Positions 1 to 64,000 of a stretch of 64,000 nt of DNA are shown here, in pieces. Within the stretch, counting starts at the first letter, position 1; each line of letters starts with the position of its first letter. The notes beneath the pieces are model-generated. The model was not told the origin of the DNA. It did no database searches and saw only the letters and a list, made by a program, of their open reading frames with translations. The position numbers and the translations under genes are program-made. Source of the DNA: Niabella aurantiaca DSM 17617 (GTDB taxonomy: Bacteria; Bacteroidota; Bacteroidia; Chitinophagales; Chitinophagaceae); contig NZ_KB893628.1 of the NCBI RefSeq assembly GCF_000374125.1, positions 78,910 through 142,909 of the forward strand, read 5' to 3'.

Positions 1-769
1 TAAAATGGTTCAATACCTGCCCGTTGGCGCCCGGAGCCCCGTTGATCACCTGCAGGAATGCTTTTGTTTTTACAAGCGCATAAATGGTGTAACTGCCTCG
101 GGGGATCTTTGCCTTAATAAAACCGGAAGGAACCTGGTCCGACAGATCGATCACCTCGTCCAGGGAATTCATGGGGTCCGGAACCATAAATACTTTTTGG
201 ATCTCCAGCTGCCGGTGGGCATATGGACTGGTGGTTGCGGGGTCGGCTTCTTTGATAAAGTCCAGCAACGGCGCTTCAAAATCCATCAGGCCCACCACCT
301 TTTTTACACCGATGGTCATGACATCCGCCCGCTCTTCTCCTTCCAGGTATTCGGCGCCGAACGGCCAGCCGGAGCCTACAATTAGATCGCAGGTCAGCCC
401 CATCTTTTTCGCTTCGGTCAATGTAAAATCCAGCACCGCTATCCATTCGTCGCTCAGCCAGGTCAGCGAAGGGATCCCCATATCATCTGTCCGCTGCGGA
501 AACTTAATGGGGTTGATCTCCACACCGCCGATGCCGGCCTCTTTCAGCAGTTGCAGCTCGCGCAGCAGCTCCTGTTTTTCTACCTTGTCGCCATTCCACC
601 ACCAGCGCACAAAGGGGCGGTATACGGGCAGGGGGTTTTTAAAAAGCCCGTATAACGGATCCCTGCCCACCTGTACCTTGTTATTTTGAAATGCCCAGGC
701 AACATGGTCATACATGACTGCCCCAAGCGTGAGGATGGAACCACGTTCCAGAAAGGATCTGCGCTTCAT
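1..769 (-). CDS. GH106-like glycoside hydrolase (alpha-L-rhamnosidase family), N-terminal part
   Basis: The gene runs off the left edge of the window; about 256 codons are visible from the ATG at 769. The protein starts MKRRSFLERGSIL, a twin-arginine-like or ordinary export signal, followed by PVYRPFVRWWWNGDKV and a stretch ending GIGGVEINPI. The WWW-G-x-V...GIGGVE pattern is the usual start of the Glyco_hydro_106 TIM barrel, whose characterised members release alpha-L-rhamnose from rhamnogalacturonan-type glycans. Downstream the reading frame stays open through SGWPFGAEYL. It is the fourth gene of the leftward SusC/SusD locus, 113 bp after the isomerase-like gene, so it probably acts in the periplasm or at the surface on the glycan that the locus imports. 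Family assignment is from motif recognition only; the catalytic residues lie outside the window. Confidence 0.8.
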   Translation of the reverse strand, partial: MKRRSFLERGSILTLGAVMYDHVAWAFQNNKVQVGRDPLYGLFKNPLPVYRPFVRWWWNGDKVEKQELLRELQLLKEAGIGGVEINPIKFPQRTDDMGIPSLTWLSDEWIAVLDFTLTEAKKMGLTCDLIVGSGWPFGAEYLEGEERADVMTIGVKKVVGLMDFEAPLLDFIKEADPATTSPYAHRQLEIQKVFMVPDPMNSLDEVIDLSDQVPSGFIKAKIPRGSYTIYALVKTKAFLQVINGAPGANGQVLNHF

Positions 770-882
770 GTTTCAGTTTTGTTTTGTGCACCTATGCGTT
801 CTGCACGGGCAGCAACCGGTATTTTATATTATTATCATCGCATTCATGCCGGCCGGCAAGGGCCGCGCAGCAGCGAAAAAAA

Positions 883-1725
883 TCATGCGTCTGTTTTTTG
901 ATAACGTTCGTTCAAAAGATCTTTCATCCATAAATTCAACCGCCATTGCTCCTGCTGCAGGTCGATGTTCCGGTTGGCCCCGGTGAGATAGGGTGGCGGA
1001 CCAAATTCCGGTGTTATGGTACTTTCAGTAAATCCCTGCTGTTCCCTGCAGGCCAGCCACTGATCCCATATCTTCAGATGCTCGTTCAGGGCCATCGCGT
1101 ATTCGGGCAGTGAGGGGTCAAATACCTGGGGACCTTCTGTATGCCCTACACGGGCATGCAGATGCGCCGTTTGCCGGATGGCTGCATGCACGGCTTCCTG
1201 TTGATCTTCCAGGTAGCTTTCTGACACACAAAACCAGTGCGACACATCCAGGGTGAGCTGCAGATCCGGCTTCTTTTGGAGCAGCGGAAAAACCGTATGC
1301 GCGGCGTAGGACCATTTGTTGCGGTGCGTTTCCTGGTAAACGGCCGTACCGGTTTCCCGGGTTACCGCTTCGCAAACCGCCAAACAATCCAGTATCTGCC
1401 CGGTGGTAAAATACTCTCTTCCACATTGCGCACTGATGAACAGCGGCCGTTTTTTAGACGTGCGGAGCCCCGCCAATTGCAGCAGGTCTGCTTTCAGCGC
1501 AGCCTGGTAGGTTTCAACATCCTGATGCGCAGTGACCACCTGCATCACGATGGAAAAATCCAGGTCCGTTTCTTCCAGCAGGGCCAGCACCTCCTGCGGA
1601 TCACAAACCTCACCAAAAGGGAACCACTCAATACCGGCATACCCGGCTTTTTTTACCTCTTTCAAAAAGGGGCCCCACGCTATTTGCTCCGCACCCCAGC
1701 GCGGACAGAGAAATCTTATTTTCAA
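883..1725 (-). CDS. sugar phosphate isomerase/epimerase-like TIM-barrel protein (AP_endonuc_2 superfamily)
   Basis: The protein has 280 residues and no signal peptide, and matches the xylose-isomerase-like TIM barrel. Putative metal or substrate ligands are seen at the ends of strands: the Glu of VYQETH, Asp and His of LTLDVSHW, His of LHARVGH and Glu of ITPEFGPP. Such proteins isomerise or epimerise sugars or keto-inositols in the cytoplasm. It lies between susD and the GH106-like gene, 127 bp after susD, on the same strand, and is probably part of the same catabolic unit. The substrate cannot be read from sequence. Its N-terminus (MKIRFLCPRWGAE) begins directly in the first barrel strand, so the start at 1725 looks right. 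Confidence 0.85.
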   Translation of the reverse strand: MKIRFLCPRWGAEQIAWGPFLKEVKKAGYAGIEWFPFGEVCDPQEVLALLEETDLDFSIVMQVVTAHQDVETYQAALKADLLQLAGLRTSKKRPLFISAQCGREYFTTGQILDCLAVCEAVTRETGTAVYQETHRNKWSYAAHTVFPLLQKKPDLQLTLDVSHWFCVSESYLEDQQEAVHAAIRQTAHLHARVGHTEGPQVFDPSLPEYAMALNEHLKIWDQWLACREQQGFTESTITPEFGPPPYLTGANRNIDLQQEQWRLNLWMKDLLNERYQKTDA

Positions 1726-1852
1726 CGCAACGCTATTTACAGGCTCAAAAACCGTTTCCTTAAAAGATCCGTCTTCATCGCATCCCTCCCCGGCAGCCGG
1801 TCAAATAACCGGGAAACCATTCCTGCATCCGTTCATTTTTCACACCCGTTCT

Positions 1853-3424
1853 TTAGTTGGTGTACCCCGGGTTTTGTATGAGGTTCTTATTCAGCTCCAT
1901 TTCCCGTTGCGGAATGGGATACAAAAGCCGCTCGGGGGTAACATTGAAGGACTGCGGCAGCAGGTAAGGATATTTTTGTTTGGCGATGACCCCATAGGCA
2001 TTCATTACTGAAATGGCCTGCCCGGTCCGGATCAGATCCTGCCACCTTTTATTTTCAAACGCCAGCTCCCTCCGGCGCTCTTTGGCAATGGCCGTACGCA
2101 GCTGTACCGGGTCGGTCGTGGCAATATTATGATCCGTATTGCCGAACGCGCGTACCCTTATCTGGTTGAAGTAGGGCAGCGCATCTCCCGGTTTGCCGGT
2201 TTCGTTCAGGCATTCCGCCAGCATCAGCAATACCTCTCCGTAGCGGTACAGGGGCCAGTTCTGATCGGTATTCTGATTGATGTCGGGAACGGGGAGGTAG
2301 TAGTATTTTTTACAAAAATATTTGGCCACGATGCCCGGCTTGGGCGTATAACCAACAGCGCTTACAACCCCGCTCGCCTCAAAATCCTGCGCATCGTTCA
2401 AAGTGCCTTCCACGATGCCTACCGAGGCGTTAAACCGGCTGTCGCCCGGCTCAAACAGGCTCATCAGGTCATCCGTGGGCACATTCCAGCCCCCATAACC
2501 TGTGGTATTGAATGTAACGCCCAATACATTGGTGGTCTTTGGCATGTGCGGAATAAAGCGGTAAATAAAACTGCTGGACTGGCCGGTGGTCCCGGACTGG
2601 TATTGCACATCAAAGATCAGCTCTTTATTGACATCGGCACTTTTATTGGCCGGATTAAAAATGGCATTGAAGTTCGTCATAAGGGTGTACCCCATAGTGG
2701 TAACAGATTGCAGCAGGGGTAAGGCGTTTTCATAATCCTTCCGCTGCATATAAACCATTGCCAGCTCAGTGGCTGCAACCCCTTTATTCATACGCCCGGT
2801 TTCCGGCACTTTGAATGTGGGGGCCGGAAGCAGGGTCAGGGCATCCTTGAGATCATTGATCACCTGTGTATATACTTCTTCTTCCGTGGCCCTGGGTAAA
2901 TAGGCATCGGAAACCTGCTGCACTTCATGCAGGAGCAGGGGCACGCCGCCAAAGTTCCGCACAAGGTCAAAATAGTAGTGTCCCCGCAGCGCCTTGGTTT
3001 CCCCGGCAATGAGGTTTTTTAAGGAATCCGTCAGGGATGTGTTCCCTCCGAGGTGATCCAAGATGGCATTTGCACGGCCAATGCCTGTGTAGGCGGCCTG
3101 GTAGCGCACCTGTGTAACTCCGTTGGTGGTTTCATCCATAAAAGTGGAGATGTTTTCGCGCGCGGCATTTCCCCGGTCTTTGGCATAATAATCGAATGTG
3201 GCATTATCCGAACGCATCTCATCCATCCAAAAGGCATTGTTGGCAATATCGCGCAAGGGCGTATAGGCGCCCACAACGGCAAGCTGAAAATCGCGCGGTG
3301 TTTTATAAAAGATCCCTTCATTCAGGTTGCCCTCGGGGTAAAGGGTCAGAAAGTCTTTGGAACAGGATGAAAAGGCAACCGCAGCGATCACGCAAAGTCC
3401 GGAGATATATTTGTAATTTTTCAT
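1853..3424 (-). CDS. SusD/RagB-family nutrient-binding outer membrane lipoprotein
   Basis: This 523-residue protein has a lipoprotein signal with lipobox SSC (AFSSCSKDFL) and the SusD hallmark D-FL-L-P-G after the lipid cysteine. The C-terminus shows the usual RagB/SusD_N pattern, with EKRRRELAFENKRWQDLIR and an ending of NPGY. SusD proteins cap the extracellular mouth of their SusC barrel and capture oligosaccharide or peptide ligands. It starts 18 bp after the susC stop and is clearly co-transcribed with it. The predicted ligand is a rhamnose-containing glycan, inferred only from the downstream GH106-like gene. Confidence 0.95.
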   Translation of the reverse strand: MKNYKYISGLCVIAAVAFSSCSKDFLTLYPEGNLNEGIFYKTPRDFQLAVVGAYTPLRDIANNAFWMDEMRSDNATFDYYAKDRGNAARENISTFMDETTNGVTQVRYQAAYTGIGRANAILDHLGGNTSLTDSLKNLIAGETKALRGHYYFDLVRNFGGVPLLLHEVQQVSDAYLPRATEEEVYTQVINDLKDALTLLPAPTFKVPETGRMNKGVAATELAMVYMQRKDYENALPLLQSVTTMGYTLMTNFNAIFNPANKSADVNKELIFDVQYQSGTTGQSSSFIYRFIPHMPKTTNVLGVTFNTTGYGGWNVPTDDLMSLFEPGDSRFNASVGIVEGTLNDAQDFEASGVVSAVGYTPKPGIVAKYFCKKYYYLPVPDINQNTDQNWPLYRYGEVLLMLAECLNETGKPGDALPYFNQIRVRAFGNTDHNIATTDPVQLRTAIAKERRRELAFENKRWQDLIRTGQAISVMNAYGVIAKQKYPYLLPQSFNVTPERLLYPIPQREMELNKNLIQNPGYTN

Positions 3425-3442
3425 TATAAACTGCTTTTAATC

Positions 3443-6400
3443 TTAAAAACTAAAATTGACGCCGACCATAAATGTGCGCGGGATGGGAAACGTGCTCAGG
3501 TCCTGGCCATAGATCCCGGTAACATCATCTTTTGTGGAGTTGGCCTCGGGGTTCATTCCTGAGTATTTGGTAAATACAAAGGCCTGCTGCACGCTGGCGT
3601 AAACCCGGGCAGCCTTCACATACTTCAGACGGTCCTGCCGGAAGGTATAGCCCAATGCAATGTTCTTAATGGTAAAGAAATTGCCGCTTTCCACCCAGGT
3701 AGAATTGGCCAGGCGATACAGCTCTGTTGTATTTGCCCGGGTGCCGGGCACTTTTCCGTTGCCGGGGTTTTCTTCTGAGCGCCAGCGATCCATCATGTCG
3801 GTGGCCACATTCATCACCCCGTCCAGGTTGGTCCAGTCGGCACGGTTGGCATTCAGGATCTGGTTGCCTCCTTGTCCGTACCCTACAATGTTCAGATCAA
3901 AGTTTTGATACCGGAAGGTATTGGTGATCCCAAAATTGTATTTCGGGTTGGGATTACCGATCTGGGTCCGGTCATCGGCATTGATCACACCGTCGGCTTT
4001 TACATCTTTCATCCGGACGGAGCCGGGTGCGGACGAGGAGTGCTTTGGCTGGTTGTCTACCTCCGCCTGGGTCCGGTACACCCCGTCAAACACGTATCCG
4101 TAAAATTCTCCGATATGCCCGTCTTTTACCGTGCGGTTATAACCGGCATAGGTAGTATTGTTGCCAATAAAAGGGGTATTGGGCGGCAGCTCCAGCAGTT
4201 TATTATCATTCAGCGAAAGATTAAAGTCGGTTGTCCATTCAAATTTGCCCACCAGGTTGCGGGAGCTTACCATAAATTCATGCCCCCACATCCGGAACTT
4301 GGCTACATTCAGCTGTATGTTGGAATAACCTGACTGATAGGGAAGGTTTACCAAATAAAGCATTTTGCTGGTTGTTTTGTCGTAATAGTCATAGGAAAAA
4401 ACGATGCGGTCCCCCAGGAAATTAATGTCCGCCCCGATATCGGTCTGGGCCGAGCTTTCCCAGGTTACCTGTGGATTTCCAAGCGTCGGGCTCAGGGCAA
4501 AACCGGGGGTCAGCGTTCCGCCAAACACATAGTTTGCGGCATTTACATTGGTCACAAACTGGTAGTACCCGATGTTGAAATTACCGGTCTTACCATAACT
4601 GGCCCGCAGCTTTAAAAAGCTTACGGCGTCATTTTTCTTAAAGAATCCTTCATCGCTTATGATCCACCCGGCCGATACAGAGGGAAAATCCGCATATTTA
4701 ACATTCGGTCCAAACCGGGAAGACCCGTCTCTTCTGAATGTTGCGGTTAAGAGGTATTTTCCTTTAAAGTCGTAGCTGAGGCGGCCAAAACCCGAGGCCA
4801 TGCTCCATGCTTCTTTATTGTTGTTCCCGCTGGTGACCGCTGCGCCGGAGATCCAGGGAATGCCGTCGTTTGCGAAATTAGAACCGCTTATGGCGCGGTA
4901 TTCCCGCTCCCATTTCTGGGCGCTGTACCCTGCAAGGAGATCGAGGTGATGATCGTTTACCGACAGGTTATAATTCAGCGTATTTTCGTTCAGCCAGGAA
5001 ACATAATTATGCGAGCTATGGGTGGCGGATGAATTGGAGAACGGACGGGGCACCGGCGTAGCGCTCAATCCGATCCCATACATGGTTCCCTGATACCAGT
5101 CCTGCTGATACGCTGCAATATCGGCATTGATCGTTGTTTTAAAATGCAGGTTCTTCAGAAGCGCAATGTCGGCATAAGCATTGCCCAGCAACCGGAAGGT
5201 CTTATAGTTGGCATCGGCCAGCAATAACTGCTGTACCGGGTTGTTCAGGTTCAGCATTCCGAAGGAGGATGCCTTGCTGTTAAATGCCCCGTCCGGGTTG
5301 TAGATGGGCTGCAGCGGAGAAGCCGCTGTGGCGTTGGCAATGATCTGCCGGTTGCCATCTGTAAAATTCCTTGTATTGTGCTCCAGCTGATAAGAGGGTG
5401 CCAGGTTTAAACCGATCTTAAAGGCATTGCCCGGCCGGTACTCATTGTTGCTCCGGAAGGCAAACCGTTTCAGGTTGGTATTGAGCAGCACACCATCCTG
5501 ATCAAAATACGACATGGTGGAGGAGGAAGATAATTTTTCCGTACCCGAAGAAAGGTTGACCGAAAAATTCTTCATCGGTGCGGTACGCAGCAGTGCACCG
5601 TACCAGTCCGTCCCTTCCCCGTATTGCTCCGGATGGTCATACTCCGCCGGAATTCCTTTTGTATAGCCTTCATATTTGATCTTATCTTCATAAAAGCCTT
5701 TCATGTAGGTGGCAAATTCCCGGGCATTCATCATATCCGGGCGTCCTTTCTGCGGCACTTTTTGCCAGCCGTAATAGGTATCGAAAGTAACGCTGGTGCG
5801 ACCCGCTTTTGCCTGTTTGGTGGTGATCAGGATCACGCCATTTGCAGCCCGCGCACCATAAAGCGCCGCAGCCGCAGCATCCTTTAGCACCGTAAAGGTT
5901 TCGATATCGTCCGGGTTCACCACATTCATATCGCCCGACCGGGTGTTGCTGCCGGAAAGAGGCTGCCCGTCTACCACGATCAGCGGCTGGTAACCGGCGC
6001 CCAGCGAGGCGGCGCCACGGATGCGCATATCGATGCCCTGCCCCGGGCGGCCATTGGCCATATTGATCTGTACGCCGGCCACCCGCCCCTGCAGGCGCTG
6101 ACCAAATTCGGCGGCAGGGACGTCTTTTGCTTTGGCGGCATTAAAGGTAGTTACCGCGCTGGTGATGTCTTTCGCCAGCCGCGTGCCATAGCTCACCACG
6201 ACCACTTCATTCATGTTGTTGCTGCTTTCTGTAAGCAATACCGTTAGCGGGTCCCCCCCGGAAACTACCGGAACTTCCAGGGTACCATACCCCACCCTGG
6301 ATATGACCAGTGTTGCCGGCAGCCGGACCTTCAGGTTAAAGCCTCCTTTGCTGTCGGTTGCTGTTGCTTCTATTTTTCCTTTTACATTAACGGAGGTTCC

Positions 6401-6559
6401 GGCAAGATCATCACCGGAGCGGCTTAACGTAACCACACCCCGGATGGTTTGTTGGGTTTCCTGGGCCCCCGCTACGCTGCAAAAGGAAAAAAAGAGCAGG
6501 AACAATACGCCCTGTTGCAGCAGCAGCAGTGATCTTTCTAGCAGTTTGTGCATTGTCAT
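3443..6559 (-). CDS. SusC/RagA-family TonB-linked outer membrane protein
   Basis: The protein has 1038 residues: a signal peptide (about residues 1-32), a carboxypeptidase-D-like regulatory domain (about 35-110, ending LLTESSNNMNEVVVVSYG, a TonB-box-like stretch), a plug domain with the SusC signature LKDAAAAALYGARAANGV, and a C-terminal 22-strand barrel ending in FMVGVNFSF with terminal Phe. It imports the SusD-bound ligand using TonB energy. No STN domain is present, so it does not look like an anti-sigma/FecI-coupled receptor; the divergent AraC-type gene is the likelier regulator. A near-consensus -7 box (TTCTTTTG on the minus strand, 6600-6607) lies about 45 bp upstream. A second in-frame ATG two codons later could be the real start. 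Confidence 0.96.
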   Translation of the reverse strand: MTMHKLLERSLLLLQQGVLFLLFFSFCSVAGAQETQQTIRGVVTLSRSGDDLAGTSVNVKGKIEATATDSKGGFNLKVRLPATLVISRVGYGTLEVPVVSGGDPLTVLLTESSNNMNEVVVVSYGTRLAKDITSAVTTFNAAKAKDVPAAEFGQRLQGRVAGVQINMANGRPGQGIDMRIRGAASLGAGYQPLIVVDGQPLSGSNTRSGDMNVVNPDDIETFTVLKDAAAAALYGARAANGVILITTKQAKAGRTSVTFDTYYGWQKVPQKGRPDMMNAREFATYMKGFYEDKIKYEGYTKGIPAEYDHPEQYGEGTDWYGALLRTAPMKNFSVNLSSGTEKLSSSSTMSYFDQDGVLLNTNLKRFAFRSNNEYRPGNAFKIGLNLAPSYQLEHNTRNFTDGNRQIIANATAASPLQPIYNPDGAFNSKASSFGMLNLNNPVQQLLLADANYKTFRLLGNAYADIALLKNLHFKTTINADIAAYQQDWYQGTMYGIGLSATPVPRPFSNSSATHSSHNYVSWLNENTLNYNLSVNDHHLDLLAGYSAQKWEREYRAISGSNFANDGIPWISGAAVTSGNNNKEAWSMASGFGRLSYDFKGKYLLTATFRRDGSSRFGPNVKYADFPSVSAGWIISDEGFFKKNDAVSFLKLRASYGKTGNFNIGYYQFVTNVNAANYVFGGTLTPGFALSPTLGNPQVTWESSAQTDIGADINFLGDRIVFSYDYYDKTTSKMLYLVNLPYQSGYSNIQLNVAKFRMWGHEFMVSSRNLVGKFEWTTDFNLSLNDNKLLELPPNTPFIGNNTTYAGYNRTVKDGHIGEFYGYVFDGVYRTQAEVDNQPKHSSSAPGSVRMKDVKADGVINADDRTQIGNPNPKYNFGITNTFRYQNFDLNIVGYGQGGNQILNANRADWTNLDGVMNVATDMMDRWRSEENPGNGKVPGTRANTTELYRLANSTWVESGNFFTIKNIALGYTFRQDRLKYVKAARVYASVQQAFVFTKYSGMNPEANSTKDDVTGIYGQDLSTFPIPRTFMVGVNFSF

Positions 6560-6897
6560 AATTGGCTTGTTTAAATATTGAATCAGGCCGGGGGCCTTTC
6601 AAAAGAAGAGGGTTCCGGACAGGATTAAATTTACATTTTCTGACCTGTTCAAAAAAAATTTAATTTTTTACTGCCAGCGTCTTGCCGCACCCGTCTGCGA
6701 CCGGAGAACGCTCCGACGCTAAAACCTTGCTATCGTTCTTCAATTTTTAATCGTTACGTTCTTACCGGATCAACGGTTGGATATCCGGCCTATGATCAGC
6801 AATCTTCCGTTTCAAATTTACACATCCTCTTTTCCAAAACACATACACTATCCCGTTTTTAATTTATACTTTTTGATATTTCACGTATATTTAATCA
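6560..6897. other. divergent intergenic region of the susC locus and araC-type gene
   Basis: This is 338 bp without a gene. It holds a candidate susC -7 element (6600-6607, minus), an A/T-rich tract near 6648-6670, and a short inverted repeat CGGAG-AACG-CTCCG near 6701-6714. No direct repeat typical of AraC-family half-sites stood out by eye. It must contain the promoters of both flanking transcription units. Confidence 0.5.
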
Positions 6898-7800
6898 GTG
6901 AAGAATTTTCATAAATATCTCGCAAAAACAACCATCGAGGACAACTGGGGCCTTTATGTTACTACGGTGGGTTATACAAAGATCCGGGAGCACCAGCCTT
7001 ACCCGCTGAGCAAGGAACACCCCAGCACGCATCGTTTTACCTGGAACAAGGGCCGGATCCTGAATGACTATTATATCGTATTCATATCGCAGGGAAGCGG
7101 CGTTTTTGAAACGGCGCACCAGGCGGCCGGCACCATCCGGGAGGGAAGCTGTTTCCTGCTGTTTCCCGGGGTCTGGCACCGTTACAAACCGCTTTCGAAA
7201 ATAGGATGGGAAGAATACTGGATCGGGTTTAACGGCTACTATCCGCAACGGCTGATGAAATCGGGGTTCTTCCATAAGAAGAGTCCCGTCATCCATGTGG
7301 GCCTTAACGAGGAGCTGCTGATGATCTTTCACAGCCTGATCGACACCATTAAAAATGCAGCGCCCGGTTATCACCAGCTTATTGCAGGATCTGTTCTGCA
7401 GATCCTGTCGCTGATATACAATGCTTCCGTTTACAAAACGGAAAATATCAGCGATGCCCTGCAATATATTTCCAAGGCGAAGTTTTTACTGCAGGAGGCC
7501 CTGGAAAGCGATATCAGCATGACGCAGGTTGCCCAGCAGCTTACCGTAAGCTACTCCAAATTCAGAAAGGATTTTAAAGAGGTTACGGGCATATCGCCCA
7601 ACCAGTACCACCTGGAACTGCGGCTGGGAAAAGCCAGCGAGCTCTTGAGGGCTACCAGCCTGCCCATTAATGAGATCGCTGATCAAACGGGGTTTGAGAC
7701 GCTTTTTTATTTTTCGAGGATCTTTAAAAAGAAATTTGAGCAGTCGCCCAAGCATTACCGCGAGCAGCACCGGAGATCCCGCCCGGGAGAAATCCGTTAG
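6898..7800 (+). CDS. AraC-family transcriptional regulator with cupin sensor domain
   Basis: This 300-residue protein begins at a GTG codon; no in-frame ATG near the start fits better. The N-terminal half (about 20-160) is an AraC_binding cupin-type domain, with the segment GSGVFETAHQAAGTI followed by GSCFLLFPGVWHRYKP, a typical sugar-pocket pattern. The C-terminal 100 residues form the double helix-turn-helix: MTQVAQQLTVSYSKFRKDFK, then INEIADQTGFETLFYFSRIFKKKF. It is transcribed away from susC/susD across a 338-bp shared region, the usual arrangement for a local activator that binds a breakdown sugar. The inducer is not predictable. Confidence 0.93.
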   Translation: MKNFHKYLAKTTIEDNWGLYVTTVGYTKIREHQPYPLSKEHPSTHRFTWNKGRILNDYYIVFISQGSGVFETAHQAAGTIREGSCFLLFPGVWHRYKPLSKIGWEEYWIGFNGYYPQRLMKSGFFHKKSPVIHVGLNEELLMIFHSLIDTIKNAAPGYHQLIAGSVLQILSLIYNASVYKTENISDALQYISKAKFLLQEALESDISMTQVAQQLTVSYSKFRKDFKEVTGISPNQYHLELRLGKASELLRATSLPINEIADQTGFETLFYFSRIFKKKFEQSPKHYREQHRRSRPGEIR

Positions 7801-7956
7801 AAGGACTTTTATAGCCGGCCGCCTCTTAGGGCTTTTAACCTGCTGCCATCCGCATCATTTGTGAAGCCGGCCAGCCCTGTTCAGGCGCCCAACGGAACAC
7901 CTGCTCTATGCCGGGCGCTGCAATAGCTCCCTGCGGCAGGTGATTGAAGGAAGGCG

Positions 7957-8241
7957 TTAAGGTTCCTGTTTCCAGTAGCGCCCGAATAATCCAACATAGG
8001 TTTCCTTGTGTGTAGGCGCAACCACCCGGTCGTTTTCTTTTACGGGATTTCCGGCATCCACATAGGTGGCGGTCACAAAGGAATACAGGAACCGGTCCTG
8101 GTAATCCACAACAGGAGGGAGGTGCGTACGATTGACCGCCGGCCGAATCAAATTCATGAACCCTTCCTTAGACGGTTTGGTAAAATAGGCCGCCAGCACA
8201 ACGCCTACAATGAATAACAAGATGCCTCTTCTGAATTTCAT
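7957..8241 (-). CDS. small membrane-anchored protein, DUF4359-like
   Basis: The likely product is 94 residues from the ATG at 8241 (MKFRRGILLFIVGVVL). An in-frame extension to 8352 exists but its translation is low-complexity and unlike protein. One N-terminal transmembrane or signal-anchor segment (about 5-20) is followed by TKPSKEGF, then a short extracytoplasmic part containing DRFLYSFVTATYVD. This layout resembles DUF4359, a family of unknown function with a helix followed by a T-x-P-S-x-x-F motif; the match is tentative. It lies between the araC-type gene (convergent) and the SNF2 gene (same strand, 164 bp upstream). Confidence 0.7.
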   Translation of the reverse strand: MKFRRGILLFIVGVVLAAYFTKPSKEGFMNLIRPAVNRTHLPPVVDYQDRFLYSFVTATYVDAGNPVKENDRVVAPTHKETYVGLFGRYWKQEP

Positions 8242-8405
8242 GTTTTGATTATTTGAGAGAACAGGGAGAGAATGGTGAAAAGTTTGTAGTGAAAAATTGA
8301 TGGTGCAATGATGATGGCGGGTGGCGGGATGGTTCGTTCCTGCCGGCTGCATCCAATTTGCTAGTGACCATCCATATCCACCATTGATCCATTGACCACT
8401 CCCCT

Positions 8406-11400
8406 TTAACTGAACAGATACTCCACATCCTCTTTTGTCAATGATTTTACAAATCCCGATTCATCGGCGATCAGGTCTTTTGCCAACGCTCTTTTCTTTT
8501 CCTGAAGTTTGAGAATCTTGTCCTCAATGGTATCCTTGCAGATCATCCGGTAGGCAAAAATACTTTTGGTTTGCCCGATGCGGTGTGTCCGGTCAATGGC
8601 CTGCTGCTCTACCGCCGGGTTCCACCAGGGGTCTACAATGTACACATAATCTGCCGCGGTAAGGTTCAAACCTACACCCCCGGCTTTTAAGGAGATGAGG
8701 AATACCCGTACTTCTTCGTTCCGCTGGAAGCTCTGAATGGCTTTTTCCCGGTCCGGGGCGGAGGTGCTTCCGTCGAAATACTCGTATTTAATGCCCAGCT
8801 CTTCCAGCTTTTGCCGGATCAGGCCCAGCATCCCCAGGAACTGGGAAAAGATCAGCGCTTTGTGGTCGCTCATATTTTCGGTGATCTCACGTACCAGCTC
8901 TTCAATTTTTATGGAGTGGTTCTCAAAGGATTCTTCTTCATTCAATATCGCAGGAGAATCACAGATCTGGCGCAGCTTCATCAATCCCTGCAAAATGGTC
9001 ATTTGCGAACGGCCAATGCCCTGCGTTTCGATATTGCCCAGGATCTTATCCCGGTAATCGTTGCGGTAGGCATCATAAATAGACCGTTGTTCGCTTTCCA
9101 TCTCGCACCAAAGGATCATTTCCTGCTTTTCCGGCAGGTCCTTAGCCACCTGCTCTTTTGTTCTGCGCAGGATGAACGGGTACAGCAATTTCCGCAGGTG
9201 TTCTTTCCGGTCCGCCTCGCCCAGTTTATCAATGGGGATGGCAAATTCCTGCCGGAAAAACTCAATGCTTCCCAGCATTCCGGGATTTAAGAAATTCATC
9301 TGCGCATAAATATCAAACGTATTGTTCTGCAGCGGTGTACCGCTCATACAAAGCCGGTGCTTGGCGTTGATCAGGTAAGCCGCTTTTGTAACCTTACTGG
9401 CCGGGTTCTTGATCGCCTGGCTTTCATCCAGCACCGCATAGTCGAACGGAACGCTTACAAACAATTTGATATCGCTGCGCAGCGTTCCGTAGGTAGTGAT
9501 GGTTACATCCTGTTTCAGAATGTCTTCTGAGTTGCGGGTACGTGAAGGTCCGTGGTGAATGCGGTAGGTAAGGGAGGGTGTAAACTTTTTGATCTCATTC
9601 TCCCAGTTATAGATGAGGGTTGTGGGGCAGATCACCAGGATCCGTGCATCCGGGTTCAGTGATTTGTGATGCTCCAGGTAGGACAAGGCCTGCACGGTTT
9701 TTCCCAAACCCATGTCGTCGGCCAGAATGCCGCCCCAATTCACATTTTTGAGATAGTTGATCCATTGAAAGCCGGCCATCTGGTAAGGCCGCAGTATCGG
9801 CAGCAGGTGCTGCGGAGGTTCTATCTCATGAATTTTTTCAAAATCCCGCAGCCGGTTGTATTTCTCTTCCAGCTCAAAGACCAGCTCTTCTTCATTCTTC
9901 AGCTCAAAAAGTTCGTCCACCACGCTCTTATGGTATTTGGAGAGCTTCAGGTTCTGATTGGCGCCTTCCCCTACGCGGAACAGGAGCGCGTATTTTTTCA
10001 GCCATTCTTCCGGCAATACGCCCAGCGTACCGTCGCCCAGCTGCACATACATCTGTTTATTGGCCAGGGCCCGCTTTACATCCGCAATGGAAACCTGCTG
10101 GTTGCCAAAAACAATATCTACTTTGGCGTCAAACCAGTCGGTATTACTGGAAATAAAGATCTTTGTTTGTGGTTTGGCGGTATTGAAACGGAAGTTCCGC
10201 AGCGCATCGTAACCAAAAACAGGTACCTGCATCTCCTTCATGGCATCCACAAATAAAAAGAACCAGTTATCCTTCAGGATCTCGTTCCCTTTTAAAGCCA
10301 GTGTGCCGTTCTCTTCGTTCATCACCAGGTTGGAGTGCAGGTTTTTGAGCCGGTCTACAAAGGCATTTTCTTTTTCTTTGTTCCGGTGTATGGACAGGAT
10401 CTTATCTCCTTCGGGAATCAGGAACACCTCTTTGCCCAGCAGGTCCGTCTCATATCCCTTATAGGAAAACTGCGGTTTAAAAACAAGGTGGTCTCCTTTT
10501 TCGATCAGCAGCAGTTTTGCCTCCGGCACAATGTTCTTCATCACATGCAGCATGGAAGCATCAAAATCTACTTTATACTCGCGGGCCAGGGGCAGGAGGA
10601 ACTCATGCAGGGTCTCTGCCCATTGGTCCTGTGCAATGAACATTTTTCCATTGGGCAGGAATTTTTCGATCAGGCCGATGCTTTCTGCATTACTGAACAG
10701 GAACAGCTGATGATTGTACAGGAACAGCAGCGGGCAGGGGCTTTCATTCTGTTCCACCCCGTGCACCATGCCTCTTAAACGTATCAGGCAATCGCAGCTG
10801 AACTGGTCGTCCGCCTCTTTGTCTACAAAAAACTCCGTAACCGCGGGTTCCGTAAAAATATCGATCTGCTCAATGTTCCCGGTAACAAATGCTTTTCCTT
10901 TGGGCAATATAAATGCCAGGCCGTCCTCACCGGCATCGGTAAGCAGCTTCCGCAGCCGGGGCAGCATGTATTCATTGATCAGTTGCCGGGTTTCATCGCC
11001 GGCTTCCACAACCGGCTCCTCCGGCTCCCAAAGGTTGCTGAACGGCGTATTCCGGCTTACATATTTATTGATCTCCGCATCCTGCAGCTTCCGTACCGCA
11101 TTCAGCAGGCTGATGTCTTCCTCATTAAAGTCGGAGGTATCTATGAAATGGGTAATGTCCAGCGTGGCGGCTTTGCCCGCAAAACCGGATCCGTTCTCAT
11201 TGACTTCCCCGGAAATGGCATGTACCTGAAAATAAGGGTAGGTGGTCTTATTAAAATCGAATACGATGCCGAGTTTTCTGGAGGGCTGCTCTTCAACCAC
11301 AACAGATTCTTCTTTTTCGATGGCCTGCAATGGCTGCCTGACGGCCGACGCTGCGGGCTTTTCTGCAGCGCTTAACGTATTGATGCGTTTGATTTTTGGA

Positions 11401-12299
11401 TCCAATACCCGCAAAAAGGGCTTTCCGTCTTTAAAAACGAACTCAAATTTTCCTTTCAGGTCATCATTGAGCGAGTATCCGTAGGCTTCCAGCAATTTGT
11501 TCTTTTCCACATCCCGGTTGCGGATGGTGTCAAAATAAAACGGCCCGTGCTGTTTGATCAGCTGCAGGAAAACGATGACCTTGGGTAACCCAAGCGGATG
11601 ATCGGTATCTTCATAATCGCAGCTGGTATCAAAGTTCCGTTCTTCATTTTTTTTGATGGCTACTTTGTATTCCTTTCCATCAAGCGCCACCACGGCTCTA
11701 ACGGTTTCATCCTGTGCGTACACGATCTTTGCTTTCTTTTTCTGCAAAAATTTTTCGGCTTCATTAAAGGTTTCAGGCGCGCAAAGATGCCGGATCGTCC
11801 GGATGTCGAGGTTCCGGATCTTTACTACGGTATGGCGCTGGTCGTAATACACTTCTTCATCCTCAAGCTGCCCTTTATCCATCAGCTCCTGCAGCTGGAA
11901 CAGGGCGGCCACTTCATGCTTGCACACTTCTCCCAGGTTGTAGGGGCAATTGCATTTTAATGACAGGTTCTTGGGGTCGTTAAACTTCTGGATGTGTACT
12001 TTGTAAAAGGTGCTGTAAGAGTCATCCTTTACCCTGAAAAAAATACTTCCGGTCAGTTTATCATACTCAATCAACTCTACAAACCCAAGCGCAAATGTTT
12101 TTTTGCCCCTGCGGATCACTTCATCTGTACCGTAGGTGTAAACGTGTTTTAATAAATGTGGTAATGCCAAACCGCTGTTATTATGCTTAATAAATAATGC
12201 CTCTTCATTCCTTTTTTCATTGGAAACATGCACCCGTACTGGTTTTCCGGCACCGCTGTGATACCGCTCATCCGGGAGTGTGCTGCTGCAGACACCCAC
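8406..12299 (-). CDS. SNF2-family DEAD/DEAH-type helicase with N-terminal SWIM zinc finger
   Basis: This very long protein (1297 residues from GTG at 12299) has a SWIM zinc finger with C116-x-C118, C126-x-H128, a long middle region typical of bacterial SNF2 proteins (bacterial_SNF2/SNF2_N), and a C-terminal two-lobed ATPase. Walker A reads DDMGLGKT near residue 860. Motif II is DESQ, not DEAH, near 957. The helicase C lobe has GGVGLNLTAADYV and QAIDRTHRIGQ (motif VI). Such proteins translocate on double-stranded DNA and may remodel protein-DNA complexes, for example RNA polymerase. The true start is uncertain because no in-frame ATG fits; clear family similarity begins only around LALPHLLKHV (about 45). 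A perfect -7 box lies at 12335-12342. Confidence 0.93.
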   Translation of the reverse strand: MGVCSSTLPDERYHSGAGKPVRVHVSNEKRNEEALFIKHNNSGLALPHLLKHVYTYGTDEVIRRGKKTFALGFVELIEYDKLTGSIFFRVKDDSYSTFYKVHIQKFNDPKNLSLKCNCPYNLGEVCKHEVAALFQLQELMDKGQLEDEEVYYDQRHTVVKIRNLDIRTIRHLCAPETFNEAEKFLQKKKAKIVYAQDETVRAVVALDGKEYKVAIKKNEERNFDTSCDYEDTDHPLGLPKVIVFLQLIKQHGPFYFDTIRNRDVEKNKLLEAYGYSLNDDLKGKFEFVFKDGKPFLRVLDPKIKRINTLSAAEKPAASAVRQPLQAIEKEESVVVEEQPSRKLGIVFDFNKTTYPYFQVHAISGEVNENGSGFAGKAATLDITHFIDTSDFNEEDISLLNAVRKLQDAEINKYVSRNTPFSNLWEPEEPVVEAGDETRQLINEYMLPRLRKLLTDAGEDGLAFILPKGKAFVTGNIEQIDIFTEPAVTEFFVDKEADDQFSCDCLIRLRGMVHGVEQNESPCPLLFLYNHQLFLFSNAESIGLIEKFLPNGKMFIAQDQWAETLHEFLLPLAREYKVDFDASMLHVMKNIVPEAKLLLIEKGDHLVFKPQFSYKGYETDLLGKEVFLIPEGDKILSIHRNKEKENAFVDRLKNLHSNLVMNEENGTLALKGNEILKDNWFFLFVDAMKEMQVPVFGYDALRNFRFNTAKPQTKIFISSNTDWFDAKVDIVFGNQQVSIADVKRALANKQMYVQLGDGTLGVLPEEWLKKYALLFRVGEGANQNLKLSKYHKSVVDELFELKNEEELVFELEEKYNRLRDFEKIHEIEPPQHLLPILRPYQMAGFQWINYLKNVNWGGILADDMGLGKTVQALSYLEHHKSLNPDARILVICPTTLIYNWENEIKKFTPSLTYRIHHGPSRTRNSEDILKQDVTITTYGTLRSDIKLFVSVPFDYAVLDESQAIKNPASKVTKAAYLINAKHRLCMSGTPLQNNTFDIYAQMNFLNPGMLGSIEFFRQEFAIPIDKLGEADRKEHLRKLLYPFILRRTKEQVAKDLPEKQEMILWCEMESEQRSIYDAYRNDYRDKILGNIETQGIGRSQMTILQGLMKLRQICDSPAILNEEESFENHSIKIEELVREITENMSDHKALIFSQFLGMLGLIRQKLEELGIKYEYFDGSTSAPDREKAIQSFQRNEEVRVFLISLKAGGVGLNLTAADYVYIVDPWWNPAVEQQAIDRTHRIGQTKSIFAYRMICKDTIEDKILKLQEKKRALAKDLIADESGFVKSLTKEDVEYLFS

Positions 12300-12334
12300 A
12301 CCTTGCCGGTTGGGGCTACAAAAAGGACAATCGG

Positions 12335-12342
12335 CAAAAATA
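12335..12342 (-). promoter_or_regulatory. -7 promoter element of the SNF2 gene
   Basis: Read on the minus strand this is TATTTTTG, a perfect match to the Bacteroidota -7 consensus TAnnTTTG. It predicts a transcript start near 12328, about 30 bp before the GTG at 12299, which supports that region as the start of the helicase gene. Confidence 0.5.
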
Positions 12343-12434
12343 AAAGAATCTTATCCGCTTTTCCTACTATTTGCCCAAGATTTTGATAAAATTTATAATA
12401 TGGTCTTAAATAGAAAAAATACTACCTTTAGGGG

Positions 12435-13163
12435 TTAGCCTTTCCGGATCAGCCGGCCTTCTTTGTAAAGCGGCAGTATATCTGCCACATTCTCCTGTAA
12501 ACAAAAGGCGATATCATCAATATAGCCAAAGCGGTCCACCAGCCGGTGATAGTGCGTCAGGTTCTTTGAAAAGCCCGGCAGATCATTCTTATTCTGCTCA
12601 TACATATATTCTGCCATAAAGGAGCTGTCGCAATGGATAGAAAAATGCGCTTTTACCCGGTTGATCACGGCTCCGGCAAACAGCGTGTCCTCCAGGTTAA
12701 ATTTATCTTTCCATCCCGCACAGGCCAGCACCACATTCTTGCGTTGTGCGATCAGGTAGTTACAAACGGAAGAAAGGTTGGGAAACGAACCGGTAATGAT
12801 ATCGCCCGCGCCCTGTTCCAGGGCCATGGACAGCAGCCGGGTTCCGTTGGTAGTGGTCAGCACCAGCACCTTATCTTCAATAAATGCCCTTTTATATTCC
12901 ATGGGGGAGTTGCCGTGGCTGAGCCCGTCGGCCAGCTTTCCATCCCGCTCTCCGGCAGCAATGCCCCCCACGGTTGCACTGATCTCGACGGCTTTGGGCA
13001 CGGAATCAACCGGAATGATGTACCGGGCGCCATTGTAAAGGGCGGCCGCTATGGTGGAAGTGGCCCTGAAAACATCAATGACCACCACCACGGTATTGTT
13101 AAGGTCGTAAAGATGGATCAGCGCGGGCGATAATGAAGTAAAAAGTGTGGGTTTATGATCCAT
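12435..13163 (-). CDS. comB: 2-phosphosulfolactate phosphatase family protein
   Basis: The 242-residue protein has the ComB family pattern throughout: DVFRATSTI near the N-terminus, GARYIIPV, GERDGKLADGLSHGNSP, TTNGTRLL and ACAGWKDKFNLEDTLFAGA. ComB hydrolyses (2R)-phosphosulfolactate to sulfolactate with Mg2+. It was described in archaeal coenzyme M synthesis; many bacteria carry it without that pathway, probably for sulfolactate metabolism. It follows the traB-like gene by 62 bp on the same strand and may be the last gene of a gcvT-traB-comB transcript. No other sulfonate gene is visible nearby, so its role here is open. Confidence 0.9.
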   Translation of the reverse strand: MDHKPTLFTSLSPALIHLYDLNNTVVVVIDVFRATSTIAAALYNGARYIIPVDSVPKAVEISATVGGIAAGERDGKLADGLSHGNSPMEYKRAFIEDKVLVLTTTNGTRLLSMALEQGAGDIITGSFPNLSSVCNYLIAQRKNVVLACAGWKDKFNLEDTLFAGAVINRVKAHFSIHCDSSFMAEYMYEQNKNDLPGFSKNLTHYHRLVDRFGYIDDIAFCLQENVADILPLYKEGRLIRKG

Positions 13164-13225
13164 CTGCTGTTTTTTTAAGGCGATAAATTTATACAGTTTT
13201 GGTTAAATAGAAGCAGCTTTTCAGA

Positions 13226-14182
13226 CTAATGATGCATCTGAAGCGTAACAGGTGTTATTTTAAATCCCTTTTTTTCCAGTAAATCCAGCAATCCGTACTT
13301 TTTATTTAAAAAAAGATGCCCGATGCCTACGGCAATAAAACAGTTTTTTGTCATCAAATCCTCTGTTATTATTGTTGCCCATCGTTTGTTCCGGGCTACG
13401 TTTGTTGTCCAGTCAATTTCCTCCCTTTTTTGATTATACGCCAAAGAAAAATCAAATAATCCCTTGTCGAACAGGCGATAACTTGCCCGGTCTGTTTCAA
13501 CTTCCTTGCTTTTTCCGTCCGTTTTCAGCATTATAAACTGATTGATGATCCCTACAAACTCCGCTTCCATTATTCCCTCGTCTGCCGATTTTTTTTTCAT
13601 ATACTCCGGATCATCCAATGGTCGCATGGGCAGTTTCAATGAATCGGCATACAGTTCCACCAAATTATCCAAAGGCATATAGTACTCAAGTTCGGCCGTA
13701 TCAAAGGGGCGCCCCAGCAGGGCATCCCGGTACTGAAGCATCATTGGAAAACAATAATAGCCCAGCAGCAGTTGTTGCTCCATCAGGTTCTTACTGCGAT
13801 TTATACGATCCGAGATCTTTTCCGGCCCATTGAACGAGGCCATAAAGAAGCTATCTGTTTTTGGGGAGCTTGCCCCAAAGAATGTTTCAAATTTTTTAGC
13901 CGGCAGTGTTGAGTCCAGGTAAAAAGTTACCGGATCGGCATCCGGACCAGATCCGTTGGATTCCGAAAAAAACAACGCGGCATGCTTCATTTTTTCCCGG
14001 ATCTCCGGAAACTTATCGAACCATTCCTTGCCGAATACATGGAAAGTACCCAGGATATAAGATGAAACCTTACCCGATGGCGCCTCGATCTTCCAAAAAA
14101 CCGATGCTATTTTCTCCGTTCTTTGTGCCACTGAATTTTGCAGCAGCAACAGAGACAACATAAGCAGTCCGACTGTTTTCAT
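13226..14182 (-). CDS. TraB/GumN (TIKI-like) family protein, secreted
   Basis: This 318-residue protein has an N-terminal signal peptide (about 1-19, ending SVAQ) and the TraB/TIKI layout: a first G-x-x-H motif in ILGTFHVFG (about 43-47), a conserved Glu in FFSESN, and a second G-x-x-H motif in VGIGHLFL near the C-terminus. TIKI members are metalloproteases that use these His and Glu residues; the bacterial members are mostly uncharacterised. It probably acts in the periplasm or on the surface. It starts 43 bp after gcvT on the same strand. The insertion between the motifs is long, as is usual in Bacteroidota copies. Confidence 0.85.
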   Translation of the reverse strand: MKTVGLLMLSLLLLQNSVAQRTEKIASVFWKIEAPSGKVSSYILGTFHVFGKEWFDKFPEIREKMKHAALFFSESNGSGPDADPVTFYLDSTLPAKKFETFFGASSPKTDSFFMASFNGPEKISDRINRSKNLMEQQLLLGYYCFPMMLQYRDALLGRPFDTAELEYYMPLDNLVELYADSLKLPMRPLDDPEYMKKKSADEGIMEAEFVGIINQFIMLKTDGKSKEVETDRASYRLFDKGLFDFSLAYNQKREEIDWTTNVARNKRWATIITEDLMTKNCFIAVGIGHLFLNKKYGLLDLLEKKGFKITPVTLQMHH

Positions 14183-14225
14183 TGTATGGTTCCGGTTACA
14201 TTTTCTTTCGAACAGACGGATTCAA

Positions 14226-15311
14226 TCAGGCAAAGGGCAGCTTCACCACTTTTGCCTTTAATAGCTTCTCACGTACTTTAATGAACACCGGTGTTTCAAA
14301 AGCTGCAAAACCGGACTGTACATACCCCAGCCCGATGGCTTTTCCTAAAGAAGGCGCCTGGGTTCCGGAGGTTACGGTTCCTATGCCGTTGCCCTGCTCA
14401 TCACAGATCGCATATCCATTGCGCGGAATTCCTTTGTCCTGCAGCTCAAAACCCACCAGCTTCCGTTCCACACCAGCTTCTTTTTGTTTTTTCAGCAAGT
14501 CGCCCGCCGTAAACTCCTTGGTAAATTTGGTGATCCAGCCAAGGCCGGCTTCCAGCGGACTGGTGGTATCGTTCAGGTCATTGCCGTAAAGGCAGTAGCC
14601 CATTTCGAGGCGCAGGGTATCCCTTGCCGCCAGCCCGATCGGCTTCAGACCTTTGGGAGCTCCTTCCGCAAAAATGGCATCCCATATTTTATCCGCAGCG
14701 CCATCCCTGTCCTCAAAATAAATCTCCACGCCGCCGGCGCCGGTATAGCCGGTAGCGCTGATGAGCACATTGTCGACCCCCGCAAACCGGCCTTTTTCAA
14801 ATGTGTAATATTTTAGATTCAGGATGTCGGTTTCTGTAAGCGGCTGCAATATTCCCGTGGCATTTGGCCCCTGGATGGCCAGCAGGGCCGTTTTATCAGA
14901 AATATTGTGCGTTTCCACTCCTTCCGTATTGTGGTCATTCAGCCATTTCCAGTCCTTATCAATATTCGCCGCATTGACCACGATCATGTACGCGCTGTTC
15001 TCTTCGATGCAGTAAATGATCAGGTCGTCTATGATGCCTCCCTGTTCGTTTGTAAAACAGCTGTACTGGGCCTGGTTGTTCTTCAGCCTGGAAGCGTCAT
15101 TGGTGGTTACACGCTGTATCAGATCCAGGGCTTTGGGTCCTTTCAGGATGAACTCGCCCATATGGCTCACATCAAAAACACCGGCATTCTTCCTAACCGC
15201 CTGGTGCTCTTCATTGATCCCGGAATAGCTGATCGGCATATTATACCCGGCAAATTCAGCCATTTTGGCTCCAAGCTCCAGGTGCTTTTTTGTAAACGGG
15301 GTTTGCTTCAT
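14226..15311 (-). CDS. gcvT: aminomethyltransferase, glycine cleavage system T protein
   Basis: The protein has 361 residues from the ATG at 15311 ([20 protein letters not shown]), the usual GcvT length and start. An upstream in-frame ATG at 15383 would add 24 unrelated residues and lies above a perfect -7 box, so it is rejected. Key features are [15 protein letters not shown], the folate-binding [10 protein letters not shown] segment, and the C-terminal GCV_T_C barrel ([18 protein letters not shown]). It moves the methylene group of lipoamide-bound aminomethyl to tetrahydrofolate, releasing ammonia, in the cytoplasm. The other glycine cleavage genes are not adjacent, which is common in Bacteroidota. 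Confidence 0.97.
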
Positions 15312-15341
15312 ATACAAACTTTTGGCTTTAAATTTTGGCTG

Positions 15342-15349
15342 CAAATTTA
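15342..15349 (-). promoter_or_regulatory. -7 promoter element of gcvT
   Basis: The minus strand reads TAAATTTG, a perfect TAnnTTTG match. It predicts a leader of about 25 nt before the ATG at 15311, too short for a glycine riboswitch; none is visible. Confidence 0.55.
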
Positions 15350-15448
15350 CGGGATAGGGCGGGAGAAAAAATGTAGAATGCAAAATATAAAATAAAGAAA
15401 GGCGCCCTATGAAAAACAGGGGCAGCAGAAAAATCCTATCTTACCTGT

Positions 15449-16690
15449 ATGAAACCGATCTTCGTTCTATTTTTAACGATCATGACCACAATCGCTGCCG
15501 CACAGGTAAAAAATGATCCATGGCTTATGGAGCTGCTGCAACAAAAGGCGTCCCCCTTGCTAAAATCGGTACTGCAGCAACCGGATGTGTATCAATACCA
15601 GCTGATTTACACCGAAATAAAGCGGGATGCGCATCAAAAACCCATTTTTACCAATCATTACCTGAACGTGGACCGAAACCGCTATTTTAACCCGGCTTCC
15701 ACAGTAAAAATGCCGGTGGCCTTTGCCGCGCTTGAAAAATTGAACCGCCTCAAAAAAAGGGTGACGGCTAAAACAGCCATGCTTACCGACAGCGCATTCA
15801 GCGGACAAACCGCCGTAACGGAAGACACAAGCGCTGAGAACGGACTGCCGTCGGTGGAGCATTATGTCAAAAAGATCTTCCTGGTAAGCGACAATGATGC
15901 CTATAACCGGCTTTATGAGTTTGTGGGACAAAAGGAGCTGAACGAATCGCTCTGGAAAAAAGGATATGCCGATATCCGCATTACCCGGCGTTTTGTTCCC
16001 ATGACGCCGGAAGAAAACCGGCATACCAACCCCATTCGTTTTGTCAGCAACGGGAAAACGGTGTATACCCAGCCAGCGGCATACAGCAATATCCGGTTCC
16101 GGTTTCCCAAAACAAAAATACTGGTAGGCGACGCGCATTGGGATAAAAATGACAGCCTCATCCATGAGCCCATGGATTTTACCACGCACAACAACCTGCC
16201 GCTGGAAGACGGGCAGCTCCTGCTGCGCAGTGCGCTGTTCCCCGAATCTGTGCCATCCGCACAAAGATTTTCTTTAACAAAGGACGACTACCGGACGCTG
16301 TACACCTATATGTCGGAACTTCCCCATGAAAGCCGCTTTCCTGCTTATGACCGTTCCGAGTTTTTTGACAGCTATACCAAGTTCTTCTTTTTCCGTTCGG
16401 GCAAAGAGCAGATCCCCGGGTACATACGTGTATTCAATAAGGCCGGATGGAGCTACGGGTACCTCACGGACTATTGCTATGTGGTGGATTTTAAAAACAA
16501 CCTGGAATTTATGCTCAGCGCTACCCTTTATGTAAACAAGGATGGTGTCCTTAATGACAATAAATACGACTACGAAGAAATTGGATATCCGTTCTTCAGG
16601 GAAGTTGGAAACATCATTTATGATCACGAGCTTCATAAGAAAAAGCCGGTGCTGCCGGACCTTGACCGCTGGAAATTCCGCTATGAATAA
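15449..16690 (+). CDS. class A beta-lactamase-fold serine hydrolase, exported
   Basis: The 413-residue protein has a signal peptide (1-18, ending AAAQ) and the three active-site motifs of the serine beta-lactamase/DD-peptidase fold in order: S84-T-V-K87 (NPASTVKMP), S147-D-N149 (VSDNDAYN) and a KAG triad at 331-333 (FNKAGWSYG) in place of KTG. It belongs to the Beta-lactamase2-type family, but is far longer than true class A enzymes (about 290), with an inserted region around 170-300. Hydrolysis of beta-lactams is not implied; a cell-wall or ester hydrolase role is equally possible. It stands alone between divergent gcvT and the hydroxylase gene. Confidence 0.88.
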   Translation: MKPIFVLFLTIMTTIAAAQVKNDPWLMELLQQKASPLLKSVLQQPDVYQYQLIYTEIKRDAHQKPIFTNHYLNVDRNRYFNPASTVKMPVAFAALEKLNRLKKRVTAKTAMLTDSAFSGQTAVTEDTSAENGLPSVEHYVKKIFLVSDNDAYNRLYEFVGQKELNESLWKKGYADIRITRRFVPMTPEENRHTNPIRFVSNGKTVYTQPAAYSNIRFRFPKTKILVGDAHWDKNDSLIHEPMDFTTHNNLPLEDGQLLLRSALFPESVPSAQRFSLTKDDYRTLYTYMSELPHESRFPAYDRSEFFDSYTKFFFFRSGKEQIPGYIRVFNKAGWSYGYLTDYCYVVDFKNNLEFMLSATLYVNKDGVLNDNKYDYEEIGYPFFREVGNIIYDHELHKKKPVLPDLDRWKFRYE

Positions 16691-16840
16691 CCCCCGGCAA
16701 ACAATTGTTTGTATGCATCTAAGTGCTCAAAAAGGCGTTTATTGTTGATCCGGAACAACATTTTAACCATTTATTACAACAAGCCATAGGGGTTATTTGT
16801 CAATTGACTGTAATAAGAGTAATCACTACTTTTTTTGATT

Positions 16841-16848
16841 TAATTTTG
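16841..16848 (+). promoter_or_regulatory. -7 promoter element of the fatty acid hydroxylase gene
   Basis: TAATTTTG is a perfect TAnnTTTG match. It ends only 4 nt before the ATG at 16853, so the transcript is predicted to be leaderless or nearly so. Confidence 0.5.
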
Positions 16849-16852
16849 CAGT

Positions 16853-17518
16853 ATGCAGTTCGACAAAATTCATAACAAAGGACAGGCAAGACTTTTTAAG
16901 AACGACTACCTGGAGATGCTGACAAAGACACACCCGTTGGTCATCTGGGGAATGTATATCCCTGTTATTGCGTATATGTTGTATTATAGTCACCATGCCT
17001 ATAACTATTCGGTGGGCTATGTATTCCTCATTTTTTTTATCGGCATCTTTTTCTGGAGTTTTTTTGAATACATCGCGCACCGGTTCATTTTCCATTGGGT
17101 TGGCGATAATCCAACGGCTCAAAAGGTTGCCTATGTTATGCATGGCAATCACCACCATTATCCCAGGGACCGGCAGCGTTTATTTATGCCCCCGGTACCC
17201 AGCATCATCATTGCGTCTGCACTGCTGGGTCTCTTTTACCTGATCCTCGGGAAACTGGCGCTGATGTTCTTCCCCGGCTTTATGCTGGGCTACCTGATGT
17301 ACGGCACCATGCACTATGCCATCCACGCCTGGAACCCGCCCTTTAAATGGATGAAGGGATTGTGGAGGAACCACCACCTGCATCATTATAAAGACGAGCA
17401 TAAGGGCTTTGGTGTAAGCAGCACGATCTGGGACCATGTATTTGGGACGATGTTCGATCTGAAAAGAGAAAAAGAAGACAAGGAAAAGGTAAAAGAACTG
17501 ATGTTCACCAAAAAATAA
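16853..17518 (+). CDS. fatty acid 2-hydroxylase-like di-iron membrane enzyme
   Basis: The 221-residue protein belongs to the fatty acid hydroxylase superfamily. The His clusters that bind the di-iron centre are visible: H76-RFIF-H81, H97-GN-HHH102, H154-YAI-H158 and HH-L-HH at 174-178. Four hydrophobic segments (about 28-46, 52-72, 115-137, 138-152) fit an integral membrane protein with the metal site facing the cytoplasm. The C-terminus is charged (KREKEDKEKVKEL). Members hydroxylate the 2-position of fatty acids or act on sterols and carotenoids; in this phylum the likely substrates are acyl chains of sphingolipids or sulfonolipids (inference). A terminator follows at 17542. Confidence 0.92.
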   Translation: MQFDKIHNKGQARLFKNDYLEMLTKTHPLVIWGMYIPVIAYMLYYSHHAYNYSVGYVFLIFFIGIFFWSFFEYIAHRFIFHWVGDNPTAQKVAYVMHGNHHHYPRDRQRLFMPPVPSIIIASALLGLFYLILGKLALMFFPGFMLGYLMYGTMHYAIHAWNPPFKWMKGLWRNHHLHHYKDEHKGFGVSSTIWDHVFGTMFDLKREKEDKEKVKELMFTKK

Positions 17519-17541
17519 AATATCGCCATTTATGCATCAAG

Positions 17542-17574
17542 AATCTGCGCCGTTCCGTCGCAGATTTTTTTTAT
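17542..17574 (+). terminator. intrinsic terminator after the fatty acid hydroxylase gene
   Basis: A perfect 8-bp stem (AATCTGCG / CGCAGATT) with a 9-nt loop is followed by a run of T. It lies 23 bp after the hydroxylase stop and separates it from the second susC. Confidence 0.85.
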
Positions 17575-17736
17575 GTCAGCCTGACAATTATTTATTTTAC
17601 CCTTTCTGCAATTATTTCAATCTTTTTTCGTTTTTTAGACATTGAGAAATGTAACGTTGATCGCTGCCCCTATCGACCGGAGCCCTTGTCTTTGCCGTCA
17701 TCGTTTTTTTATGTAAACCTCTAAACCAGAAATGCT

Positions 17737-20700
17737 ATGTACAGATCGCAGCAATTGCGTAGCCATGCCGGCTATGCATCCCTGTTTAAGCGCCCTCCGC
17801 TTAAAAGTACGTTTTTGTTCGTTGTTATTCTTCTAACGCTGGGGGTCTTTCCCCGGGAAAGCCTTGCAAAAAATACCGGGGCAGCCCCTCCTGAAAAAAC
17901 CATCACCGGAAAGGTGACCGACGAAACGGGCCTGCCCATCGGAGGGGCATCGGTTTTATTAAAGGGATCCAACACCGGCGTTGTTACAGACGCACAGGGC
18001 GCCTTTACCATAAAGGTTCCCGATACCGGCGGCACTCTTGTTATTTCCTATGTGGGTTACCAGGCGCTGGAAGTGGCCATCGGTGATCAGACAACCATCA
18101 ATGTAACGCTCAAAAGCAGCGCCTCGGAGCTGCTGACGGACGTGGTAGTGGTGGGCTACGGCACGCAAAAAAAGGTAACGCTGACCGGCGCGGTGGCCGA
18201 TGTAAAAGGGACCGAGCTGGCCAAAACCCCTACGGTAAACCTGACCAATACACTGGCCGGCCGGCTTCCCGGCATTACCGCCATCAATACCGGCGGCGAG
18301 CCGGGGTATGATGGCTCCACCATCCGCATCCGGGGTACCAATTCGCTCGGGAACTCCAGTGCGCTGATCGTTATTGACGGGGTGCCGGACCGCGAAGGAG
18401 GCATGGAGCGGCTGAACCCGAACGATATCGAAAGCATTTCTGTATTAAAAGATGCATCTGCCGCCATCTACGGATCGCGGGCGGCCAACGGGGTCATCCT
18501 CATTACCACCAAGCGGGGCAAAAGCGGAAAGCCGCTGCTGTCCTATACCTTTAACCAGGGCTGGGCCCAACCCACCCGCATCCCCAAAATGTCGGACGCG
18601 GTGGAATACGGCACCCTGCGCAATGAGCTGGCCGTTTATGAGAACGTACCGGTAGATCAATGGAAGGCCGCATGGGATGCCCTTACCGCCACCGGCACTT
18701 ATAAGCGTACCGATAACGGCGCCACAGTAAGCTCTCCTGTGGGCTTTTTCCCGGACGATATGCAGCAATACCGGGATGGGTCCGATCCCTGGGGACACCC
18801 CAACACCGACTGGTTCGGAGCCACTTTTAAAAAATGGTCGCCACAGGTGCGGCACAATATCCAGCTGACCGGCGGATCCGAAAACATCCGGTACCTGGGC
18901 TCCATCGGCTATCAGAACCAGGATGCCTACTATAAAAATTCTGCCACCGGTTACAAGCAATATGACCTGCGGTTAAACCTGGATGCCAAACTGAACCAGT
19001 ATATGAACCTGACCGTGGGCATCGCCGCCCGGGAAGAATACCGCTTCTTTCCCACAGAAACAGCCGGAGAGATCTTCCGGATGCTGATGCGGGGCAAACC
19101 CAACGAACCGGCCGTATGGCCCAACGGTTTGCCCGGCAGGGATATTGAGTATGGCCAAAACCCGGTGGTGATCGCCACCAATCAAACGGGCTATGACCGC
19201 GACAAGCGGGATTATGTGCAGACCAACGGAAAACTGGAGATCCTCATCCCCGGTGTGGATGGCCTGAAGATCACCGGAACGGCGGCTATCGACAAATACA
19301 TCAAGAACCAGAAACGTTTTGAAACCCCCTGGTACCTGTACTCCTGGGACCGCAGCTCCTATGAAGCCGATGGGGTAACACCCCAGCTGACCCGCGAACT
19401 GCGCTCTACTTTTACAGACCCCCGGCTGAACCAGTGGACCGAGAATACGTTAAACATCAATCTTTCCGGGCTGCTGAACTACGATAAAAAGTTTGGTGCA
19501 CATACCGTTAATTTTTTAGCTGGTGTGCAGCGGGAAACCGAGGACTACGAGGGCTTCCGGGCTTACCGGCGTTACTACCTCTCCAACGCACTGGATGTGC
19601 TGGATGTGGGGGGCGACCTGGAAAAGAACAACGGCGGCGGCTCCTACCGACGGGCACGGCTAAGCTATTTTGGTCGCCTGGGTTATAATTACAGTGAAAA
19701 ATACCTGTTCGAATTCCTGTGGCGTTATGACGGTTCCTATATTTTTCCGCCGTCGAAACGCTTTGGCTTTTTCCCCGGTGTAACGGCCGGATGGCGGATC
19801 TCTGAAGAGCCCTTCTTTAAGAACAGCGTTGCATTTATCAACAACCTGAAGCTACGCGGCTCCTGGGGGCAAATGGGGGCCGAACCCTACTTTGGGAACA
19901 CCCTTGCCGAATACCAGTTCATTGCCGCTTACCCCTTCAGCACTTATGTGCTCAACGATGCCGTGGTACAGACCCTGTTTGAGAACCGCGTAGCCAACCA
20001 GAATTTTACCTGGGAAGTGGGAAACAACATGAACATTGGCCTGGATGCCTCTTTTTTAAACAGCCGGCTTACGCTGGAACTGGACTATTTCCGGAATGTG
20101 AGGGACAAGGCGCTGATCGCAGAAACGGGGCTGGTACCACAAAGCAGCGGTATCTCCGGTAAGCTGCCTCCCGTAAATAAAGGAAAAATGCTGAACCGCG
20201 GGGGTGAATTCAAGATCGGATGGCGGGACGATGTAGGGCAGGTGAGCTACTCTCTGGGGCTGAACGGCGGGTATGCTAAAAACAAAGTGCTTTACTCCAG
20301 CGAGCCTGCCGGTGTTCCGGAATGGCAGCGGACCACGGGTAAACCCTATGGTACCAACGGCTTTACCATTGTGGCTTACGAGTATGACGGCGTATTCCGC
20401 GACCAGGCAGAAATTGATGCCAATAAAGTGGATTACAGCGCCCTGACGAGCGGACTCCGTCCCGGCGATATGAAGATCAAAGACTACAACGGGGATAATA
20501 AGATCAACGGAGATGATATGGTGGCGCTTGACAAAACCCGTGACCCTTATTTCACCGGTGGCTTTAACGGGAGCGCAAGCTACAAGAATTTTGACCTGAG
20601 CTTTATGTTCCAGGGAGCCGTTGGCGGCCTGCTGTTCATTGGTACCGAATCCGGAGACATCGGGAACTACCTGAAATACTCCTATGACAACCGCTGGACC

Positions 20701-21018
20701 ATCGACAATCCCAGCAGCGTGGATCCCCGGATCGCCAGCAGGGGCAATACTTATTATACCGGCGGCGCAGCACGCTTCAATACTTATTTTCTCCGGAGCA
20801 GCGATTACCTGCGGCTGAAGAACGTGGAGATCGGTTACAACCTGGCCATGCCGGAGCAGGTACGCAACATCATCAGCAGTGTCCGTGTTTTTGCCAATGG
20901 TCAAAACCTGGTCACCTGGGATAAGATGAAGATATGGGATCCCGAATCTACCAGCGGCAACGGTCAATACTACCCCCAGTCGCGCATCATCAATGTAGGT
21001 GCTACTGTAAGTTTTTAA
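17737..21018 (+). CDS. SusC/RagA-family TonB-linked outer membrane protein (second pair)
   Basis: The 1093-residue protein has an N-terminal signal (about 1-45, with a long positively charged lead before the hydrophobic core), a carboxypeptidase-D-like domain (TITGKVTDETGLPIGGASV, about 54-130), the TonB-box-like ELLTDVVVVGYGTQKK, a plug with the SusC signature LKDASAAIYGSRAANGV, and a barrel ending in INVGATVSF with terminal Phe. It is the transport partner of the SusD starting 2 bp downstream. No STN domain, sigma factor, AraC or hybrid regulator is adjacent. A candidate -7 element TGTCTTTG (17687-17694) lies about 42 bp upstream. Confidence 0.96.
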   Translation: MYRSQQLRSHAGYASLFKRPPLKSTFLFVVILLTLGVFPRESLAKNTGAAPPEKTITGKVTDETGLPIGGASVLLKGSNTGVVTDAQGAFTIKVPDTGGTLVISYVGYQALEVAIGDQTTINVTLKSSASELLTDVVVVGYGTQKKVTLTGAVADVKGTELAKTPTVNLTNTLAGRLPGITAINTGGEPGYDGSTIRIRGTNSLGNSSALIVIDGVPDREGGMERLNPNDIESISVLKDASAAIYGSRAANGVILITTKRGKSGKPLLSYTFNQGWAQPTRIPKMSDAVEYGTLRNELAVYENVPVDQWKAAWDALTATGTYKRTDNGATVSSPVGFFPDDMQQYRDGSDPWGHPNTDWFGATFKKWSPQVRHNIQLTGGSENIRYLGSIGYQNQDAYYKNSATGYKQYDLRLNLDAKLNQYMNLTVGIAAREEYRFFPTETAGEIFRMLMRGKPNEPAVWPNGLPGRDIEYGQNPVVIATNQTGYDRDKRDYVQTNGKLEILIPGVDGLKITGTAAIDKYIKNQKRFETPWYLYSWDRSSYEADGVTPQLTRELRSTFTDPRLNQWTENTLNINLSGLLNYDKKFGAHTVNFLAGVQRETEDYEGFRAYRRYYLSNALDVLDVGGDLEKNNGGGSYRRARLSYFGRLGYNYSEKYLFEFLWRYDGSYIFPPSKRFGFFPGVTAGWRISEEPFFKNSVAFINNLKLRGSWGQMGAEPYFGNTLAEYQFIAAYPFSTYVLNDAVVQTLFENRVANQNFTWEVGNNMNIGLDASFLNSRLTLELDYFRNVRDKALIAETGLVPQSSGISGKLPPVNKGKMLNRGGEFKIGWRDDVGQVSYSLGLNGGYAKNKVLYSSEPAGVPEWQRTTGKPYGTNGFTIVAYEYDGVFRDQAEIDANKVDYSALTSGLRPGDMKIKDYNGDNKINGDDMVALDKTRDPYFTGGFNGSASYKNFDLSFMFQGAVGGLLFIGTESGDIGNYLKYSYDNRWTIDNPSSVDPRIASRGNTYYTGGAARFNTYFLRSSDYLRLKNVEIGYNLAMPEQVRNIISSVRVFANGQNLVTWDKMKIWDPESTSGNGQYYPQSRIINVGATVSF

Positions 21019-21020
21019 CC

Positions 21021-22934
21021 ATGTACTATAAATTTAAAAAAATGAAAACATATATATTTCGGCCATTTTTTCTACTAATGGTCTTTTCTGCTACCTTCCT
21101 GAGTTGCAGTAAAGACTTTCTGAATATTGACCCCACCGGGCAGGTACCGGAGGAAACGGCCTGGCAGGATCCTGCGCTGGCCCAGGCTTTTATAACCGGC
21201 ATTTACAGCGGCGGCGCCGGTGTGTATGGTTTGGGGGTAGGGGGGTTTGATGAGCAGATGCTGGCCTCCCTCACCGATGAGGCCACTTTTACCCATACCG
21301 GGCGCAACATTAACACGGTAATGGAGGGCAGCGCCAGTCCCAGCGGTGCGGGATGGATCCCCGGAAGCTATGGATGGAAAAACCTCTATGACAATATCCG
21401 TGCGGCCAACCTTTCCCTGGAAAAGCTGGCGGAGCCGGGGATCGATACGGTCCTGGCCAACCGGCTGAAGGGGGAAGCCCATTTTTTAAGAGCCTATTTT
21501 TACCACCAGTTGCTGCGCTATTACGGAGGCGTTCCCATTATTACCCGGGCCTACGACCTGAACCAGGATTACAGCGCGCCCCGGAACACCTTTGAAGAAT
21601 GTGTCCGGTTTATTACAGCTGACTGCGACAGTGCCATCTGGCTGATCAATGAAACCGCAATGGACAAGGGCCGGGCCAGCGTACTGGCAGCGCTGGCGCT
21701 CAAATCGCGGATACTTTTATACGCCGCCAGCGACCTGTGTTATCTGCCCCTTGCAAAAACAAAGATCCCCGAGCTGGCCAGTCATCCGCAACCGGAGCTG
21801 TTTGGCTATACCGGTGGCGACCGCAATGCCCGCTGGAGGGCCGCAAAGGCCGCAGCCGAAACCGTTATGGAACTGGGCACCGGATACAAGCTGAACCTGG
21901 CCGCCCCCGTTTCCGCAGCCGAAGGCAAGACCAATTATATGTCCATTGCGATGAGCGGTTACAGCAAGGCGCTGGGTATGGATGCCAACGCAGGATCGGA
22001 GGTCATCTTTGGCCGCTACTATAACCTGAACGTAAATACAGGAGCCGGCGTAAGCATTAACCTCTACAACGGGCCTAACGGGTACCACAACTGGGCTGGC
22101 AACACACCCATTGGGTTGCTGGCAGACGATTACGAAATGGCCAACGGCACTCCTTTCAGCTGGAGCAATCCGGCGCAAAAAGCAAAACCTTATGTGGGCC
22201 GCGACCCTCGTTTTTATGCCACCATACTCTATGATGGCGCGCCCTGGAAACCCCGTGACCTGATCTCCGGAAATGCGGACCCGGCCAACCAGATCCAGAC
22301 CGGGCAGTATGACCTGATAGTAGGCGGTAAAAAGATAACGTTCAACGGGCTGGATACCCGCAGCAGCTCCATCGAAGACTGGAATGGCAGCCGCACGGGT
22401 TATTATATGCGCAAGTTCACCGACCCGGACCCCAAGATCGTGGATGCCAACACCAAACAGCTGGTGCCCTGGCCTTTCTTCCGCTACACGGAAGCCGTAT
22501 TTAATTATATCGAAGCCTGCATTGAGCTGGGTGAACAAGACGAGGCCCGCCGGTGGCTCAACCGGATCCGTTACCGCTCCGGCATGCCCGGCATAACCGA
22601 TGCCGGAACGGCATTGAAAAACCGTTACCGGAATGAAAAACGGATCGAGATGGTTTTTGAGGAGCAACGCTACTTTGATGTGCGCCGCTGGCTGATCCCC
22701 CAGGAGACCGTAGGCCGTAAACTCAGCTTCATTAACGTGGTGGGCTCCTTCCTGCCCGGAAAACAGCTGGCAGACAGCTACCGGCATGATGAATCCATTT
22801 ATAATTACACCTACACACCGGTGGTAAACGAAGCGCATGAAAACCGCAAATGGGTCAACAAGATGTATTATGCACCCATCGACCGGGATGAAATGAATAA
22901 GAATACGGCACTGGTACAGAATCCGGGGTATTAA
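21021..22934 (+). CDS. SusD/RagB-family outer membrane lipoprotein (second pair)
   Basis: The coding sequence starts at the ATG at 21021, 2 bp after the susC stop (637 residues); a second ATG at 21042 (MKTYIFRPFF) is also possible and gives a more normal signal peptide. The lipobox is LSC (FLSCSKDFL), followed by the SusD hallmark DFLNIDPTG. The C-terminal half has the usual EKRIEMVFEEQRYFDVRRW segment and ends QNPGY. It is longer than the first SusD here (523), as in RagB-type proteins binding larger ligands. No degradative enzyme is adjacent, so its ligand cannot be guessed. Confidence 0.95.
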   Translation: MYYKFKKMKTYIFRPFFLLMVFSATFLSCSKDFLNIDPTGQVPEETAWQDPALAQAFITGIYSGGAGVYGLGVGGFDEQMLASLTDEATFTHTGRNINTVMEGSASPSGAGWIPGSYGWKNLYDNIRAANLSLEKLAEPGIDTVLANRLKGEAHFLRAYFYHQLLRYYGGVPIITRAYDLNQDYSAPRNTFEECVRFITADCDSAIWLINETAMDKGRASVLAALALKSRILLYAASDLCYLPLAKTKIPELASHPQPELFGYTGGDRNARWRAAKAAAETVMELGTGYKLNLAAPVSAAEGKTNYMSIAMSGYSKALGMDANAGSEVIFGRYYNLNVNTGAGVSINLYNGPNGYHNWAGNTPIGLLADDYEMANGTPFSWSNPAQKAKPYVGRDPRFYATILYDGAPWKPRDLISGNADPANQIQTGQYDLIVGGKKITFNGLDTRSSSIEDWNGSRTGYYMRKFTDPDPKIVDANTKQLVPWPFFRYTEAVFNYIEACIELGEQDEARRWLNRIRYRSGMPGITDAGTALKNRYRNEKRIEMVFEEQRYFDVRRWLIPQETVGRKLSFINVVGSFLPGKQLADSYRHDESIYNYTYTPVVNEAHENRKWVNKMYYAPIDRDEMNKNTALVQNPGY

Positions 22935-22955
22935 AGCCGTCTGATGATCTTAAGG

Positions 22956-22995
22956 AGCTGTATCAAAAGTCGCTTTACTTTTGATACAGCTTTTA
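22956..22995 (+). terminator. strong intrinsic terminator after the second susCD
   Basis: A perfect 15-bp inverted repeat (AGCTGTATCAAAAGT / ACTTTTGATACAGCT) with a 6-nt loop is followed by TTTTAT. The same arm sequence recurs at 35561 and, shortened, at 60451, so it belongs to a recurrent terminator type of this genome. Confidence 0.92.
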
Positions 22996-23063
22996 TACAG
23001 AACCCGCCAAAATTTAATATTAACTAATCATTAATTTTTGTAACTTGGATAGATTCCGGAGTT

Positions 23064-24260
23064 ATGAAAAAAGTGTTGCTTATATGGTGCTCCTTCCTGT
23101 TGACCCTTTCCCGTGTACACGCAGGCAACGACCCTAAAACAGTGCAGTTCCTGTTTTATGGCGATAGCATTCAATTTGTATGCAACCTGGCACAGCGGGT
23201 CGATTTTGATGAAAACACATTGTCCGATTCCACCATCCTTGATTTTTATACGACTATCCGGCAAAGGGATTACTCCGCGGTGCTTGCCGCATTAAAAAAA
23301 TACGAAGCCGAGGAAGGTGCCGACGACTGGCTGTACTACCAGCTGGTGCGCGCCGTTGTGCAGCAGATCAGCCCCAAAGAAAAAAATTATATCCGTTATA
23401 CCCTGTACAAGTGGTATTTTATGCTGCAATCCGGTTTTGACCCCCTGCTGAGCCTTCATGGCCGGCAGCTACTGTTCTACATCCAGAGCGATGAGAACAT
23501 TTACAACATTCCTTATCGTATGAAGCAGGGTAAGCAGTATGTATGCCTGAACTACCATGACTATGGCAGTAATATTGATTTTGAAAAAACACCCTTTAAA
23601 GAAGTAGCGCTGCCCATTCCCCGGCACCAACGGTCCTTTTCCTACAAGGTCACCCGGCTGCCCCGGTTTGAAACCTCGGACTATGTAACCCGGGACCTGA
23701 AACTTACCATTTACGACCAGGATTACGACTACCGGGTAAAGGTAAACCCCAAGATCAAAAACCTGTTCGCCAATTACCCTACAGTAGATTACAGTACTTA
23801 TTTTTCCATACCGGTGAGTAATGCCACCCAGGCATCCCTTATTCCGATGTTAAAAAAGGAACTGAAGGGCCGTTCGGTAAAAGACGGTATCGACTACCTG
23901 ATGCGTTTTACACGGTATGCCTTTCCCTTTGAAGAAGATACCCGCCAGTTTGGGCGGGAAAAACGGCTGACACCGGAACAAACACTGCTCTACGAAGGCA
24001 GCGATTGCGAGGACCGGGTCCTCTTCTTTTTTTACCTGGTCAAAGAGCTCTACAACCGGCCCATGATCGTACTGGTATATCCCCGGCATGTGACCATTGC
24101 CGTAAAGCTGGAAAAGCCGGTAGGCACTTCCATTCTGTTTAACGGGGAGCAATACTCCGTTTGTGAGCCCACCCCCCAAAAGGAAGACCTGCCCATGGGT
24201 AAATTACTGCCGCAACTAAAAAACATACGTTACGAGGTAGCATATGCCTATCATCCATGA
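23064..24260 (+). CDS. secreted transglutaminase-like cysteine protein
   Basis: This 398-residue protein has a signal peptide (about 1-20, ending VHAG). The C-terminal third looks like a transglutaminase-like core: Cys in GSDCEDRVLFF (about 310), His in YPRHVTIAV (about 343), and an acidic position in SVCEPTPQ. The N-terminal two-thirds are unrecognised, with a beta-rich middle (YVTRDLKLTIYDQDYDY). It resembles conserved Bacteroidota proteins of unknown role with a papain-like fold; peptide-bond cleavage is possible but not shown. It is monocistronic and follows the susCD terminator. Confidence 0.85.
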   Translation: MKKVLLIWCSFLLTLSRVHAGNDPKTVQFLFYGDSIQFVCNLAQRVDFDENTLSDSTILDFYTTIRQRDYSAVLAALKKYEAEEGADDWLYYQLVRAVVQQISPKEKNYIRYTLYKWYFMLQSGFDPLLSLHGRQLLFYIQSDENIYNIPYRMKQGKQYVCLNYHDYGSNIDFEKTPFKEVALPIPRHQRSFSYKVTRLPRFETSDYVTRDLKLTIYDQDYDYRVKVNPKIKNLFANYPTVDYSTYFSIPVSNATQASLIPMLKKELKGRSVKDGIDYLMRFTRYAFPFEEDTRQFGREKRLTPEQTLLYEGSDCEDRVLFFFYLVKELYNRPMIVLVYPRHVTIAVKLEKPVGTSILFNGEQYSVCEPTPQKEDLPMGKLLPQLKNIRYEVAYAYHP

Positions 24261-24297
24261 CAGATTGGTGAACGCTGCAGGCCGCGGGCATCAGACC

Positions 24298-24858
24298 TCA
24301 CCGCCCGCTCGCCGTTGGGTTCAGCGATTGCTTTACCACTCTTTGTATTTGCCGCGCCGCCTTCATCCGGGCTTTTAACAACAGCAGTTTATACGCCACT
24401 TCCTGCTGGCGCACCGGGTCGCAACCATCCAGGGCAACCTCTGCCCCGAGCGCCATGTTCTGCAGTAAGTCTTTATCCTCCTGCCAGGGGCCTCCCGCCG
24501 CCATCAGCCTTTTTATAAAAGCCAGTTTTAAGTCGAGTTGTTTTTGCCGCTCCTTCATTTTATCCAGGGCCTCATCTATGCGCAGTATATCCTCCTCCGC
24601 TTCGCGGGCCTGGTTGTCCAGCAGTTTTTCCAGTTTTCGCATTTTTTTTTGCTGACGAAGCGCTTCCCGGGGATCCGGCATACTTTTTTGCTGCTGAAAC
24701 TGGTGCAGTTCCCATTCCAGTTGGGCCTGTTTATGGGAGGCCCGGTCGGGCAGTTCACGCAGGTCCTTTTCGTACATGCTCAAAAGGGATTGCGAAACGC
24801 CCAGGAGGAACGCCAGCTCCTGTTGAGTAAGGTGCAGTTGAGTTCTAAAGTATTTCAT
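24298..24858 (-). CDS. XRE-type helix-turn-helix protein with long coiled-coil tail
   Basis: The 186-residue protein begins with a compact HTH (LTQQELAFLLGVSQSLLSMYE, about 10-31), slightly shorter at its N-terminus than a full XRE domain. It is followed by about 95 residues rich in Glu, Lys, Gln and Leu with heptad character (EALRQQKKMRKLEKLLDNQ onward), a probable coiled coil for oligomerisation, and a second helical segment. No ligand domain is recognised. The promoter carries several palindromes, one overlapping the -33 box, so autorepression is likely (inference). The gene lies alone, convergent with the transglutaminase-like gene. Confidence 0.85.
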   Translation of the reverse strand: MKYFRTQLHLTQQELAFLLGVSQSLLSMYEKDLRELPDRASHKQAQLEWELHQFQQQKSMPDPREALRQQKKMRKLEKLLDNQAREAEEDILRIDEALDKMKERQKQLDLKLAFIKRLMAAGGPWQEDKDLLQNMALGAEVALDGCDPVRQQEVAYKLLLLKARMKAARQIQRVVKQSLNPTASGR

Positions 24859-24878
24859 ATGTTACGTTTTAGCTATTG

Positions 24879-24908
24879 CAAATTTACGCAGGCTATTGTG
24901 ATCAAAAA
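24879..24908 (-). promoter_or_regulatory. promoter of the XRE-type gene
   Basis: On the minus strand, -33 TTTTTG (24903-24908) and a perfect -7 TAAATTTG (24879-24886) are spaced 16 bp apart (TTG to TA), good Bacteroidota consensus. The predicted leader before the ATG at 24858 is about 15 nt. The first palindromic operator overlaps the -33 hexamer. Confidence 0.65.
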
Positions 24909-25001
24909 TTTGTAATACTTTTTACTATTACAGGCTTTTTATCACAAATTTGTGATACAGTTTTTGTAATAATTAATTTTATTACAATTTTCTTATTACA
25001 A
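24898..25001. promoter_or_regulatory. cluster of palindromic operator-like sites
   Basis: Within about 100 bp there are: an imperfect palindrome ATCAAAAATTTGTAAT (24901-24916), an inverted repeat TGTAATA / TATTACA (24911-24932), a perfect 18-bp palindrome TATCACAAATTTGTGATA (24940-24957), an inverted repeat TTGTAATAA / TTATTACAA (24964-24987), and another half-site ATTACAA (24995-25001). The first and third share a core and lie exactly 40 bp apart. They sit directly upstream of, and partly in, the XRE gene promoter, so the XRE protein is the obvious candidate ligand. Confidence 0.7.
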
Positions 25002-25214
25002 CAGGAAAAGACCCGCAAGCCTCAAAGGTCTTTCTACTCAAAAGAACGGGTCCGGAGCCGAAGAAAAAGAGGGGTTTGTTATGCGTGCAACGATGCGGTG
25101 TTGTGAACCTGAGCGGCGGTATGAAGCGCCCCGTATATATCGCCAAACAGCCCGGCAGACAGAGGGCGTATTGCCGGGAGGGTTTCCTGCACCCCAGCGT
25201 CAAAAGCAAATAGA

Positions 25215-25480
25215 TCATACAGACTGGAACGGCAGCCTTCCGTTATGGTTCATTTTCGTGTACACAATATGGATCCCGTCTTCCGTTCTTGTCGTTGTTC
25301 CATTGGTTCTTTTTACCTGGAACGTACTGTCCGGGTTTAACAGCACGGTCTGCTTATATCCGATCGCCGCTCCTTTTTTATACCGTCCCATCCGGTACGA
25401 GTCTCTGTAAGCGTCCACAGCCCGGCTGCATTTTTTTGAGGTTGCTGTTCCTTTGCACAGGCGGTTATTGTAATTGCCAT
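25215..25480 (-). pseudogene. frameshifted relic of a small lipocalin-like lipoprotein
   Basis: From the ATG at 25480 one frame reads MAITITACAKEQQPQ...GLWTLTETRTGWDG, a lipobox-like start and the first strand of a lipocalin-like domain, then hits a stop. The next frame continues naturally as AAIGYKQTVLLNPDSTFQVK to the stop at 25215. The shift falls at the A-run at 25373-25378; one added A there would join the two frames. The signal peptide is too short, and an upstream in-frame TGA suggests the 5' end is lost too. A sequencing error in the A-run would cure the shift but not the missing signal. Confidence 0.6.
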
Positions 25481-25527
25481 GCAGAGGATTCAAATATATG
25501 CTTAAGGGTGATCATATAGCCGGGTTT

Positions 25528-25562
25528 AAAAAAAGAAAGAGAACCGCAGCGGGCCCTCTTTC
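25528..25562 (-). terminator. intrinsic terminator after the beta-helix lipoprotein gene
   Basis: On the minus strand a 7-bp stem GAAAGAG / CTCTTTC encloses a GC-rich loop and is followed by seven T. It lies 30 bp after the lipoprotein stop. Confidence 0.85.
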
Positions 25563-25592
25563 AAAAATGTTACAATGCAAAACGAGCAGTTG

Positions 25593-26972
25593 TTAATACT
25601 CGTTCTGCTCTGCATTCCAGGTAGTCCATGTTTTTGTCCAGTCATTGGTCTGATCAAAAGCGCCTTTGTAAGCAACGGCCTGAAAACCGGAAATACCGTC
25701 AAAATTTGCTCCGGTAAGTGCAGGAGAACCTGCCGCCAACAGGAAGCTGGGGGTTGCATTGAATTTGTATGCATCAGCAACTTTTGCTTCGGCGATCGTA
25801 GCCAAAACAGCATTATTGCTCTCGATCTGCGGTTTGATCACCGGGTTCGTTGTTTTAACCGGCTCCGGGCAACCGGCAATAATGTTGTTTTTAAACATCA
25901 GGCTGCCGGCGAGATAGTTCAATGAAGTGGCTGTACCTTTTGTATCATCAATATAAACACCGATCGGGAATCCAACGAACACGGAGTTTACAATAGACAG
26001 GGAAGAGTTACGGCGGATCTGGGCTCCATGTTTAAAATATTCATGAATGGTATTGCCCGTGCCATTCATGGGACCGATGATGGTAACATTTGAGAAAACG
26101 GCTTTTGTTTGCGGCGTTCTTGTAGAACCATTGCCATCGTTATCGGACTCAAAGCCATTCGACTCTGATTTATCCCTGTAAGCTGGGTTGCGCTGGGCAA
26201 TGGCAAACTGAACTTTACCGGAATAACCATTGTCTGTGTCAAAATCATCATCCCAGGTACCGGTAGCCACAAGGTGGTCTGCATTTACGGTGCCGCCAAA
26301 CCATTCGATGGCATCATCACCGGAACGGTATACCTGAACATAGCTCACCTGTGTTCCGGATCCAACCCCGCCAAAAGTGATCCCGTTAATTTCATTATCT
26401 GTAGAGTATTCCACCCCGGCAAATTCCACACGTACATATTTTAATATCCCGGAATTATCGGCAGGATTGTCGCCGCCATATTCGTTGAGGGTCGTGCCTG
26501 TAGGAACGGTTAAACCACCTTCCACTTTGGATTTATCTGCCGTTGTATTAGAAGGCGCTTTTCCCAGAAGGATCAGCCCGCCCCAGTCACCGGCCTTTCT
26601 TTGCCCTTTGGGGAAATTAGAAGTAAATACAATGGGCTTATCAGCAGTTCCCTGTGCAATGATCTTTCCGCCCCGGGCAATGATCAATGTTCCCTTGGAT
26701 TTATTATCTCCCTTTATTACGGTACCCGGTTCTATAGTAAGTGTAGCGCCGTCAGCAACATACACAAATCCCTTAAGCAGGTATTTATTATTCGCTGTCC
26801 ATGTCGTATTCGCTGTTATGGTGGAAGGGAGGGGATCACCGGAACCGCTTGCCTGGCCTACAACGATCTCCGTTCCTGTTTTTGGAGGATCAATCGTATC
26901 GCCTTTATCGCTGCCGCAGGAAGCGAAGAGCAGTGTTGCAACGCTGAACAACAATGTAACTTGTTTTTTCAT
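25593..26972 (-). CDS. surface lipoprotein with parallel beta-helix, paired with a TonB-dependent receptor
   Basis: The 459-residue protein has a lipoprotein signal with lipobox ASC (LLFASCGSDKGD), then a TANTTWTANNKYLLKGFVY segment and repeated short strands typical of right-handed parallel beta-helices (GTLIIARGGKIIAQG, GDWGGLILLGKAP, SNGFESDNDGNGS). It belongs to a lipoprotein family common in Bacteroidota next to receptors of the type found downstream; I know no assigned function. It has its own promoter with a PhoB-like repeat in the 82-bp gap after the receptor. Context suggests capture or processing of a phosphorus-containing ligand at the surface (inference from neighbours, not from catalytic motifs). 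Confidence 0.85.
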   Translation of the reverse strand: MKKQVTLLFSVATLLFASCGSDKGDTIDPPKTGTEIVVGQASGSGDPLPSTITANTTWTANNKYLLKGFVYVADGATLTIEPGTVIKGDNKSKGTLIIARGGKIIAQGTADKPIVFTSNFPKGQRKAGDWGGLILLGKAPSNTTADKSKVEGGLTVPTGTTLNEYGGDNPADNSGILKYVRVEFAGVEYSTDNEINGITFGGVGSGTQVSYVQVYRSGDDAIEWFGGTVNADHLVATGTWDDDFDTDNGYSGKVQFAIAQRNPAYRDKSESNGFESDNDGNGSTRTPQTKAVFSNVTIIGPMNGTGNTIHEYFKHGAQIRRNSSLSIVNSVFVGFPIGVYIDDTKGTATSLNYLAGSLMFKNNIIAGCPEPVKTTNPVIKPQIESNNAVLATIAEAKVADAYKFNATPSFLLAAGSPALTGANFDGISGFQAVAYKGAFDQTNDWTKTWTTWNAEQNEY

Positions 26973-26992
26973 ATTCTTAATGTTTAAGTTTT

Positions 26993-27048
26993 TAAAAGTA
27001 GAAGTTAAATATTACCAAATCATTACCGGAGGGTGTTGATTGTGTTAA
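26993..27048 (-). promoter_or_regulatory. lipoprotein promoter with PhoB-like 11-bp repeats
   Basis: On the plus strand ATATTACC (27009) and TCATTACC (27020) are 11 bp apart, and GTGTTAAC (27042) is in the same 11-bp phase. A near-consensus -7 element TACTTTTA (minus strand, 26993-27000) lies 8 bp from the nearest repeat, leaving a leader of about 15 nt. The geometry matches the array at 29861. Confidence 0.6.
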
Positions 27049-27054
27049 CGATCT

Positions 27055-29829
27055 TTAGAATTTATAGGTATAGGAAAGGGTTACGGTAGTACCCGGCCGG
27101 TATTCTTCCAGGATCCAGTCCTTGTTCAATGTATTCATTCCGTTCTGGAACGAGCTTCCGTCAAATTTTTCGTTTCCGTTCTGATCAAAATAGAACCGGA
27201 TGGGCGCATTCAGTATATCTTTTGCATTGAGTTTGAACGAGCTCCTGGGGCTTACCTGGTACGACACCTGGGCATCCAGCAGGTTGCGCGGCATTTCATA
27301 TACCATTCCATACAGGTTACCGCCTACCAGGTCGATCCGCTGTCCGATCCTGTTGTACAGCACATTTGCACCAAACTTATTGTCTCTTGTCTGATAAGAA
27401 AGTCCGGTATTAATGGCATACGGCGACTGGCCGGTCAGCGGTCTGTCTGTGATCGTAGACCCGTCCGGCAGGTACAGCGGTCCATCCAGCTTCACCTTTG
27501 ACTGGATCAGCGCCACATTCGTATAAAATTCCAGTTGCCTCAGTCCTTCACTGATAAAGTTCAGTTTCTTTCTTATCTCCGCTTCAAACCCGATGTTGGT
27601 GGCCGATGGGAAGTTGTTGGTGGTTACCTCCAGTGCACTTTGTGCCTTGTAGATCGATGTTTCGATCGTGTTCCTGAACTTTTTGTAAAACAGGGAGGCG
27701 GAAATAATTTCACCAGGCGCCATGAACCATTCATATTTCAGGTCAAAGTTGTCAATTTGAGAGCGGGTAAGATCCGGGTTCCCCAATACATTCGCCATCC
27801 GCTCAAAGTCATAATAATAGAACGGTGCAACCTCCCTGAACTCCGGCCGGCCCAGGCTTCTGAAATAAGAGGCCCGCAGGTTGGTCTTTGGTGTTATCGA
27901 ATAAGTGAAGTTCGCCGATGGTAAAACATCCGTCCACGTTTTGCTGAAATTCTGCGATGAGTTTACGTTCAGCTTATAGTATTCGTACCGGACACCCCAT
28001 ACCAGGCGCAGCTTGTTGGTGAACTTGTTGTCCAGCAGCACATACCCCGCATAGTTGCCGGCATTAGCGGTATAACGGTCCTGCCCCTGGGTAAGATCTT
28101 TTAGCGAGTAGATACCGGAGTTGATCACACCGGGGGTAAATAACTGATCGATCGGGCTGCGCAATACCTCTTCCTCATTGGGGCCTCCGGGATTGATCAC
28201 GGGGCCGATCATCCTGTTTTTATCATCACGATCCCTGTAGGCCGCAAATCCGCCGAATTTAACAGATGATTTTTCAAACAGGTTCACGGGCACTTTCAGG
28301 TTCACCGCGCCGTTGTAGATCTTTTCGTTCAGGTCGCCAAACAGCCGGTTGTTCTCCCTCCCCAGGTTTCCCAGGTCTGCAATAAATGCATTGCTGGTTC
28401 CCATAGACCGGGAATAGCCCACTTTACGTTGGTCCGGCCGGTTATTGGTCACCAGGTTAAAGGAGGCCAGGTAATCCAGCACCACGCCATTTTCACCCAG
28501 CTTATTTTCTCCTTTAAATGTATTCTTAAGCAGTGATTTCTGGATCAGGTCAAAGGCATAGAAACGGATATCGCTGCCCCGGCCCAGGTTGGAGCCTTCC
28601 CTGTAGAGGAGATTGTCATCAAAGATCCGGTTGTATAAATTCTTAAAAGAGTACTTCCCCTTCTCGGTCTGATAAGATAAGTTAAGCAGGGCCCCTATAT
28701 TACTGGAATATTTATATGTATTGTCATTATAATTATAATCGTCATATTGGCGTAAGACATCTTTTTTTACGGTTTCGGAGTGGGTATAGGTAATCCCTGC
28801 CGTATAACCGAATTTGTTCCCGTTCTCAAAGATCCGCAGGTCGCCCATATTTGCCTGCAGGTTGAGCTGTGGCAGCGCCTTTCTTGTTTTTATATTGAAA
28901 TCGTTGTTCAGGCTCAAAAGCGCGCTGTTGACCTGTTCCTGGCTAAGCTGTCTTCCTTCGATCGCATCGGTGCCCGGAAAGCTGGCGGGCAGCTGGCGGG
29001 CGCCGTTATCAAAGCCCAGGAAGTCCGTCCCGGACCGGTATCCCGATCTGAAATCTTTAAAGGTAGCAACAGAATTATACCCTATCCCCAGTGTGAAATC
29101 GATGAACTTGCGTGTAGGCACTTCCTTGGTGATTACATTGATCACCCCTCCTGCAAAATCTGCCGGCAGGTCGGGGGTACCCGCTTTGGTAATGATCATG
29201 TTATCGATCATTGAAGAAGGTATGATATCGAAAGAAAAAGCTTTCCTGTTGGGCTCGGTGCTGGGCAGTAAGCTACCGTCTGTAAGGCCCAGGTTATAAC
29301 GGTCGTTCAATCCCCGGATGATCACAAATTTGTTGTCCTGTATGGTTGTGCCGCTTACTCTTTTTAATACATCCCCGGTCGACCGGTCCGGCGATTTACG
29401 GATGGCCTCGGCCGAGATCCCGTCTGAGATGGAAGCGCTGGTACGCTGTGCCTGGTACAAAGACGCTACGGTGCCCTGCTGACGTGCCCTTGCCGATACC
29501 ACAACACCTGCCAGCTCCCCGGAGGCCGGCGTTAGGGTTACGGTCAGCCCGCTGTCTGCAACATAGGCCTCCTGCTTGTATGGGATGGTTTGTGTAATAT
29601 AGTTAAGCGCCGTTACTTTTATAGTAGCCGATTGATTACTTCCTACGTTTATGCGAAATGCTCCGTCTGACTCGGATATGGCGCCTTTATTGGATCCTTC
29701 GATCAACAACGTAGCACCGGCAACCGGTTCACCTGTTACCGCGTTTGTTATTTTCCCCGTAATATTCTGAGAAAAAATATAATTACTGAGAATGATTAAA
29801 AGCCCTGTGAGCAGCAGCCTAATTTGCAT
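27055..29829 (-). CDS. TonB-dependent receptor, probably phosphate-starvation related
   Basis: The 924-residue protein has a signal peptide (1-20, ending NYIFSQ), a carboxypeptidase-D-like domain (ITGKITNAVTGEPVAGATL), a plug (about 125-240, with KRVSGTTIQDNKFVIIRGLN) and a barrel ending LSYTYKF with terminal Phe. It lacks the SusC signature and is not a SusC; its partner is the beta-helix lipoprotein downstream, not a SusD. It is divergent from the DUF47 and PiT phosphate genes across 276 bp containing six in-phase 11-bp repeats. It probably imports a phosphorus compound under PhoB control (inference). Confidence 0.92.
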   Translation of the reverse strand: MQIRLLLTGLLIILSNYIFSQNITGKITNAVTGEPVAGATLLIEGSNKGAISESDGAFRINVGSNQSATIKVTALNYITQTIPYKQEAYVADSGLTVTLTPASGELAGVVVSARARQQGTVASLYQAQRTSASISDGISAEAIRKSPDRSTGDVLKRVSGTTIQDNKFVIIRGLNDRYNLGLTDGSLLPSTEPNRKAFSFDIIPSSMIDNMIITKAGTPDLPADFAGGVINVITKEVPTRKFIDFTLGIGYNSVATFKDFRSGYRSGTDFLGFDNGARQLPASFPGTDAIEGRQLSQEQVNSALLSLNNDFNIKTRKALPQLNLQANMGDLRIFENGNKFGYTAGITYTHSETVKKDVLRQYDDYNYNDNTYKYSSNIGALLNLSYQTEKGKYSFKNLYNRIFDDNLLYREGSNLGRGSDIRFYAFDLIQKSLLKNTFKGENKLGENGVVLDYLASFNLVTNNRPDQRKVGYSRSMGTSNAFIADLGNLGRENNRLFGDLNEKIYNGAVNLKVPVNLFEKSSVKFGGFAAYRDRDDKNRMIGPVINPGGPNEEEVLRSPIDQLFTPGVINSGIYSLKDLTQGQDRYTANAGNYAGYVLLDNKFTNKLRLVWGVRYEYYKLNVNSSQNFSKTWTDVLPSANFTYSITPKTNLRASYFRSLGRPEFREVAPFYYYDFERMANVLGNPDLTRSQIDNFDLKYEWFMAPGEIISASLFYKKFRNTIETSIYKAQSALEVTTNNFPSATNIGFEAEIRKKLNFISEGLRQLEFYTNVALIQSKVKLDGPLYLPDGSTITDRPLTGQSPYAINTGLSYQTRDNKFGANVLYNRIGQRIDLVGGNLYGMVYEMPRNLLDAQVSYQVSPRSSFKLNAKDILNAPIRFYFDQNGNEKFDGSSFQNGMNTLNKDWILEEYRPGTTVTLSYTYKF

Positions 29830-29843
29830 ATTGAATATTTCTG

Positions 29844-29922
29844 CAAAGATTCAGATCACATTGTTACCCCATTGTTACCGCCATGTTACCAAATCATCAC
29901 GTCAGCATTACCATAATGTTAA
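29844..29922 (-). promoter_or_regulatory. PhoB-like tandem repeat array and -7 element of the TonB receptor gene
   Basis: On the plus strand six segments begin every 11 bp: TTGTTAC (29861), TTGTTAC (29872), ATGTTAC (29883), TCATCAC (29894), GCATTAC (29905) and ATGTTAA (29916); four are followed by C. Seven-bp direct repeats with 4-bp spacers are the geometry of Pho boxes. A near-consensus -7 element AATCTTTG (minus strand, 29844-29851) lies 9 bp from the first repeat, so the array takes the -35 place, as for PhoB-activated promoters. Confidence 0.7.
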
Positions 29923-30075
29923 GCCGCAGGTGCTGCTTGCATTTTCTGTTGAAAACGGTTGTCTTTTCCGTTAAAATCAGGCGCTCCTAATCAAAAAACC
30001 CAAATGAAAGTCCAAATCCTATATTAAGGAATTATTAATTCCTGTAATTTTATAATTATACTACAATGAAGGAGA

Positions 30076-30083
30076 TAATTTTG
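30076..30083 (+). promoter_or_regulatory. -7 promoter element of the DUF47/PiT operon
   Basis: TAATTTTG is a perfect TAnnTTTG match 22 bp before the ATG at 30106. No GTTACC-type repeat is positioned in front of it, so this operon is probably not activated like the divergent receptor gene. Confidence 0.5.
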
Positions 30084-30105
30084 CCACCAATTTTAAAAAC
30101 ATACC

Positions 30106-30753
30106 ATGGGACTTAACTCTTTTCTAAAAATTTTCACCCCCAGCAATACCGTTTTTTTTGAATTGTTTGAGAAGATCGCTGCCAATGTAGCTTCAATGGG
30201 TAAACTTTTAAAACAGATGGTCAATGAAACCGATGCGGACAAGCGCAATTCCCTTTCCCAGGCCATTATTGATATGGAGCATGGTAACGATGAATTAACG
30301 CACAGCGTATTTACAGAATTGGGCAGGAACTTTATTACTCCGTTTGACCGCGAAGACATTCACTCCCTGGCCACTTCCCTCGATGATATTGCCGATTATA
30401 TTTATGCTACAGCAAAAAAGATCACCACCTACCGGGTAAACCCCAATGAAACCGGTATGCACAAAATGGCTGAGCTGATCGTTCAGGCAGCAGAAGAGGT
30501 ACAGGCCGCTGTAATGGAACTGCGGGACATGAAAAAGGTACGGAATATTACTGAGGCCCTTGTAAAGATCAACAGTATTGAGAATCAGGCCGATGATGTT
30601 TTTGACTTAAGTATCGAATATCTATTTGATACCGAAGCAGATGCCAAAGAGGTCATCAAGAAGCGGGAGGTATATCAGGCAATGGAAGTAGTTACGGATA
30701 AGTGTGAAGACGTAGGAAATGTGATCGAATCCATTATTATCAAATACGCCTAA
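30106..30753 (+). CDS. DUF47 / PhoU-like phosphate transport regulator
   Basis: The 215-residue all-helical protein belongs to the DUF47 (PhoU_div) family. It carries the acidic, putative metal-binding segments DMEHGNDELTH and FDREDIHSLATSLDDIADYIYAT, and the second repeat half with ENQADDVFDLSIEYLF and TDKCEDVGNVIESIIIKYA. Such proteins accompany PiT transporters and are thought to modulate phosphate uptake in the cytoplasm. It precedes the PiT gene by 97 bp on the same strand, a very widespread pair. Confidence 0.93.
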   Translation: MGLNSFLKIFTPSNTVFFELFEKIAANVASMGKLLKQMVNETDADKRNSLSQAIIDMEHGNDELTHSVFTELGRNFITPFDREDIHSLATSLDDIADYIYATAKKITTYRVNPNETGMHKMAELIVQAAEEVQAAVMELRDMKKVRNITEALVKINSIENQADDVFDLSIEYLFDTEADAKEVIKKREVYQAMEVVTDKCEDVGNVIESIIIKYA

Positions 30754-30850
30754 ATTAGATTTAGGTTAAGGTTAAGATCCGGGAGCGCTTCTATACGAAC
30801 CAGCAGCTCCTTAACATCAAACTTTAAACGTAAAACTTCAAACCTTCTTC

Positions 30851-32083
30851 ATGTTTACCTATCTCGTTGTTATCATATCCCTGGCATTAATATTTGACTA
30901 CATCAACGGGTTTCATGATGCGGCCAACTCCATTGCTACCGTTGTATCGACAAAAGTGCTGACCCCTTTTCAGGCGGTGATATGGGCGGCCCTTTTCAAT
31001 TTTGTGGCTTATTTTATTTTTAAGGACCACGGGGTAGCCAATACCATTGCCAAAACCGTCAAAGAGAACTTTATCGATCTCAACGTGATTTTTGCCGGGC
31101 TGATCGCGGCCATTATCTGGAACCTGTTTACCTGGTGGCGGGGTATTCCGTCTTCTTCCTCGCATACGCTGATCGGCGGGTTTGCCGGGGCGGGTATCTC
31201 CCACGCTATCGGAATGGGCGCCGGCAACCCGTTTACGGCGGTGAACTCCAGTGTGATCCTTACCATTGCCGCGTTTATTTTCCTGGCCCCCATCATCGGG
31301 ATGATCATCGCATTCCTTTTTTCCATCTGGTTCATCAATTCATTTAAAAAAGGCTGGCGGGTAAAACTTTTTTCCTTCCTGGTGGTAGCTGCAGTATTTG
31401 TTTTTTTAAGCCTCGTCCTGGAAACAGATCCGGCCATGCTGAAATCGCACTATGAATCCTATTTCCTGAAGCTTATTTTCTATTCCCACAACTTTAAATT
31501 CATCCTGCTGGGGCTCATCCTGATCATTATGGCCCTGTTCTCCCTGTTTTTAAGCGGGCTGAATGCACACCGGGCCAATATCTGGTTCAAGCGGCTGCAG
31601 TTGGTTTCTTCCGCTATCTTTAGTATCGGGCACGGTGGCAACGATGCCCAAAAGGTGATGGGCATCATTATGGCAGCGCTGGTGGCCTATGACCCCGGTG
31701 CCTATAACCTGAACCATATGGTGGTTTGGGTACCGCTGGCCTGTTATACCGCCATTGCCCTGGGCACGATGAGCGGCGGCTGGAAAATTGTAAAGACGAT
31801 GGGTACCAAGATCACCAAGGTAACCCCTTTTGAGGGGGTAGCCGCAGAAACCGCAGGTGCTCTTACCCTGTTTGCCACGGAGGCGATGAAGATCCCCGTG
31901 AGCACCACGCATACCATTACCGGCTCCATCATGGGGGTAGGCGCTACCAAGCGTTTATCTGCCGTACGCTGGGGGGTAACCATCAACCTGGTTTGGGCCT
32001 GGATCCTGACCATACCGGTGAGCGCGGTGCTGGCCAGCCTCGTTTATTTCATCATGAAACTGGTCGTTCCGGGGATCCAGTAG
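30851..32083 (+). CDS. PiT-family inorganic phosphate transporter
   Basis: The 410-residue integral membrane protein (PHO4 family) has about ten hydrophobic segments and the two duplicated signature motifs: GFHDAANSIATVVSTKVL near residue 20 and GHGGNDAQKVMGII near 265. Conserved GGxAGAGISHA and STTHTITGSIMGVGA elements are also visible. It imports phosphate, usually as a metal-phosphate complex with protons, across the inner membrane at low affinity. It is downstream of the DUF47 gene; the divergent receptor/lipoprotein pair could supply phosphate across the outer membrane. Confidence 0.96.
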   Translation: MFTYLVVIISLALIFDYINGFHDAANSIATVVSTKVLTPFQAVIWAALFNFVAYFIFKDHGVANTIAKTVKENFIDLNVIFAGLIAAIIWNLFTWWRGIPSSSSHTLIGGFAGAGISHAIGMGAGNPFTAVNSSVILTIAAFIFLAPIIGMIIAFLFSIWFINSFKKGWRVKLFSFLVVAAVFVFLSLVLETDPAMLKSHYESYFLKLIFYSHNFKFILLGLILIIMALFSLFLSGLNAHRANIWFKRLQLVSSAIFSIGHGGNDAQKVMGIIMAALVAYDPGAYNLNHMVVWVPLACYTAIALGTMSGGWKIVKTMGTKITKVTPFEGVAAETAGALTLFATEAMKIPVSTTHTITGSIMGVGATKRLSAVRWGVTINLVWAWILTIPVSAVLASLVYFIMKLVVPGIQ

Positions 32084-32233
32084 AAATTCAAAATCATACA
32101 ACGGCAAATAGAAGTATCCGAAACCCGGTTACTTTTTTTGTATCTTAACAGATACTGATTTTTCTCAAATCGAGAATCGGGCATCCTGAATCTAAAAAAA
32201 AAATCCGCACCTTTGTGACTCAATAAAAATTAT

Positions 32234-33259
32234 ATGAGTAAGATTTTGGTGACAGGTGGTTGTGGCTATATCGGGTCGCATACCATTGTAGACTTAATTG
32301 AAAACGGATACGAGGTCATTTCGGTGGACAATAACAGCCGTTCGCAGCCTTTTGTCCTGGAAAACGTTGGAAAAATCACCGGCAAAAATGTGAAGAACTA
32401 CAAAGTGGATCTTTGCAATTTTGATGACACCCATGCTATTTTTGAGGAGAACCCGGATATAACGGGCATCATTCATTTTGCCGCATACAAGGCTGTGGGA
32501 GAATCGGTAGAAATGCCCCTGGTGTATTATGAAAACAACCTGAATTCGCTGATCAATATTTTAAAATGCGCCCGGGATTTTGGCACCCCATATTTTGTGT
32601 TTTCTTCGTCCTGTACAGTATATGGAAACCCGGATAAGATACCGGTTGTGGAAACCACGCCTACAAAACCGGCAGAATCGCCCTATGGAGCTACCAAGCA
32701 AATGGGTGAGCAGATCCTGACCGATTTTGCAAAAGTATATGATGCCAATGTGATTGCGCTGCGTTATTTTAACCCGGTAGGAGCACACCCCTCCATCCGG
32801 ATCGGAGAGCTGCCCATCGGACGTCCCCAGAACCTGGTGCCGGCCATTACGCAAACCGCCATCGGAAAGCTTCCCAAAATGACGGTTTACGGTGCCGACT
32901 ATGATACAAGAGATGGCTCCTGCCTGCGTGATTTTATTCATGTAAGCGATATTGCCCATGCGCATACCCTGGCCATAAAATACCTGGAGGGAACGAAAAA
33001 CAAGAGCAATTATGAGATCTTTAACCTGGGAACCGGGAACGGGGTTACGGTGTTGGAAGCCATTCAATCCTTTGAAAAAGTAAGCGGTGTAAAACTGAAT
33101 TACGAGATCGGTCCCCGCCGGCCGGGCGATGTGATCGCCATCTATGCCAATAACGACCATGCCGTAAAAAGCCTGGGCTGGGAGATCAGATACGGCCTGG
33201 ATGATATGATGCGTACCGCATGGGAATGGGAGCAGAAACTGGCAAAAGAGCAGCAGTAA
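32234..33259 (+). CDS. galE: UDP-glucose 4-epimerase
   Basis: The 341-residue short-chain dehydrogenase-type protein has the NAD-binding GGCGYIGSH (8-16), the catalytic Ser in FSSSCTVYG and the Y151-x3-K155 pair in SPYGATK, all canonical for GalE, and the family's normal length. GalE interconverts UDP-glucose and UDP-galactose in the cytoplasm for galactose use and for surface glycan synthesis. It is monocistronic, has a 7/8 -7 match CACCTTTG (32208-32215), and ends in a long hairpin at 33283. Confidence 0.96.
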   Translation: MSKILVTGGCGYIGSHTIVDLIENGYEVISVDNNSRSQPFVLENVGKITGKNVKNYKVDLCNFDDTHAIFEENPDITGIIHFAAYKAVGESVEMPLVYYENNLNSLINILKCARDFGTPYFVFSSSCTVYGNPDKIPVVETTPTKPAESPYGATKQMGEQILTDFAKVYDANVIALRYFNPVGAHPSIRIGELPIGRPQNLVPAITQTAIGKLPKMTVYGADYDTRDGSCLRDFIHVSDIAHAHTLAIKYLEGTKNKSNYEIFNLGTGNGVTVLEAIQSFEKVSGVKLNYEIGPRRPGDVIAIYANNDHAVKSLGWEIRYGLDDMMRTAWEWEQKLAKEQQ

Positions 33260-33282
33260 ACCCCCATCCGGCACCATATTAT

Positions 33283-33334
33283 AAAGATTCGTGTTTTATA
33301 TAGTTAAAGCAACTGTATGAAATACGAATCTTTT
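33283..33334 (+). terminator. long perfect hairpin downstream of galE
   Basis: AAAGATTCGT (33283-33292) pairs with ACGAATCTTT (33324-33333), and the inner segment TTTTATATAGTT pairs with AACTGTATGAAA around a 5-nt loop AAAGC. In plus-strand RNA this gives 23 consecutive pairs including three G-U wobbles; on the minus strand these would be mismatches. It lies 23 bp after galE and ends in TTTT, so it is a probable terminator for galE. Confidence 0.75.
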
Positions 33335-33480
33335 ACATAGATGATCAATAAAATATTGGATACGATATGGCGTCTTAAAGAATATTGTATCTGCGATGTC
33401 GTTGAAAACAAAGGAACAAATCGTCATCCCATATGGGTTTTAGTTTATCTAAAAACAGAACCGTTTAGATAACCCCACCA

Positions 33481-34578
33481 TCATTCCGGTTTTAAAAACG
33501 CATTCTTTATCATGGCCCCGATACCCGGTACCTCCGGAACTTCAATTACGCCTTTCTCCTTATAAAGGATGCCCCCCTCAACAGGATCTTCGCTGAACAT
33601 CAGTGCCGTGTCAAAATCAAAATAAACAATATTCGGACTGCAAAGCGCCAGGTGGGCAAAAGCCGTCATGGCCAGCCGCGATTCCAGGAAGGCGCCGATC
33701 TGTATTTCCATGCCGGCGGCTTCCGCCAGCCGGATCACTTGCAAAGCGTTATAAATACCGCCGCTTTTTCCAAGTTTGATGTTGATCCGGTCACAGGCAT
33801 CCAGATCGATCAGCCGTTTTGCGTCGTGCTGATCACCACAGCTTTCATCAGCCATCACAGGAACAGGACTTTCTGCTTTTATCCGGGGCAGCTGCATAAA
33901 TTCCCAACGGGGTACGGGCTCTTCGCAGTGCTGGATATTAAAGGGTTCAAGGGCCTTCAGGGTTTCGATCGCTTCGGTCACTTCCCAGCCCTGGTTGGCG
34001 TCCACACGCAGTGGGATCTCATTGCCCACGGCTTCCCGTATGGCCCGTATCCGCTCCACATCCTGTGCGCCTCCTTTACCGATCTTTACTTTAATGACCG
34101 GAAAACCCGCTTCCTTTATCTTTAAGGCATCGGCCGCCATTTTCCCGGGAGCGTCTACGCTTACAGTATAGTCGGTAGCTATTTCCTTATTCTTTTCACC
34201 GCCCAGGAACCGGTAAAGCGGCAGCCCCGCATGTTTGGCCGCAATATCATACAGGGCCATATCAAAAGCACTTTTGATACTCTTATTGCCATAAATAATG
34301 CGATCCATATCCGCTACCCGGTCTGCGATGCCCAGCGGGTCTTTGCCCAGCAGCGCCTTCTCAAAATACCGCCCTACGATCAGGCCGGTATCTGCCGACT
34401 CGCCGTTGATGCTCATAAAAGGGCTGCACTCTCCCCAACCGGTAATGCCGGCATTGGTCTCTATTTGTACCACCACGCTTTCTGCGTTATACATTGGCCC
34501 CAGGGAAATGATAAAGGGTTCTTTTAAGGGAATAAACAGCCTGTACAGTCCGATCTTCGTAATGGTCAAAGTTTGCAT
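33481..34578 (-). CDS. dipeptide epimerase (enolase superfamily)
   Basis: The 365-residue protein has the two-domain enolase-superfamily layout. Catalytic K163-x-K165 (VIKVKIG), metal ligands D193 (VDANQGW), E219/E220 (HCEEPV) and D244 (MADES), and the second base K268 (NIKLGKSGG) are all present. The D321-x-D323 motif (YFDFDTAL) is the feature that in dipeptide epimerases binds the substrate amino group, so it probably epimerises L,L- to L,D-dipeptides such as murein fragments. It is cytoplasmic and monocistronic. Exact dipeptide specificity cannot be read. Confidence 0.92.
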   Translation of the reverse strand: MQTLTITKIGLYRLFIPLKEPFIISLGPMYNAESVVVQIETNAGITGWGECSPFMSINGESADTGLIVGRYFEKALLGKDPLGIADRVADMDRIIYGNKSIKSAFDMALYDIAAKHAGLPLYRFLGGEKNKEIATDYTVSVDAPGKMAADALKIKEAGFPVIKVKIGKGGAQDVERIRAIREAVGNEIPLRVDANQGWEVTEAIETLKALEPFNIQHCEEPVPRWEFMQLPRIKAESPVPVMADESCGDQHDAKRLIDLDACDRINIKLGKSGGIYNALQVIRLAEAAGMEIQIGAFLESRLAMTAFAHLALCSPNIVYFDFDTALMFSEDPVEGGILYKEKGVIEVPEVPGIGAMIKNAFLKPE

Positions 34579-34855
34579 CTGCTAAAAATACAATTATTCC
34601 CCGTTTATAAAAAACAACCTTAACGACCCGCTTCCATTTTAAATCCAATAGGATTGCAAGAGCCGGGAGCCGCGGGTTTTATCCATAATCTCTTTTATGG
34701 TTTCACTATATTGGATACGCTTTTATCTGACCATTTCAATTTAAAAGGACCCGCTAGGGCGGATGCATCGCGAGGAAAAACAAAGCAAAAGTAACGGCGG
34801 TCTGTAAGCGTTTTCATGCTTTTAATTTGGACAGGACCCGTACTGTTTTGATCGC

Positions 34856-35317
34856 TTAGAACGCGGCCTTTGAAGACAAGGCGGCAGGCAGGTTCCGATA
34901 TGTCCGTTCAAATATATTAACGCCGCCATCATTCACACATGCCGGGGATCCGATCGTCAATTGATCGTCACCATTTAAGCGGATAGCATACTCTTTCCCG
35001 GAATTATAGGTGGTGTGGAGCATGGTCGATTTTTCCTCGTCTCCGCATACGATCTTTTCATAAATTATAAACGCTGCCTGTTCGGTCTTTTTGTTTTTGC
35101 CGTTATACACTTCCATGACTCCGTTGGAATTCAAAAAAACATATTGGGGCGTTTCAGGATAGGGCGTCAGCAACTGACCGAAACCACCCGTTGTACCGGT
35201 CAGCTTCCAGGCGCCCAAGAACTTCTGATGCTCTTTTGTAACATTTTCAGAAGATTTTTTGCAGGAAAATCCTAAGATCATCATGATAAGCAGTACTGTA
35301 GCAGTTAATCGTTGCAT
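34856..35317 (-). CDS. small lipocalin-like lipoprotein of unknown function
   Basis: This 153-residue protein has a lipoprotein signal with a lipobox-like FSC (ILGFSCKKSSE), then FLGAWKLTGTTGG, the W-K-L-T first strand of small lipocalin-like domains, and VFLNSNGVMEVYNGK. Two Cys (CGDEE and PACVNDG) might form a disulfide. Such proteins are abundant in Chitinophagaceae and uncharacterised. It has its own promoter region and no partner gene. The relic at 25215 has the same kind of W-x-L-T-E-T strand. Confidence 0.8.
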   Translation of the reverse strand: MQRLTATVLLIMMILGFSCKKSSENVTKEHQKFLGAWKLTGTTGGFGQLLTPYPETPQYVFLNSNGVMEVYNGKNKKTEQAAFIIYEKIVCGDEEKSTMLHTTYNSGKEYAIRLNGDDQLTIGSPACVNDGGVNIFERTYRNLPAALSSKAAF

Positions 35318-35651
35318 AAATATTAGGTTTATCGTTCAAAAATGGCTTTATAATGAACCGGTATCAAAACGATCTTTATAAATGTATGATCCGCCCGGAG
35401 CACAGGCCGCGGTTTGTTCCTTCACAAATCATTTAATAACATGGATGCCGGTCTTTTTTAAACGGAATTTTCGAAAAGATCGCAACAGCCGCTTGAAAAT
35501 AAAGCGTCTATTTTAATGTCCGCCGCTATGGCTCAGGACTACCGCATTAAAAATAAAAGAAGCTGTATCAAAGCCTTTATTCTGTCTTGCCGAATGACAA
35601 CACGTTATAAATCGACTTTGAAACAGCCCCTTGATTTCAAAAGCTTCCGGA
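35318..35651. other. intergenic region between lipocalin-like gene and S46 peptidase gene
   Basis: These 334 bp hold a candidate -7 element for the lipocalin-like gene (minus strand TCGTTTTG, 35365-35372, 7/8 match) and the terminator-like hairpin of the peptidase gene at 35561-35627. I see nothing else coding or structured. Confidence 0.45.
35561..35627 (-). terminator. terminator-type inverted repeat with 42-nt insert
   Basis: AGCTGTATCAAAG (35561-35573) and CTTTGAAACAGC (35616-35627) pair over 12 positions with one mismatch, enclosing 42 nt. The arms match those of the terminator at 22956, where the loop is 6 nt. It lies just downstream of the S46 peptidase gene. Confidence 0.6.
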
Positions 35652-37814
35652 TTATCTCACCAGCTTCAACTCGTTAATAATATTTGTAGCACCACCCAGT
35701 TTATCGATGCACCACAGCACATAGCGGATATCCACATTGATGGTCCGGTTAAGGTCTTTGTCAAACGCCAGCTTATGGCTCAGCGCCTCGTAGTTCCCAT
35801 CAAAGGCCAGGCCGATCAACTCACCCCTGCCATTGATCACCGGTGAGCCGGAATTGCCACCGGTAATATCATTGGAGGTAATGAAGTCCACGACCAGGTC
35901 TTTACGAACAGGATCTGCATATTGCCCGAAATCCTTTTTCTTCAGCAATTCTATCTGTTTTTTGGGAAGGTCGTATTCATAATCGCCCGGCTTGTATTTT
36001 TCCAGGATCCCCTTCGCCGTGGTTACATAATCGTAAAATACCGCATCGCGCGGCTTATAGGCTTTTACCTGTCCATAGCTTACACGCATAGTAAACGTAG
36101 CATCCGGGTACATCATTTTTGCTTTATCCGGGTCCATTGCCATCACCCCTTTCAGATATAAACGGCCATAATCACTATTCTTTGCCGTAAACTCCTGGTA
36201 TTTAGGGCCAACACGCTCCTGGTAATTGCGGATAAACGCCCCTGCCAGCGCAAAAGCCGGGTCGGCATCCAGCGCTTTTAAATCCGGCTTTTCCGTAAAG
36301 CTTTTCCACCGGGCATCATCAAAGACCAGGGTGTTTGCAAATACATCTGCGGCATATTTTTTATAGGTGTCGCCTTCAGAAAGACTTCCGTATTTCGACT
36401 GAAGGCCGTCGTAGAAGGCGGCAGGCTGCTGGCTTTTGTCTACATTTTCATAGAACATCCGGACAACTGCAGCCAGGATGTTCTGATCCGAAGGCTTGTC
36501 TTCTTCCTTTAAGAACGCTTCGCGGGCAGCAACGGCACCCTCTACTATTTTTGCCAGCTCTTCTTTGGCGGCTTCTGTTACCAGCGCATTTCTCAGCGGT
36601 ATCAGCGACGCTGCAAAGTCAATGAGCGGGGACCCCATAATACCCTCGTTCAGATATACGCGGGCCTTTGCATAGGGTCTCCACGCGTCATAAGCCTTTG
36701 CCCAGTCTGCAAAAACATGCTCGTATTCGGATTTCCCTTTTGCCCAGGCATTGAATCGGTCTTCGGCAGCCTTTTTCTGCCCGTAAACATCATACTTCAG
36801 CAATTGCCTGGTTTCCCCGTCGAAAAATTTCCAGTAATTGGCAATCCCCGCATAGCTGGATGCCAGCTTTAATTTTATGGCCGGGTCTTTTTTCATCTGC
36901 TCAAACATATATTTCAGACGCACATCCCGGAGCGTTACGAGGGCAGGATTGTTTACATTTGTGGCCAGTTTGATCCCATAGGATGATTCATAACGGTTGG
37001 TACCGCCGGGATATCCCCAGATCATGGCAAAATCTCCTTCTTTCACTCCCTTTAATGACACCGGTAAATACCACTTTGGTTTCAGCGGCACATTTGCCGG
37101 GTCATAAGCCGCGGGCTGGTTCTGTTTGTTGGCATATACCCGGAAAATGGAAAAATCGCCGGTGTGGCGGGGCCATTCCCAGTTGTCCGTATCCCCGCCA
37201 AATTTTCCCACGGCCTCCGGCGGGGTTCCTACCAGGCGGATATCATGGTAGCGCTCGTACACAAATGCCAGGTACTGGTTGCCTTTAAACAAAGGACTTA
37301 CCCGGGTTTCAATACTTTTGGCCGCATTGCTCATGCGTTTGTTAATGGCCGCCAGCACCTCCGTCTGTTTGCCGGCTCGTTCTTTTCCGCTCAGCGGGCC
37401 CAGTGCTGCCATTACCTCTTTGGTCACATCCTCGATCCGCAGCAGGAACTGAACGCTCAGGCTGGTTTTGATCTCTTCGCCCCGGTTACGGGCATAAAAG
37501 CCGTCTCTCAGGAAGTTATGATCCACGGTACTGGCACCGGCAATGGCGTCATAGCCGCAGTGGTGATTGGTAAAGATCAATCCTTCAGCACTTACAATTT
37601 CACCGGTACACCCTCCGCCAAAGATGATGATGGCGTCCTTCAGCGAGTTCTTATTGATACTGTACAATTGTTCCTTGCTCAGCTTCAGGCCCTTTTTTAC
37701 CATGTCGTTATACACCTGCCGGCCCAGCAATTGCGGCAGCCACATTCCCTCATCCGCATAGGAGCGGAACACTGCGGTAACCAACACCAGCAGTAACAGA
37801 AAACCTCTCTTCAT
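35652..37814 (-). CDS. S46-family dipeptidyl-peptidase (DPP7/DPP11 type)
   Basis: The 720-residue protein has a signal peptide (1-20, ending SYAD) and the S46 start DEGMWLP. The chymotrypsin-like triad is visible: His in FTNHHCGYDA (84/85), Asp in GGDTDNWEW (208-210) and Ser in GGNSGSPVING (about 653). Length fits the family (about 700-720). These periplasmic enzymes remove dipeptides from oligopeptide N-termini, feeding amino acid uptake. The residue after FD in AFDGNYEALS is Gly, which I associate with the broad, hydrophobic-P1 DPP7 type, not acidic-P1 DPP11; that subtype call is tentative. Confidence 0.94.
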   Translation of the reverse strand: MKRGFLLLLVLVTAVFRSYADEGMWLPQLLGRQVYNDMVKKGLKLSKEQLYSINKNSLKDAIIIFGGGCTGEIVSAEGLIFTNHHCGYDAIAGASTVDHNFLRDGFYARNRGEEIKTSLSVQFLLRIEDVTKEVMAALGPLSGKERAGKQTEVLAAINKRMSNAAKSIETRVSPLFKGNQYLAFVYERYHDIRLVGTPPEAVGKFGGDTDNWEWPRHTGDFSIFRVYANKQNQPAAYDPANVPLKPKWYLPVSLKGVKEGDFAMIWGYPGGTNRYESSYGIKLATNVNNPALVTLRDVRLKYMFEQMKKDPAIKLKLASSYAGIANYWKFFDGETRQLLKYDVYGQKKAAEDRFNAWAKGKSEYEHVFADWAKAYDAWRPYAKARVYLNEGIMGSPLIDFAASLIPLRNALVTEAAKEELAKIVEGAVAAREAFLKEEDKPSDQNILAAVVRMFYENVDKSQQPAAFYDGLQSKYGSLSEGDTYKKYAADVFANTLVFDDARWKSFTEKPDLKALDADPAFALAGAFIRNYQERVGPKYQEFTAKNSDYGRLYLKGVMAMDPDKAKMMYPDATFTMRVSYGQVKAYKPRDAVFYDYVTTAKGILEKYKPGDYEYDLPKKQIELLKKKDFGQYADPVRKDLVVDFITSNDITGGNSGSPVINGRGELIGLAFDGNYEALSHKLAFDKDLNRTINVDIRYVLWCIDKLGGATNIINELKLVR

Positions 37815-38187
37815 TCGATTTATCGATTTTTTTTAATTTAAAATAATGAGGCGGCAGCCTCCTTAACAAGCGCCCAAACATACAACAAATGTTCGCAAGT
37901 TTTCATAGGATGTTGACAGACGGCTGTTTATAACCGCTCGTCTTTAGATGGTTATTAAAAAAAGGCGGATTTCATTAACAGAAATATGATAAAAAGAACC
38001 TGTATTTAAATAAACGGGATGCAGCAGTACTAAAAATTGTTTTTGATAAAATAAGGCGTTACAGCTGCCCCGGTTGGGGCTTCTCTTTGGACGGGCAACA
38101 TGCATCCCCCGGGTTTCTGCTAACTTTATATGGTTGCCGGGTTCGATGATCCCTGAGCCGGACGTTATAAAACCACAGGACCTTCCG
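37815..38187. other. divergent intergenic region, S46 peptidase / DUF4038 genes
   Basis: These 373 bp contain a perfect -7 element for the peptidase gene (minus strand TATGTTTG, 37875-37882), a small GAGGC-TGCC-GCCTC hairpin in its leader near 37849-37862, and a 7/8 -7 match TAACTTTA (38121-38128) for the DUF4038 gene. An in-frame extension of the DUF4038 protein upstream to 38074 is not protein-like. Confidence 0.5.
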
Positions 38188-39603
38188 ATGAAAAAAACGG
38201 CCTTTTTATTCTTATGCCTGCTTTGCGGTTCCGCATACGCGCAGGTAAGTGTTGATGCCACAAGAACCTTTTTACAGGAAAAGGGAAAGCCCTTTTTCTG
38301 GCTGGCAGATACGGGCTGGGAGCTCTTTCACCGGCTGAGCCGGGAAGAAGCAAGGCATTACCTGGATATACGGCAGCAGCAGGGCTTCAATGTTGTTATG
38401 GCTGTTGCGTTGGGTGAGCTGGACGGCATCCGCAAGCCGAATGATTATGGCGACCGGCCTTTCAAAAGCCTGGCTCCGCTAAAATGGGATGCAACACCCG
38501 GCAATGACCCGGCAAACGCGGCGGAATATGACTATTGGGATCATGTGGATTTTGTGATCCGGGAGGCCGCCAAAAGAAATATGTATATCGGTTTGTTACC
38601 GGCATGGGGCGACAAAGTGGTTCCCGGTGCCGCAGGTCCTGTGATCTTTACCAATCCGGGTATTGCCTTTGCATACGCAAAAAAATTAGCCGAACGGTAT
38701 AAAGATCAAAAAAACATCATCTGGATCCTGGGAGGCGACCGGCCGGCCGTTGCCGGCGCTGCTGATTACCGCCCTGTTTGGCGGGCTATGGCCAAAGCCA
38801 TACAGGAAGTAATGGGAAGGGACATCTTTATTGCATATCATCCTCAACAGCGCACCAGCGCATACTTTAAAGAGGAGGATGCATGGTTAAGTATAAATGC
38901 CATTCAAAGTGGCCACGCTGCACGGGACATACGCGTATGGGATCTTGTAAGCGCCGGTCTGAAAGCCGTTCCCAAACGGCCCTTTATGGATCTGGAACCC
39001 TGCTATGAGGACCATCCTGTTTTTCCCTGGGATGGTCAATGGACAAGGGCCGGAAGAGGTTATTTCTCCGACTACGATGTGCGCGCAAGGATCTACCGGG
39101 GCGTGTTTTCCGGCGGTTGTGGCGCGGTATACGGGCATCACCAGGTATGGCAGTTTACAGACACCAGCAGAAATAAACCTTTGTTTATTGGAGACACGCT
39201 TATCGGGTGGAAAAAAGCGATCCAGTCGCCGGGCGCCTGGCAGATGCAGCATCTCAAAAAGCTCCTGTTGGCGCATCCGGATTTTCACCGGGAAGAAGAC
39301 AGCCTGCTCATTGCGTCGGACAGGGGAACCAATTACCGGGATCGCATCATCGCCACCCGGAACCAAAAGAAGACCTACGCCCTCATCTATCTTCCGCAGC
39401 CCCATACAATACGGGTGAACCTCGATCGCCTGCAGCAGGGTAACAAAAAAATAAGCTGGTTCGATCCCGTAACCGGAGCGTCACACCTGCTGCCACAGCA
39501 ATATGACAGAGGAATACAAACTTTTGACCCCCCGGCTAAAGAGCCAAAAGACTGGGTGCTGGTCATAGATATATCCGGGTTTGCATTAAAAGCCGCTTTA
39601 TAA
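38188..39603 (+). CDS. DUF4038-type glycoside hydrolase (GH140-like)
   Basis: From the ATG at 38188 the product is 471 residues with signal peptide MKKTAFLFLCLLCGSAYAQ. The TIM-barrel pattern is that of DUF4038: FFWLADTGWELFHRL, QGFNVVMAVALGE, DYWDHVDFVIREAAKRNMY, and the putative catalytic Asp in WILGGDRP and Glu in FMDLEPCYEDH. A C-terminal DUF5060/collagen-binding-like beta domain (KISWFDPVTG) follows. GH140 members cleave apiose from rhamnogalacturonan-II side chains, but many DUF4038 proteins have other or unknown substrates. It is monocistronic and not in a visible polysaccharide locus. Confidence 0.88.
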   Translation: MKKTAFLFLCLLCGSAYAQVSVDATRTFLQEKGKPFFWLADTGWELFHRLSREEARHYLDIRQQQGFNVVMAVALGELDGIRKPNDYGDRPFKSLAPLKWDATPGNDPANAAEYDYWDHVDFVIREAAKRNMYIGLLPAWGDKVVPGAAGPVIFTNPGIAFAYAKKLAERYKDQKNIIWILGGDRPAVAGAADYRPVWRAMAKAIQEVMGRDIFIAYHPQQRTSAYFKEEDAWLSINAIQSGHAARDIRVWDLVSAGLKAVPKRPFMDLEPCYEDHPVFPWDGQWTRAGRGYFSDYDVRARIYRGVFSGGCGAVYGHHQVWQFTDTSRNKPLFIGDTLIGWKKAIQSPGAWQMQHLKKLLLAHPDFHREEDSLLIASDRGTNYRDRIIATRNQKKTYALIYLPQPHTIRVNLDRLQQGNKKISWFDPVTGASHLLPQQYDRGIQTFDPPAKEPKDWVLVIDISGFALKAAL

Positions 39604-39678
39604 TACGTTGCCGTTCTGAACTCGTTTCAGAACCTACCTCTACATTCAGCCCTTTTAAGGATACCGTGCCTGAGGCCG

Positions 39679-40647
39679 CTACTGATATATTTCTGCATTT
39701 ACAATTGCCGGCAGCCGCTCACCCCTCAGCCCGGCGATCACATTCCTTGCTGCCATCACGGCCATCGCGTTACGGGTTTCTACTGTGGCCGAACCGATAT
39801 GCGGCAGCACGCATACATTGGGCATTTTGAGCAGGGGATTGGCCGGGTCCATCGGTTCGGGGCTGGTCACATCCAGCCCGGCTCCCCAAATGATACCGCT
39901 TTCCAGGGCCGCTTTCAGATCCCCTTCATGATGCAGTCCCCCTCTTGCAGTATTGACAAAAATGGCATTCCGTTTCATTTTTCCAAAAGCATCCTTATTA
40001 AAAAGCGCTTTTGTTTCCGGCGAAAAATTGGCATGTAAGGAAAGCACATCGCTTTGCACCAGCAGCTCCTCAAAAGAAACATACCGGGCTTCCAGCTCTT
40101 TTTCTGCTGCCGGATTGGGCTTCCGGTTGTGATAAATCACAGACATATCAAATGCTGCCCGGCATTTTTTCGCCATCTCATAACCAATGTTTCCCAGGCC
40201 GAATATTCCCAGTGTTTTACCATTCAGTTCAATACCCAAATCGGCAACCGGATCAAATTCCTGCCATTTTCCATCCAGGATCTTATGATAATTATAAAAA
40301 GCCTTACGGGATGTTGCCAGCATGAGGAGAAAGGCCGTATCTGCCGTGACCCCGCTCAGGACCCCGGGCGTATTGCCCACCGGTATCTTTAGCCGGGTGG
40401 CTGCAGCGATCTCTACATTATCATAGCCCACAGAAAAAAGGGACAGTACTTTTAAATGACTGCAGGCCTTCAGAAAAGCAGCGTCTGCCCTTACAAAGCC
40501 GACGCTCAGCAGCGCATCGTATGACTGTACCTGCGCGATCAGCTCCTCCTGCGAAAGCTTCTTGTCTGCAATGGCAAAATTGACCCCGGCTTCTTTTAAC
40601 AGCTGCAAACCTGCCTCCGGAATTTGCTTCGTAATGAATGCGTTCAT
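39679..40647 (-). CDS. D-isomer-specific 2-hydroxyacid dehydrogenase (glyoxylate/hydroxypyruvate reductase type)
   Basis: The protein has 322 residues from ATG at 40647 (MNAFITKQIPEAGLQLL); the 15-residue upstream extension is not conserved-looking. It has the Rossmann motif GIFGLGNIG, the catalytic Arg in NTARGG, Glu in TSPEPMD and His in LPHIGSAT. It reduces small 2-keto acids with NAD(P)H in the cytoplasm. HNRKPN after the second Rossmann strand (basic residues) suggests NADPH preference (inference). It is convergent with the DUF4038 gene and divergent from the PadR gene. Confidence 0.92.
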   Translation of the reverse strand: MNAFITKQIPEAGLQLLKEAGVNFAIADKKLSQEELIAQVQSYDALLSVGFVRADAAFLKACSHLKVLSLFSVGYDNVEIAAATRLKIPVGNTPGVLSGVTADTAFLLMLATSRKAFYNYHKILDGKWQEFDPVADLGIELNGKTLGIFGLGNIGYEMAKKCRAAFDMSVIYHNRKPNPAAEKELEARYVSFEELLVQSDVLSLHANFSPETKALFNKDAFGKMKRNAIFVNTARGGLHHEGDLKAALESGIIWGAGLDVTSPEPMDPANPLLKMPNVCVLPHIGSATVETRNAMAVMAARNVIAGLRGERLPAIVNAEIYQ

Positions 40648-40872
40648 GTATGAGAATCGAGATTTGAGATTTAAGAATCGAGAACCGGGCATCCGGAAAC
40701 TCCGACAGGCTCCGGCAACCAGCCTTAGCCATTAAACAGGGTGTGGTGCATGAAGGATCCCATTCGCCATTCACTCCATTGCCCATCCGCTCATCGCCAA
40801 CGAAGCTACCGCTATTCACCGACATTTTACTTCCTTTTACCCGGCAAAATACACCAAACAAGGTACTATGCA

Positions 40873-40904
40873 TTGCCAAATACTAAATTACTCCAATATC
40901 TTTG
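40873..40904 (+). promoter_or_regulatory. promoter of the PadR/PspC operon
   Basis: TTG at 40873-40875 and a perfect -7 element TATCTTTG at 40897-40904 have good spacing. The leader to the ATG at 40921 is about 10 nt. Confidence 0.65.
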
Positions 40905-40920
40905 TGAAACAATCAGCAAA

Positions 40921-41253
40921 ATGAACATCGATAATACACAGAGCCAGATGCGAAAAGGGATCCTGGAATTTTGCATCCTCTCTGTGATCAAACGGGGGGA
41001 AGCCTACCCCAGCGACATTATAGAAGAAATGCGGGCCTCGGGACTGCAGATCCTAGAAGGAACGCTTTACCCCCTGCTAACCCGGTTAAAAAACGCCGAA
41101 ATGCTTACCTACCGCTGGAAAGAAAGCAATAGCGGACCGCCCCGGAAATATTTTTCCCTGACAAAAAAGGGAGAAGGATTTTATAAGGAGCTGGAGCAGA
41201 CCTGGAACGAGCTTTCCAATGCCGTTAATACCTTAAGTACGAAAACCCTATAA
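40921..41253 (+). CDS. PadR-family transcriptional regulator
   Basis: The 110-residue protein from ATG at 40921 has the PadR winged helix: MRKGILEFCILSVI, EAYPSDIIEEM, the turn LEGTLYPLLTRL and the wing YRWKESNSGPPRKYFSLTKKG, with a C-terminal dimerisation helix. An upstream in-frame ATG exists at 40741, but the promoter at 40873-40904 excludes it. It probably represses its own operon, including the HAAS/PspC membrane protein 16 bp downstream, a widespread regulator-sensor arrangement. The inducer is unknown, probably envelope stress. Confidence 0.93.
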   Translation: MNIDNTQSQMRKGILEFCILSVIKRGEAYPSDIIEEMRASGLQILEGTLYPLLTRLKNAEMLTYRWKESNSGPPRKYFSLTKKGEGFYKELEQTWNELSNAVNTLSTKTL

Positions 41254-41269
41254 CTACAAAACAACGATA

Positions 41270-43426
41270 ATGAAACAGATCATCAACATACAATTAGGCG
41301 GCCGCAGCATTGCTATGGAAGATACCGCAGCCCAGAAGGTACAGCAATACCTGGACAGCCTGCGGGTGCATTTTTCGAAGGAGCCGGGTAAAGATGAGAT
41401 CCTTTCTGATATTGAAGCCCGTTTTTCCGAACTGATGTTTGAAAAGATCAGGAAGGGCGCACCCCATATCACCGATGCGGATGTGGACGAAATGATCGCT
41501 ACCATGGGCCGCCCCGAAGATTTTGCCGAAGATGCGGAAGCGCAAAGCCAGGGCAGTACCTATACCCATTTTACAAGCGGGAGCCGTAAATTATACCGCG
41601 ATGCCAATAACAAAGTACTGGGGGGCGTATGCAGCGGGATAGCCAACTGGATCAACATCGACCCCTCTATTGTGCGGGTGCTGTTTGCCATCATTGCCTT
41701 CGGCAGCTTCGGCACAGGGCTGCTGATCTACATCCTGCTGTGGATCTTTCTGCCTTCCAGGAACCTGGAAGGGTACCAGGGCAAACGCCTGTTCCGCAAC
41801 CCGGATGATAAAAAGATCGGCGGAGTGGCCAGCGGCATTGCCGCTTATTTTGGAAAAGAAGCCAGGACCGTACGCCTGATCTTTGTACTGCCGCTTATCC
41901 TCAGCATCATCAACGGCATCTTCAGTCACGGGGACTTTGATCCCTTCCGGGGTGTATTTTTCAGTTCACTCAGCGGTACTTTCCTGACCGCCTATATTAT
42001 TCTCTGGATCGTTTTGCCCGAGGCCATCAGCCCTTACGAAAAAATGGAAATGCATGGCCAGCCGGTAGATCTCAATTCCATCAAACACAATGTCCAGAAT
42101 TCGATGGGTGATGTTACGGACCGGATCAAGAACTGGGGAAAGGAGGTGCAGCAATCCGCAGAACGGTTTGGCAAAGCCGGTAAAAGCTATGGCCACAACT
42201 TTGGACGGGAATTCGGCACTGCCGCCGGAAGAGGAGCCCGTGGCCTGGGGCATGGCATCGCCGTGGTGATCAAAGCATTTTTCCTGATCATTTTCGGAAC
42301 CATTATCTTTTCGCTCTTCATCGGGCTAATGGCCCTCGTGTTCAGCGGTTATGTATTTGCACCGTTCAATAATTTTTTATGGACCAGCGAAAACCAGCAA
42401 TTCCTTGCCTGGGCAACAGTGCTCCTGTTTATCGGCGCTCCCATTGTTGGCTCGGTGATCTGGCTGCTCCGCATGATCCTGAATGTAACCACGCCGGGCA
42501 ATTACCTGAGCTGGTTGTTTGGCGGACTCTGGGCTTTTGGATGGATCTTTCTGGTACTGTTCGTGGGCAGCATCTCCAAAGATTTTAAGAGGAATCGGAC
42601 CACTGAAACACCCACGGCCATCACGCAGCCCAAAAACGGAAAGCTGATCCTCACCGTCTCCCAGCCGGAGCTGGAATTCAACGGGGATTTCACCTGGATG
42701 CGCGACACGGACGGCGACCGCATCTCCGGTTTCAGTCTTACGAAAGACACCCTGAAATTGTCGGACATCTCCATCCGGTTTGAAAAAAGCCCGGACTCGC
42801 TGTATCACGTTTCCATCGACCGCCAGAGTTTCGGCAATACGGACGAAGATGCCCTGGCCCGACTGAATAAGATACACTATACGGTCGCTTCAACAGACAG
42901 TATCCTGGACCTGGCCAGCGGGTTTTCCATCGATAACACCAGTAAGTACCGGTTGCAACGGGTACAGGTAGTGGTACAGGTGCCTGTGGGTAAAAAGATA
43001 CAGCTGGACCCATCCGTAAACGAAAAACTCAATACACTCGATATTGATGTAGAATCCGGGAGGACCGGCATCCGCCGCATCCGCGAAAGAAGGAATTACC
43101 GTTTTTACACGCCAAATACAGCATATATCATGACGGCCGGCGGTATGCTGAAAAGTGAAAATGCAGCTGCGGAAAGCAGCAAGCCCGGCAGCGCCGACAC
43201 CGCTTACAGGTGGCAGGAACCGGCCGGCAGCGCCGATACTGCTATAAAAGAAGCGCCCGCCGGAGCATATCGCTATCCTCCCACAACTCCTCAAAAAGAC
43301 TCAGGGGCATACCGGTACGGGGGCGGCAGCAACAAACCGGAAAACCTTTCACAGGAAGAGCTAAACCGCTTGCTAAAGCAAAAAGAAAAAGAGATCGAAG
43401 AACTACGTAAAAAAGTACACCAGTAA
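41270..43426 (+). CDS. HAAS-PspC membrane protein with two PspC domains
   Basis: The 718-residue protein has, in order: an N-terminal helical HAAS-like segment (about 18-90, DEILSDIEARFSELMFEKI... ITDADVDEMIATMGRPEDF), a first PspC domain (about 108-170, VLGGVCSGIANWINIDPSIV), a second PspC domain (about 178-255, KIGGVASGIAAYFGKEARTV), three further membrane segments (about 335-430), a beta-rich C-terminal domain (about 455-620) that repeats strand-like DSLYHVSIDRQSFG units, and a charged coiled-coil end. PspC domains sense or respond to envelope stress. With the PadR gene it forms a two-gene operon. The double PspC plus large C-terminal domain is typical of Bacteroidota. Confidence 0.9.
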   Translation: MKQIINIQLGGRSIAMEDTAAQKVQQYLDSLRVHFSKEPGKDEILSDIEARFSELMFEKIRKGAPHITDADVDEMIATMGRPEDFAEDAEAQSQGSTYTHFTSGSRKLYRDANNKVLGGVCSGIANWINIDPSIVRVLFAIIAFGSFGTGLLIYILLWIFLPSRNLEGYQGKRLFRNPDDKKIGGVASGIAAYFGKEARTVRLIFVLPLILSIINGIFSHGDFDPFRGVFFSSLSGTFLTAYIILWIVLPEAISPYEKMEMHGQPVDLNSIKHNVQNSMGDVTDRIKNWGKEVQQSAERFGKAGKSYGHNFGREFGTAAGRGARGLGHGIAVVIKAFFLIIFGTIIFSLFIGLMALVFSGYVFAPFNNFLWTSENQQFLAWATVLLFIGAPIVGSVIWLLRMILNVTTPGNYLSWLFGGLWAFGWIFLVLFVGSISKDFKRNRTTETPTAITQPKNGKLILTVSQPELEFNGDFTWMRDTDGDRISGFSLTKDTLKLSDISIRFEKSPDSLYHVSIDRQSFGNTDEDALARLNKIHYTVASTDSILDLASGFSIDNTSKYRLQRVQVVVQVPVGKKIQLDPSVNEKLNTLDIDVESGRTGIRRIRERRNYRFYTPNTAYIMTAGGMLKSENAAAESSKPGSADTAYRWQEPAGSADTAIKEAPAGAYRYPPTTPQKDSGAYRYGGGSNKPENLSQEELNRLLKQKEKEIEELRKKVHQ

Positions 43427-43531
43427 CCGGCAGCGCCGGGGCCATCCCCGGCGCAGTCCAGCAATTTTTATTCTTCACTAAAAAAACAGGCATATCCCTG
43501 CAAGGGATCGTATTGCCCATACATTACAACC

Positions 43532-45937
43532 ATGCGCCCCATTGCAATCCTGATGTTCCTATCCGTCGTCCTGAACCATTTGCAGGCACAGGGACAACAC
43601 ACCGGCAAAACGGTCTCTGGTTTTGTGAAAGACAGTCTTTCAAAAGAGCCGCTGGCATTTGCCACCGTCACCGTTTTTACAAAGGCTTCTGTTCCCGACA
43701 CGGTGTTTTATTGCAATGAGCAGGGCTTTTTTAATACCCCCGTTCCCCCGGCCGGCCGGCTTGCATTCACCGCTACCGGCCATCATCAAAAAGTGGTTCC
43801 GGTCGATTCTTTTGGTTCCCTGCCCGAACCGGTCATTTACCTCAACCCGCAGCAGCAGGAGCTAAAGGGCGTAACGGTTTCTGCCGCCAAACCATTGATC
43901 CGGCGCGAAGTGGACAAGCTGGTCTATAATATAGAAGCCGACCCTGAAGCGAAGTTCCGCAACACGCTTGAGATCATGAAAAAAGTGCCCTTCCTTTCTG
44001 TAGATGCACAAGGGAACCTGCTGTTAAAAGGCAATTCCAGCTACCGGATCCTCATTAACGGAAAGCCGTCCGGTATGATGGATAACAATGCGGTAGAAGT
44101 ATTGAAAAGTCTTCCGGCAGCAACCATCCAGAGCATTGAAGTATATACAACCCCGCCTTCAAAATATGATGCGGAAGGCCTTTCGGGCATTATCAACATC
44201 ATCACCACCAAAAAGCCGGGGCAGGGCTACAAGGGCACTATTCATATCAGCGAAAGTATTCCAACCGGCGGGCCCGGCGCCGGCTTTTCCTTTACGGCCG
44301 TGCACAAAAAATTGGGGGTAGAGCTATACGGCGGTGCCAACATCAGCCGCAATCCTCCCGTACAAACGGGCACCACCCGGACAACAAGCGGCGATCAGCC
44401 AACATTGCTGACCGTTTCCGGTTCAGGCAAAAACGGCAATGATGGCCGGTACATCGGTTCCCAGTTCAGCTATGAGATCGACTCGCTCCAGCTGGTGACC
44501 GCGCAGCTCAATGCCAACGGATTTTATTCAAAAGGGAGCGCTTCAAGATCTTCTGCGCTGGAACAGGCCGGAACGCTGCTCCAGCAGTTCCGGCAGCAGA
44601 ACATGGTCCGCGGCAAAAACAATGGTTTTGACGGATCCCTGAATTACCAGCTGGGCTTTAAGAACAACAAATCCAAACTGCTCACCGCCTCCTACCGCTT
44701 TATGCAATACCGCACAGGGAGCCGGTCTGAAAATGCATTTACCGATCTGATCAACTATGATATCTCCGATTTTAATCAATTCAACAATACTTCCATACAG
44801 GAGCAGACCGGTCAGGCCGATTATATCCAGACCCTCAAAAAAATAAAACTGGAAGCCGGGGTAAAAGCCATCTTCCGGCAGCAAAAAAGCGATTTCCACA
44901 CCCTGCAATATGACGGCAGCTTTTTCTCAGAAGATCCGGCTCAGCAAAATGTATTCGTTAACGATCAAAAAGTGCTTTCAGCCTATAACACGTATCTGCT
45001 GGCAATAAAACAATGGAGCATTAAAGCCGGTGCAAGGCTCGAGCAAACCGTCAACCATATCCATTTTCAGTCCACAAATACAGCGGTCAACAATCAATAT
45101 TTCAACCTGGTACCTGCCATTGTCATCAACCGGAACAGCACAGGCGGCAGCTATATTAACCTGGGATATAACCAGCGGCTGAAGCGGCCCGGCATCAACC
45201 GGCTGAACCCCTTTGTAAACCGCTCCAACCCCGACTTTGAAGAAAGCGGGAACCCCGGTCTGAAAGCCACGCGGCTGCACAATTTTGACCTGGGCTACGG
45301 CTTTAACCGGAAGCAATCCGTAAACCTGGGGCTCAGCTATGCCTTTGCACACAACTTTGATTTAAGATCCTCCCGGTATGACCCGGCTACCCGCATCACT
45401 TATATTACCTATTCCAATTCCGGCGACATCGCCGCGCTGATGCTGAATGCAAACCTGAACCTGGCCGTTACAAAGGCGCTGAAAACGGTGATCAACGGCA
45501 ATCTCGCCCATTTCTGGATCGAGACAGATGCAGACGCTCAGTCTCAAAGACTGACCCGTTTTATTTATTCCGCATCCCTGAACAATACCTATACCTTCGA
45601 TAAAAACTGGACTGCTACGGCCTCTGCAGACTTTATCGGAAAGAACATTGCCCCGGCGCAGGTGCAGGGTACGGTGAATGGCTTTATAGCCACCAGTTTC
45701 AGCCTGAGTAAGGATCTGTGGAGCGATAAGCTGGCGGTATCTGCTTCTGTCAACAACCCGTTTACAAAATACCGTTCCAGCCGCACGGAAATAACGGGGT
45801 TCAACTTTATACAAACCGATCTTACAGAAACCTATTTCCGCAAAGCCAGCATCAGTGTCCGTTACAAGTTTGGCAGATTGAAACAGGACGTTAAACGAAA
45901 TAAACGAGGTATCAATAACAATGATGTAGCCAATTAA
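43532..45937 (+). CDS. outer membrane beta-barrel receptor (OMP_b-brl_3 type TonB-dependent family)
   Basis: The 801-residue protein has a signal peptide (about 1-20, ending HLQAQ), a carboxypeptidase-D-like domain (VSGFVKDSLSKEPLAFATV), a plug (about 115-230, with LLLKGNSSYRILINGKPSG and GLSGIINIITTKKPG) and a 14- to 22-strand barrel of the OMP_b-brl_3 family. The last residues are basic (KQDVKRNKRGINNND) with no terminal Phe, so the C-terminal tail is extended. Substrates of this family are mostly unknown. It is convergent with the TlpA/LytTR operon. Confidence 0.9.
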   Translation: MRPIAILMFLSVVLNHLQAQGQHTGKTVSGFVKDSLSKEPLAFATVTVFTKASVPDTVFYCNEQGFFNTPVPPAGRLAFTATGHHQKVVPVDSFGSLPEPVIYLNPQQQELKGVTVSAAKPLIRREVDKLVYNIEADPEAKFRNTLEIMKKVPFLSVDAQGNLLLKGNSSYRILINGKPSGMMDNNAVEVLKSLPAATIQSIEVYTTPPSKYDAEGLSGIINIITTKKPGQGYKGTIHISESIPTGGPGAGFSFTAVHKKLGVELYGGANISRNPPVQTGTTRTTSGDQPTLLTVSGSGKNGNDGRYIGSQFSYEIDSLQLVTAQLNANGFYSKGSASRSSALEQAGTLLQQFRQQNMVRGKNNGFDGSLNYQLGFKNNKSKLLTASYRFMQYRTGSRSENAFTDLINYDISDFNQFNNTSIQEQTGQADYIQTLKKIKLEAGVKAIFRQQKSDFHTLQYDGSFFSEDPAQQNVFVNDQKVLSAYNTYLLAIKQWSIKAGARLEQTVNHIHFQSTNTAVNNQYFNLVPAIVINRNSTGGSYINLGYNQRLKRPGINRLNPFVNRSNPDFEESGNPGLKATRLHNFDLGYGFNRKQSVNLGLSYAFAHNFDLRSSRYDPATRITYITYSNSGDIAALMLNANLNLAVTKALKTVINGNLAHFWIETDADAQSQRLTRFIYSASLNNTYTFDKNWTATASADFIGKNIAPAQVQGTVNGFIATSFSLSKDLWSDKLAVSASVNNPFTKYRSSRTEITGFNFIQTDLTETYFRKASISVRYKFGRLKQDVKRNKRGINNNDVAN

Positions 45938-46078
45938 AGACAGGGCTCCGGGCGTAATCCTGTTATTCCTGACCTGCTCCAAAATATAAATGAACAAAGA
46001 ACTGCGGTTTTGATATACGGTACATCCGCAGCACCATGCATAGGTACGGCCCTCATGAACGCTGTTCTGGATCAGCGG

Positions 46079-47185
46079 CTACAAGCCCCTCTTTTTAATT
46101 TCCTGCTCCACCGTTCCCGGCGTCACCCATATTTGACCGTCGTCATCGTGGTTCAATACATTATAGTCTCCATCCAGCAAAAAACGAAAAGGGATAAACG
46201 ATACTGCGTACTTTTTTGCCAGCGGGCTTTCCCAGTTTTTCAGATCGGATACGTTGATCCAATGACCAATTTTATCCTCCTTTATGGCCGTCAGCCATTT
46301 TTCACGATCGCTATCCAGCGAAACGCTTATGATCTCCAATCCCTTATCTACATATTTTTTATACAGCGCTATCAACCGCGGATGCGTGATCCTGCAGGGA
46401 CCGCAATCACTTGCCCAGAAATCAACCAGTATCAGTTTTTTATTTTTAACATCAGACAGTTTAAATTCTTTTCCTTCGGCCGTCTGCATCGAAAAATTTT
46501 CAAAGCCCCCGTCTTTTGCAATCGCTTTATTCCGTCTCAATCCGTTCAAGAGCCGCTTTATTCCTTCGGTTGACTGCTGAGCGGGCGACAGTTTTGCGAT
46601 CAGCGCTCCTGTTCCTTCATCCCCATTATAGTGCTTTGCGCCGCGGATCATATCCGGCAATACTTTTGAATCCGGATATTTGCCGATGATACTATCCACG
46701 TAGTGGAATGCCCGTTCCCGTTGCGCTTTCCTGTTGGCGGCTCTCTGCGCATCCGTCAATGCCCCGGTTACCTGTTTCTGTTCATTTTCCGGCCTGTGAT
46801 CAGCAAATCCCTTGTAGGCGGCCTTTCCATAATCGTTATAGATCATGGCATCCAACGGTCCGGTTAGCTTTGGCGTACGCATCAAAACGGGTCCGACGCC
46901 GTCCATTTTTATTTCCCTGCATTCCAGTGTGTACACCCCGCCTTCCAGCCAGATGGTGCTGGCGCCGGAACTGTCCGTTGCGATCAATGCCACCCGGGGC
47001 ACCTGAATGTCGCCGGTTATTTCAAAACTGCCATCCGGTTTTATCACCGCATCAGGAAGACCGGAAATTGTAACATGCCTGCTCCTGCCAAGTAGATCAA
47101 TACGACCATGAATAACAATTTTTTGTTGGGAAAAACCATACCCAGCGGCAAAGGCAAGCATTATTACCAGGAATAACTTTTTCAT
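46079..47185 (-). CDS. TlpA-like thiol-disulfide oxidoreductase with DUF4369-type N-terminal domain
   Basis: The 368-residue protein has a signal peptide (1-20, ending GYGFSQ), an N-terminal beta-rich domain of the DUF4369 kind (about 22-115), a helical linker, and a C-terminal thioredoxin fold with active site WASDCGPCR (about 255) and the cis-Pro region SFIPFRFLLD. It acts in the periplasm on disulfides or as a thiol reductase. It is the last gene of a four-gene leftward operon (TlpA - kinase - regulator - TlpA), 9 bp after the regulator. Its CGPC differs from the CVPC of the first gene, suggesting different redox potentials. Confidence 0.9.
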   Translation of the reverse strand: MKKLFLVIMLAFAAGYGFSQQKIVIHGRIDLLGRSRHVTISGLPDAVIKPDGSFEITGDIQVPRVALIATDSSGASTIWLEGGVYTLECREIKMDGVGPVLMRTPKLTGPLDAMIYNDYGKAAYKGFADHRPENEQKQVTGALTDAQRAANRKAQRERAFHYVDSIIGKYPDSKVLPDMIRGAKHYNGDEGTGALIAKLSPAQQSTEGIKRLLNGLRRNKAIAKDGGFENFSMQTAEGKEFKLSDVKNKKLILVDFWASDCGPCRITHPRLIALYKKYVDKGLEIISVSLDSDREKWLTAIKEDKIGHWINVSDLKNWESPLAKKYAVSFIPFRFLLDGDYNVLNHDDDGQIWVTPGTVEQEIKKRGL

Positions 47186-47194
47186 AAAACAATT

Positions 47195-47950
47195 TTATTT
47201 TAAATGAATCAATGTGTTTGGCACAATTTCTTTTTTACTTCTCGACACGGGTATCTTATCGCCGTTTTCCAAAACCAGGTATCCGCCATCCACTTTGACC
47301 CAACTCCTGATATAGGCTTTATTGACAAGGTGCGACTGGTGGCAGCGCACAAACCCATAATCCGCCAGCAGCTCTTCATATTCAAAAATGGGATGCGATA
47401 CGGTGATCTTCGTTCCGTCGTTTAAAAAGAAAAAGGTATAAACATTCGACGATTCACAACGGATGATCTCCTTCGGGTGCACAAACCGCGTTTCCTTAAC
47501 CGTTGGCAATGCCAGCTTATGTGCAGAACGTTCTTCCCGGTTGCGGATCAGCTGCAGCAGGTTTTCCAGCTCGCGGTTTTGCATTTTTTCGCTGATGCGG
47601 CGTTCCGCCTTGTGCACAGCGGTTTTCAGCTCCTCTATATTCAGCGGTTTGAGCAGATAATCTACCGCAGAAAATTTAATGGCCTGGATGCCGTACTGAT
47701 CAAAGGCCGTGATCAGTATGATCTCAAAAGAATGGATGGCAAGCTCCTGCAGCATCCGGAACCCGTTCTTTCCCGGCATCTGTATGTCCAGGAAAACGAG
47801 ATCGGGGTTCAGTTTTTTTATCAATAAGGCCCCGTCGTCTGCATTCATTGCCATGCCGGCGATGGTTACCTGCGGGCAATAGCGGCGCAGCAACCCTTCC
47901 AGGTTATCAATATTATTGCGTTCATCATCGATCATTACCGCCCGGATCAT
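47195..47950 (-). CDS. LytTR-family response regulator
   Basis: The 251-residue protein has a receiver domain (1-120: acidic pair D8-D9, phospho-acceptor D55 in VFLDIQMPG, Lys in LLKPLN) and a C-terminal LytTR DNA-binding domain (about 145-250, with RCESSNVYTFFFLNDG and VRCHQSHLVNKAYI). It overlaps the kinase stop by 4 nt (ATGA-type), so translation is coupled. LytTR proteins bind two direct repeats about 21-22 bp apart; such a repeat lies upstream of this operon at 51108. Confidence 0.95.
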   Translation of the reverse strand: MIRAVMIDDERNNIDNLEGLLRRYCPQVTIAGMAMNADDGALLIKKLNPDLVFLDIQMPGKNGFRMLQELAIHSFEIILITAFDQYGIQAIKFSAVDYLLKPLNIEELKTAVHKAERRISEKMQNRELENLLQLIRNREERSAHKLALPTVKETRFVHPKEIIRCESSNVYTFFFLNDGTKITVSHPIFEYEELLADYGFVRCHQSHLVNKAYIRSWVKVDGGYLVLENGDKIPVSRSKKEIVPNTLIHLK

Positions 47951-49713
47951 AATAGCCAGTTTTTAAAATATATTCTTGCTGTGGTCCCCTTTTCATCTTT
48001 ATCAAAAGAGAGCGCTATCTGCTGCAGCGGGAGGGTTTTATTCAGCAGCAGTATCCGGTCTCTGGTCAGCTTCAGGCCAAAGCCTCCCGTTTGCGCTCCT
48101 GCATCAAACCCCTTCCCGTTGTCGGTCACCGTTACAACCAGATCATCGTTTTCTTTTTTAAAGTTAATTTGCAATACTCCTTTTTCCTGCAAGGCCCCAA
48201 TACCGTGTTTAACGGCGTTCTCCACGAGCGGCTGCAGCAACAGCGCCGGTACTTCAACCGCATTGCCATCGATCGCCTCATCCACGCTTATGTTATACCT
48301 GAATCCAAAGCGCAGTTGTTCCAGGTTCAGGTACTTTTGGAGTATCGCGGTTTCATGGGTGATACTAATCATTTCCCGGTCGCTCCCCTTCAGCGATTCG
48401 CGCATCAGGGTACTGAACTCCGACAGGTACTGATGGGCCCCGGCCGTATCATTCTTTGTGATCAATCCCTGTATAGAGCTCAATGCATTGAATACAAAAT
48501 GGGGGTTAAACTGCGAGCGGATGGATTTTAATTCCGTGGAAACCCGTTGCTTTTGTAATGCCGCTGCTCTTAGTTTTTTATGCTGCAGCCGGTTTATATA
48601 AAGGATGATCAGAAAAGCAAGCGCGATCATAACCGCGGTACCCATGAGTACTTTGAACCAAAGGGCCTGGTACCAGGCAGGTTTGATCATGAAAGTATAA
48701 GCGCTGACTGTTTGCCGTTGAAAGGCATAACGTAATAGCAGCTGGTAGTCCCCGGGCTTTAGCTGCTGCAGCCAGATGATATTGGGATCAAAATTATTGC
48801 TCCTCCAGCCACTGCTGTCTTTTTGGTTATGCACGAGGTTGTACTCCACCAGCGTTTCAGATTTTACTTTGTCTTTCAGGTAAAAGAACAGATCCCTGTC
48901 AAACGACGAAAATGTCTTCTGCAGATGCAGCAGACTATCGGGCGGTCTTGTTTTTATATCGCCATAATAGGTAGACCGGGGCTGTTGAAAATCATATTTC
49001 CACTGGTATTTATATACCTCAAAAAACGATTTCATTGCTCCTGAAGTAAAGGTGGCGATCACTTGGGGACTTCGCTTTGCCCAGAATGCGGTAACGGCAC
49101 TGAGGGATTCCGGATCTTTTACGTTTTTTACTTCTACGATGATGTCATTTCCTACTGAAGCATTAAACGCTCCCAGGTAGGCCATCTCTTTGTATTCCAC
49201 ACCTGAAGCTGAAAAATGCCCGTACATATACACCGGGCTAAAAAAGCGGATGGGCTGCCACGGAACCAGGACCGTTGTTTTACCGGAAAGCACCCTGAAC
49301 CGAAAGTCATTTTTATTTTCCGGCGTAATTCCATAGGCGGTTACAATAATTGAAGAAGAATCAAAAAGCGGCACGATCCCGTTTCCCAAAAAACCAAATG
49401 AAAGCATATACTTCCTACCGTCTCCATATGCTTTAACAAAAGCATCGCCTTCCTTAAACTTTTCCTTTCGGTTCAGCGCTGTAAAGGGATATACATTTTT
49501 GGAATGAAAAATAGCCAGGGTAATTTCCCCTGCCGGGCCCGGGTTCCGGTTTAAGGAGCTTGTATTTTCAAGATAGTCATAGTTTTCTCTTATTTTTTCA
49601 CCCTTCAGAGGGGCTTTAAATAAAGCGTCCTGGGAGTCGGTCATTATTTGCTGACAAAAGCAATGAATGGATAACAGCCATGCAATAACCGTATATAGAG
49701 CGTATCGGTTCAA
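47947..49713 (-). CDS. LytS/YehU-type sensor histidine kinase with periplasmic sensor domain
   Basis: The 588-residue protein has a signal/anchor (1-21), a large beta-rich extracytoplasmic part (about 22-345, ending LKPGDYQLLLRYAFQ, like a Y_Y_Y domain), one transmembrane helix (about 354-376), a short coiled coil, the His_kinase domain with the phospho-acceptor in FNPHFVFNALSS (about His404), and a HATPase_c domain (PLVENAVKHGIG; GKGFDAG; GGFGLKLTRDRI). Unlike typical two-component kinases of the SusCD type it has no beta-propeller. It is the second gene of the operon, 10 bp after the first TlpA gene, and phosphorylates the LytTR regulator next to it (inference). Confidence 0.93.
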   Translation of the reverse strand: MNRYALYTVIAWLLSIHCFCQQIMTDSQDALFKAPLKGEKIRENYDYLENTSSLNRNPGPAGEITLAIFHSKNVYPFTALNRKEKFKEGDAFVKAYGDGRKYMLSFGFLGNGIVPLFDSSSIIVTAYGITPENKNDFRFRVLSGKTTVLVPWQPIRFFSPVYMYGHFSASGVEYKEMAYLGAFNASVGNDIIVEVKNVKDPESLSAVTAFWAKRSPQVIATFTSGAMKSFFEVYKYQWKYDFQQPRSTYYGDIKTRPPDSLLHLQKTFSSFDRDLFFYLKDKVKSETLVEYNLVHNQKDSSGWRSNNFDPNIIWLQQLKPGDYQLLLRYAFQRQTVSAYTFMIKPAWYQALWFKVLMGTAVMIALAFLIILYINRLQHKKLRAAALQKQRVSTELKSIRSQFNPHFVFNALSSIQGLITKNDTAGAHQYLSEFSTLMRESLKGSDREMISITHETAILQKYLNLEQLRFGFRYNISVDEAIDGNAVEVPALLLQPLVENAVKHGIGALQEKGVLQINFKKENDDLVVTVTDNGKGFDAGAQTGGFGLKLTRDRILLLNKTLPLQQIALSFDKDEKGTTARIYFKNWLL

Positions 49714-49723
49714 TTCCTTTTCT

Positions 49724-51067
49724 TTAATCTTTCAGTAATTTATTTAACTGCTCATAAACATCATCCGGCCGTGCTGCATGTCTGTCGATAAGGTTTCCTT
49801 TTTTATCCATTATAACATAATGCGGTACGCTGTTTATATGAAATGCCTCCTCCGCTTGCTTCATTAGTCGTTCATTCAGAAAATAATGCTCCCCTGCGAT
49901 GTCTAATTCTTCCCGGGCCTTTTTCCAGTTCCGCTCCAGATCATGATATCCGCCCAGGTATAAAAATACGATATCCTTTCCGGCCAGTTTTTCTTTTAAA
50001 CGTTCTGCCACAGGAAAATCGCCCCTGCAGGGAACGCACCAACTTGCCCAGAAATCAATATACAGCACTTTGCCCTTATACTTATTAAAAATCTGCGTTA
50101 AAGAGGTTAGTGTATCCATAGGCATTGCCGCCGGGGGTTGGGTAAATTCCTGCCGGAGTGCATCCACTTCTTTTATGAGGTTTTTGTTCTGTACTGTTGT
50201 AATATATTTTTTATATACCGGCAGGTATACGCTGTCATCCGCCTTTTTCAGCCAGGCCATGAGCCGGGTTAGCTGAATATCCCGGGTGCTGTTCTTAAGG
50301 GTGTGGGTAATATACCCGAAGTACGTTTGAGGGGTGAAGGGCTTGCCGGTCCTGGCAAATGCCTCATTTATATAAGCATCAACAACATCGTTATACTCCA
50401 GGGTATGTAATGCGGCGAACTCATCATCAAACCCCTGTTCAAATAATTGTTTTGGCAGGGCCGGGTGAAGCGTGTCAGAACGGTCCACATTCTCTACAAG
50501 GGTTCTTTCGTAGGGTTCATACCGGTATTTTGAGCGCAGCCATTTGTAATAGAGATCGCTCATTTTATGTGTTTCCCGGTATTGATCCAGCAGGCCGGTC
50601 CTTTCTGCTGCCTTTTGCTTCCGCAGTAACAAGGCGCTGTCTGCGCGCTTGTTACTTACGGCTTTCCAATACACAGCATCGCGCGGGTCACTTTCTGCAG
50701 CATATGCCGTATAATTAAAATCATCCGCATTTTCGTTTATGGCGGTCAGTGGGGCGGTTTTAGAAAAATCTGCGATCACGTCAATGTTGTTTCCGCTAAT
50801 CAGGTCAAAAAACTGGTACCCCTTTGGGGTTTCAATGAGCCAGGTATTGATCTCGTTTTCGGGCAACACAATGCTAAAACGATTGTGTTCATCAATGCGG
50901 GCCTTATACTTCCTGTCGCGCCAGCTCCGGGTGTTATTGGTAAACCCACCCGGCTCTTTAAACAGGATCACGCTGTCGCGGGCATTTATTACCGTTCCTT
51001 TTATGGTTACCTGGCTGTAAGCAGCAGCCGGTATCAGCAAAATGATGATGAGGCATAATCTTTTCAT
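49724..51067 (-). CDS. TlpA-like thiol-disulfide oxidoreductase, first gene of the LytTR operon
   Basis: The 447-residue protein has a signal peptide (1-18, ending AAAYSQ), an N-terminal beta-rich domain (about 20-115, VTIKGTVINARDSVILF), a helical region, and a C-terminal thioredoxin fold with active site FWASWCVPCRGDFP (about 345) and cis-Pro SVPHYVIMD. It is periplasmic. Its promoter carries the 13-bp direct repeat at 51108-51141, and a 7/8 -7 match TTTCTTTG (minus strand, 51072-51079) is close to the ATG. Having the structural protein first and the sensor second implies autoregulated stress response. Confidence 0.9.
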   Translation of the reverse strand: MKRLCLIIILLIPAAAYSQVTIKGTVINARDSVILFKEPGGFTNNTRSWRDRKYKARIDEHNRFSIVLPENEINTWLIETPKGYQFFDLISGNNIDVIADFSKTAPLTAINENADDFNYTAYAAESDPRDAVYWKAVSNKRADSALLLRKQKAAERTGLLDQYRETHKMSDLYYKWLRSKYRYEPYERTLVENVDRSDTLHPALPKQLFEQGFDDEFAALHTLEYNDVVDAYINEAFARTGKPFTPQTYFGYITHTLKNSTRDIQLTRLMAWLKKADDSVYLPVYKKYITTVQNKNLIKEVDALRQEFTQPPAAMPMDTLTSLTQIFNKYKGKVLYIDFWASWCVPCRGDFPVAERLKEKLAGKDIVFLYLGGYHDLERNWKKAREELDIAGEHYFLNERLMKQAEEAFHINSVPHYVIMDKKGNLIDRHAARPDDVYEQLNKLLKD

Positions 51068-51107
51068 TTTTCAAAGAAAAGCTGCTCTCACGGCTTTTTT
51101 TAGCGGC

Positions 51108-51141
51108 ATTTTGAATACGGATGCACTGATTTTGAATACGG
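51108..51141 (-). promoter_or_regulatory. 13-bp direct repeat, candidate LytTR binding site
   Basis: ATTTTGAATACGG occurs twice, at 51108-51120 and 51129-51141, with starts exactly 21 bp apart (minus strand CCGTATTCAAAAT). LytTR regulators bind paired direct repeats at 21-22 bp spacing. The pair lies 29 bp upstream of the -7 element of the operon that encodes the LytTR regulator. Confidence 0.7.
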
Positions 51142-51193
51142 CACGGGGCAATATGTACCCCTGATCCAAAGCATGCTGTATCTGAATACTTTT

Positions 51194-51224
51194 TTGTAAT
51201 CGATTACATTTTTTTGTATATTCG
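51194..51224 (+). promoter_or_regulatory. promoter with LacI-type operator over the -33 box
   Basis: TGTAATCGATTACA (51195-51208) is a perfect 14-bp palindrome with the central CG typical of LacI/GalR-family operators. Its first TTG (51194-51196) doubles as the -33 box, and TATATTCG (51217-51224) is a 7/8 -7 match about 20 bp downstream. A bound repressor would block the -33 region. No LacI-family gene is in the window. Confidence 0.65.
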
Positions 51225-51250
51225 GGCAACTTTTTACAAAACCGTTTGCC

Positions 51251-52576
51251 ATGCATTCAAGACGAAAATTTATTGCCCACTCCTCCGTATTGGCACTGGG
51301 AGGGCTGGCCTTGCAATCTTTTAATACAAAGAACTTTTCCCGCGTTAACAGCGCAGCAGCCGATCAGATCCGGATCGGTGCTATCGGCATTAACGGCATG
51401 GGCTGGGCCGATACGGTGTCCATGCTCAAAAACCCGGGTGTAACGCTGGCCGCGCTTTGTGATGTGGACCAGAATGTGCTGGACAAGCGGATGAAGGATC
51501 TTTCAAAAATGAACATCAACACCGCAGAGATAAAAACGTATAAAGACTACCGTTCATTGCTGGACCGAAAAGATATTGATGCGGTGATCATCGGCACACC
51601 GGACCACTGGCATGCGCTGATCATGATCCACGCTGTGCAGGCGGGTAAAGATGTATACGTGGAGAAACCGGTGGGCAACTCCATTGCCGAATGCCGGGCC
51701 ATGGTTGCGGCCCAGGAAAAATACAATACGGTTGTACAGGCCGGGCAATGGCAACGCAGCCAGCAGCATTTCCGGGATGCGGTGGACTTTATCCGCACCG
51801 GTCAGCTGGGCAATATCCGAACGGTGAAAGTATGGTGCTACCAGGGCTGGATGAAGCCGGGTCCAAAAGTAGCCGACAGCGCGCCTCCTGCGGGAGTGGA
51901 TTACAAACAATGGCTGGGGCCGGCAAAGACAAGGCCGTTCAATTCCAGCCGGTTCCATTTTAACTTCCGCTGGTTCTGGGACTATGCCGGCGGACTGATG
52001 ACCGACTGGGGCGTGCATCTGATGGATTACGCTATTTTTGGTATGGATGCCCCCGTTCCCAAAACGGTATCGGCACTGGGCGGCGATTTTGCCTACCCAG
52101 AGCTTTACCAGGAAACCCCCGATACCCTGGCCGCTCTTTATGAATTTGACAATTTTAACCTGATCTGGGATCATGCTATGGGCATTGATAACGGTCTTTT
52201 CGGAAAAGATCATGGCATCGCCTTTATCGGTAATAATGCCACGCTGGAGCTGGACCGCGGCGGATGGGAAGTGCTGGAGGAGAAACGCAGCAGCAAAAAA
52301 GTAAGCATGGCCCGTAAAGGTCCTTCGGATAACGGCCTCGACAAGCATACAGAAAATTTCATCAACGCGGTCCGCTCCCGCAGGTTCAGCGATCTGAACT
52401 GCCCCATTCAGACCGGTGCGCATATCGCCACCGTTTGCCAGATGGGCAATATCGCCTATCGCAGCCAGTCGAAAGTTACCTGGGACAAAACCCGTAACCG
52501 GTTTACCGACAGTAAACTGAATGCCGAATATTTTATGGCCCCTTATCACAACGGGTACAGCCTGCCCCGGGTCTAA
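51251..52576 (+). CDS. Gfo/Idh/MocA-family oxidoreductase, Tat-exported
   Basis: The 441-residue protein begins MHSRRKFIAHSSVLALGGLAL, a twin-arginine signal. The Rossmann half follows with RIGAIGINGMGWADTV, DVDQNVLDKR, and the family motif VYVEKPVGNSIAE (EKP). The C-terminal half includes DWGVHLMDYAIFG, with the His/Asp region. Exported members use NAD(P) in the periplasm on sugars, polyols or glycan ends. The LacI-type operator just upstream suggests sugar-dependent derepression (inference). It is monocistronic; dgt follows with its own promoter. Confidence 0.93.
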   Translation: MHSRRKFIAHSSVLALGGLALQSFNTKNFSRVNSAAADQIRIGAIGINGMGWADTVSMLKNPGVTLAALCDVDQNVLDKRMKDLSKMNINTAEIKTYKDYRSLLDRKDIDAVIIGTPDHWHALIMIHAVQAGKDVYVEKPVGNSIAECRAMVAAQEKYNTVVQAGQWQRSQQHFRDAVDFIRTGQLGNIRTVKVWCYQGWMKPGPKVADSAPPAGVDYKQWLGPAKTRPFNSSRFHFNFRWFWDYAGGLMTDWGVHLMDYAIFGMDAPVPKTVSALGGDFAYPELYQETPDTLAALYEFDNFNLIWDHAMGIDNGLFGKDHGIAFIGNNATLELDRGGWEVLEEKRSSKKVSMARKGPSDNGLDKHTENFINAVRSRRFSDLNCPIQTGAHIATVCQMGNIAYRSQSKVTWDKTRNRFTDSKLNAEYFMAPYHNGYSLPRV

Positions 52577-52655
52577 ATCGCCTTTCGCTGCTGGCCCGCT
52601 GTTTTTTCATCACCCGCGTAAAGCAGAGCAATCTGTGAATCTGCGGCGCATGACT

Positions 52656-52663
52656 TAAATTTG
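52656..52663 (+). promoter_or_regulatory. -7 promoter element of dgt
   Basis: TAAATTTG is a perfect TAnnTTTG match ending 5 nt before the first ATG (52669). The transcript is predicted to be leaderless, or translation starts at the next in-frame ATG (52675). Confidence 0.5.
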
Positions 52664-52668
52664 CGGCC

Positions 52669-54054
52669 ATGGCAATGACGTGGAACAATTGTTTTTCTTC
52701 AAAAAGATACGGGATCGATAAGGCTTCCAAAGACATCCGGAGCGATTTTGAGCGGGACTGGGACCGCATCATCTTTTCCAGTCCTTTCAGAAGACTGCAG
52801 AACAAAACGCAGGTCTTTCCCCTGCCGGAGGAGATCTTCGTACATAACCGGCTGACGCATTCACTGGAAGTGGCCAGCGTGGGCCGTTCTTTGGGGGGGC
52901 TGATCGGTGAAAAGATCGCCACGCTGCCGGATGTGGAAAAGGACCCCGAGGCCGTTACTTTTTATACAAGCGACCTCAAATACGTTATTGCTGCAGCCTG
53001 CCTGGCCCATGATATGGGCAATCCCGCTTTTGGACATTCGGGGGAAGAAGCCATTTCAAAATACTTCAAAAAAAGAGACCGGTCTGCCCGGCCGGAAGAT
53101 ACCGCCTTTAAGCAATTGTTCAGCCCTGCAGAATGGAAGGACCTGATCACCTTTGAAGGGAATGCCAATGCCCTCCGGATTCTTACCATGAAGCAGAACG
53201 GGCGGATGAAGGGCGGGTTCCGGCTTACCTACAGCACACTGGGTTCCATCATCAAGTACCCCTGCGAATCGCTCGCCTCTTTAAAAGGTGTCCTTCACCG
53301 GAAAAAATACGGATACTTTAAGATTGATGAAGACGTATTCCTGGAAATAACCGGGGAGCTGAACATGATCCGCAATGAGAACGCCGGCCCGGACACCGTT
53401 TACGAACGTCATCCTTTTGTGTTCCTCGTTGAAGCAGCGGATGATATCTGCTATAATATCATCGATTTTGAAGATGCCCACCGGCTGGGTATCCTGAGCT
53501 ACGACACGGTACGGGAGCAGTTCTTATCCATTATTGCCGCAGACCCTACTGCCCGGATGGACTCGGTTGAGCGGGTTGCGGATGACCTGAGCGGGGATCC
53601 CAACGAATCCATTGCTTATTTACGGGCGAAATCGATCGGCACACTGATCTATAAATGCACCGGCGTGTTTTGGGACCACCGGGAGGCCATCCTGGCCGGA
53701 AACTTTGACAAAAGCCTGATCGACGCGATCCCCGGATTGGAAGCACCGCTGAAAACAATTGCCGATATCTCCCGGCAGAAGATCTACAACGCCCGTAAGG
53801 TAGTGGAACTGGAGATCGCCGGTTTCCGCATTATGTCAGGACTGGTAGAAGATTTTGTTACGGCGGCATTGACAACGGCAGATCTGCGCGAAAAAGAACA
53901 TCAGAAAATACTGGAGCTGCTGCCCCGGCAATATGTCTTTGATGAAGCGGGCAGCCCCTATACCAAAGTGATGCATATCCTCGATTTTATTTCCGGCATG
54001 ACGGATGTGTACGCCCTGAAGCTATACCGGAAGCTGCGGGGAATTGAAATGTAG
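52669..54054 (+). CDS. dgt: deoxyguanosinetriphosphate triphosphohydrolase
   Basis: The 461-residue HD-domain protein matches dGTPase: the start SSPFRRLQNKTQVFP, H59-NRLT-H64 (HD first His), the H114-D115 pair in CLAHDMGNPAFGHSGEEA, and a later NRTD-type region FLVEAADDICYNIIDFEDA. It hydrolyses dGTP to deoxyguanosine and triphosphate with a divalent metal and lowers the dNTP pool; some homologues act in phage defence. It is cytoplasmic and monocistronic. The start at 52669 or 52675 is set by the -7 element. Confidence 0.95.
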   Translation: MAMTWNNCFSSKRYGIDKASKDIRSDFERDWDRIIFSSPFRRLQNKTQVFPLPEEIFVHNRLTHSLEVASVGRSLGGLIGEKIATLPDVEKDPEAVTFYTSDLKYVIAAACLAHDMGNPAFGHSGEEAISKYFKKRDRSARPEDTAFKQLFSPAEWKDLITFEGNANALRILTMKQNGRMKGGFRLTYSTLGSIIKYPCESLASLKGVLHRKKYGYFKIDEDVFLEITGELNMIRNENAGPDTVYERHPFVFLVEAADDICYNIIDFEDAHRLGILSYDTVREQFLSIIAADPTARMDSVERVADDLSGDPNESIAYLRAKSIGTLIYKCTGVFWDHREAILAGNFDKSLIDAIPGLEAPLKTIADISRQKIYNARKVVELEIAGFRIMSGLVEDFVTAALTTADLREKEHQKILELLPRQYVFDEAGSPYTKVMHILDFISGMTDVYALKLYRKLRGIEM

Positions 54055-54956
54055 CCCTCCCGTCAAAAAATGAATCCACTCCTTACCGGTCCGGGGTACA
54101 GATGCCGCAAGGTATGCATGTTGTAAAGCAGTCCTCATATAACAGATATCTTTAAAGGGTCTGCAATCAGCGGCACAAAACCGGTAAAACGACCGGCAGG
54201 ACTACATTTCAGGGGTTCTTACATTAAGATGCCGCCGCAATTTTTTTTGACCACCTTATGAAGTCGCCCGGTAATTGATCGGACTTATCGAATAAACAGC
54301 GGCACTCGTCGAATTCCCTCATGCTGCTTTTCCAATCCATTTACTTTTGCGAAAGATTAACATCAAACAGGGATGTTTAACTATTGAAGGCTGTTTTATG
54401 AAATACCGGCAGCCACCGGGAATGAAACAATCAGCACTGTTTACACCAGGCAGCGTTGATGCTTATGATCGGGATAGTTTGCAGCTAAAACGAGGACCAA
54501 ACATCAGGACGCTGATGATTTCCTACTCTCCTTTTGATTTGTTATGGCAGTCTTGAGGATCATCCTACCCGGATGTTCGTGATCATAGAATGCCGCCCGG
54601 CTTATACCCTCCAAACAAACATTTGGATCCGGAGCGGATCAGTGTGCAACTATGAGCAGGATCATCACAGATCCCAAACACCGGAGAAACCGGTACCCTG
54701 AGCAGTTAAAGGCGATGGCTCTCTTGAAAACTTTTACAGCCTTTAAAAAGACGTATGGTCTGCCCCGGCAGGAATTCGTAACAACGGTTCATGGCTGTGG
54801 TCACAGGCAATACAGTGACGGCTTCGGAGATGTTCTTCGCAGCGGTCAAAACAGTTCAAAAAAGACTGGCCTGTACAGGTATGCCCTTACCGCACCCCTG
54901 TACTGCCGTCAACAACCGGTTCAAATATTTCAATCATTATAAAACTGAATTTGAAA
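54055..54956. other. long intergenic region before the RCC1-repeat gene
   Basis: About 900 bp separate dgt from the RCC1 gene. A perfect -7 element TACTTTTG is at 54342-54349. Downstream of it, small ORFs of 52-96 codons (for example from ATG at 54398 or 54652) show no recognisable domain. The possibilities are a long 5' leader of the RCC1 gene, a small RNA or small protein, or eroded sequence. I saw no inverted repeat strong enough to call. Confidence 0.4.
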
Positions 54957-56996
54957 ATGACACAAAGAAAAATTACAGCAGCATTATCAGCTATCTTCTG
55001 CATGATGCTCCTGGGGTTCTCCCCCTCCACAGTACAGGCCCAGTGCACGAACTGCGGCAATTCTTACCTGAAGGTTACAGATTGGAAAAGCATTGAGTAT
55101 GACAATATGCTGAGTACGTTCCATAGCAGCATCACCCGCCAGGCAGACGGCCGGGTACTGGTTTGGGGAGAGCATAGCAAGAGCAATGGATCCGGTAATA
55201 ACCTGGTGCCGGCGGAGCTCAACAATGCAAATTACTCGGGCCTTACCGGAAATATATTAAAATTCGCTGCAGGAAGTAACAGCCAGGACGATGTACAGTT
55301 TGTTGTGCTTACTACAGACGGACTTTACGCCTGGGGTGATGAAGGTGTGCTGATCAGCGGCAGTATTACCAGCAGCAATTCTTTTCAGAAGATCACTTCT
55401 CCCAGCCTGCCGGTAGCGCCCGAGCAGGTGAAAATGCTGTTTGGTACATATCAGACCCTGGCGCTGTTGACCTGTACCGGAAATGTATGGGTACTTTCAC
55501 AAAATCAAAACATGCGCGGCGACAACGGCGGTGGTTCCAGCACCTGGCATCAGGTAACCCAGTCGACCAGCGGAAACCCGGCGCTCAGCAATGTGGTAGC
55601 GGTTAGAGGTGCTCCCGGTGGTCTTATAGCGCTGAAAGAGGACGGAACCGTATGGACCTGGGGGGATGTGACATACCTTGGTGACGGAAGCAATGATAAT
55701 GACCGCAGCCGGGCAACACAAATGACCCTGACCAAACCCCAGGGTGGTGGTAATATTGTGCCGAAGATGATCGGGATGACCGGTGCTACCAACTTCAGCA
55801 GCTATTATATCCTGGGCCAGGATGGCTATGTGTACAGCCTGGGTTCTAACAGCCAGCGGCAATTGGGCGACCGGACCACAAATGAACGGGAAGAGTGGGT
55901 ACGGGTAAAATCGGGCTCCGGTAATAATTATCTCAGCGATATCGCCTGGATCAGCCCCAACGAGCATGATAACTACGGACGCGCCGCGGTAAACGCCATC
56001 ACCAGCCTGGGCAAGGTATGGGCCTGGGGCAATAACGAGCGGAACATGCTTGGATTTTCAGACGACGACGAGAATTATGATCCCTCAACGCCTCCGGGCG
56101 GCCTTACCGGCAACTACGAGGTGGTAGCGGTTGAAACCGGGGGACACACTTCCATGGTGGTTAAAAAATGCAGTGGCCAGTTTGGTTATGTAGGACACAG
56201 AGTGCACGGCAGCATGGCGGATGATTCCAATGATAACGAGGATGAGCCAACATATAACTTCTCTGCAACATCAGTAATGGATATCTGCGCCGCCAGCTCC
56301 GGTGCTGCTACGCTGTTCCCGCCCCAGGGCACCGTGCATGTAGGCGACCAAATACAGCTGGATTATACACCCGCCGGCGGAACCTTTACAGTAGACGGTC
56401 CGGCTACCATATCCCAGACCGGCCTGCTGACCGTTACCGGAAAGAGCACGGGCATTAAAGTGACCTATACTTATAGTGGCGGCGATTGTGGTTCCACTTC
56501 TTCCGAGATCGTTATCAGCGCCAATGACATCTTCCTGCCGGCCTCATTCGACAAGGTAAGCGCATCTATACGGGGCAACCAGCTTTACGTAAACTTTACC
56601 ACGCTTACAGAACAGAACAACAGCCATTTTGAAATAGAAGCGTCTGCAGATGGCAAAGAATTTGTAAAAATAGGCGAGGTAAAAAGCAAGGCAGAAAATG
56701 GCTATTCCAACGTACCGCTCAGCTATGAGTTCAGCCTGAGCCAGAGCAGCGCCACCAGCATGCTGGGTATCTCTATTGCCCTGCTGGGCTTTGTAGCCCT
56801 GCTGGTGAATCGCAGGAACAAATGGATGCTGATGCTCACCATCATGCTGGGTACCGGCATCTTTGGAATTTCGTCCTGTAAAAAACAGGATGCCGCCTCC
56901 ATCGATAACAGCCAAAAATTGTTCATCCGTGTAAAAGAAGTAACCAAGAACGGCGGAACCAGCGACAGCAAAGTCATACAGGCCGTAAAAGAATAA
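54957..56996 (+). CDS. RCC1-repeat surface protein with C-terminal membrane hairpin and internal lipobox
   Basis: From the ATG at 54957 the protein has 679 residues with signal peptide ending VQAQC. Residues about 40-405 carry RCC1-like propeller repeats (ADGRVLVWGEH, TTDGLYAWGD, EDGTVWTWGD, SLGKVWAWGNN). An Ig-like beta domain follows (about 430-525). Residues about 535-590 resemble the NNSHFEIEASADGKEF strand pair found before type IX secretion C-termini. Two hydrophobic segments with an RR turn (about 600-640, SIALLGFVALL then LTIMLGTGIFGISSC) end in a lipobox-like Cys641, and a 38-residue tail (FIRVKEVTKNGG) follows. RCC1-like surface proteins often bind proteins or glycans; the function here is unknown. 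Confidence 0.85.
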   Translation: MTQRKITAALSAIFCMMLLGFSPSTVQAQCTNCGNSYLKVTDWKSIEYDNMLSTFHSSITRQADGRVLVWGEHSKSNGSGNNLVPAELNNANYSGLTGNILKFAAGSNSQDDVQFVVLTTDGLYAWGDEGVLISGSITSSNSFQKITSPSLPVAPEQVKMLFGTYQTLALLTCTGNVWVLSQNQNMRGDNGGGSSTWHQVTQSTSGNPALSNVVAVRGAPGGLIALKEDGTVWTWGDVTYLGDGSNDNDRSRATQMTLTKPQGGGNIVPKMIGMTGATNFSSYYILGQDGYVYSLGSNSQRQLGDRTTNEREEWVRVKSGSGNNYLSDIAWISPNEHDNYGRAAVNAITSLGKVWAWGNNERNMLGFSDDDENYDPSTPPGGLTGNYEVVAVETGGHTSMVVKKCSGQFGYVGHRVHGSMADDSNDNEDEPTYNFSATSVMDICAASSGAATLFPPQGTVHVGDQIQLDYTPAGGTFTVDGPATISQTGLLTVTGKSTGIKVTYTYSGGDCGSTSSEIVISANDIFLPASFDKVSASIRGNQLYVNFTTLTEQNNSHFEIEASADGKEFVKIGEVKSKAENGYSNVPLSYEFSLSQSSATSMLGISIALLGFVALLVNRRNKWMLMLTIMLGTGIFGISSCKKQDAASIDNSQKLFIRVKEVTKNGGTSDSKVIQAVKE

Positions 56997-57035
56997 AATA
57001 CGGTAAACATAAAAGCGCGGTCTTCGATCGCAAAC

Positions 57036-57069
57036 AAAAACCCCCGGTGAGAAATCCCCGGGGGTTTTT
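57036..57069 (+). terminator. strong intrinsic terminator after the RCC1 gene
   Basis: AAAAACCCCCGG (57036-57047) and CCGGGGGTTTTT (57058-57069) form a perfect 12-bp stem with a 10-nt loop. It is functional in plus-strand orientation and, by symmetry, in both. Confidence 0.92.
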
Positions 57070-57084
57070 GTTGTTTCAGAACAC

Positions 57085-57118
57085 ATCAGCACCCGCAGCG
57101 CCCCTGCGGAAGACATCG
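57085..57118. repeat. REP-like short hairpin repeat, copy 1
   Basis: The core CCGCAG-CGCCC-CTGCGG is a perfect 6-bp hairpin. Related copies occur at 57303 and 58281, flanking the flavoprotein gene. Confidence 0.5.
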
Positions 57119-57302
57119 TAAAAAAAGATGCAAATTCAGGATGAAAACATTTTCATCCCAGGAAGAACAGGGTTGCCGGGAGAGGGGATTGCCCTCTCCG
57201 GAAGTATCATTCAGAAGCAGCCGTATAAAAATGTCTTTTGCAACAAAGTTGCATAAAATAAAAATAAATGGTAGCTTTGTCACCGGTGCTTCATAAGCGG
57301 AC

Positions 57303-57340
57303 CCAGCATCCGCGGCGTCCCCTGCGGGAGACGATGCGGG
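57303..57340. repeat. REP-like short hairpin repeat, copy 2
   Basis: This copy reads CCGCGGCGTCCCCTGCGGGA and is followed by GACGATGCGG; it shares GCGTCCCCTGCGGGA with copy 3. It lies 17 bp before the start codon of the flavoprotein gene. Confidence 0.5.
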
Positions 57341-57356
57341 AAATAAAATTCATACG

Positions 57357-58277
57357 ATGAAAGAAAACAGATCTTTTGATGCAATCATCATCGGCGGCAG
57401 CTACGCAGGACTTTCCGCAGCCATGGCGCTGGGCCGGTCCTTAAAAAAAGTATTGATCCTGGATGGTGAAAAGCCCTGCAATGCCACCACCCCATATTCT
57501 CACAACTTTCTCACCCAGGATGGAAAGCCCCCGGCAGCTATTGCGGCACTGGCCCGGCAGCAGGTGGCATGCTATGATACCGCATTGCTGCTCACAGATC
57601 CGGCAATCCGGGCGATCGCCTCCTCCAGTCATTTTACCATCGAAACCCTTTCAGGAGCGGTATTTGAAGGCCGGAAACTGATCTTTGCCACAGGCATCAA
57701 AGACCTGCTGCCGGACATCAAAGGCCTGGCGGATTGCTGGGGTAAATCCGTGATCCACTGCCCCTATTGCCACGGCTACGAGTACCGGAACCGGAAAACA
57801 GGTATCCTGGCAAATGGCTCCGCGGCCCTGCACCTGGCGAAGCTGGTACACAACCTGACGAAAGATCTGACCCTGCTGACCAATGGGGAGCCAGAGTTTA
57901 CGGATGAAGAATGGCATCAGCTGCAAACCCATCATATTGCCGTACGACAAACCGGCATCCGTGAAGTAGCGCATACCGGGGGGCAGATACATCGCGTTAT
58001 TTTCAACGATTACAGCACCCTGTTATTGGATGCCCTGTATGCCCGGGTGCCTTTTGTGCAACACTCAAACCTGCCGGCCACACTTGGATGTGCGCTTACC
58101 GAGCAGGGATACATCCAGGTAGACGCCTTTCAAAAAACGACGGTGCCCGGTGTCTTTGCCTGCGGCGATGCGGTGTCTCCGATGCGCTCAGTAGCGAGTG
58201 CCGTAGCCGGAGGCAATCTGGCGGGAGCCATGGTCAATAATGACCTTTCGCAGGAAAACTTTATGATCCCGGCATGA
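57357..58277 (+). CDS. NAD(P)/FAD-dependent oxidoreductase, thioredoxin-reductase-like
   Basis: The 306-residue protein has a thioredoxin-reductase-like layout: FAD motif IIIGGSYAGLSAA (10-22), the redox pair in HCPYCHGYE (about 137-143, CPYC), and the C-terminal FAD segment GVFACGDAVSPM. It is shorter than TrxB, with a compact NADPH domain (KTGILANGSAALHLAKLV) lacking a clear GxGxxA, so NADPH binding is uncertain. Similar proteins sit near sigma-factor or sterol/bile reductase clusters as flavin disulfide reductases. It is convergent with the ferritin-like unit and flanked by REP-like repeats on both sides. Confidence 0.9.
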   Translation: MKENRSFDAIIIGGSYAGLSAAMALGRSLKKVLILDGEKPCNATTPYSHNFLTQDGKPPAAIAALARQQVACYDTALLLTDPAIRAIASSSHFTIETLSGAVFEGRKLIFATGIKDLLPDIKGLADCWGKSVIHCPYCHGYEYRNRKTGILANGSAALHLAKLVHNLTKDLTLLTNGEPEFTDEEWHQLQTHHIAVRQTGIREVAHTGGQIHRVIFNDYSTLLLDALYARVPFVQHSNLPATLGCALTEQGYIQVDAFQKTTVPGVFACGDAVSPMRSVASAVAGGNLAGAMVNNDLSQENFMIPA

Positions 58278-58280
58278 GAT

Positions 58281-58312
58281 CGCACCATCGGCAGCGTCCC
58301 CTGCGGGAAAGA
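58281..58312. repeat. REP-like short hairpin repeat, copy 3
   Basis: The element contains GGCAGCGTCCCCTGCGGGAA, near-identical to copy 2, immediately after the flavoprotein stop codon. Confidence 0.5.
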
Positions 58313-58320
58313 GCTCCTGA

Positions 58321-58725
58321 TCATTCGTTGACCCACAGTACCCAATGCCGGTCAAACCGGTACCATTTACCATCGGAGCCCTGCCATTTCCATTCCGGAA
58401 CTTCTTCCCATTTTTCCCCGGTTGCAGACCACACCAGTTTACCGGCATGGATCTTCAACCACTTTCCGTCTTTATCCATCCAGGCTCCGCCTTCAACAGC
58501 AGCCCATTGCTTACCATCGGTGCTCCACCAGAGTTTGGCTTTCTTATCGATCTTATACCAGTAGGTTGTACCATCCTTTACACCCGGCCAGGCCTGGTTC
58601 GTTACTTTTTTCCATTCGGTTTTTTTTGAGCAGGATGCCGGAGGTATTTCATTTCCTGCTTTCAGGTCATTTGACAATGCACTGTTTATCATAAAACAGG
58701 CAGCGATCAGTATTGCTTTTTTCAT
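58321..58725 (-). CDS. small secreted Trp-rich repeat protein of unknown function
   Basis: The 134-residue protein has a signal peptide (about 1-18). The mature part has three units of about 33 residues in which Trp and DG recur: W46...DG51 with W66W67 (LWWSTDGKQW), W82...DG86 (WMDKDGKWLKI, LVWSATGEKW), and W114...DG118 (WQGSDGKWYRF, LWVNE). Fourteen Trp in 134 residues is extreme. The repeats suggest a small beta-propeller or carbohydrate/choline-binding-like repeat fold (inference). It starts 18 bp after the ferritin-like gene, so it belongs to that unit. I do not recognise a family. Confidence 0.8.
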   Translation of the reverse strand: MKKAILIAACFMINSALSNDLKAGNEIPPASCSKKTEWKKVTNQAWPGVKDGTTYWYKIDKKAKLWWSTDGKQWAAVEGGAWMDKDGKWLKIHAGKLVWSATGEKWEEVPEWKWQGSDGKWYRFDRHWVLWVNE

Positions 58726-58743
58726 ATTCTTTTTTTAAATGGA

Positions 58744-59565
58744 TCACTGTTTGATAAAGGGTTGTACAATGGCGATCACGTCGTTGTATGTCAGGGGTTC
58801 GTCAAAGCTTTCCGACGCCGCATTGCTGCTTACAAAGGCGGTAAGATCAATTCCTGCCTGGGTGGTGACTTCTTCCCCGTTGTAGCTCTTCTGTACCGCG
58901 TCATCATTGATCCCCCCGGGATTCTTTCCGGTGATCCAGGGTTTAATGGCAGCGTCATTGGTCCGTGCGCGCCGCATCTGGCGTATATGTGATGCATGCC
59001 GCGCTTCCACCGAATGAATGTTCAGCGCTGCCGTAAGTACGGTATTATTGGTCATCAGCACACCGGCCTGTCCCTTGTAGGCCCGCACGCCGGTATCCTC
59101 AAAGGTCTGTGCTACCGCCAGCAATACATCGTAGTTCGTAAATACGTTTGCAAAATGTCCGCCGGCGGTAAAATCAAAGGCAGGTTTGGACACCGGAGTT
59201 GCACCCAATTGCTTGATGACCGCTGTTAAAAATGCTACGTGCTGGTTCTCATGATCCCGGATCGTGGTCAGGGCCCCGGCAGGCGCTCCGGCAGGTATGA
59301 TACCCGAAGCCACGGCTTTTGTATAAAATGCCGCCTCCAGGTATTCCAGTGTAAGGGCATACTGTAAGACCCCTGTGACGTCGGATGGAGCCGACTGGCC
59401 GTATGCTTTATTTAAAAGGCCACCCAGGGCCAGGGGTACTGCCGCCAACGCTAATTTTCCTCCGATTCCGGAAAAACTGCGGATGGCTTTACGGCGGGAG
59501 CTGAGTCGGTCATAAATATCCGGGTCCGCTTTTTCAATGCTGCTGAATAGTTGATGCAGGTTCAT
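58744..59565 (-). CDS. secreted ferritin-like domain protein (Ferritin_2 type)
   Basis: The 273-residue protein begins with about 35 cytoplasm-like residues, then SFSGIGGKLALAAVPLALGG, an export signal. The rest is a four-helix ferritin-like domain with candidate metal ligands in LEYLEAAFYT, IRDHENQHVAF and VEARHASHIRQMRRA. Ferritin_2 proteins occur in pairs next to sigma/anti-sigma genes in Bacteroidota and are tied to stress and desiccation. It starts 25 bp after the other ferritin-like gene; the two form a divergent paralogous pair. Confidence 0.9.
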   Translation of the reverse strand: MNLHQLFSSIEKADPDIYDRLSSRRKAIRSFSGIGGKLALAAVPLALGGLLNKAYGQSAPSDVTGVLQYALTLEYLEAAFYTKAVASGIIPAGAPAGALTTIRDHENQHVAFLTAVIKQLGATPVSKPAFDFTAGGHFANVFTNYDVLLAVAQTFEDTGVRAYKGQAGVLMTNNTVLTAALNIHSVEARHASHIRQMRRARTNDAAIKPWITGKNPGGINDDAVQKSYNGEEVTTQAGIDLTAFVSSNAASESFDEPLTYNDVIAIVQPFIKQ

Positions 59566-59590
59566 ACTGTTTCGTTTTTAAAATGAATGA

Positions 59591-60313
59591 TCAGGATTTG
59601 GGTAAATTTCCTCCCCACAGTTTCGAGGCAAGAAAGGACTGTGCAATCATTAATACGTCGGCCGGCGCTTTTGCCTGGTCCATACCATTGGCGTCTATAA
59701 TGGTATTGTCTGCAAAAGAACCGTTGCTGATAAGATCGCGGATGCAGGCGGCATGCCGGGCCTCTACCGAAACGATCTTCCCTGCCAGCAGCAGATAATT
59801 TTTATCATCAATCAATGCCCCTGCGCCGTTGTATGCTGCCACGCCCAGGTCTTCAAACGCTTTTGCGGTTGCCAGGACCGAATCCCTTTTGCCAAAATCG
59901 ATCGCAGAAAAATTCACGTTTAATGCGGGTATTGCTGCGGCACCAAGCGCTTTCTTAAAGAACTCCCGGTGCGCTACTTCATGATCCCGGATGTCGGTAA
60001 GGAATGCTGTTTCGGTGGCTGTGATCCCCGAAAAAGGAGATTGTGCAACCCTGGTATAAAAAGCAGCTTCCAGTTGCTCCAGCGCATAGGCATAGTTCAG
60101 GATGCCGGTATCGCCTTTCCCAAGGTCAATGGCGCCGGGAGGTACCGTGCCGGTCATGCCGTCATCATCCCTGTTACAGGAAGCAATAGCGGTAAGCCCT
60201 AAACCGCCAATACCGAGTACGGAGAGAAATTTTTTCCGGCTGACTGTTTTTTTGTGTGCCGCTTCTTCAAAAGGAAGCTCCGGCTGTAAACGGATGGAGT
60301 TATCATTTTTCAT
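59591..60313 (-). CDS. ferritin-like domain lipoprotein (Ferritin_2 type)
   Basis: From ATG at 60313 the protein has 240 residues; a start at 60352 would add 13 residues that overlap the ECF-like promoter leader. The export signal SRKKFLSVLGIGGLGLTAIASC ends in lipobox ASC. The ferritin-like domain has candidate ligands in LEQLEAAFYT, IRDHEVAHREFF and VEARHAACIRDL. It opens the unit ferritin - ferritin - Trp-rich protein. Its promoter region has an ECF-type candidate (60375-60402). Confidence 0.9.
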   Translation of the reverse strand: MKNDNSIRLQPELPFEEAAHKKTVSRKKFLSVLGIGGLGLTAIASCNRDDDGMTGTVPPGAIDLGKGDTGILNYAYALEQLEAAFYTRVAQSPFSGITATETAFLTDIRDHEVAHREFFKKALGAAAIPALNVNFSAIDFGKRDSVLATAKAFEDLGVAAYNGAGALIDDKNYLLLAGKIVSVEARHAACIRDLISNGSFADNTIIDANGMDQAKAPADVLMIAQSFLASKLWGGNLPKS

Positions 60314-60369
60314 ATCTGTATTTTTTTTAGATGTTACAGAAAGGCCTTTCAATACTGATATATACGCAC

Positions 60370-60402
60370 GCTTTTATAAACCGGATTGCATTCGTTACAA
60401 TT
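60370..60402 (-). promoter_or_regulatory. candidate ECF-type promoter of the ferritin-like unit
   Basis: On the minus strand GCAATC and CGTATA are spaced 17 bp, a reasonable ECF sigma promoter, while no good TAnnTTTG element is present. CGTATA also occurs upstream of the sigma gene. That the neighbouring sigma factor uses it is inference. Confidence 0.35.
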
Positions 60403-60445
60403 ATTTTTCGGGGGCCGGGGTTTGCCAGGCAGGGGAGGGCATTGC

Positions 60446-60472
60446 AAAAAGGAGCTGTATTGCTACAGCTCC
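60446..60472 (-). terminator. intrinsic terminator after the anti-sigma gene
   Basis: A perfect 9-bp stem GGAGCTGTA / TACAGCTCC with a 4-nt loop (60451-60472) is followed on the minus strand by TTTTT. It ends the sigma/anti-sigma transcript before the ferritin-like unit begins. Confidence 0.88.
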
Positions 60473-60553
60473 CGTTTCTGAAGATTGATTACTTGAATCT
60501 AACAGGATAGATACGTATCCGGAAAGAAACTGGTTTTATATAGTCCCTGTTTT

Positions 60554-61348
60554 TTATCCGGGTATTTTTCCTATGGCCTGCAACTGGTCAAGAGAAGGAG
60601 CAGGACTACCTCCTGATTTTTCCAGCGTGATCGCAAATGCTTCTGCATTTTCTATGTTCTTCAGGACACATACGGTTGCACAATCACCGATAACCCCCGC
60701 GTCAACCGGCGTTCCGTTCACCAATGCCCATAGCTGGTATTGTTTATTCGGAGGGGGAGCAGGAAGTGCCTTTAACGTCAATCGTACTTCTTTATTTTTT
60801 TTGTTCCAGATAACCACCGCTTTCGTAGTGGCGGTTTCTTTAATCCCCGTTAGCGCGATCTTCAGGGAAGACGGGTCTGAAAAGAACTGTAAACTGGAAT
60901 CCAGTGCTGCCGCACGTGTTTGCAGCATTTCACCTTTTGCATACAGCATGCTGCGCTGCAGGGCCAGATCCTTATTTTCTCTTTCCAGTGTTCTTACCTT
61001 TTGATACGCATAAATATTATAGGCTATGCTGACAATGAGCAGCACCGCAGCCGCGGCCACAAGCGGTTTTGAAAATGCGGTCACGCTGCCTTTGCGGGGT
61101 GCAGCAACCGGAACCATTTGCGGTGTAAGCTTTAATTGTTTAAACAGTTGGTCCTTCATATCCCCTGCTACAGGAATGGCGTTCTTCCGCGCAGCCTGTT
61201 CCAGTTCCTGCTCAAAATCCAGTATCGCAGCATTCACTTCCGGATGGAGTACACGCATCTGTTCCAGCTCCGCAGCTTCTTCGGGCCCGGCCACACCCAG
61301 CACATAGCTTTCAATAATCCCGCTTTTTATGTATTCCTGAATGTTCAC
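60554..61348 (-). CDS. anti-sigma factor, RskA type
   Basis: The 264-residue protein has an N-terminal cytoplasmic anti-sigma segment (about 1-75, with IIESYVLGVAGPEEAAELE), one transmembrane helix (about 95-113, LVAAAAVLLIVSIAYNIYA), a short coiled coil, and a periplasmic RskA domain (about 150-264, with KQYQLWALVNGTPVDAGVIG). It probably holds the upstream sigma factor inactive at the membrane until regulated proteolysis. It begins 2 bp after the sigma stop. Transcription ends at the hairpin at 60451. Confidence 0.93.
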   Translation of the reverse strand: MNIQEYIKSGIIESYVLGVAGPEEAAELEQMRVLHPEVNAAILDFEQELEQAARKNAIPVAGDMKDQLFKQLKLTPQMVPVAAPRKGSVTAFSKPLVAAAAVLLIVSIAYNIYAYQKVRTLERENKDLALQRSMLYAKGEMLQTRAAALDSSLQFFSDPSSLKIALTGIKETATTKAVVIWNKKNKEVRLTLKALPAPPPNKQYQLWALVNGTPVDAGVIGDCATVCVLKNIENAEAFAITLEKSGGSPAPSLDQLQAIGKIPG

Positions 61349-61350
61349 CT

Positions 61351-61890
61351 TTACTTAATAAATTTTCTTAATTCGATTAGTGCGGAACGGAGCCTTGTTT
61401 TTACGGTGCCCATCGGCAGTCCGGTTGCTTCTGCAATATTACTATGGCTCATCCCTTCGAAATACGCCAGTTCAAGCACCTGCCGGAGCTCCTCTTTCAG
61501 GTGGTGTACGGCCGCCCTTAACCCAATTGCATCAATGTTCAGGCCCGTTGTTGCAGGAATGGCTTGCTCCCGCTCAGATAGTTCCCTGTTCTGAAGAGCA
61601 TTTTTCCAGCTGCGGCTGCGCAACTTATCGATCGCCGTATTTCTTGCTATCGATACCAGCCATGTAAACAAACGCCCCTTCGACGGATCATATGCGTGTA
61701 CCTGGTTCCATATCTTTATAAAACATTCCTGCAATACATCCAGGGCATGCTGCTCATCGGAAACAAAGCTACGGATGATCCCGTTCAGTGAATCCGCATA
61801 ATGGTCATACAGGTAGCCGAATGCCTCCTCACTCCGCTGTTTCAAAAGTATAACCAGCTCATCTTCAGAGTATGTTTGTTGTCTATTCAA
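61351..61890 (-). CDS. ECF RNA polymerase sigma factor (SigK-like)
   Basis: The 179-residue protein has sigma region 2 (LYDHYADSLNGIIRSFV, DVLQECFIKIWNQ, FTWLVSIARNTAIDKLRSR) and region 4 (LAYFEGMSHSNIAEATGLPMGTVKTRL). It pairs with the RskA-type anti-sigma factor that follows at once. Known SigK-like systems answer oxidative, redox or desiccation stress. The ferritin-like pair lying just downstream is the likely regulon core (inference). Confidence 0.94.
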   Translation of the reverse strand: MNRQQTYSEDELVILLKQRSEEAFGYLYDHYADSLNGIIRSFVSDEQHALDVLQECFIKIWNQVHAYDPSKGRLFTWLVSIARNTAIDKLRSRSWKNALQNRELSEREQAIPATTGLNIDAIGLRAAVHHLKEELRQVLELAYFEGMSHSNIAEATGLPMGTVKTRLRSALIELRKFIK

Positions 61891-62093
61891 GTATTTCAGT
61901 CATCAGATATACAATATACGGAATAAACAAAAGATTGGTTTTGTATTTTAAAAAACGTCGCCGTTTTTTGCGCAAATAACCGCCTTGTGTTCCCATACTG
62001 CTCCGATATACGGTACGAAGGAATGATATTTATTTGTCATTCTGTTTTGCCGGTCCGGCATTCTCTTTTAATTTTACATTCTGTATTAGGAAT

Positions 62094-62166
62094 GCCATCC
62101 TAGCTCAGTTGGTAGAGCAGCTGTTTCGTAAATAGCAGGTCGTGGGTTCGAGTCCCATGGTTGGCT
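62094..62166 (+). tRNA. tRNA-Thr (anticodon CGT)
   Basis: A 73-nt cloverleaf: acceptor GCCATCC / GGTTGGC, D arm GCTC / GAGC, anticodon stem GCTGT / ATAGC with loop TTCGTAA (anticodon CGT), T stem GTGGG / CCCAT with loop TTCGAGT. The 3' CCA is not encoded. The acceptor stem has one T-T mismatch at pair 5-68, and two G-T wobbles occur in other stems. It reads ACG codons. It lies between the convergent dnaE2 and divergent sigma genes. Confidence 0.93.
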
Positions 62167-62358
62167 CATAAGATGTACAGCAGGCAACAGTCTGCTGATC
62201 TATGGCAGATCCGGACAGTAAAAAATGGATCGGTGCTTTTGAGGATATTGGATCTCCTGCAGATCAAACACAGAAACCCACACACGCATCAGCGAAAACG
62301 ACCCCATAATCACTAAAAAATCACCCGCAGATCGCTGCATATAGTTGCCAGACCCGCA

Positions 62359-64000
62359 TTATTTAAAATTTCTCGACGGGAACAATTCCCCTTGTACTGC
62401 TTTTTGCACGATATCCTTTTCCTTTCCGGAAGGAGGGGTTACGCCCATATAGGAGGTTACCGGAAGCCGGAGCCCGGGCGCGCCCGGTGTGCCGGCCTCT
62501 TTCAACAGTGCATTCATATTATAACAGCGCTGTACCACAATATGGATCACTTCGCCTTCTTTCTGTAATTTTCCGGATACCATCAGCAGCTTTGCCTGCA
62601 GGATCTCCCTGCGGTATTGCTCAAATACCCGGTGAAAGACCACCAGGTTGGCAATGCCTGTTTCATCCTCCACTGTAATAAAACAAATCCCCGTTGCCGT
62701 TTGTGGCCGCTGCCGTACCAATACCAATCCGGCCACACGTACAAAACTGCCGGCCGGCCACTGCTCCAGCATGCGGGCAGGCGCAACATTCCGTTGCTGC
62801 AACTGCGGACGTGTAAAGCTTACCGGATGTGCTTTCAAAGACAAAGTGGTACTGCTATAATCCTGCAGCACCTGCTCCGCCGGGCTCAGCTCCGGCAGCT
62901 GCACGGCGGGTTCCGTTGCACTCTCAGAAGGCTGCCCCTCAAATGCCCCGGTGGGTTTGTCTGCCAGGGCCGCTACTTCCCAAAGGGCCTGCCGGCGGTC
63001 CAGCCCCAGCGAGCGGAAGGCATCGGCATCTGCAAGATGTTCCAGCGCCGTTTGCGATATTCCTGCATCCGATAACTGAACAATACTGCAGTAGGGATTT
63101 GTTCTCTTTTCGATCAGCAACTGCATTTCTTCCTCCTTCAGCCCCTTCACCTGCCGGAATCCCAGCCGTACCGGGCAATACCGCCCGTTTTTCCCCTCAA
63201 GGGTATTGTCCCAACAGGAGTGGTTCACATCGGCGGGAAGTACTTCCACACCGTGCTTCCGGGCATCGATCACGATCTGTGCCGGACGGTAAAAACCCAT
63301 GGGCTGACTGTTGAGCAAGGCACAGCAAAAAACATCCGGGTAATGATACTTGATCCAGGAGGAGATATATACCAGCAGGGCAAAACTGGCGGCATGACTT
63401 TCCGGGAAACCATAGCTTCCAAATCCTTCCAGCTGTTTAAATACCCGCTCAGCAAAGTCCTTTTCATACCCCTTTTTCACCATGCCGTCTACCAGTTTGG
63501 TACGCCATCTTGTTACCTGGCCCGAAGCTTTAAAGGTAGCCATGCTCCGGCGCAGGCCATCTGCTTCCGCGGGTGTAAATCCGGCCCCAACAATAGCGAT
63601 CTCCATGGCCTGCTCCTGGAAGAGCGGAACACCCCTTGTCCGCTTTAATATCTCTCTTAACTCATTAGAAGGATAGACCTCTTTCTCTTCGCCATTGCGC
63701 CGGCGCAGATAGGGATGCACCATATTGCCCTGTATGGGCCCGGGGCGTACAATGGCCACTTCAATCACCAGGTCGTAAAATTCTTTAGGTCGCAACCGGG
63801 GCAGCATCGACATCTGCGCCCGGCTTTCGATCTGGAATACCCCGATAGTATCGGCCCGGCTGATCATCTTGTATACTTCCGGATCACCTTGTGGAACAGT
63901 AGCCAGCGTCAGCGCAAGCCCATGATGATTTTTGATCCCGTCAAATCCTTTGCGGAGGCAGGTGAGCATCCCCAGGGCCAGCACATCTACTTTTAAGAAT
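62359..64000 (-). CDS. dnaE2: error-prone DNA polymerase III alpha subunit (DnaE2 / ImuC), 3' part
   Basis: About 547 codons of the C-terminal half are visible; the frame is open through the right edge, so the N-terminal PHP domain and most of the palm lie outside. Recognisable are GVFQIESRAQMSML, IVRPGPIQGNMVHPY, FQEQAMEIAIVGAGFT, FPESHAASFALLVYISSWIK, NSQPMGFY, LLIEKRTNPYCS and a C-terminal OB-fold (FVRVAGLVLVRQRPQ). These match DnaE2, the mutagenic translesion polymerase of the SOS-type ImuA/ImuB/DnaE2 cassette; the partner genes would be expected upstream, beyond 64000. Confidence 0.95.
   Translation of the reverse strand, partial: FLKVDVLALGMLTCLRKGFDGIKNHHGLALTLATVPQGDPEVYKMISRADTIGVFQIESRAQMSMLPRLRPKEFYDLVIEVAIVRPGPIQGNMVHPYLRRRNGEEKEVYPSNELREILKRTRGVPLFQEQAMEIAIVGAGFTPAEADGLRRSMATFKASGQVTRWRTKLVDGMVKKGYEKDFAERVFKQLEGFGSYGFPESHAASFALLVYISSWIKYHYPDVFCCALLNSQPMGFYRPAQIVIDARKHGVEVLPADVNHSCWDNTLEGKNGRYCPVRLGFRQVKGLKEEEMQLLIEKRTNPYCSIVQLSDAGISQTALEHLADADAFRSLGLDRRQALWEVAALADKPTGAFEGQPSESATEPAVQLPELSPAEQVLQDYSSTTLSLKAHPVSFTRPQLQQRNVAPARMLEQWPAGSFVRVAGLVLVRQRPQTATGICFITVEDETGIANLVVFHRVFEQYRREILQAKLLMVSGKLQKEGEVIHIVVQRCYNMNALLKEAGTPGAPGLRLPVTSYMGVTPPSGKEKDIVQKAVQGELFPSRNFK

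Follow-up and report, generated by a model that had tools for sequence, protein, structure and literature searches.

A probable Pho box of Bacteroidota type, presumably read by PhoB, upstream of a TonB-dependent receptor gene in Niabella aurantiaca

Background

Between a gene for a TonB-dependent receptor and a divergent DUF47-PiT operon, the genome of Niabella aurantiaca DSM 17617 carries a run of short direct repeats, and the question addressed here is which regulator reads these repeats and which gene it controls. The locus lies in a stretch of 64,000 nucleotides (G000:C4:78910-142909; hereafter the window), for which an earlier note, made from the sequence alone, had proposed six in-phase 11-bp repeats and a PhoB-type array of the kind expected in Bacteroidota. 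In E. coli, the Pho box sits before the -10 box, in the place of the -35 box.

Judging from the accessible parts of two reports, phosphate-starvation genes of Bacteroidota have so far been listed by expression (PMC8115612) and the sites of one regulator have been mapped in the duck pathogen Riemerella (PMC9603813). The literature searched yielded no consensus for an operator linked to Pho genes phylum-wide. With a unit, a period and a -7 spacing defined, the Pho regulon could be recognised directly in genome sequences. In this paper, we report a computational analysis of the repeats, their conservation and their occurrence at other promoters, from which the array is very probably a Bacteroidota-type Pho box, presumed to be the operator through which PhoB activates the receptor gene.

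Methods

To gather relatives of the receptor, 59 genomes were searched, 39 of which gave a match at E ≤ 1e-60; a named genome collection contributed 27 loci. After removal of duplicates (L001, L003, L007), of a locus that was cut off (L048) and of two lacking the 5' end (L005, L033), 52 upstream sequences were usable. For the cross-clade test, a sequence passed if it scored above the 99.9th percentile of its mononucleotide shuffles; the training arrays of both clade models were positioned by one joint fit.

A sequence-only profile comprising the last four units and the -7 box was built from 18 receptor upstreams and run over 39 genomes, with a reversed decoy as control. Two literal searches were set aside. 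A perfect fourfold TAAC at 11-bp spacing proved too strict, giving 11 places in 6 of 99 genomes (3 in the control reading) and none in the N. aurantiaca genome, and some of the matches elsewhere were TATAACC repeats of another kind. A threefold TAAC with one mismatch gave 15 places in the N. aurantiaca genome against 39 in the control, which was uninformative, and the profile was used instead. Separately, TATAACCC(G/A) repeats with 11-bp spacing were seen in three places of one genome (L059, L065 and L069 in G062) and are apparently another kind of repeat.

Results

The array occupies positions 29857..29922 on the minus strand and consists of six 11-bp direct repeats with the unit (T/G)TAACATTNNN toward the receptor. 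In that direction the units read TTAACATTATG GTAATGCTGAC GTGATGATTTG GTAACATGGCG GTAACAATGGG GTAACAATGTG, starting at 29922, 29911, 29900, 29889, 29878 and 29867. On the plus strand, direct reading gives TTGTTAC at 29861 and 29872, ATGTTAC at 29883, a weak TCATCAC at 29894, GCATTAC at 29905 and ATGTTAA at 29916, all in exact 11-bp register. The six repeats were thus present as the earlier note had described them. Its unit WTGTTAC survives in part: the register and the weak copy at 29894 stand, while the strict motif is found in just the first three units and 29905 and 29916 are partial matches. The GTTACC core that it proposed has to be replaced by TTAACA/GTAACA on the receptor strand (TGTTAA/TGTTAC on the plus strand), which still departs, as had been claimed, from the CTGTCAT core of the enterobacterial subtype. 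Each 11-nt repeat has about 7 conserved and 4 less conserved positions, and the Pho-box geometry of 7-bp repeats with 4-bp spacers is borne out by the 11-bp periodicity here and in relatives.

Toward the receptor, the array is followed by ATCTGAATCTTTGCAG, which contains the -7-like box AATCTTTG of the putative receptor promoter (29844..29851, minus strand). This box differs by one mismatch from TAnnTTTG, which we take to be the -7 consensus. It is separated from the first TTGTTAC by 9 bp, in agreement with the note, and its TTTG begins 20 bases beyond the point where the last unit starts.

The array is the strongest 11-bp periodicity within the window. Stretches of 66 bases in which 30 or more of the 55 lag-11 comparisons match occur at 39 window positions, all of them start positions in a single run (29822-29860) that spans the array. 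The maximum of 33 was not equalled in any of 5000 dinucleotide shuffles of 29830-30105 (mean 21.2, maximum 31). Searching the 5.93-Mb genome for three exact TTAC copies 11 bp apart (GTAA when read on the minus strand) gave a single match, as did the backward control pattern.

Most of the 52 receptor upstreams, which come from Chitinophagales and Flavobacteriaceae and include several from closely related genomes, share the layout of (T/G)TAACATTNNN units at 11 bp. Counted from where the last unit begins, the first TTTG lies at 19 bases in 38 of the 52, at 20 bases in three (N. aurantiaca, N. drilacis (L032) and L012), and five further upstreams have an extra, earlier TTTG at 12 bases, a count that is partly by construction because the fit included the tail. 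With the same qualification, the fixed -7 spacing in relatives agrees with the placement of the array where a -35 box would be. Distances between TAAC occurrences, which are independent of the fit, were 11 (64 times), 22 (35 times) and 33 (44 times) over the 52 sequences, against at most 8 occurrences for any other distance in the range 4-40. In the cross-clade test 43 of 52 passed (17 of 22 Flavobacteriaceae and 26 of 30 others) and nine failed, compared with 1/52 for the reversed sequences and 2/52 for the other strand. Core and spacing are conserved among the relatives while the spacers vary. The array also persists where the upstream neighbour is not DUF47-PiT, for example where it is a PhoB-type regulator; another such neighbour is presumably a dGTPase-like gene.

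The receptor itself (27055..29829, minus strand; 924 aa) matches PF13715, PF07715 and PF00593 and is 92% identical to that of N. drilacis DSM 25811 (G014), a member of the same genus group. N. defluvii (G003) belongs to this group as well; its receptor gene (L007, G003:C1:1553774-1556541) is split in two and interrupted by stops in the assembly, and the upstream array is present (L034).

By gene order, the receptor has a lipoprotein-like partner of 459 aa (25593..26972, minus strand), which has no match in Pfam or NCBIfam and is the positional counterpart of the lipoprotein FII of Flavobacterium johnsoniae. Before it lies a second, weaker array of four units, TTAACACAATC AACACCCTCCG GTAATGATTTG GTAATATTTAA (27005..27048, minus strand), with the -7-like box TACTTTTA of a putative second promoter (26993..27000, minus strand). 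Besides the main array, this is the best-scoring site of the window (four units plus tail), and it was matched by the profile (E 0.0025) without being in the training set. Its score in N. aurantiaca is 7.1, and scores above 10 were reached in 8 of 54 loci of relatives.

Over the 39 genomes, the profile gave 105 matches at E ≤ 0.1 and the reversed decoy 17, and below the best decoy value (E 0.00988) there were 55 profile matches and none from the decoy. The E-values are rough, the decoy having produced 17 matches where about 4 were expected, one of them the N. aurantiaca array itself. Thirteen of the 105 were training sites, and several others either belonged to an array already counted or repeated one promoter in closely related genomes. 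We examined 40 regions carrying 46 of the 105 matches. Of the 65 matches at E ≤ 0.0173 these regions contain 44, the remaining 21 being mostly receptor promoters themselves, and two weaker matches lie in them as well. None of the 46 sites fell within an ORF of at least 70 aa (an overhang of up to 10 bases being allowed), and for 43 an ORF begins no more than 200 bp downstream.

The genes that these 46 sites precede are mostly phosphate and outer-membrane genes. They comprise PlcP-type calcineurin-like phosphoesterases (six sites, assigned by Pfam for one and by sequence likeness for the rest), other metallophosphatases, one with a purple-acid-phosphatase N domain, PAP2, a MauG-type cytochrome peroxidase, two ECF sigma factors, a PhoB-type regulator (L170), partner-like lipoproteins, choice-of-anchor I lipoproteins (three sites, one of them in N. 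aurantiaca; Pfam on one) and many TonB receptors and beta-barrels. Weak matches (E 0.011-0.017) mark the ECF sigma, MauG and purple-acid-phosphatase-type genes, and a decoy match at 0.0146 falls in the same range. Some targets had no obvious phosphate link, among them dnaB (two genes), EamA and DUF218.

At least four sites were located in the N. aurantiaca genome: the main array, that of the lipoprotein gene, one before a choice-of-anchor I lipoprotein gene (G000:C2:397137, E 1.1e-4) and one upstream of plcP (G000:C4:21255-22127), a gene followed by that of a PF13528 glycosyltransferase. The plcP site lies below the profile cut-off and was found by inspecting the upstream of the gene. PlcP loci were scored in 14 of 16 cases, leaving out the 5'-broken L216 and L217; all 12 plcP upstreams examined from the genus carried a site, with scores of 14.6 to 21.8 against 4.7 for the best of 20 3-kb pieces of the window, and the two loci outside the genus (L220, L221) showed no array. 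PlcP is described as a lipid-remodelling enzyme of phosphorus starvation that is often operonic with a glycosyltransferase, and putative Pho-box sites have been predicted in plcP gene clusters, going by the accessible part of that report (PMC4796936); its supplement may hold an earlier version of a Bacteroidota box.

The phoB gene of N. aurantiaca, encoding an OmpR-family regulator, is at G000:C2:300002 and is followed by a histidine kinase gene. None of the 11 members of the genus whose phoB promoter was examined, N. aurantiaca among them, showed a clear array there. Of 21 phoB loci, 20 were scored (L193 was left out), and two upstreams exceeded 10 in the three-repeat-plus-tail score, L185 (25.1) and L205 (14.4); arrays before phoB are clear in G042 (L185) and G047 (L170) and weaker in G043 (L205). 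Among the promoters named for testing in the note, arrays were seen for phosphatases and for phoB in these three loci, with no clear one for phoB in the genus.

At E ≤ 1e-10, none of the 16 genomes searched from the genus gave PstC; four of the 16 are 72-91% complete. PstC turned up in 2 of the 25 genomes covered by that search and, phylum-wide, in 49 of 118. Arrays near pstS were consequently sought in the phylum as a whole. For the same reason, PF12849 was set aside as a stand-in for pstS (36 matches, 30 taken as loci); no convincing array was seen at those PF12849 loci from the genus that were scanned. N. aurantiaca itself, with no PstC detected, has two PF12849 phosphate-binding-like proteins (G000:C20:221334 and G000:C6:64758). 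Among the best 30 of 54 PstC matches, an array pointed at a pstS-like or pstC gene in 8 loci (L232, L240, L248, L249, L252, L253, L254 and L257) and none pointed at pst in the other 22, pstS being assigned by likeness and by position before pstC. Without the tail, nine pst loci scored above 17 (decoy 0/30); with it, six scored above 12 (decoy 1/30). In pst intergenic DNA the TAAC-TAAC distances were 11 (13 times), 22 (5 times) and 33 (4 times), and any other distance from 4 to 40 occurred at most twice. For pstS, arrays are present at part of the pst loci of the phylum, with no convincing one at the PF12849 loci scanned in the genus.

In Flavobacteriaceae, 21 of 23 loci were scanned (L048 and L058 were left out), giving 64 sites scoring above 12 against 5 in the reversed loci. 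Non-training sites precede porin O/P-like genes in 12 of the 21 loci and PiT-like genes in 8, with Pfam run on three porins and one PiT. Four of the 64 sites are inside ORFs with scores of 12.2-15.3, so that the PiT sites (12.1-19.6) stand little above noise. Divergent from the receptor in L043 and L055 stand genes for a PhoB-type regulator and a histidine kinase (Pfam for L043), an arrangement that fits the gene order from Fjoh_0543 (PhoR) to Fjoh_0546 in F. johnsoniae.

Discussion

The repeats, their conservation, their fixed spacing to a -7-like box and their association with phosphate-starvation genes are established by these comparisons. Conservation, the profile against its decoy and the phosphate genes among the targets (plcP, phosphatases, pst, porin O/P, PiT and, in some genomes, phoB) support the PhoB-type reading of the earlier note, with the corrections given above, and the repeat is enriched near phosphate genes in related genomes. 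We infer PhoB as the binder, the number of dimers, activation rather than repression, and induction in N. aurantiaca.

Published responses to phosphate fit the array as a Bacteroidota-type Pho box. In the main text of the F. johnsoniae study, phosphate depletion raised Fjoh_0545 (receptor; FC 8.02) and Fjoh_0546 (lipoprotein; 9.91), both listed under 'PhoBR operon', together with PlcP (8.59), PhoB (3.06), MauG and ECF sigma factors, while the OprP porin beside phoBR was not induced (FC -1.3) (PMC8115612). These are the same classes of gene as the array targets found here, the receptor and FII lipoprotein beside phoBR included. That main text contains neither 'Pho box' nor 'motif'. For B. fragilis, the accessible text reports that PhoB binds a 512-bp fragment of the pstC promoter (PMC3547664).

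The array can also be set beside the boxes of better-known systems. The PhoP box of Bacillus subtilis consists of TT(A/T/C)ACA repeats with an 11-bp period, nearly the same hexamer and period as in the array, in a different phylum and with a different sigma factor and -10. In E. coli the core is CTGTCAT and the -10 that of sigma-70, whereas the array has TTAACA/GTAACA and a -7-like TAnnTTTG. If TGTTAA is taken as the equivalent of TGTCAT, the array repeats would run opposite to those of E. coli relative to the promoter. The two share the placement where a -35 box would be. They also share the 11-nt repeat architecture, as described in the accessible part of PMC4415409.

The alternative that survives best, although improbable, is that another OmpR-family response regulator binds the array, for example an ArcA-like redox regulator recognising TTAAC direct repeats at 11 bp. 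Sites of OmpR-family regulators share a head-to-tail repeat geometry, and the lack of a clear array at the phoB promoters of the genus would fit such a regulator. Riemerella anatipestifer PhoP also lends it some weight: in the accessible text, its DAP-seq core is TTTAACA, the motif is reported as highly similar to that of E. coli ArcA, and the Bat operon is down in the phoR mutant (PMC9603813). In the same text, expression in the phoP mutant differed for only 50 of the 764 DAP-seq genes, the EMSA targets include a TonB receptor and the dnaG promoter, and PhoP is up in phosphate starvation and is classed by the authors with Pho regulators. The array shares the TTTAACA-type core of this motif, for which the accessible text describes neither a direct-repeat array nor a -7 layout ('direct repeat' does not occur in it). 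Against a different regulator speak the targets of the array, which are largely phosphate-starvation genes, the phoBR-like pair next to the receptor in L043 and L055, and the induction of the corresponding F. johnsoniae receptor and lipoprotein genes beside phoBR on phosphate depletion.

It is considerably less likely that the repeats serve the divergent operon, by activation or repression, and not the receptor. The divergent genes are indeed those that had been named, a DUF47 / PhoU_div protein (30106..30753, plus strand; PF01865) and a PiT-type phosphate transporter of the PHO4 family (30851..32083, plus strand; PF01384), the array lies in the intergenic region that they share with the receptor, and PiT genes have sites of their own in the 8 of 21 Flavobacteriaceae loci. 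The array, however, points to the receptor, away from the operon, with a fixed -7 spacing, and is kept beside other upstream neighbours. The operon also has a separate, conserved -7-like box, TAATTTTG (30076..30083, plus strand), about 150 bp from the array; among the 11 aligned upstreams, 10 show TAnnTTTG at this position and six the exact TAATTTTG. Upstream of this promoter is a 17-bp palindrome, AGGAATTATTAATTCCT (30027..30043), which is exact in 8 of the 11 and has small changes in the other three. Read on the opposite strand, it forms part of TTAATAATTCC TTAATATAGGA, a pair near the DUF47 promoter with two-unit Pho-like spacing, which makes control of DUF47-PiT by PhoB through this pair possible. 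That the array is a chance or neutral tandem repeat is hardly credible given the 5000 shuffles, the core and spacing kept while spacers vary, and the decoy controls.

Under the PhoB reading, phosphate starvation would lead PhoR to phosphorylate PhoB, dimers of which would bind the 11-bp repeats head to tail, up to three of them because there are six units. The last unit would occupy the place of the -33 box, and bound PhoB would recruit RNA polymerase to the -7 box and so turn on the TonB receptor; the weaker copy before the lipoprotein gene would switch on its partner. We lean, by a modest degree, towards extending this to a phylum-wide Pho box in which a PhoB filament of at most three dimers replaces the -33 element, with repeats opposite to those of E. 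coli. A similarly slight preference goes to the content of a Pst-less Pho regulon in Niabella, which would comprise the receptor and its lipoprotein, lipid remodelling by plcP and the glycosyltransferase, and the choice-of-anchor I lipoprotein. The receptor, the partner lipoprotein and the choice-of-anchor I lipoprotein are thereby pointed out as uncharacterised phosphate genes, and the array offers a compact test of how OmpR-family activators act on Bacteroidota promoters.

Pho-like arrays were also observed upstream of dnaB, the replicative helicase gene, in two genomes (L158 and L162 in G018 and G023; Pfam for L162). Together with the Riemerella dnaG target, they make a link between phosphate and replication possible. 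A further Pho-like array precedes a dnaB-like ORF in G067 (L063), and L064 is a similar case.
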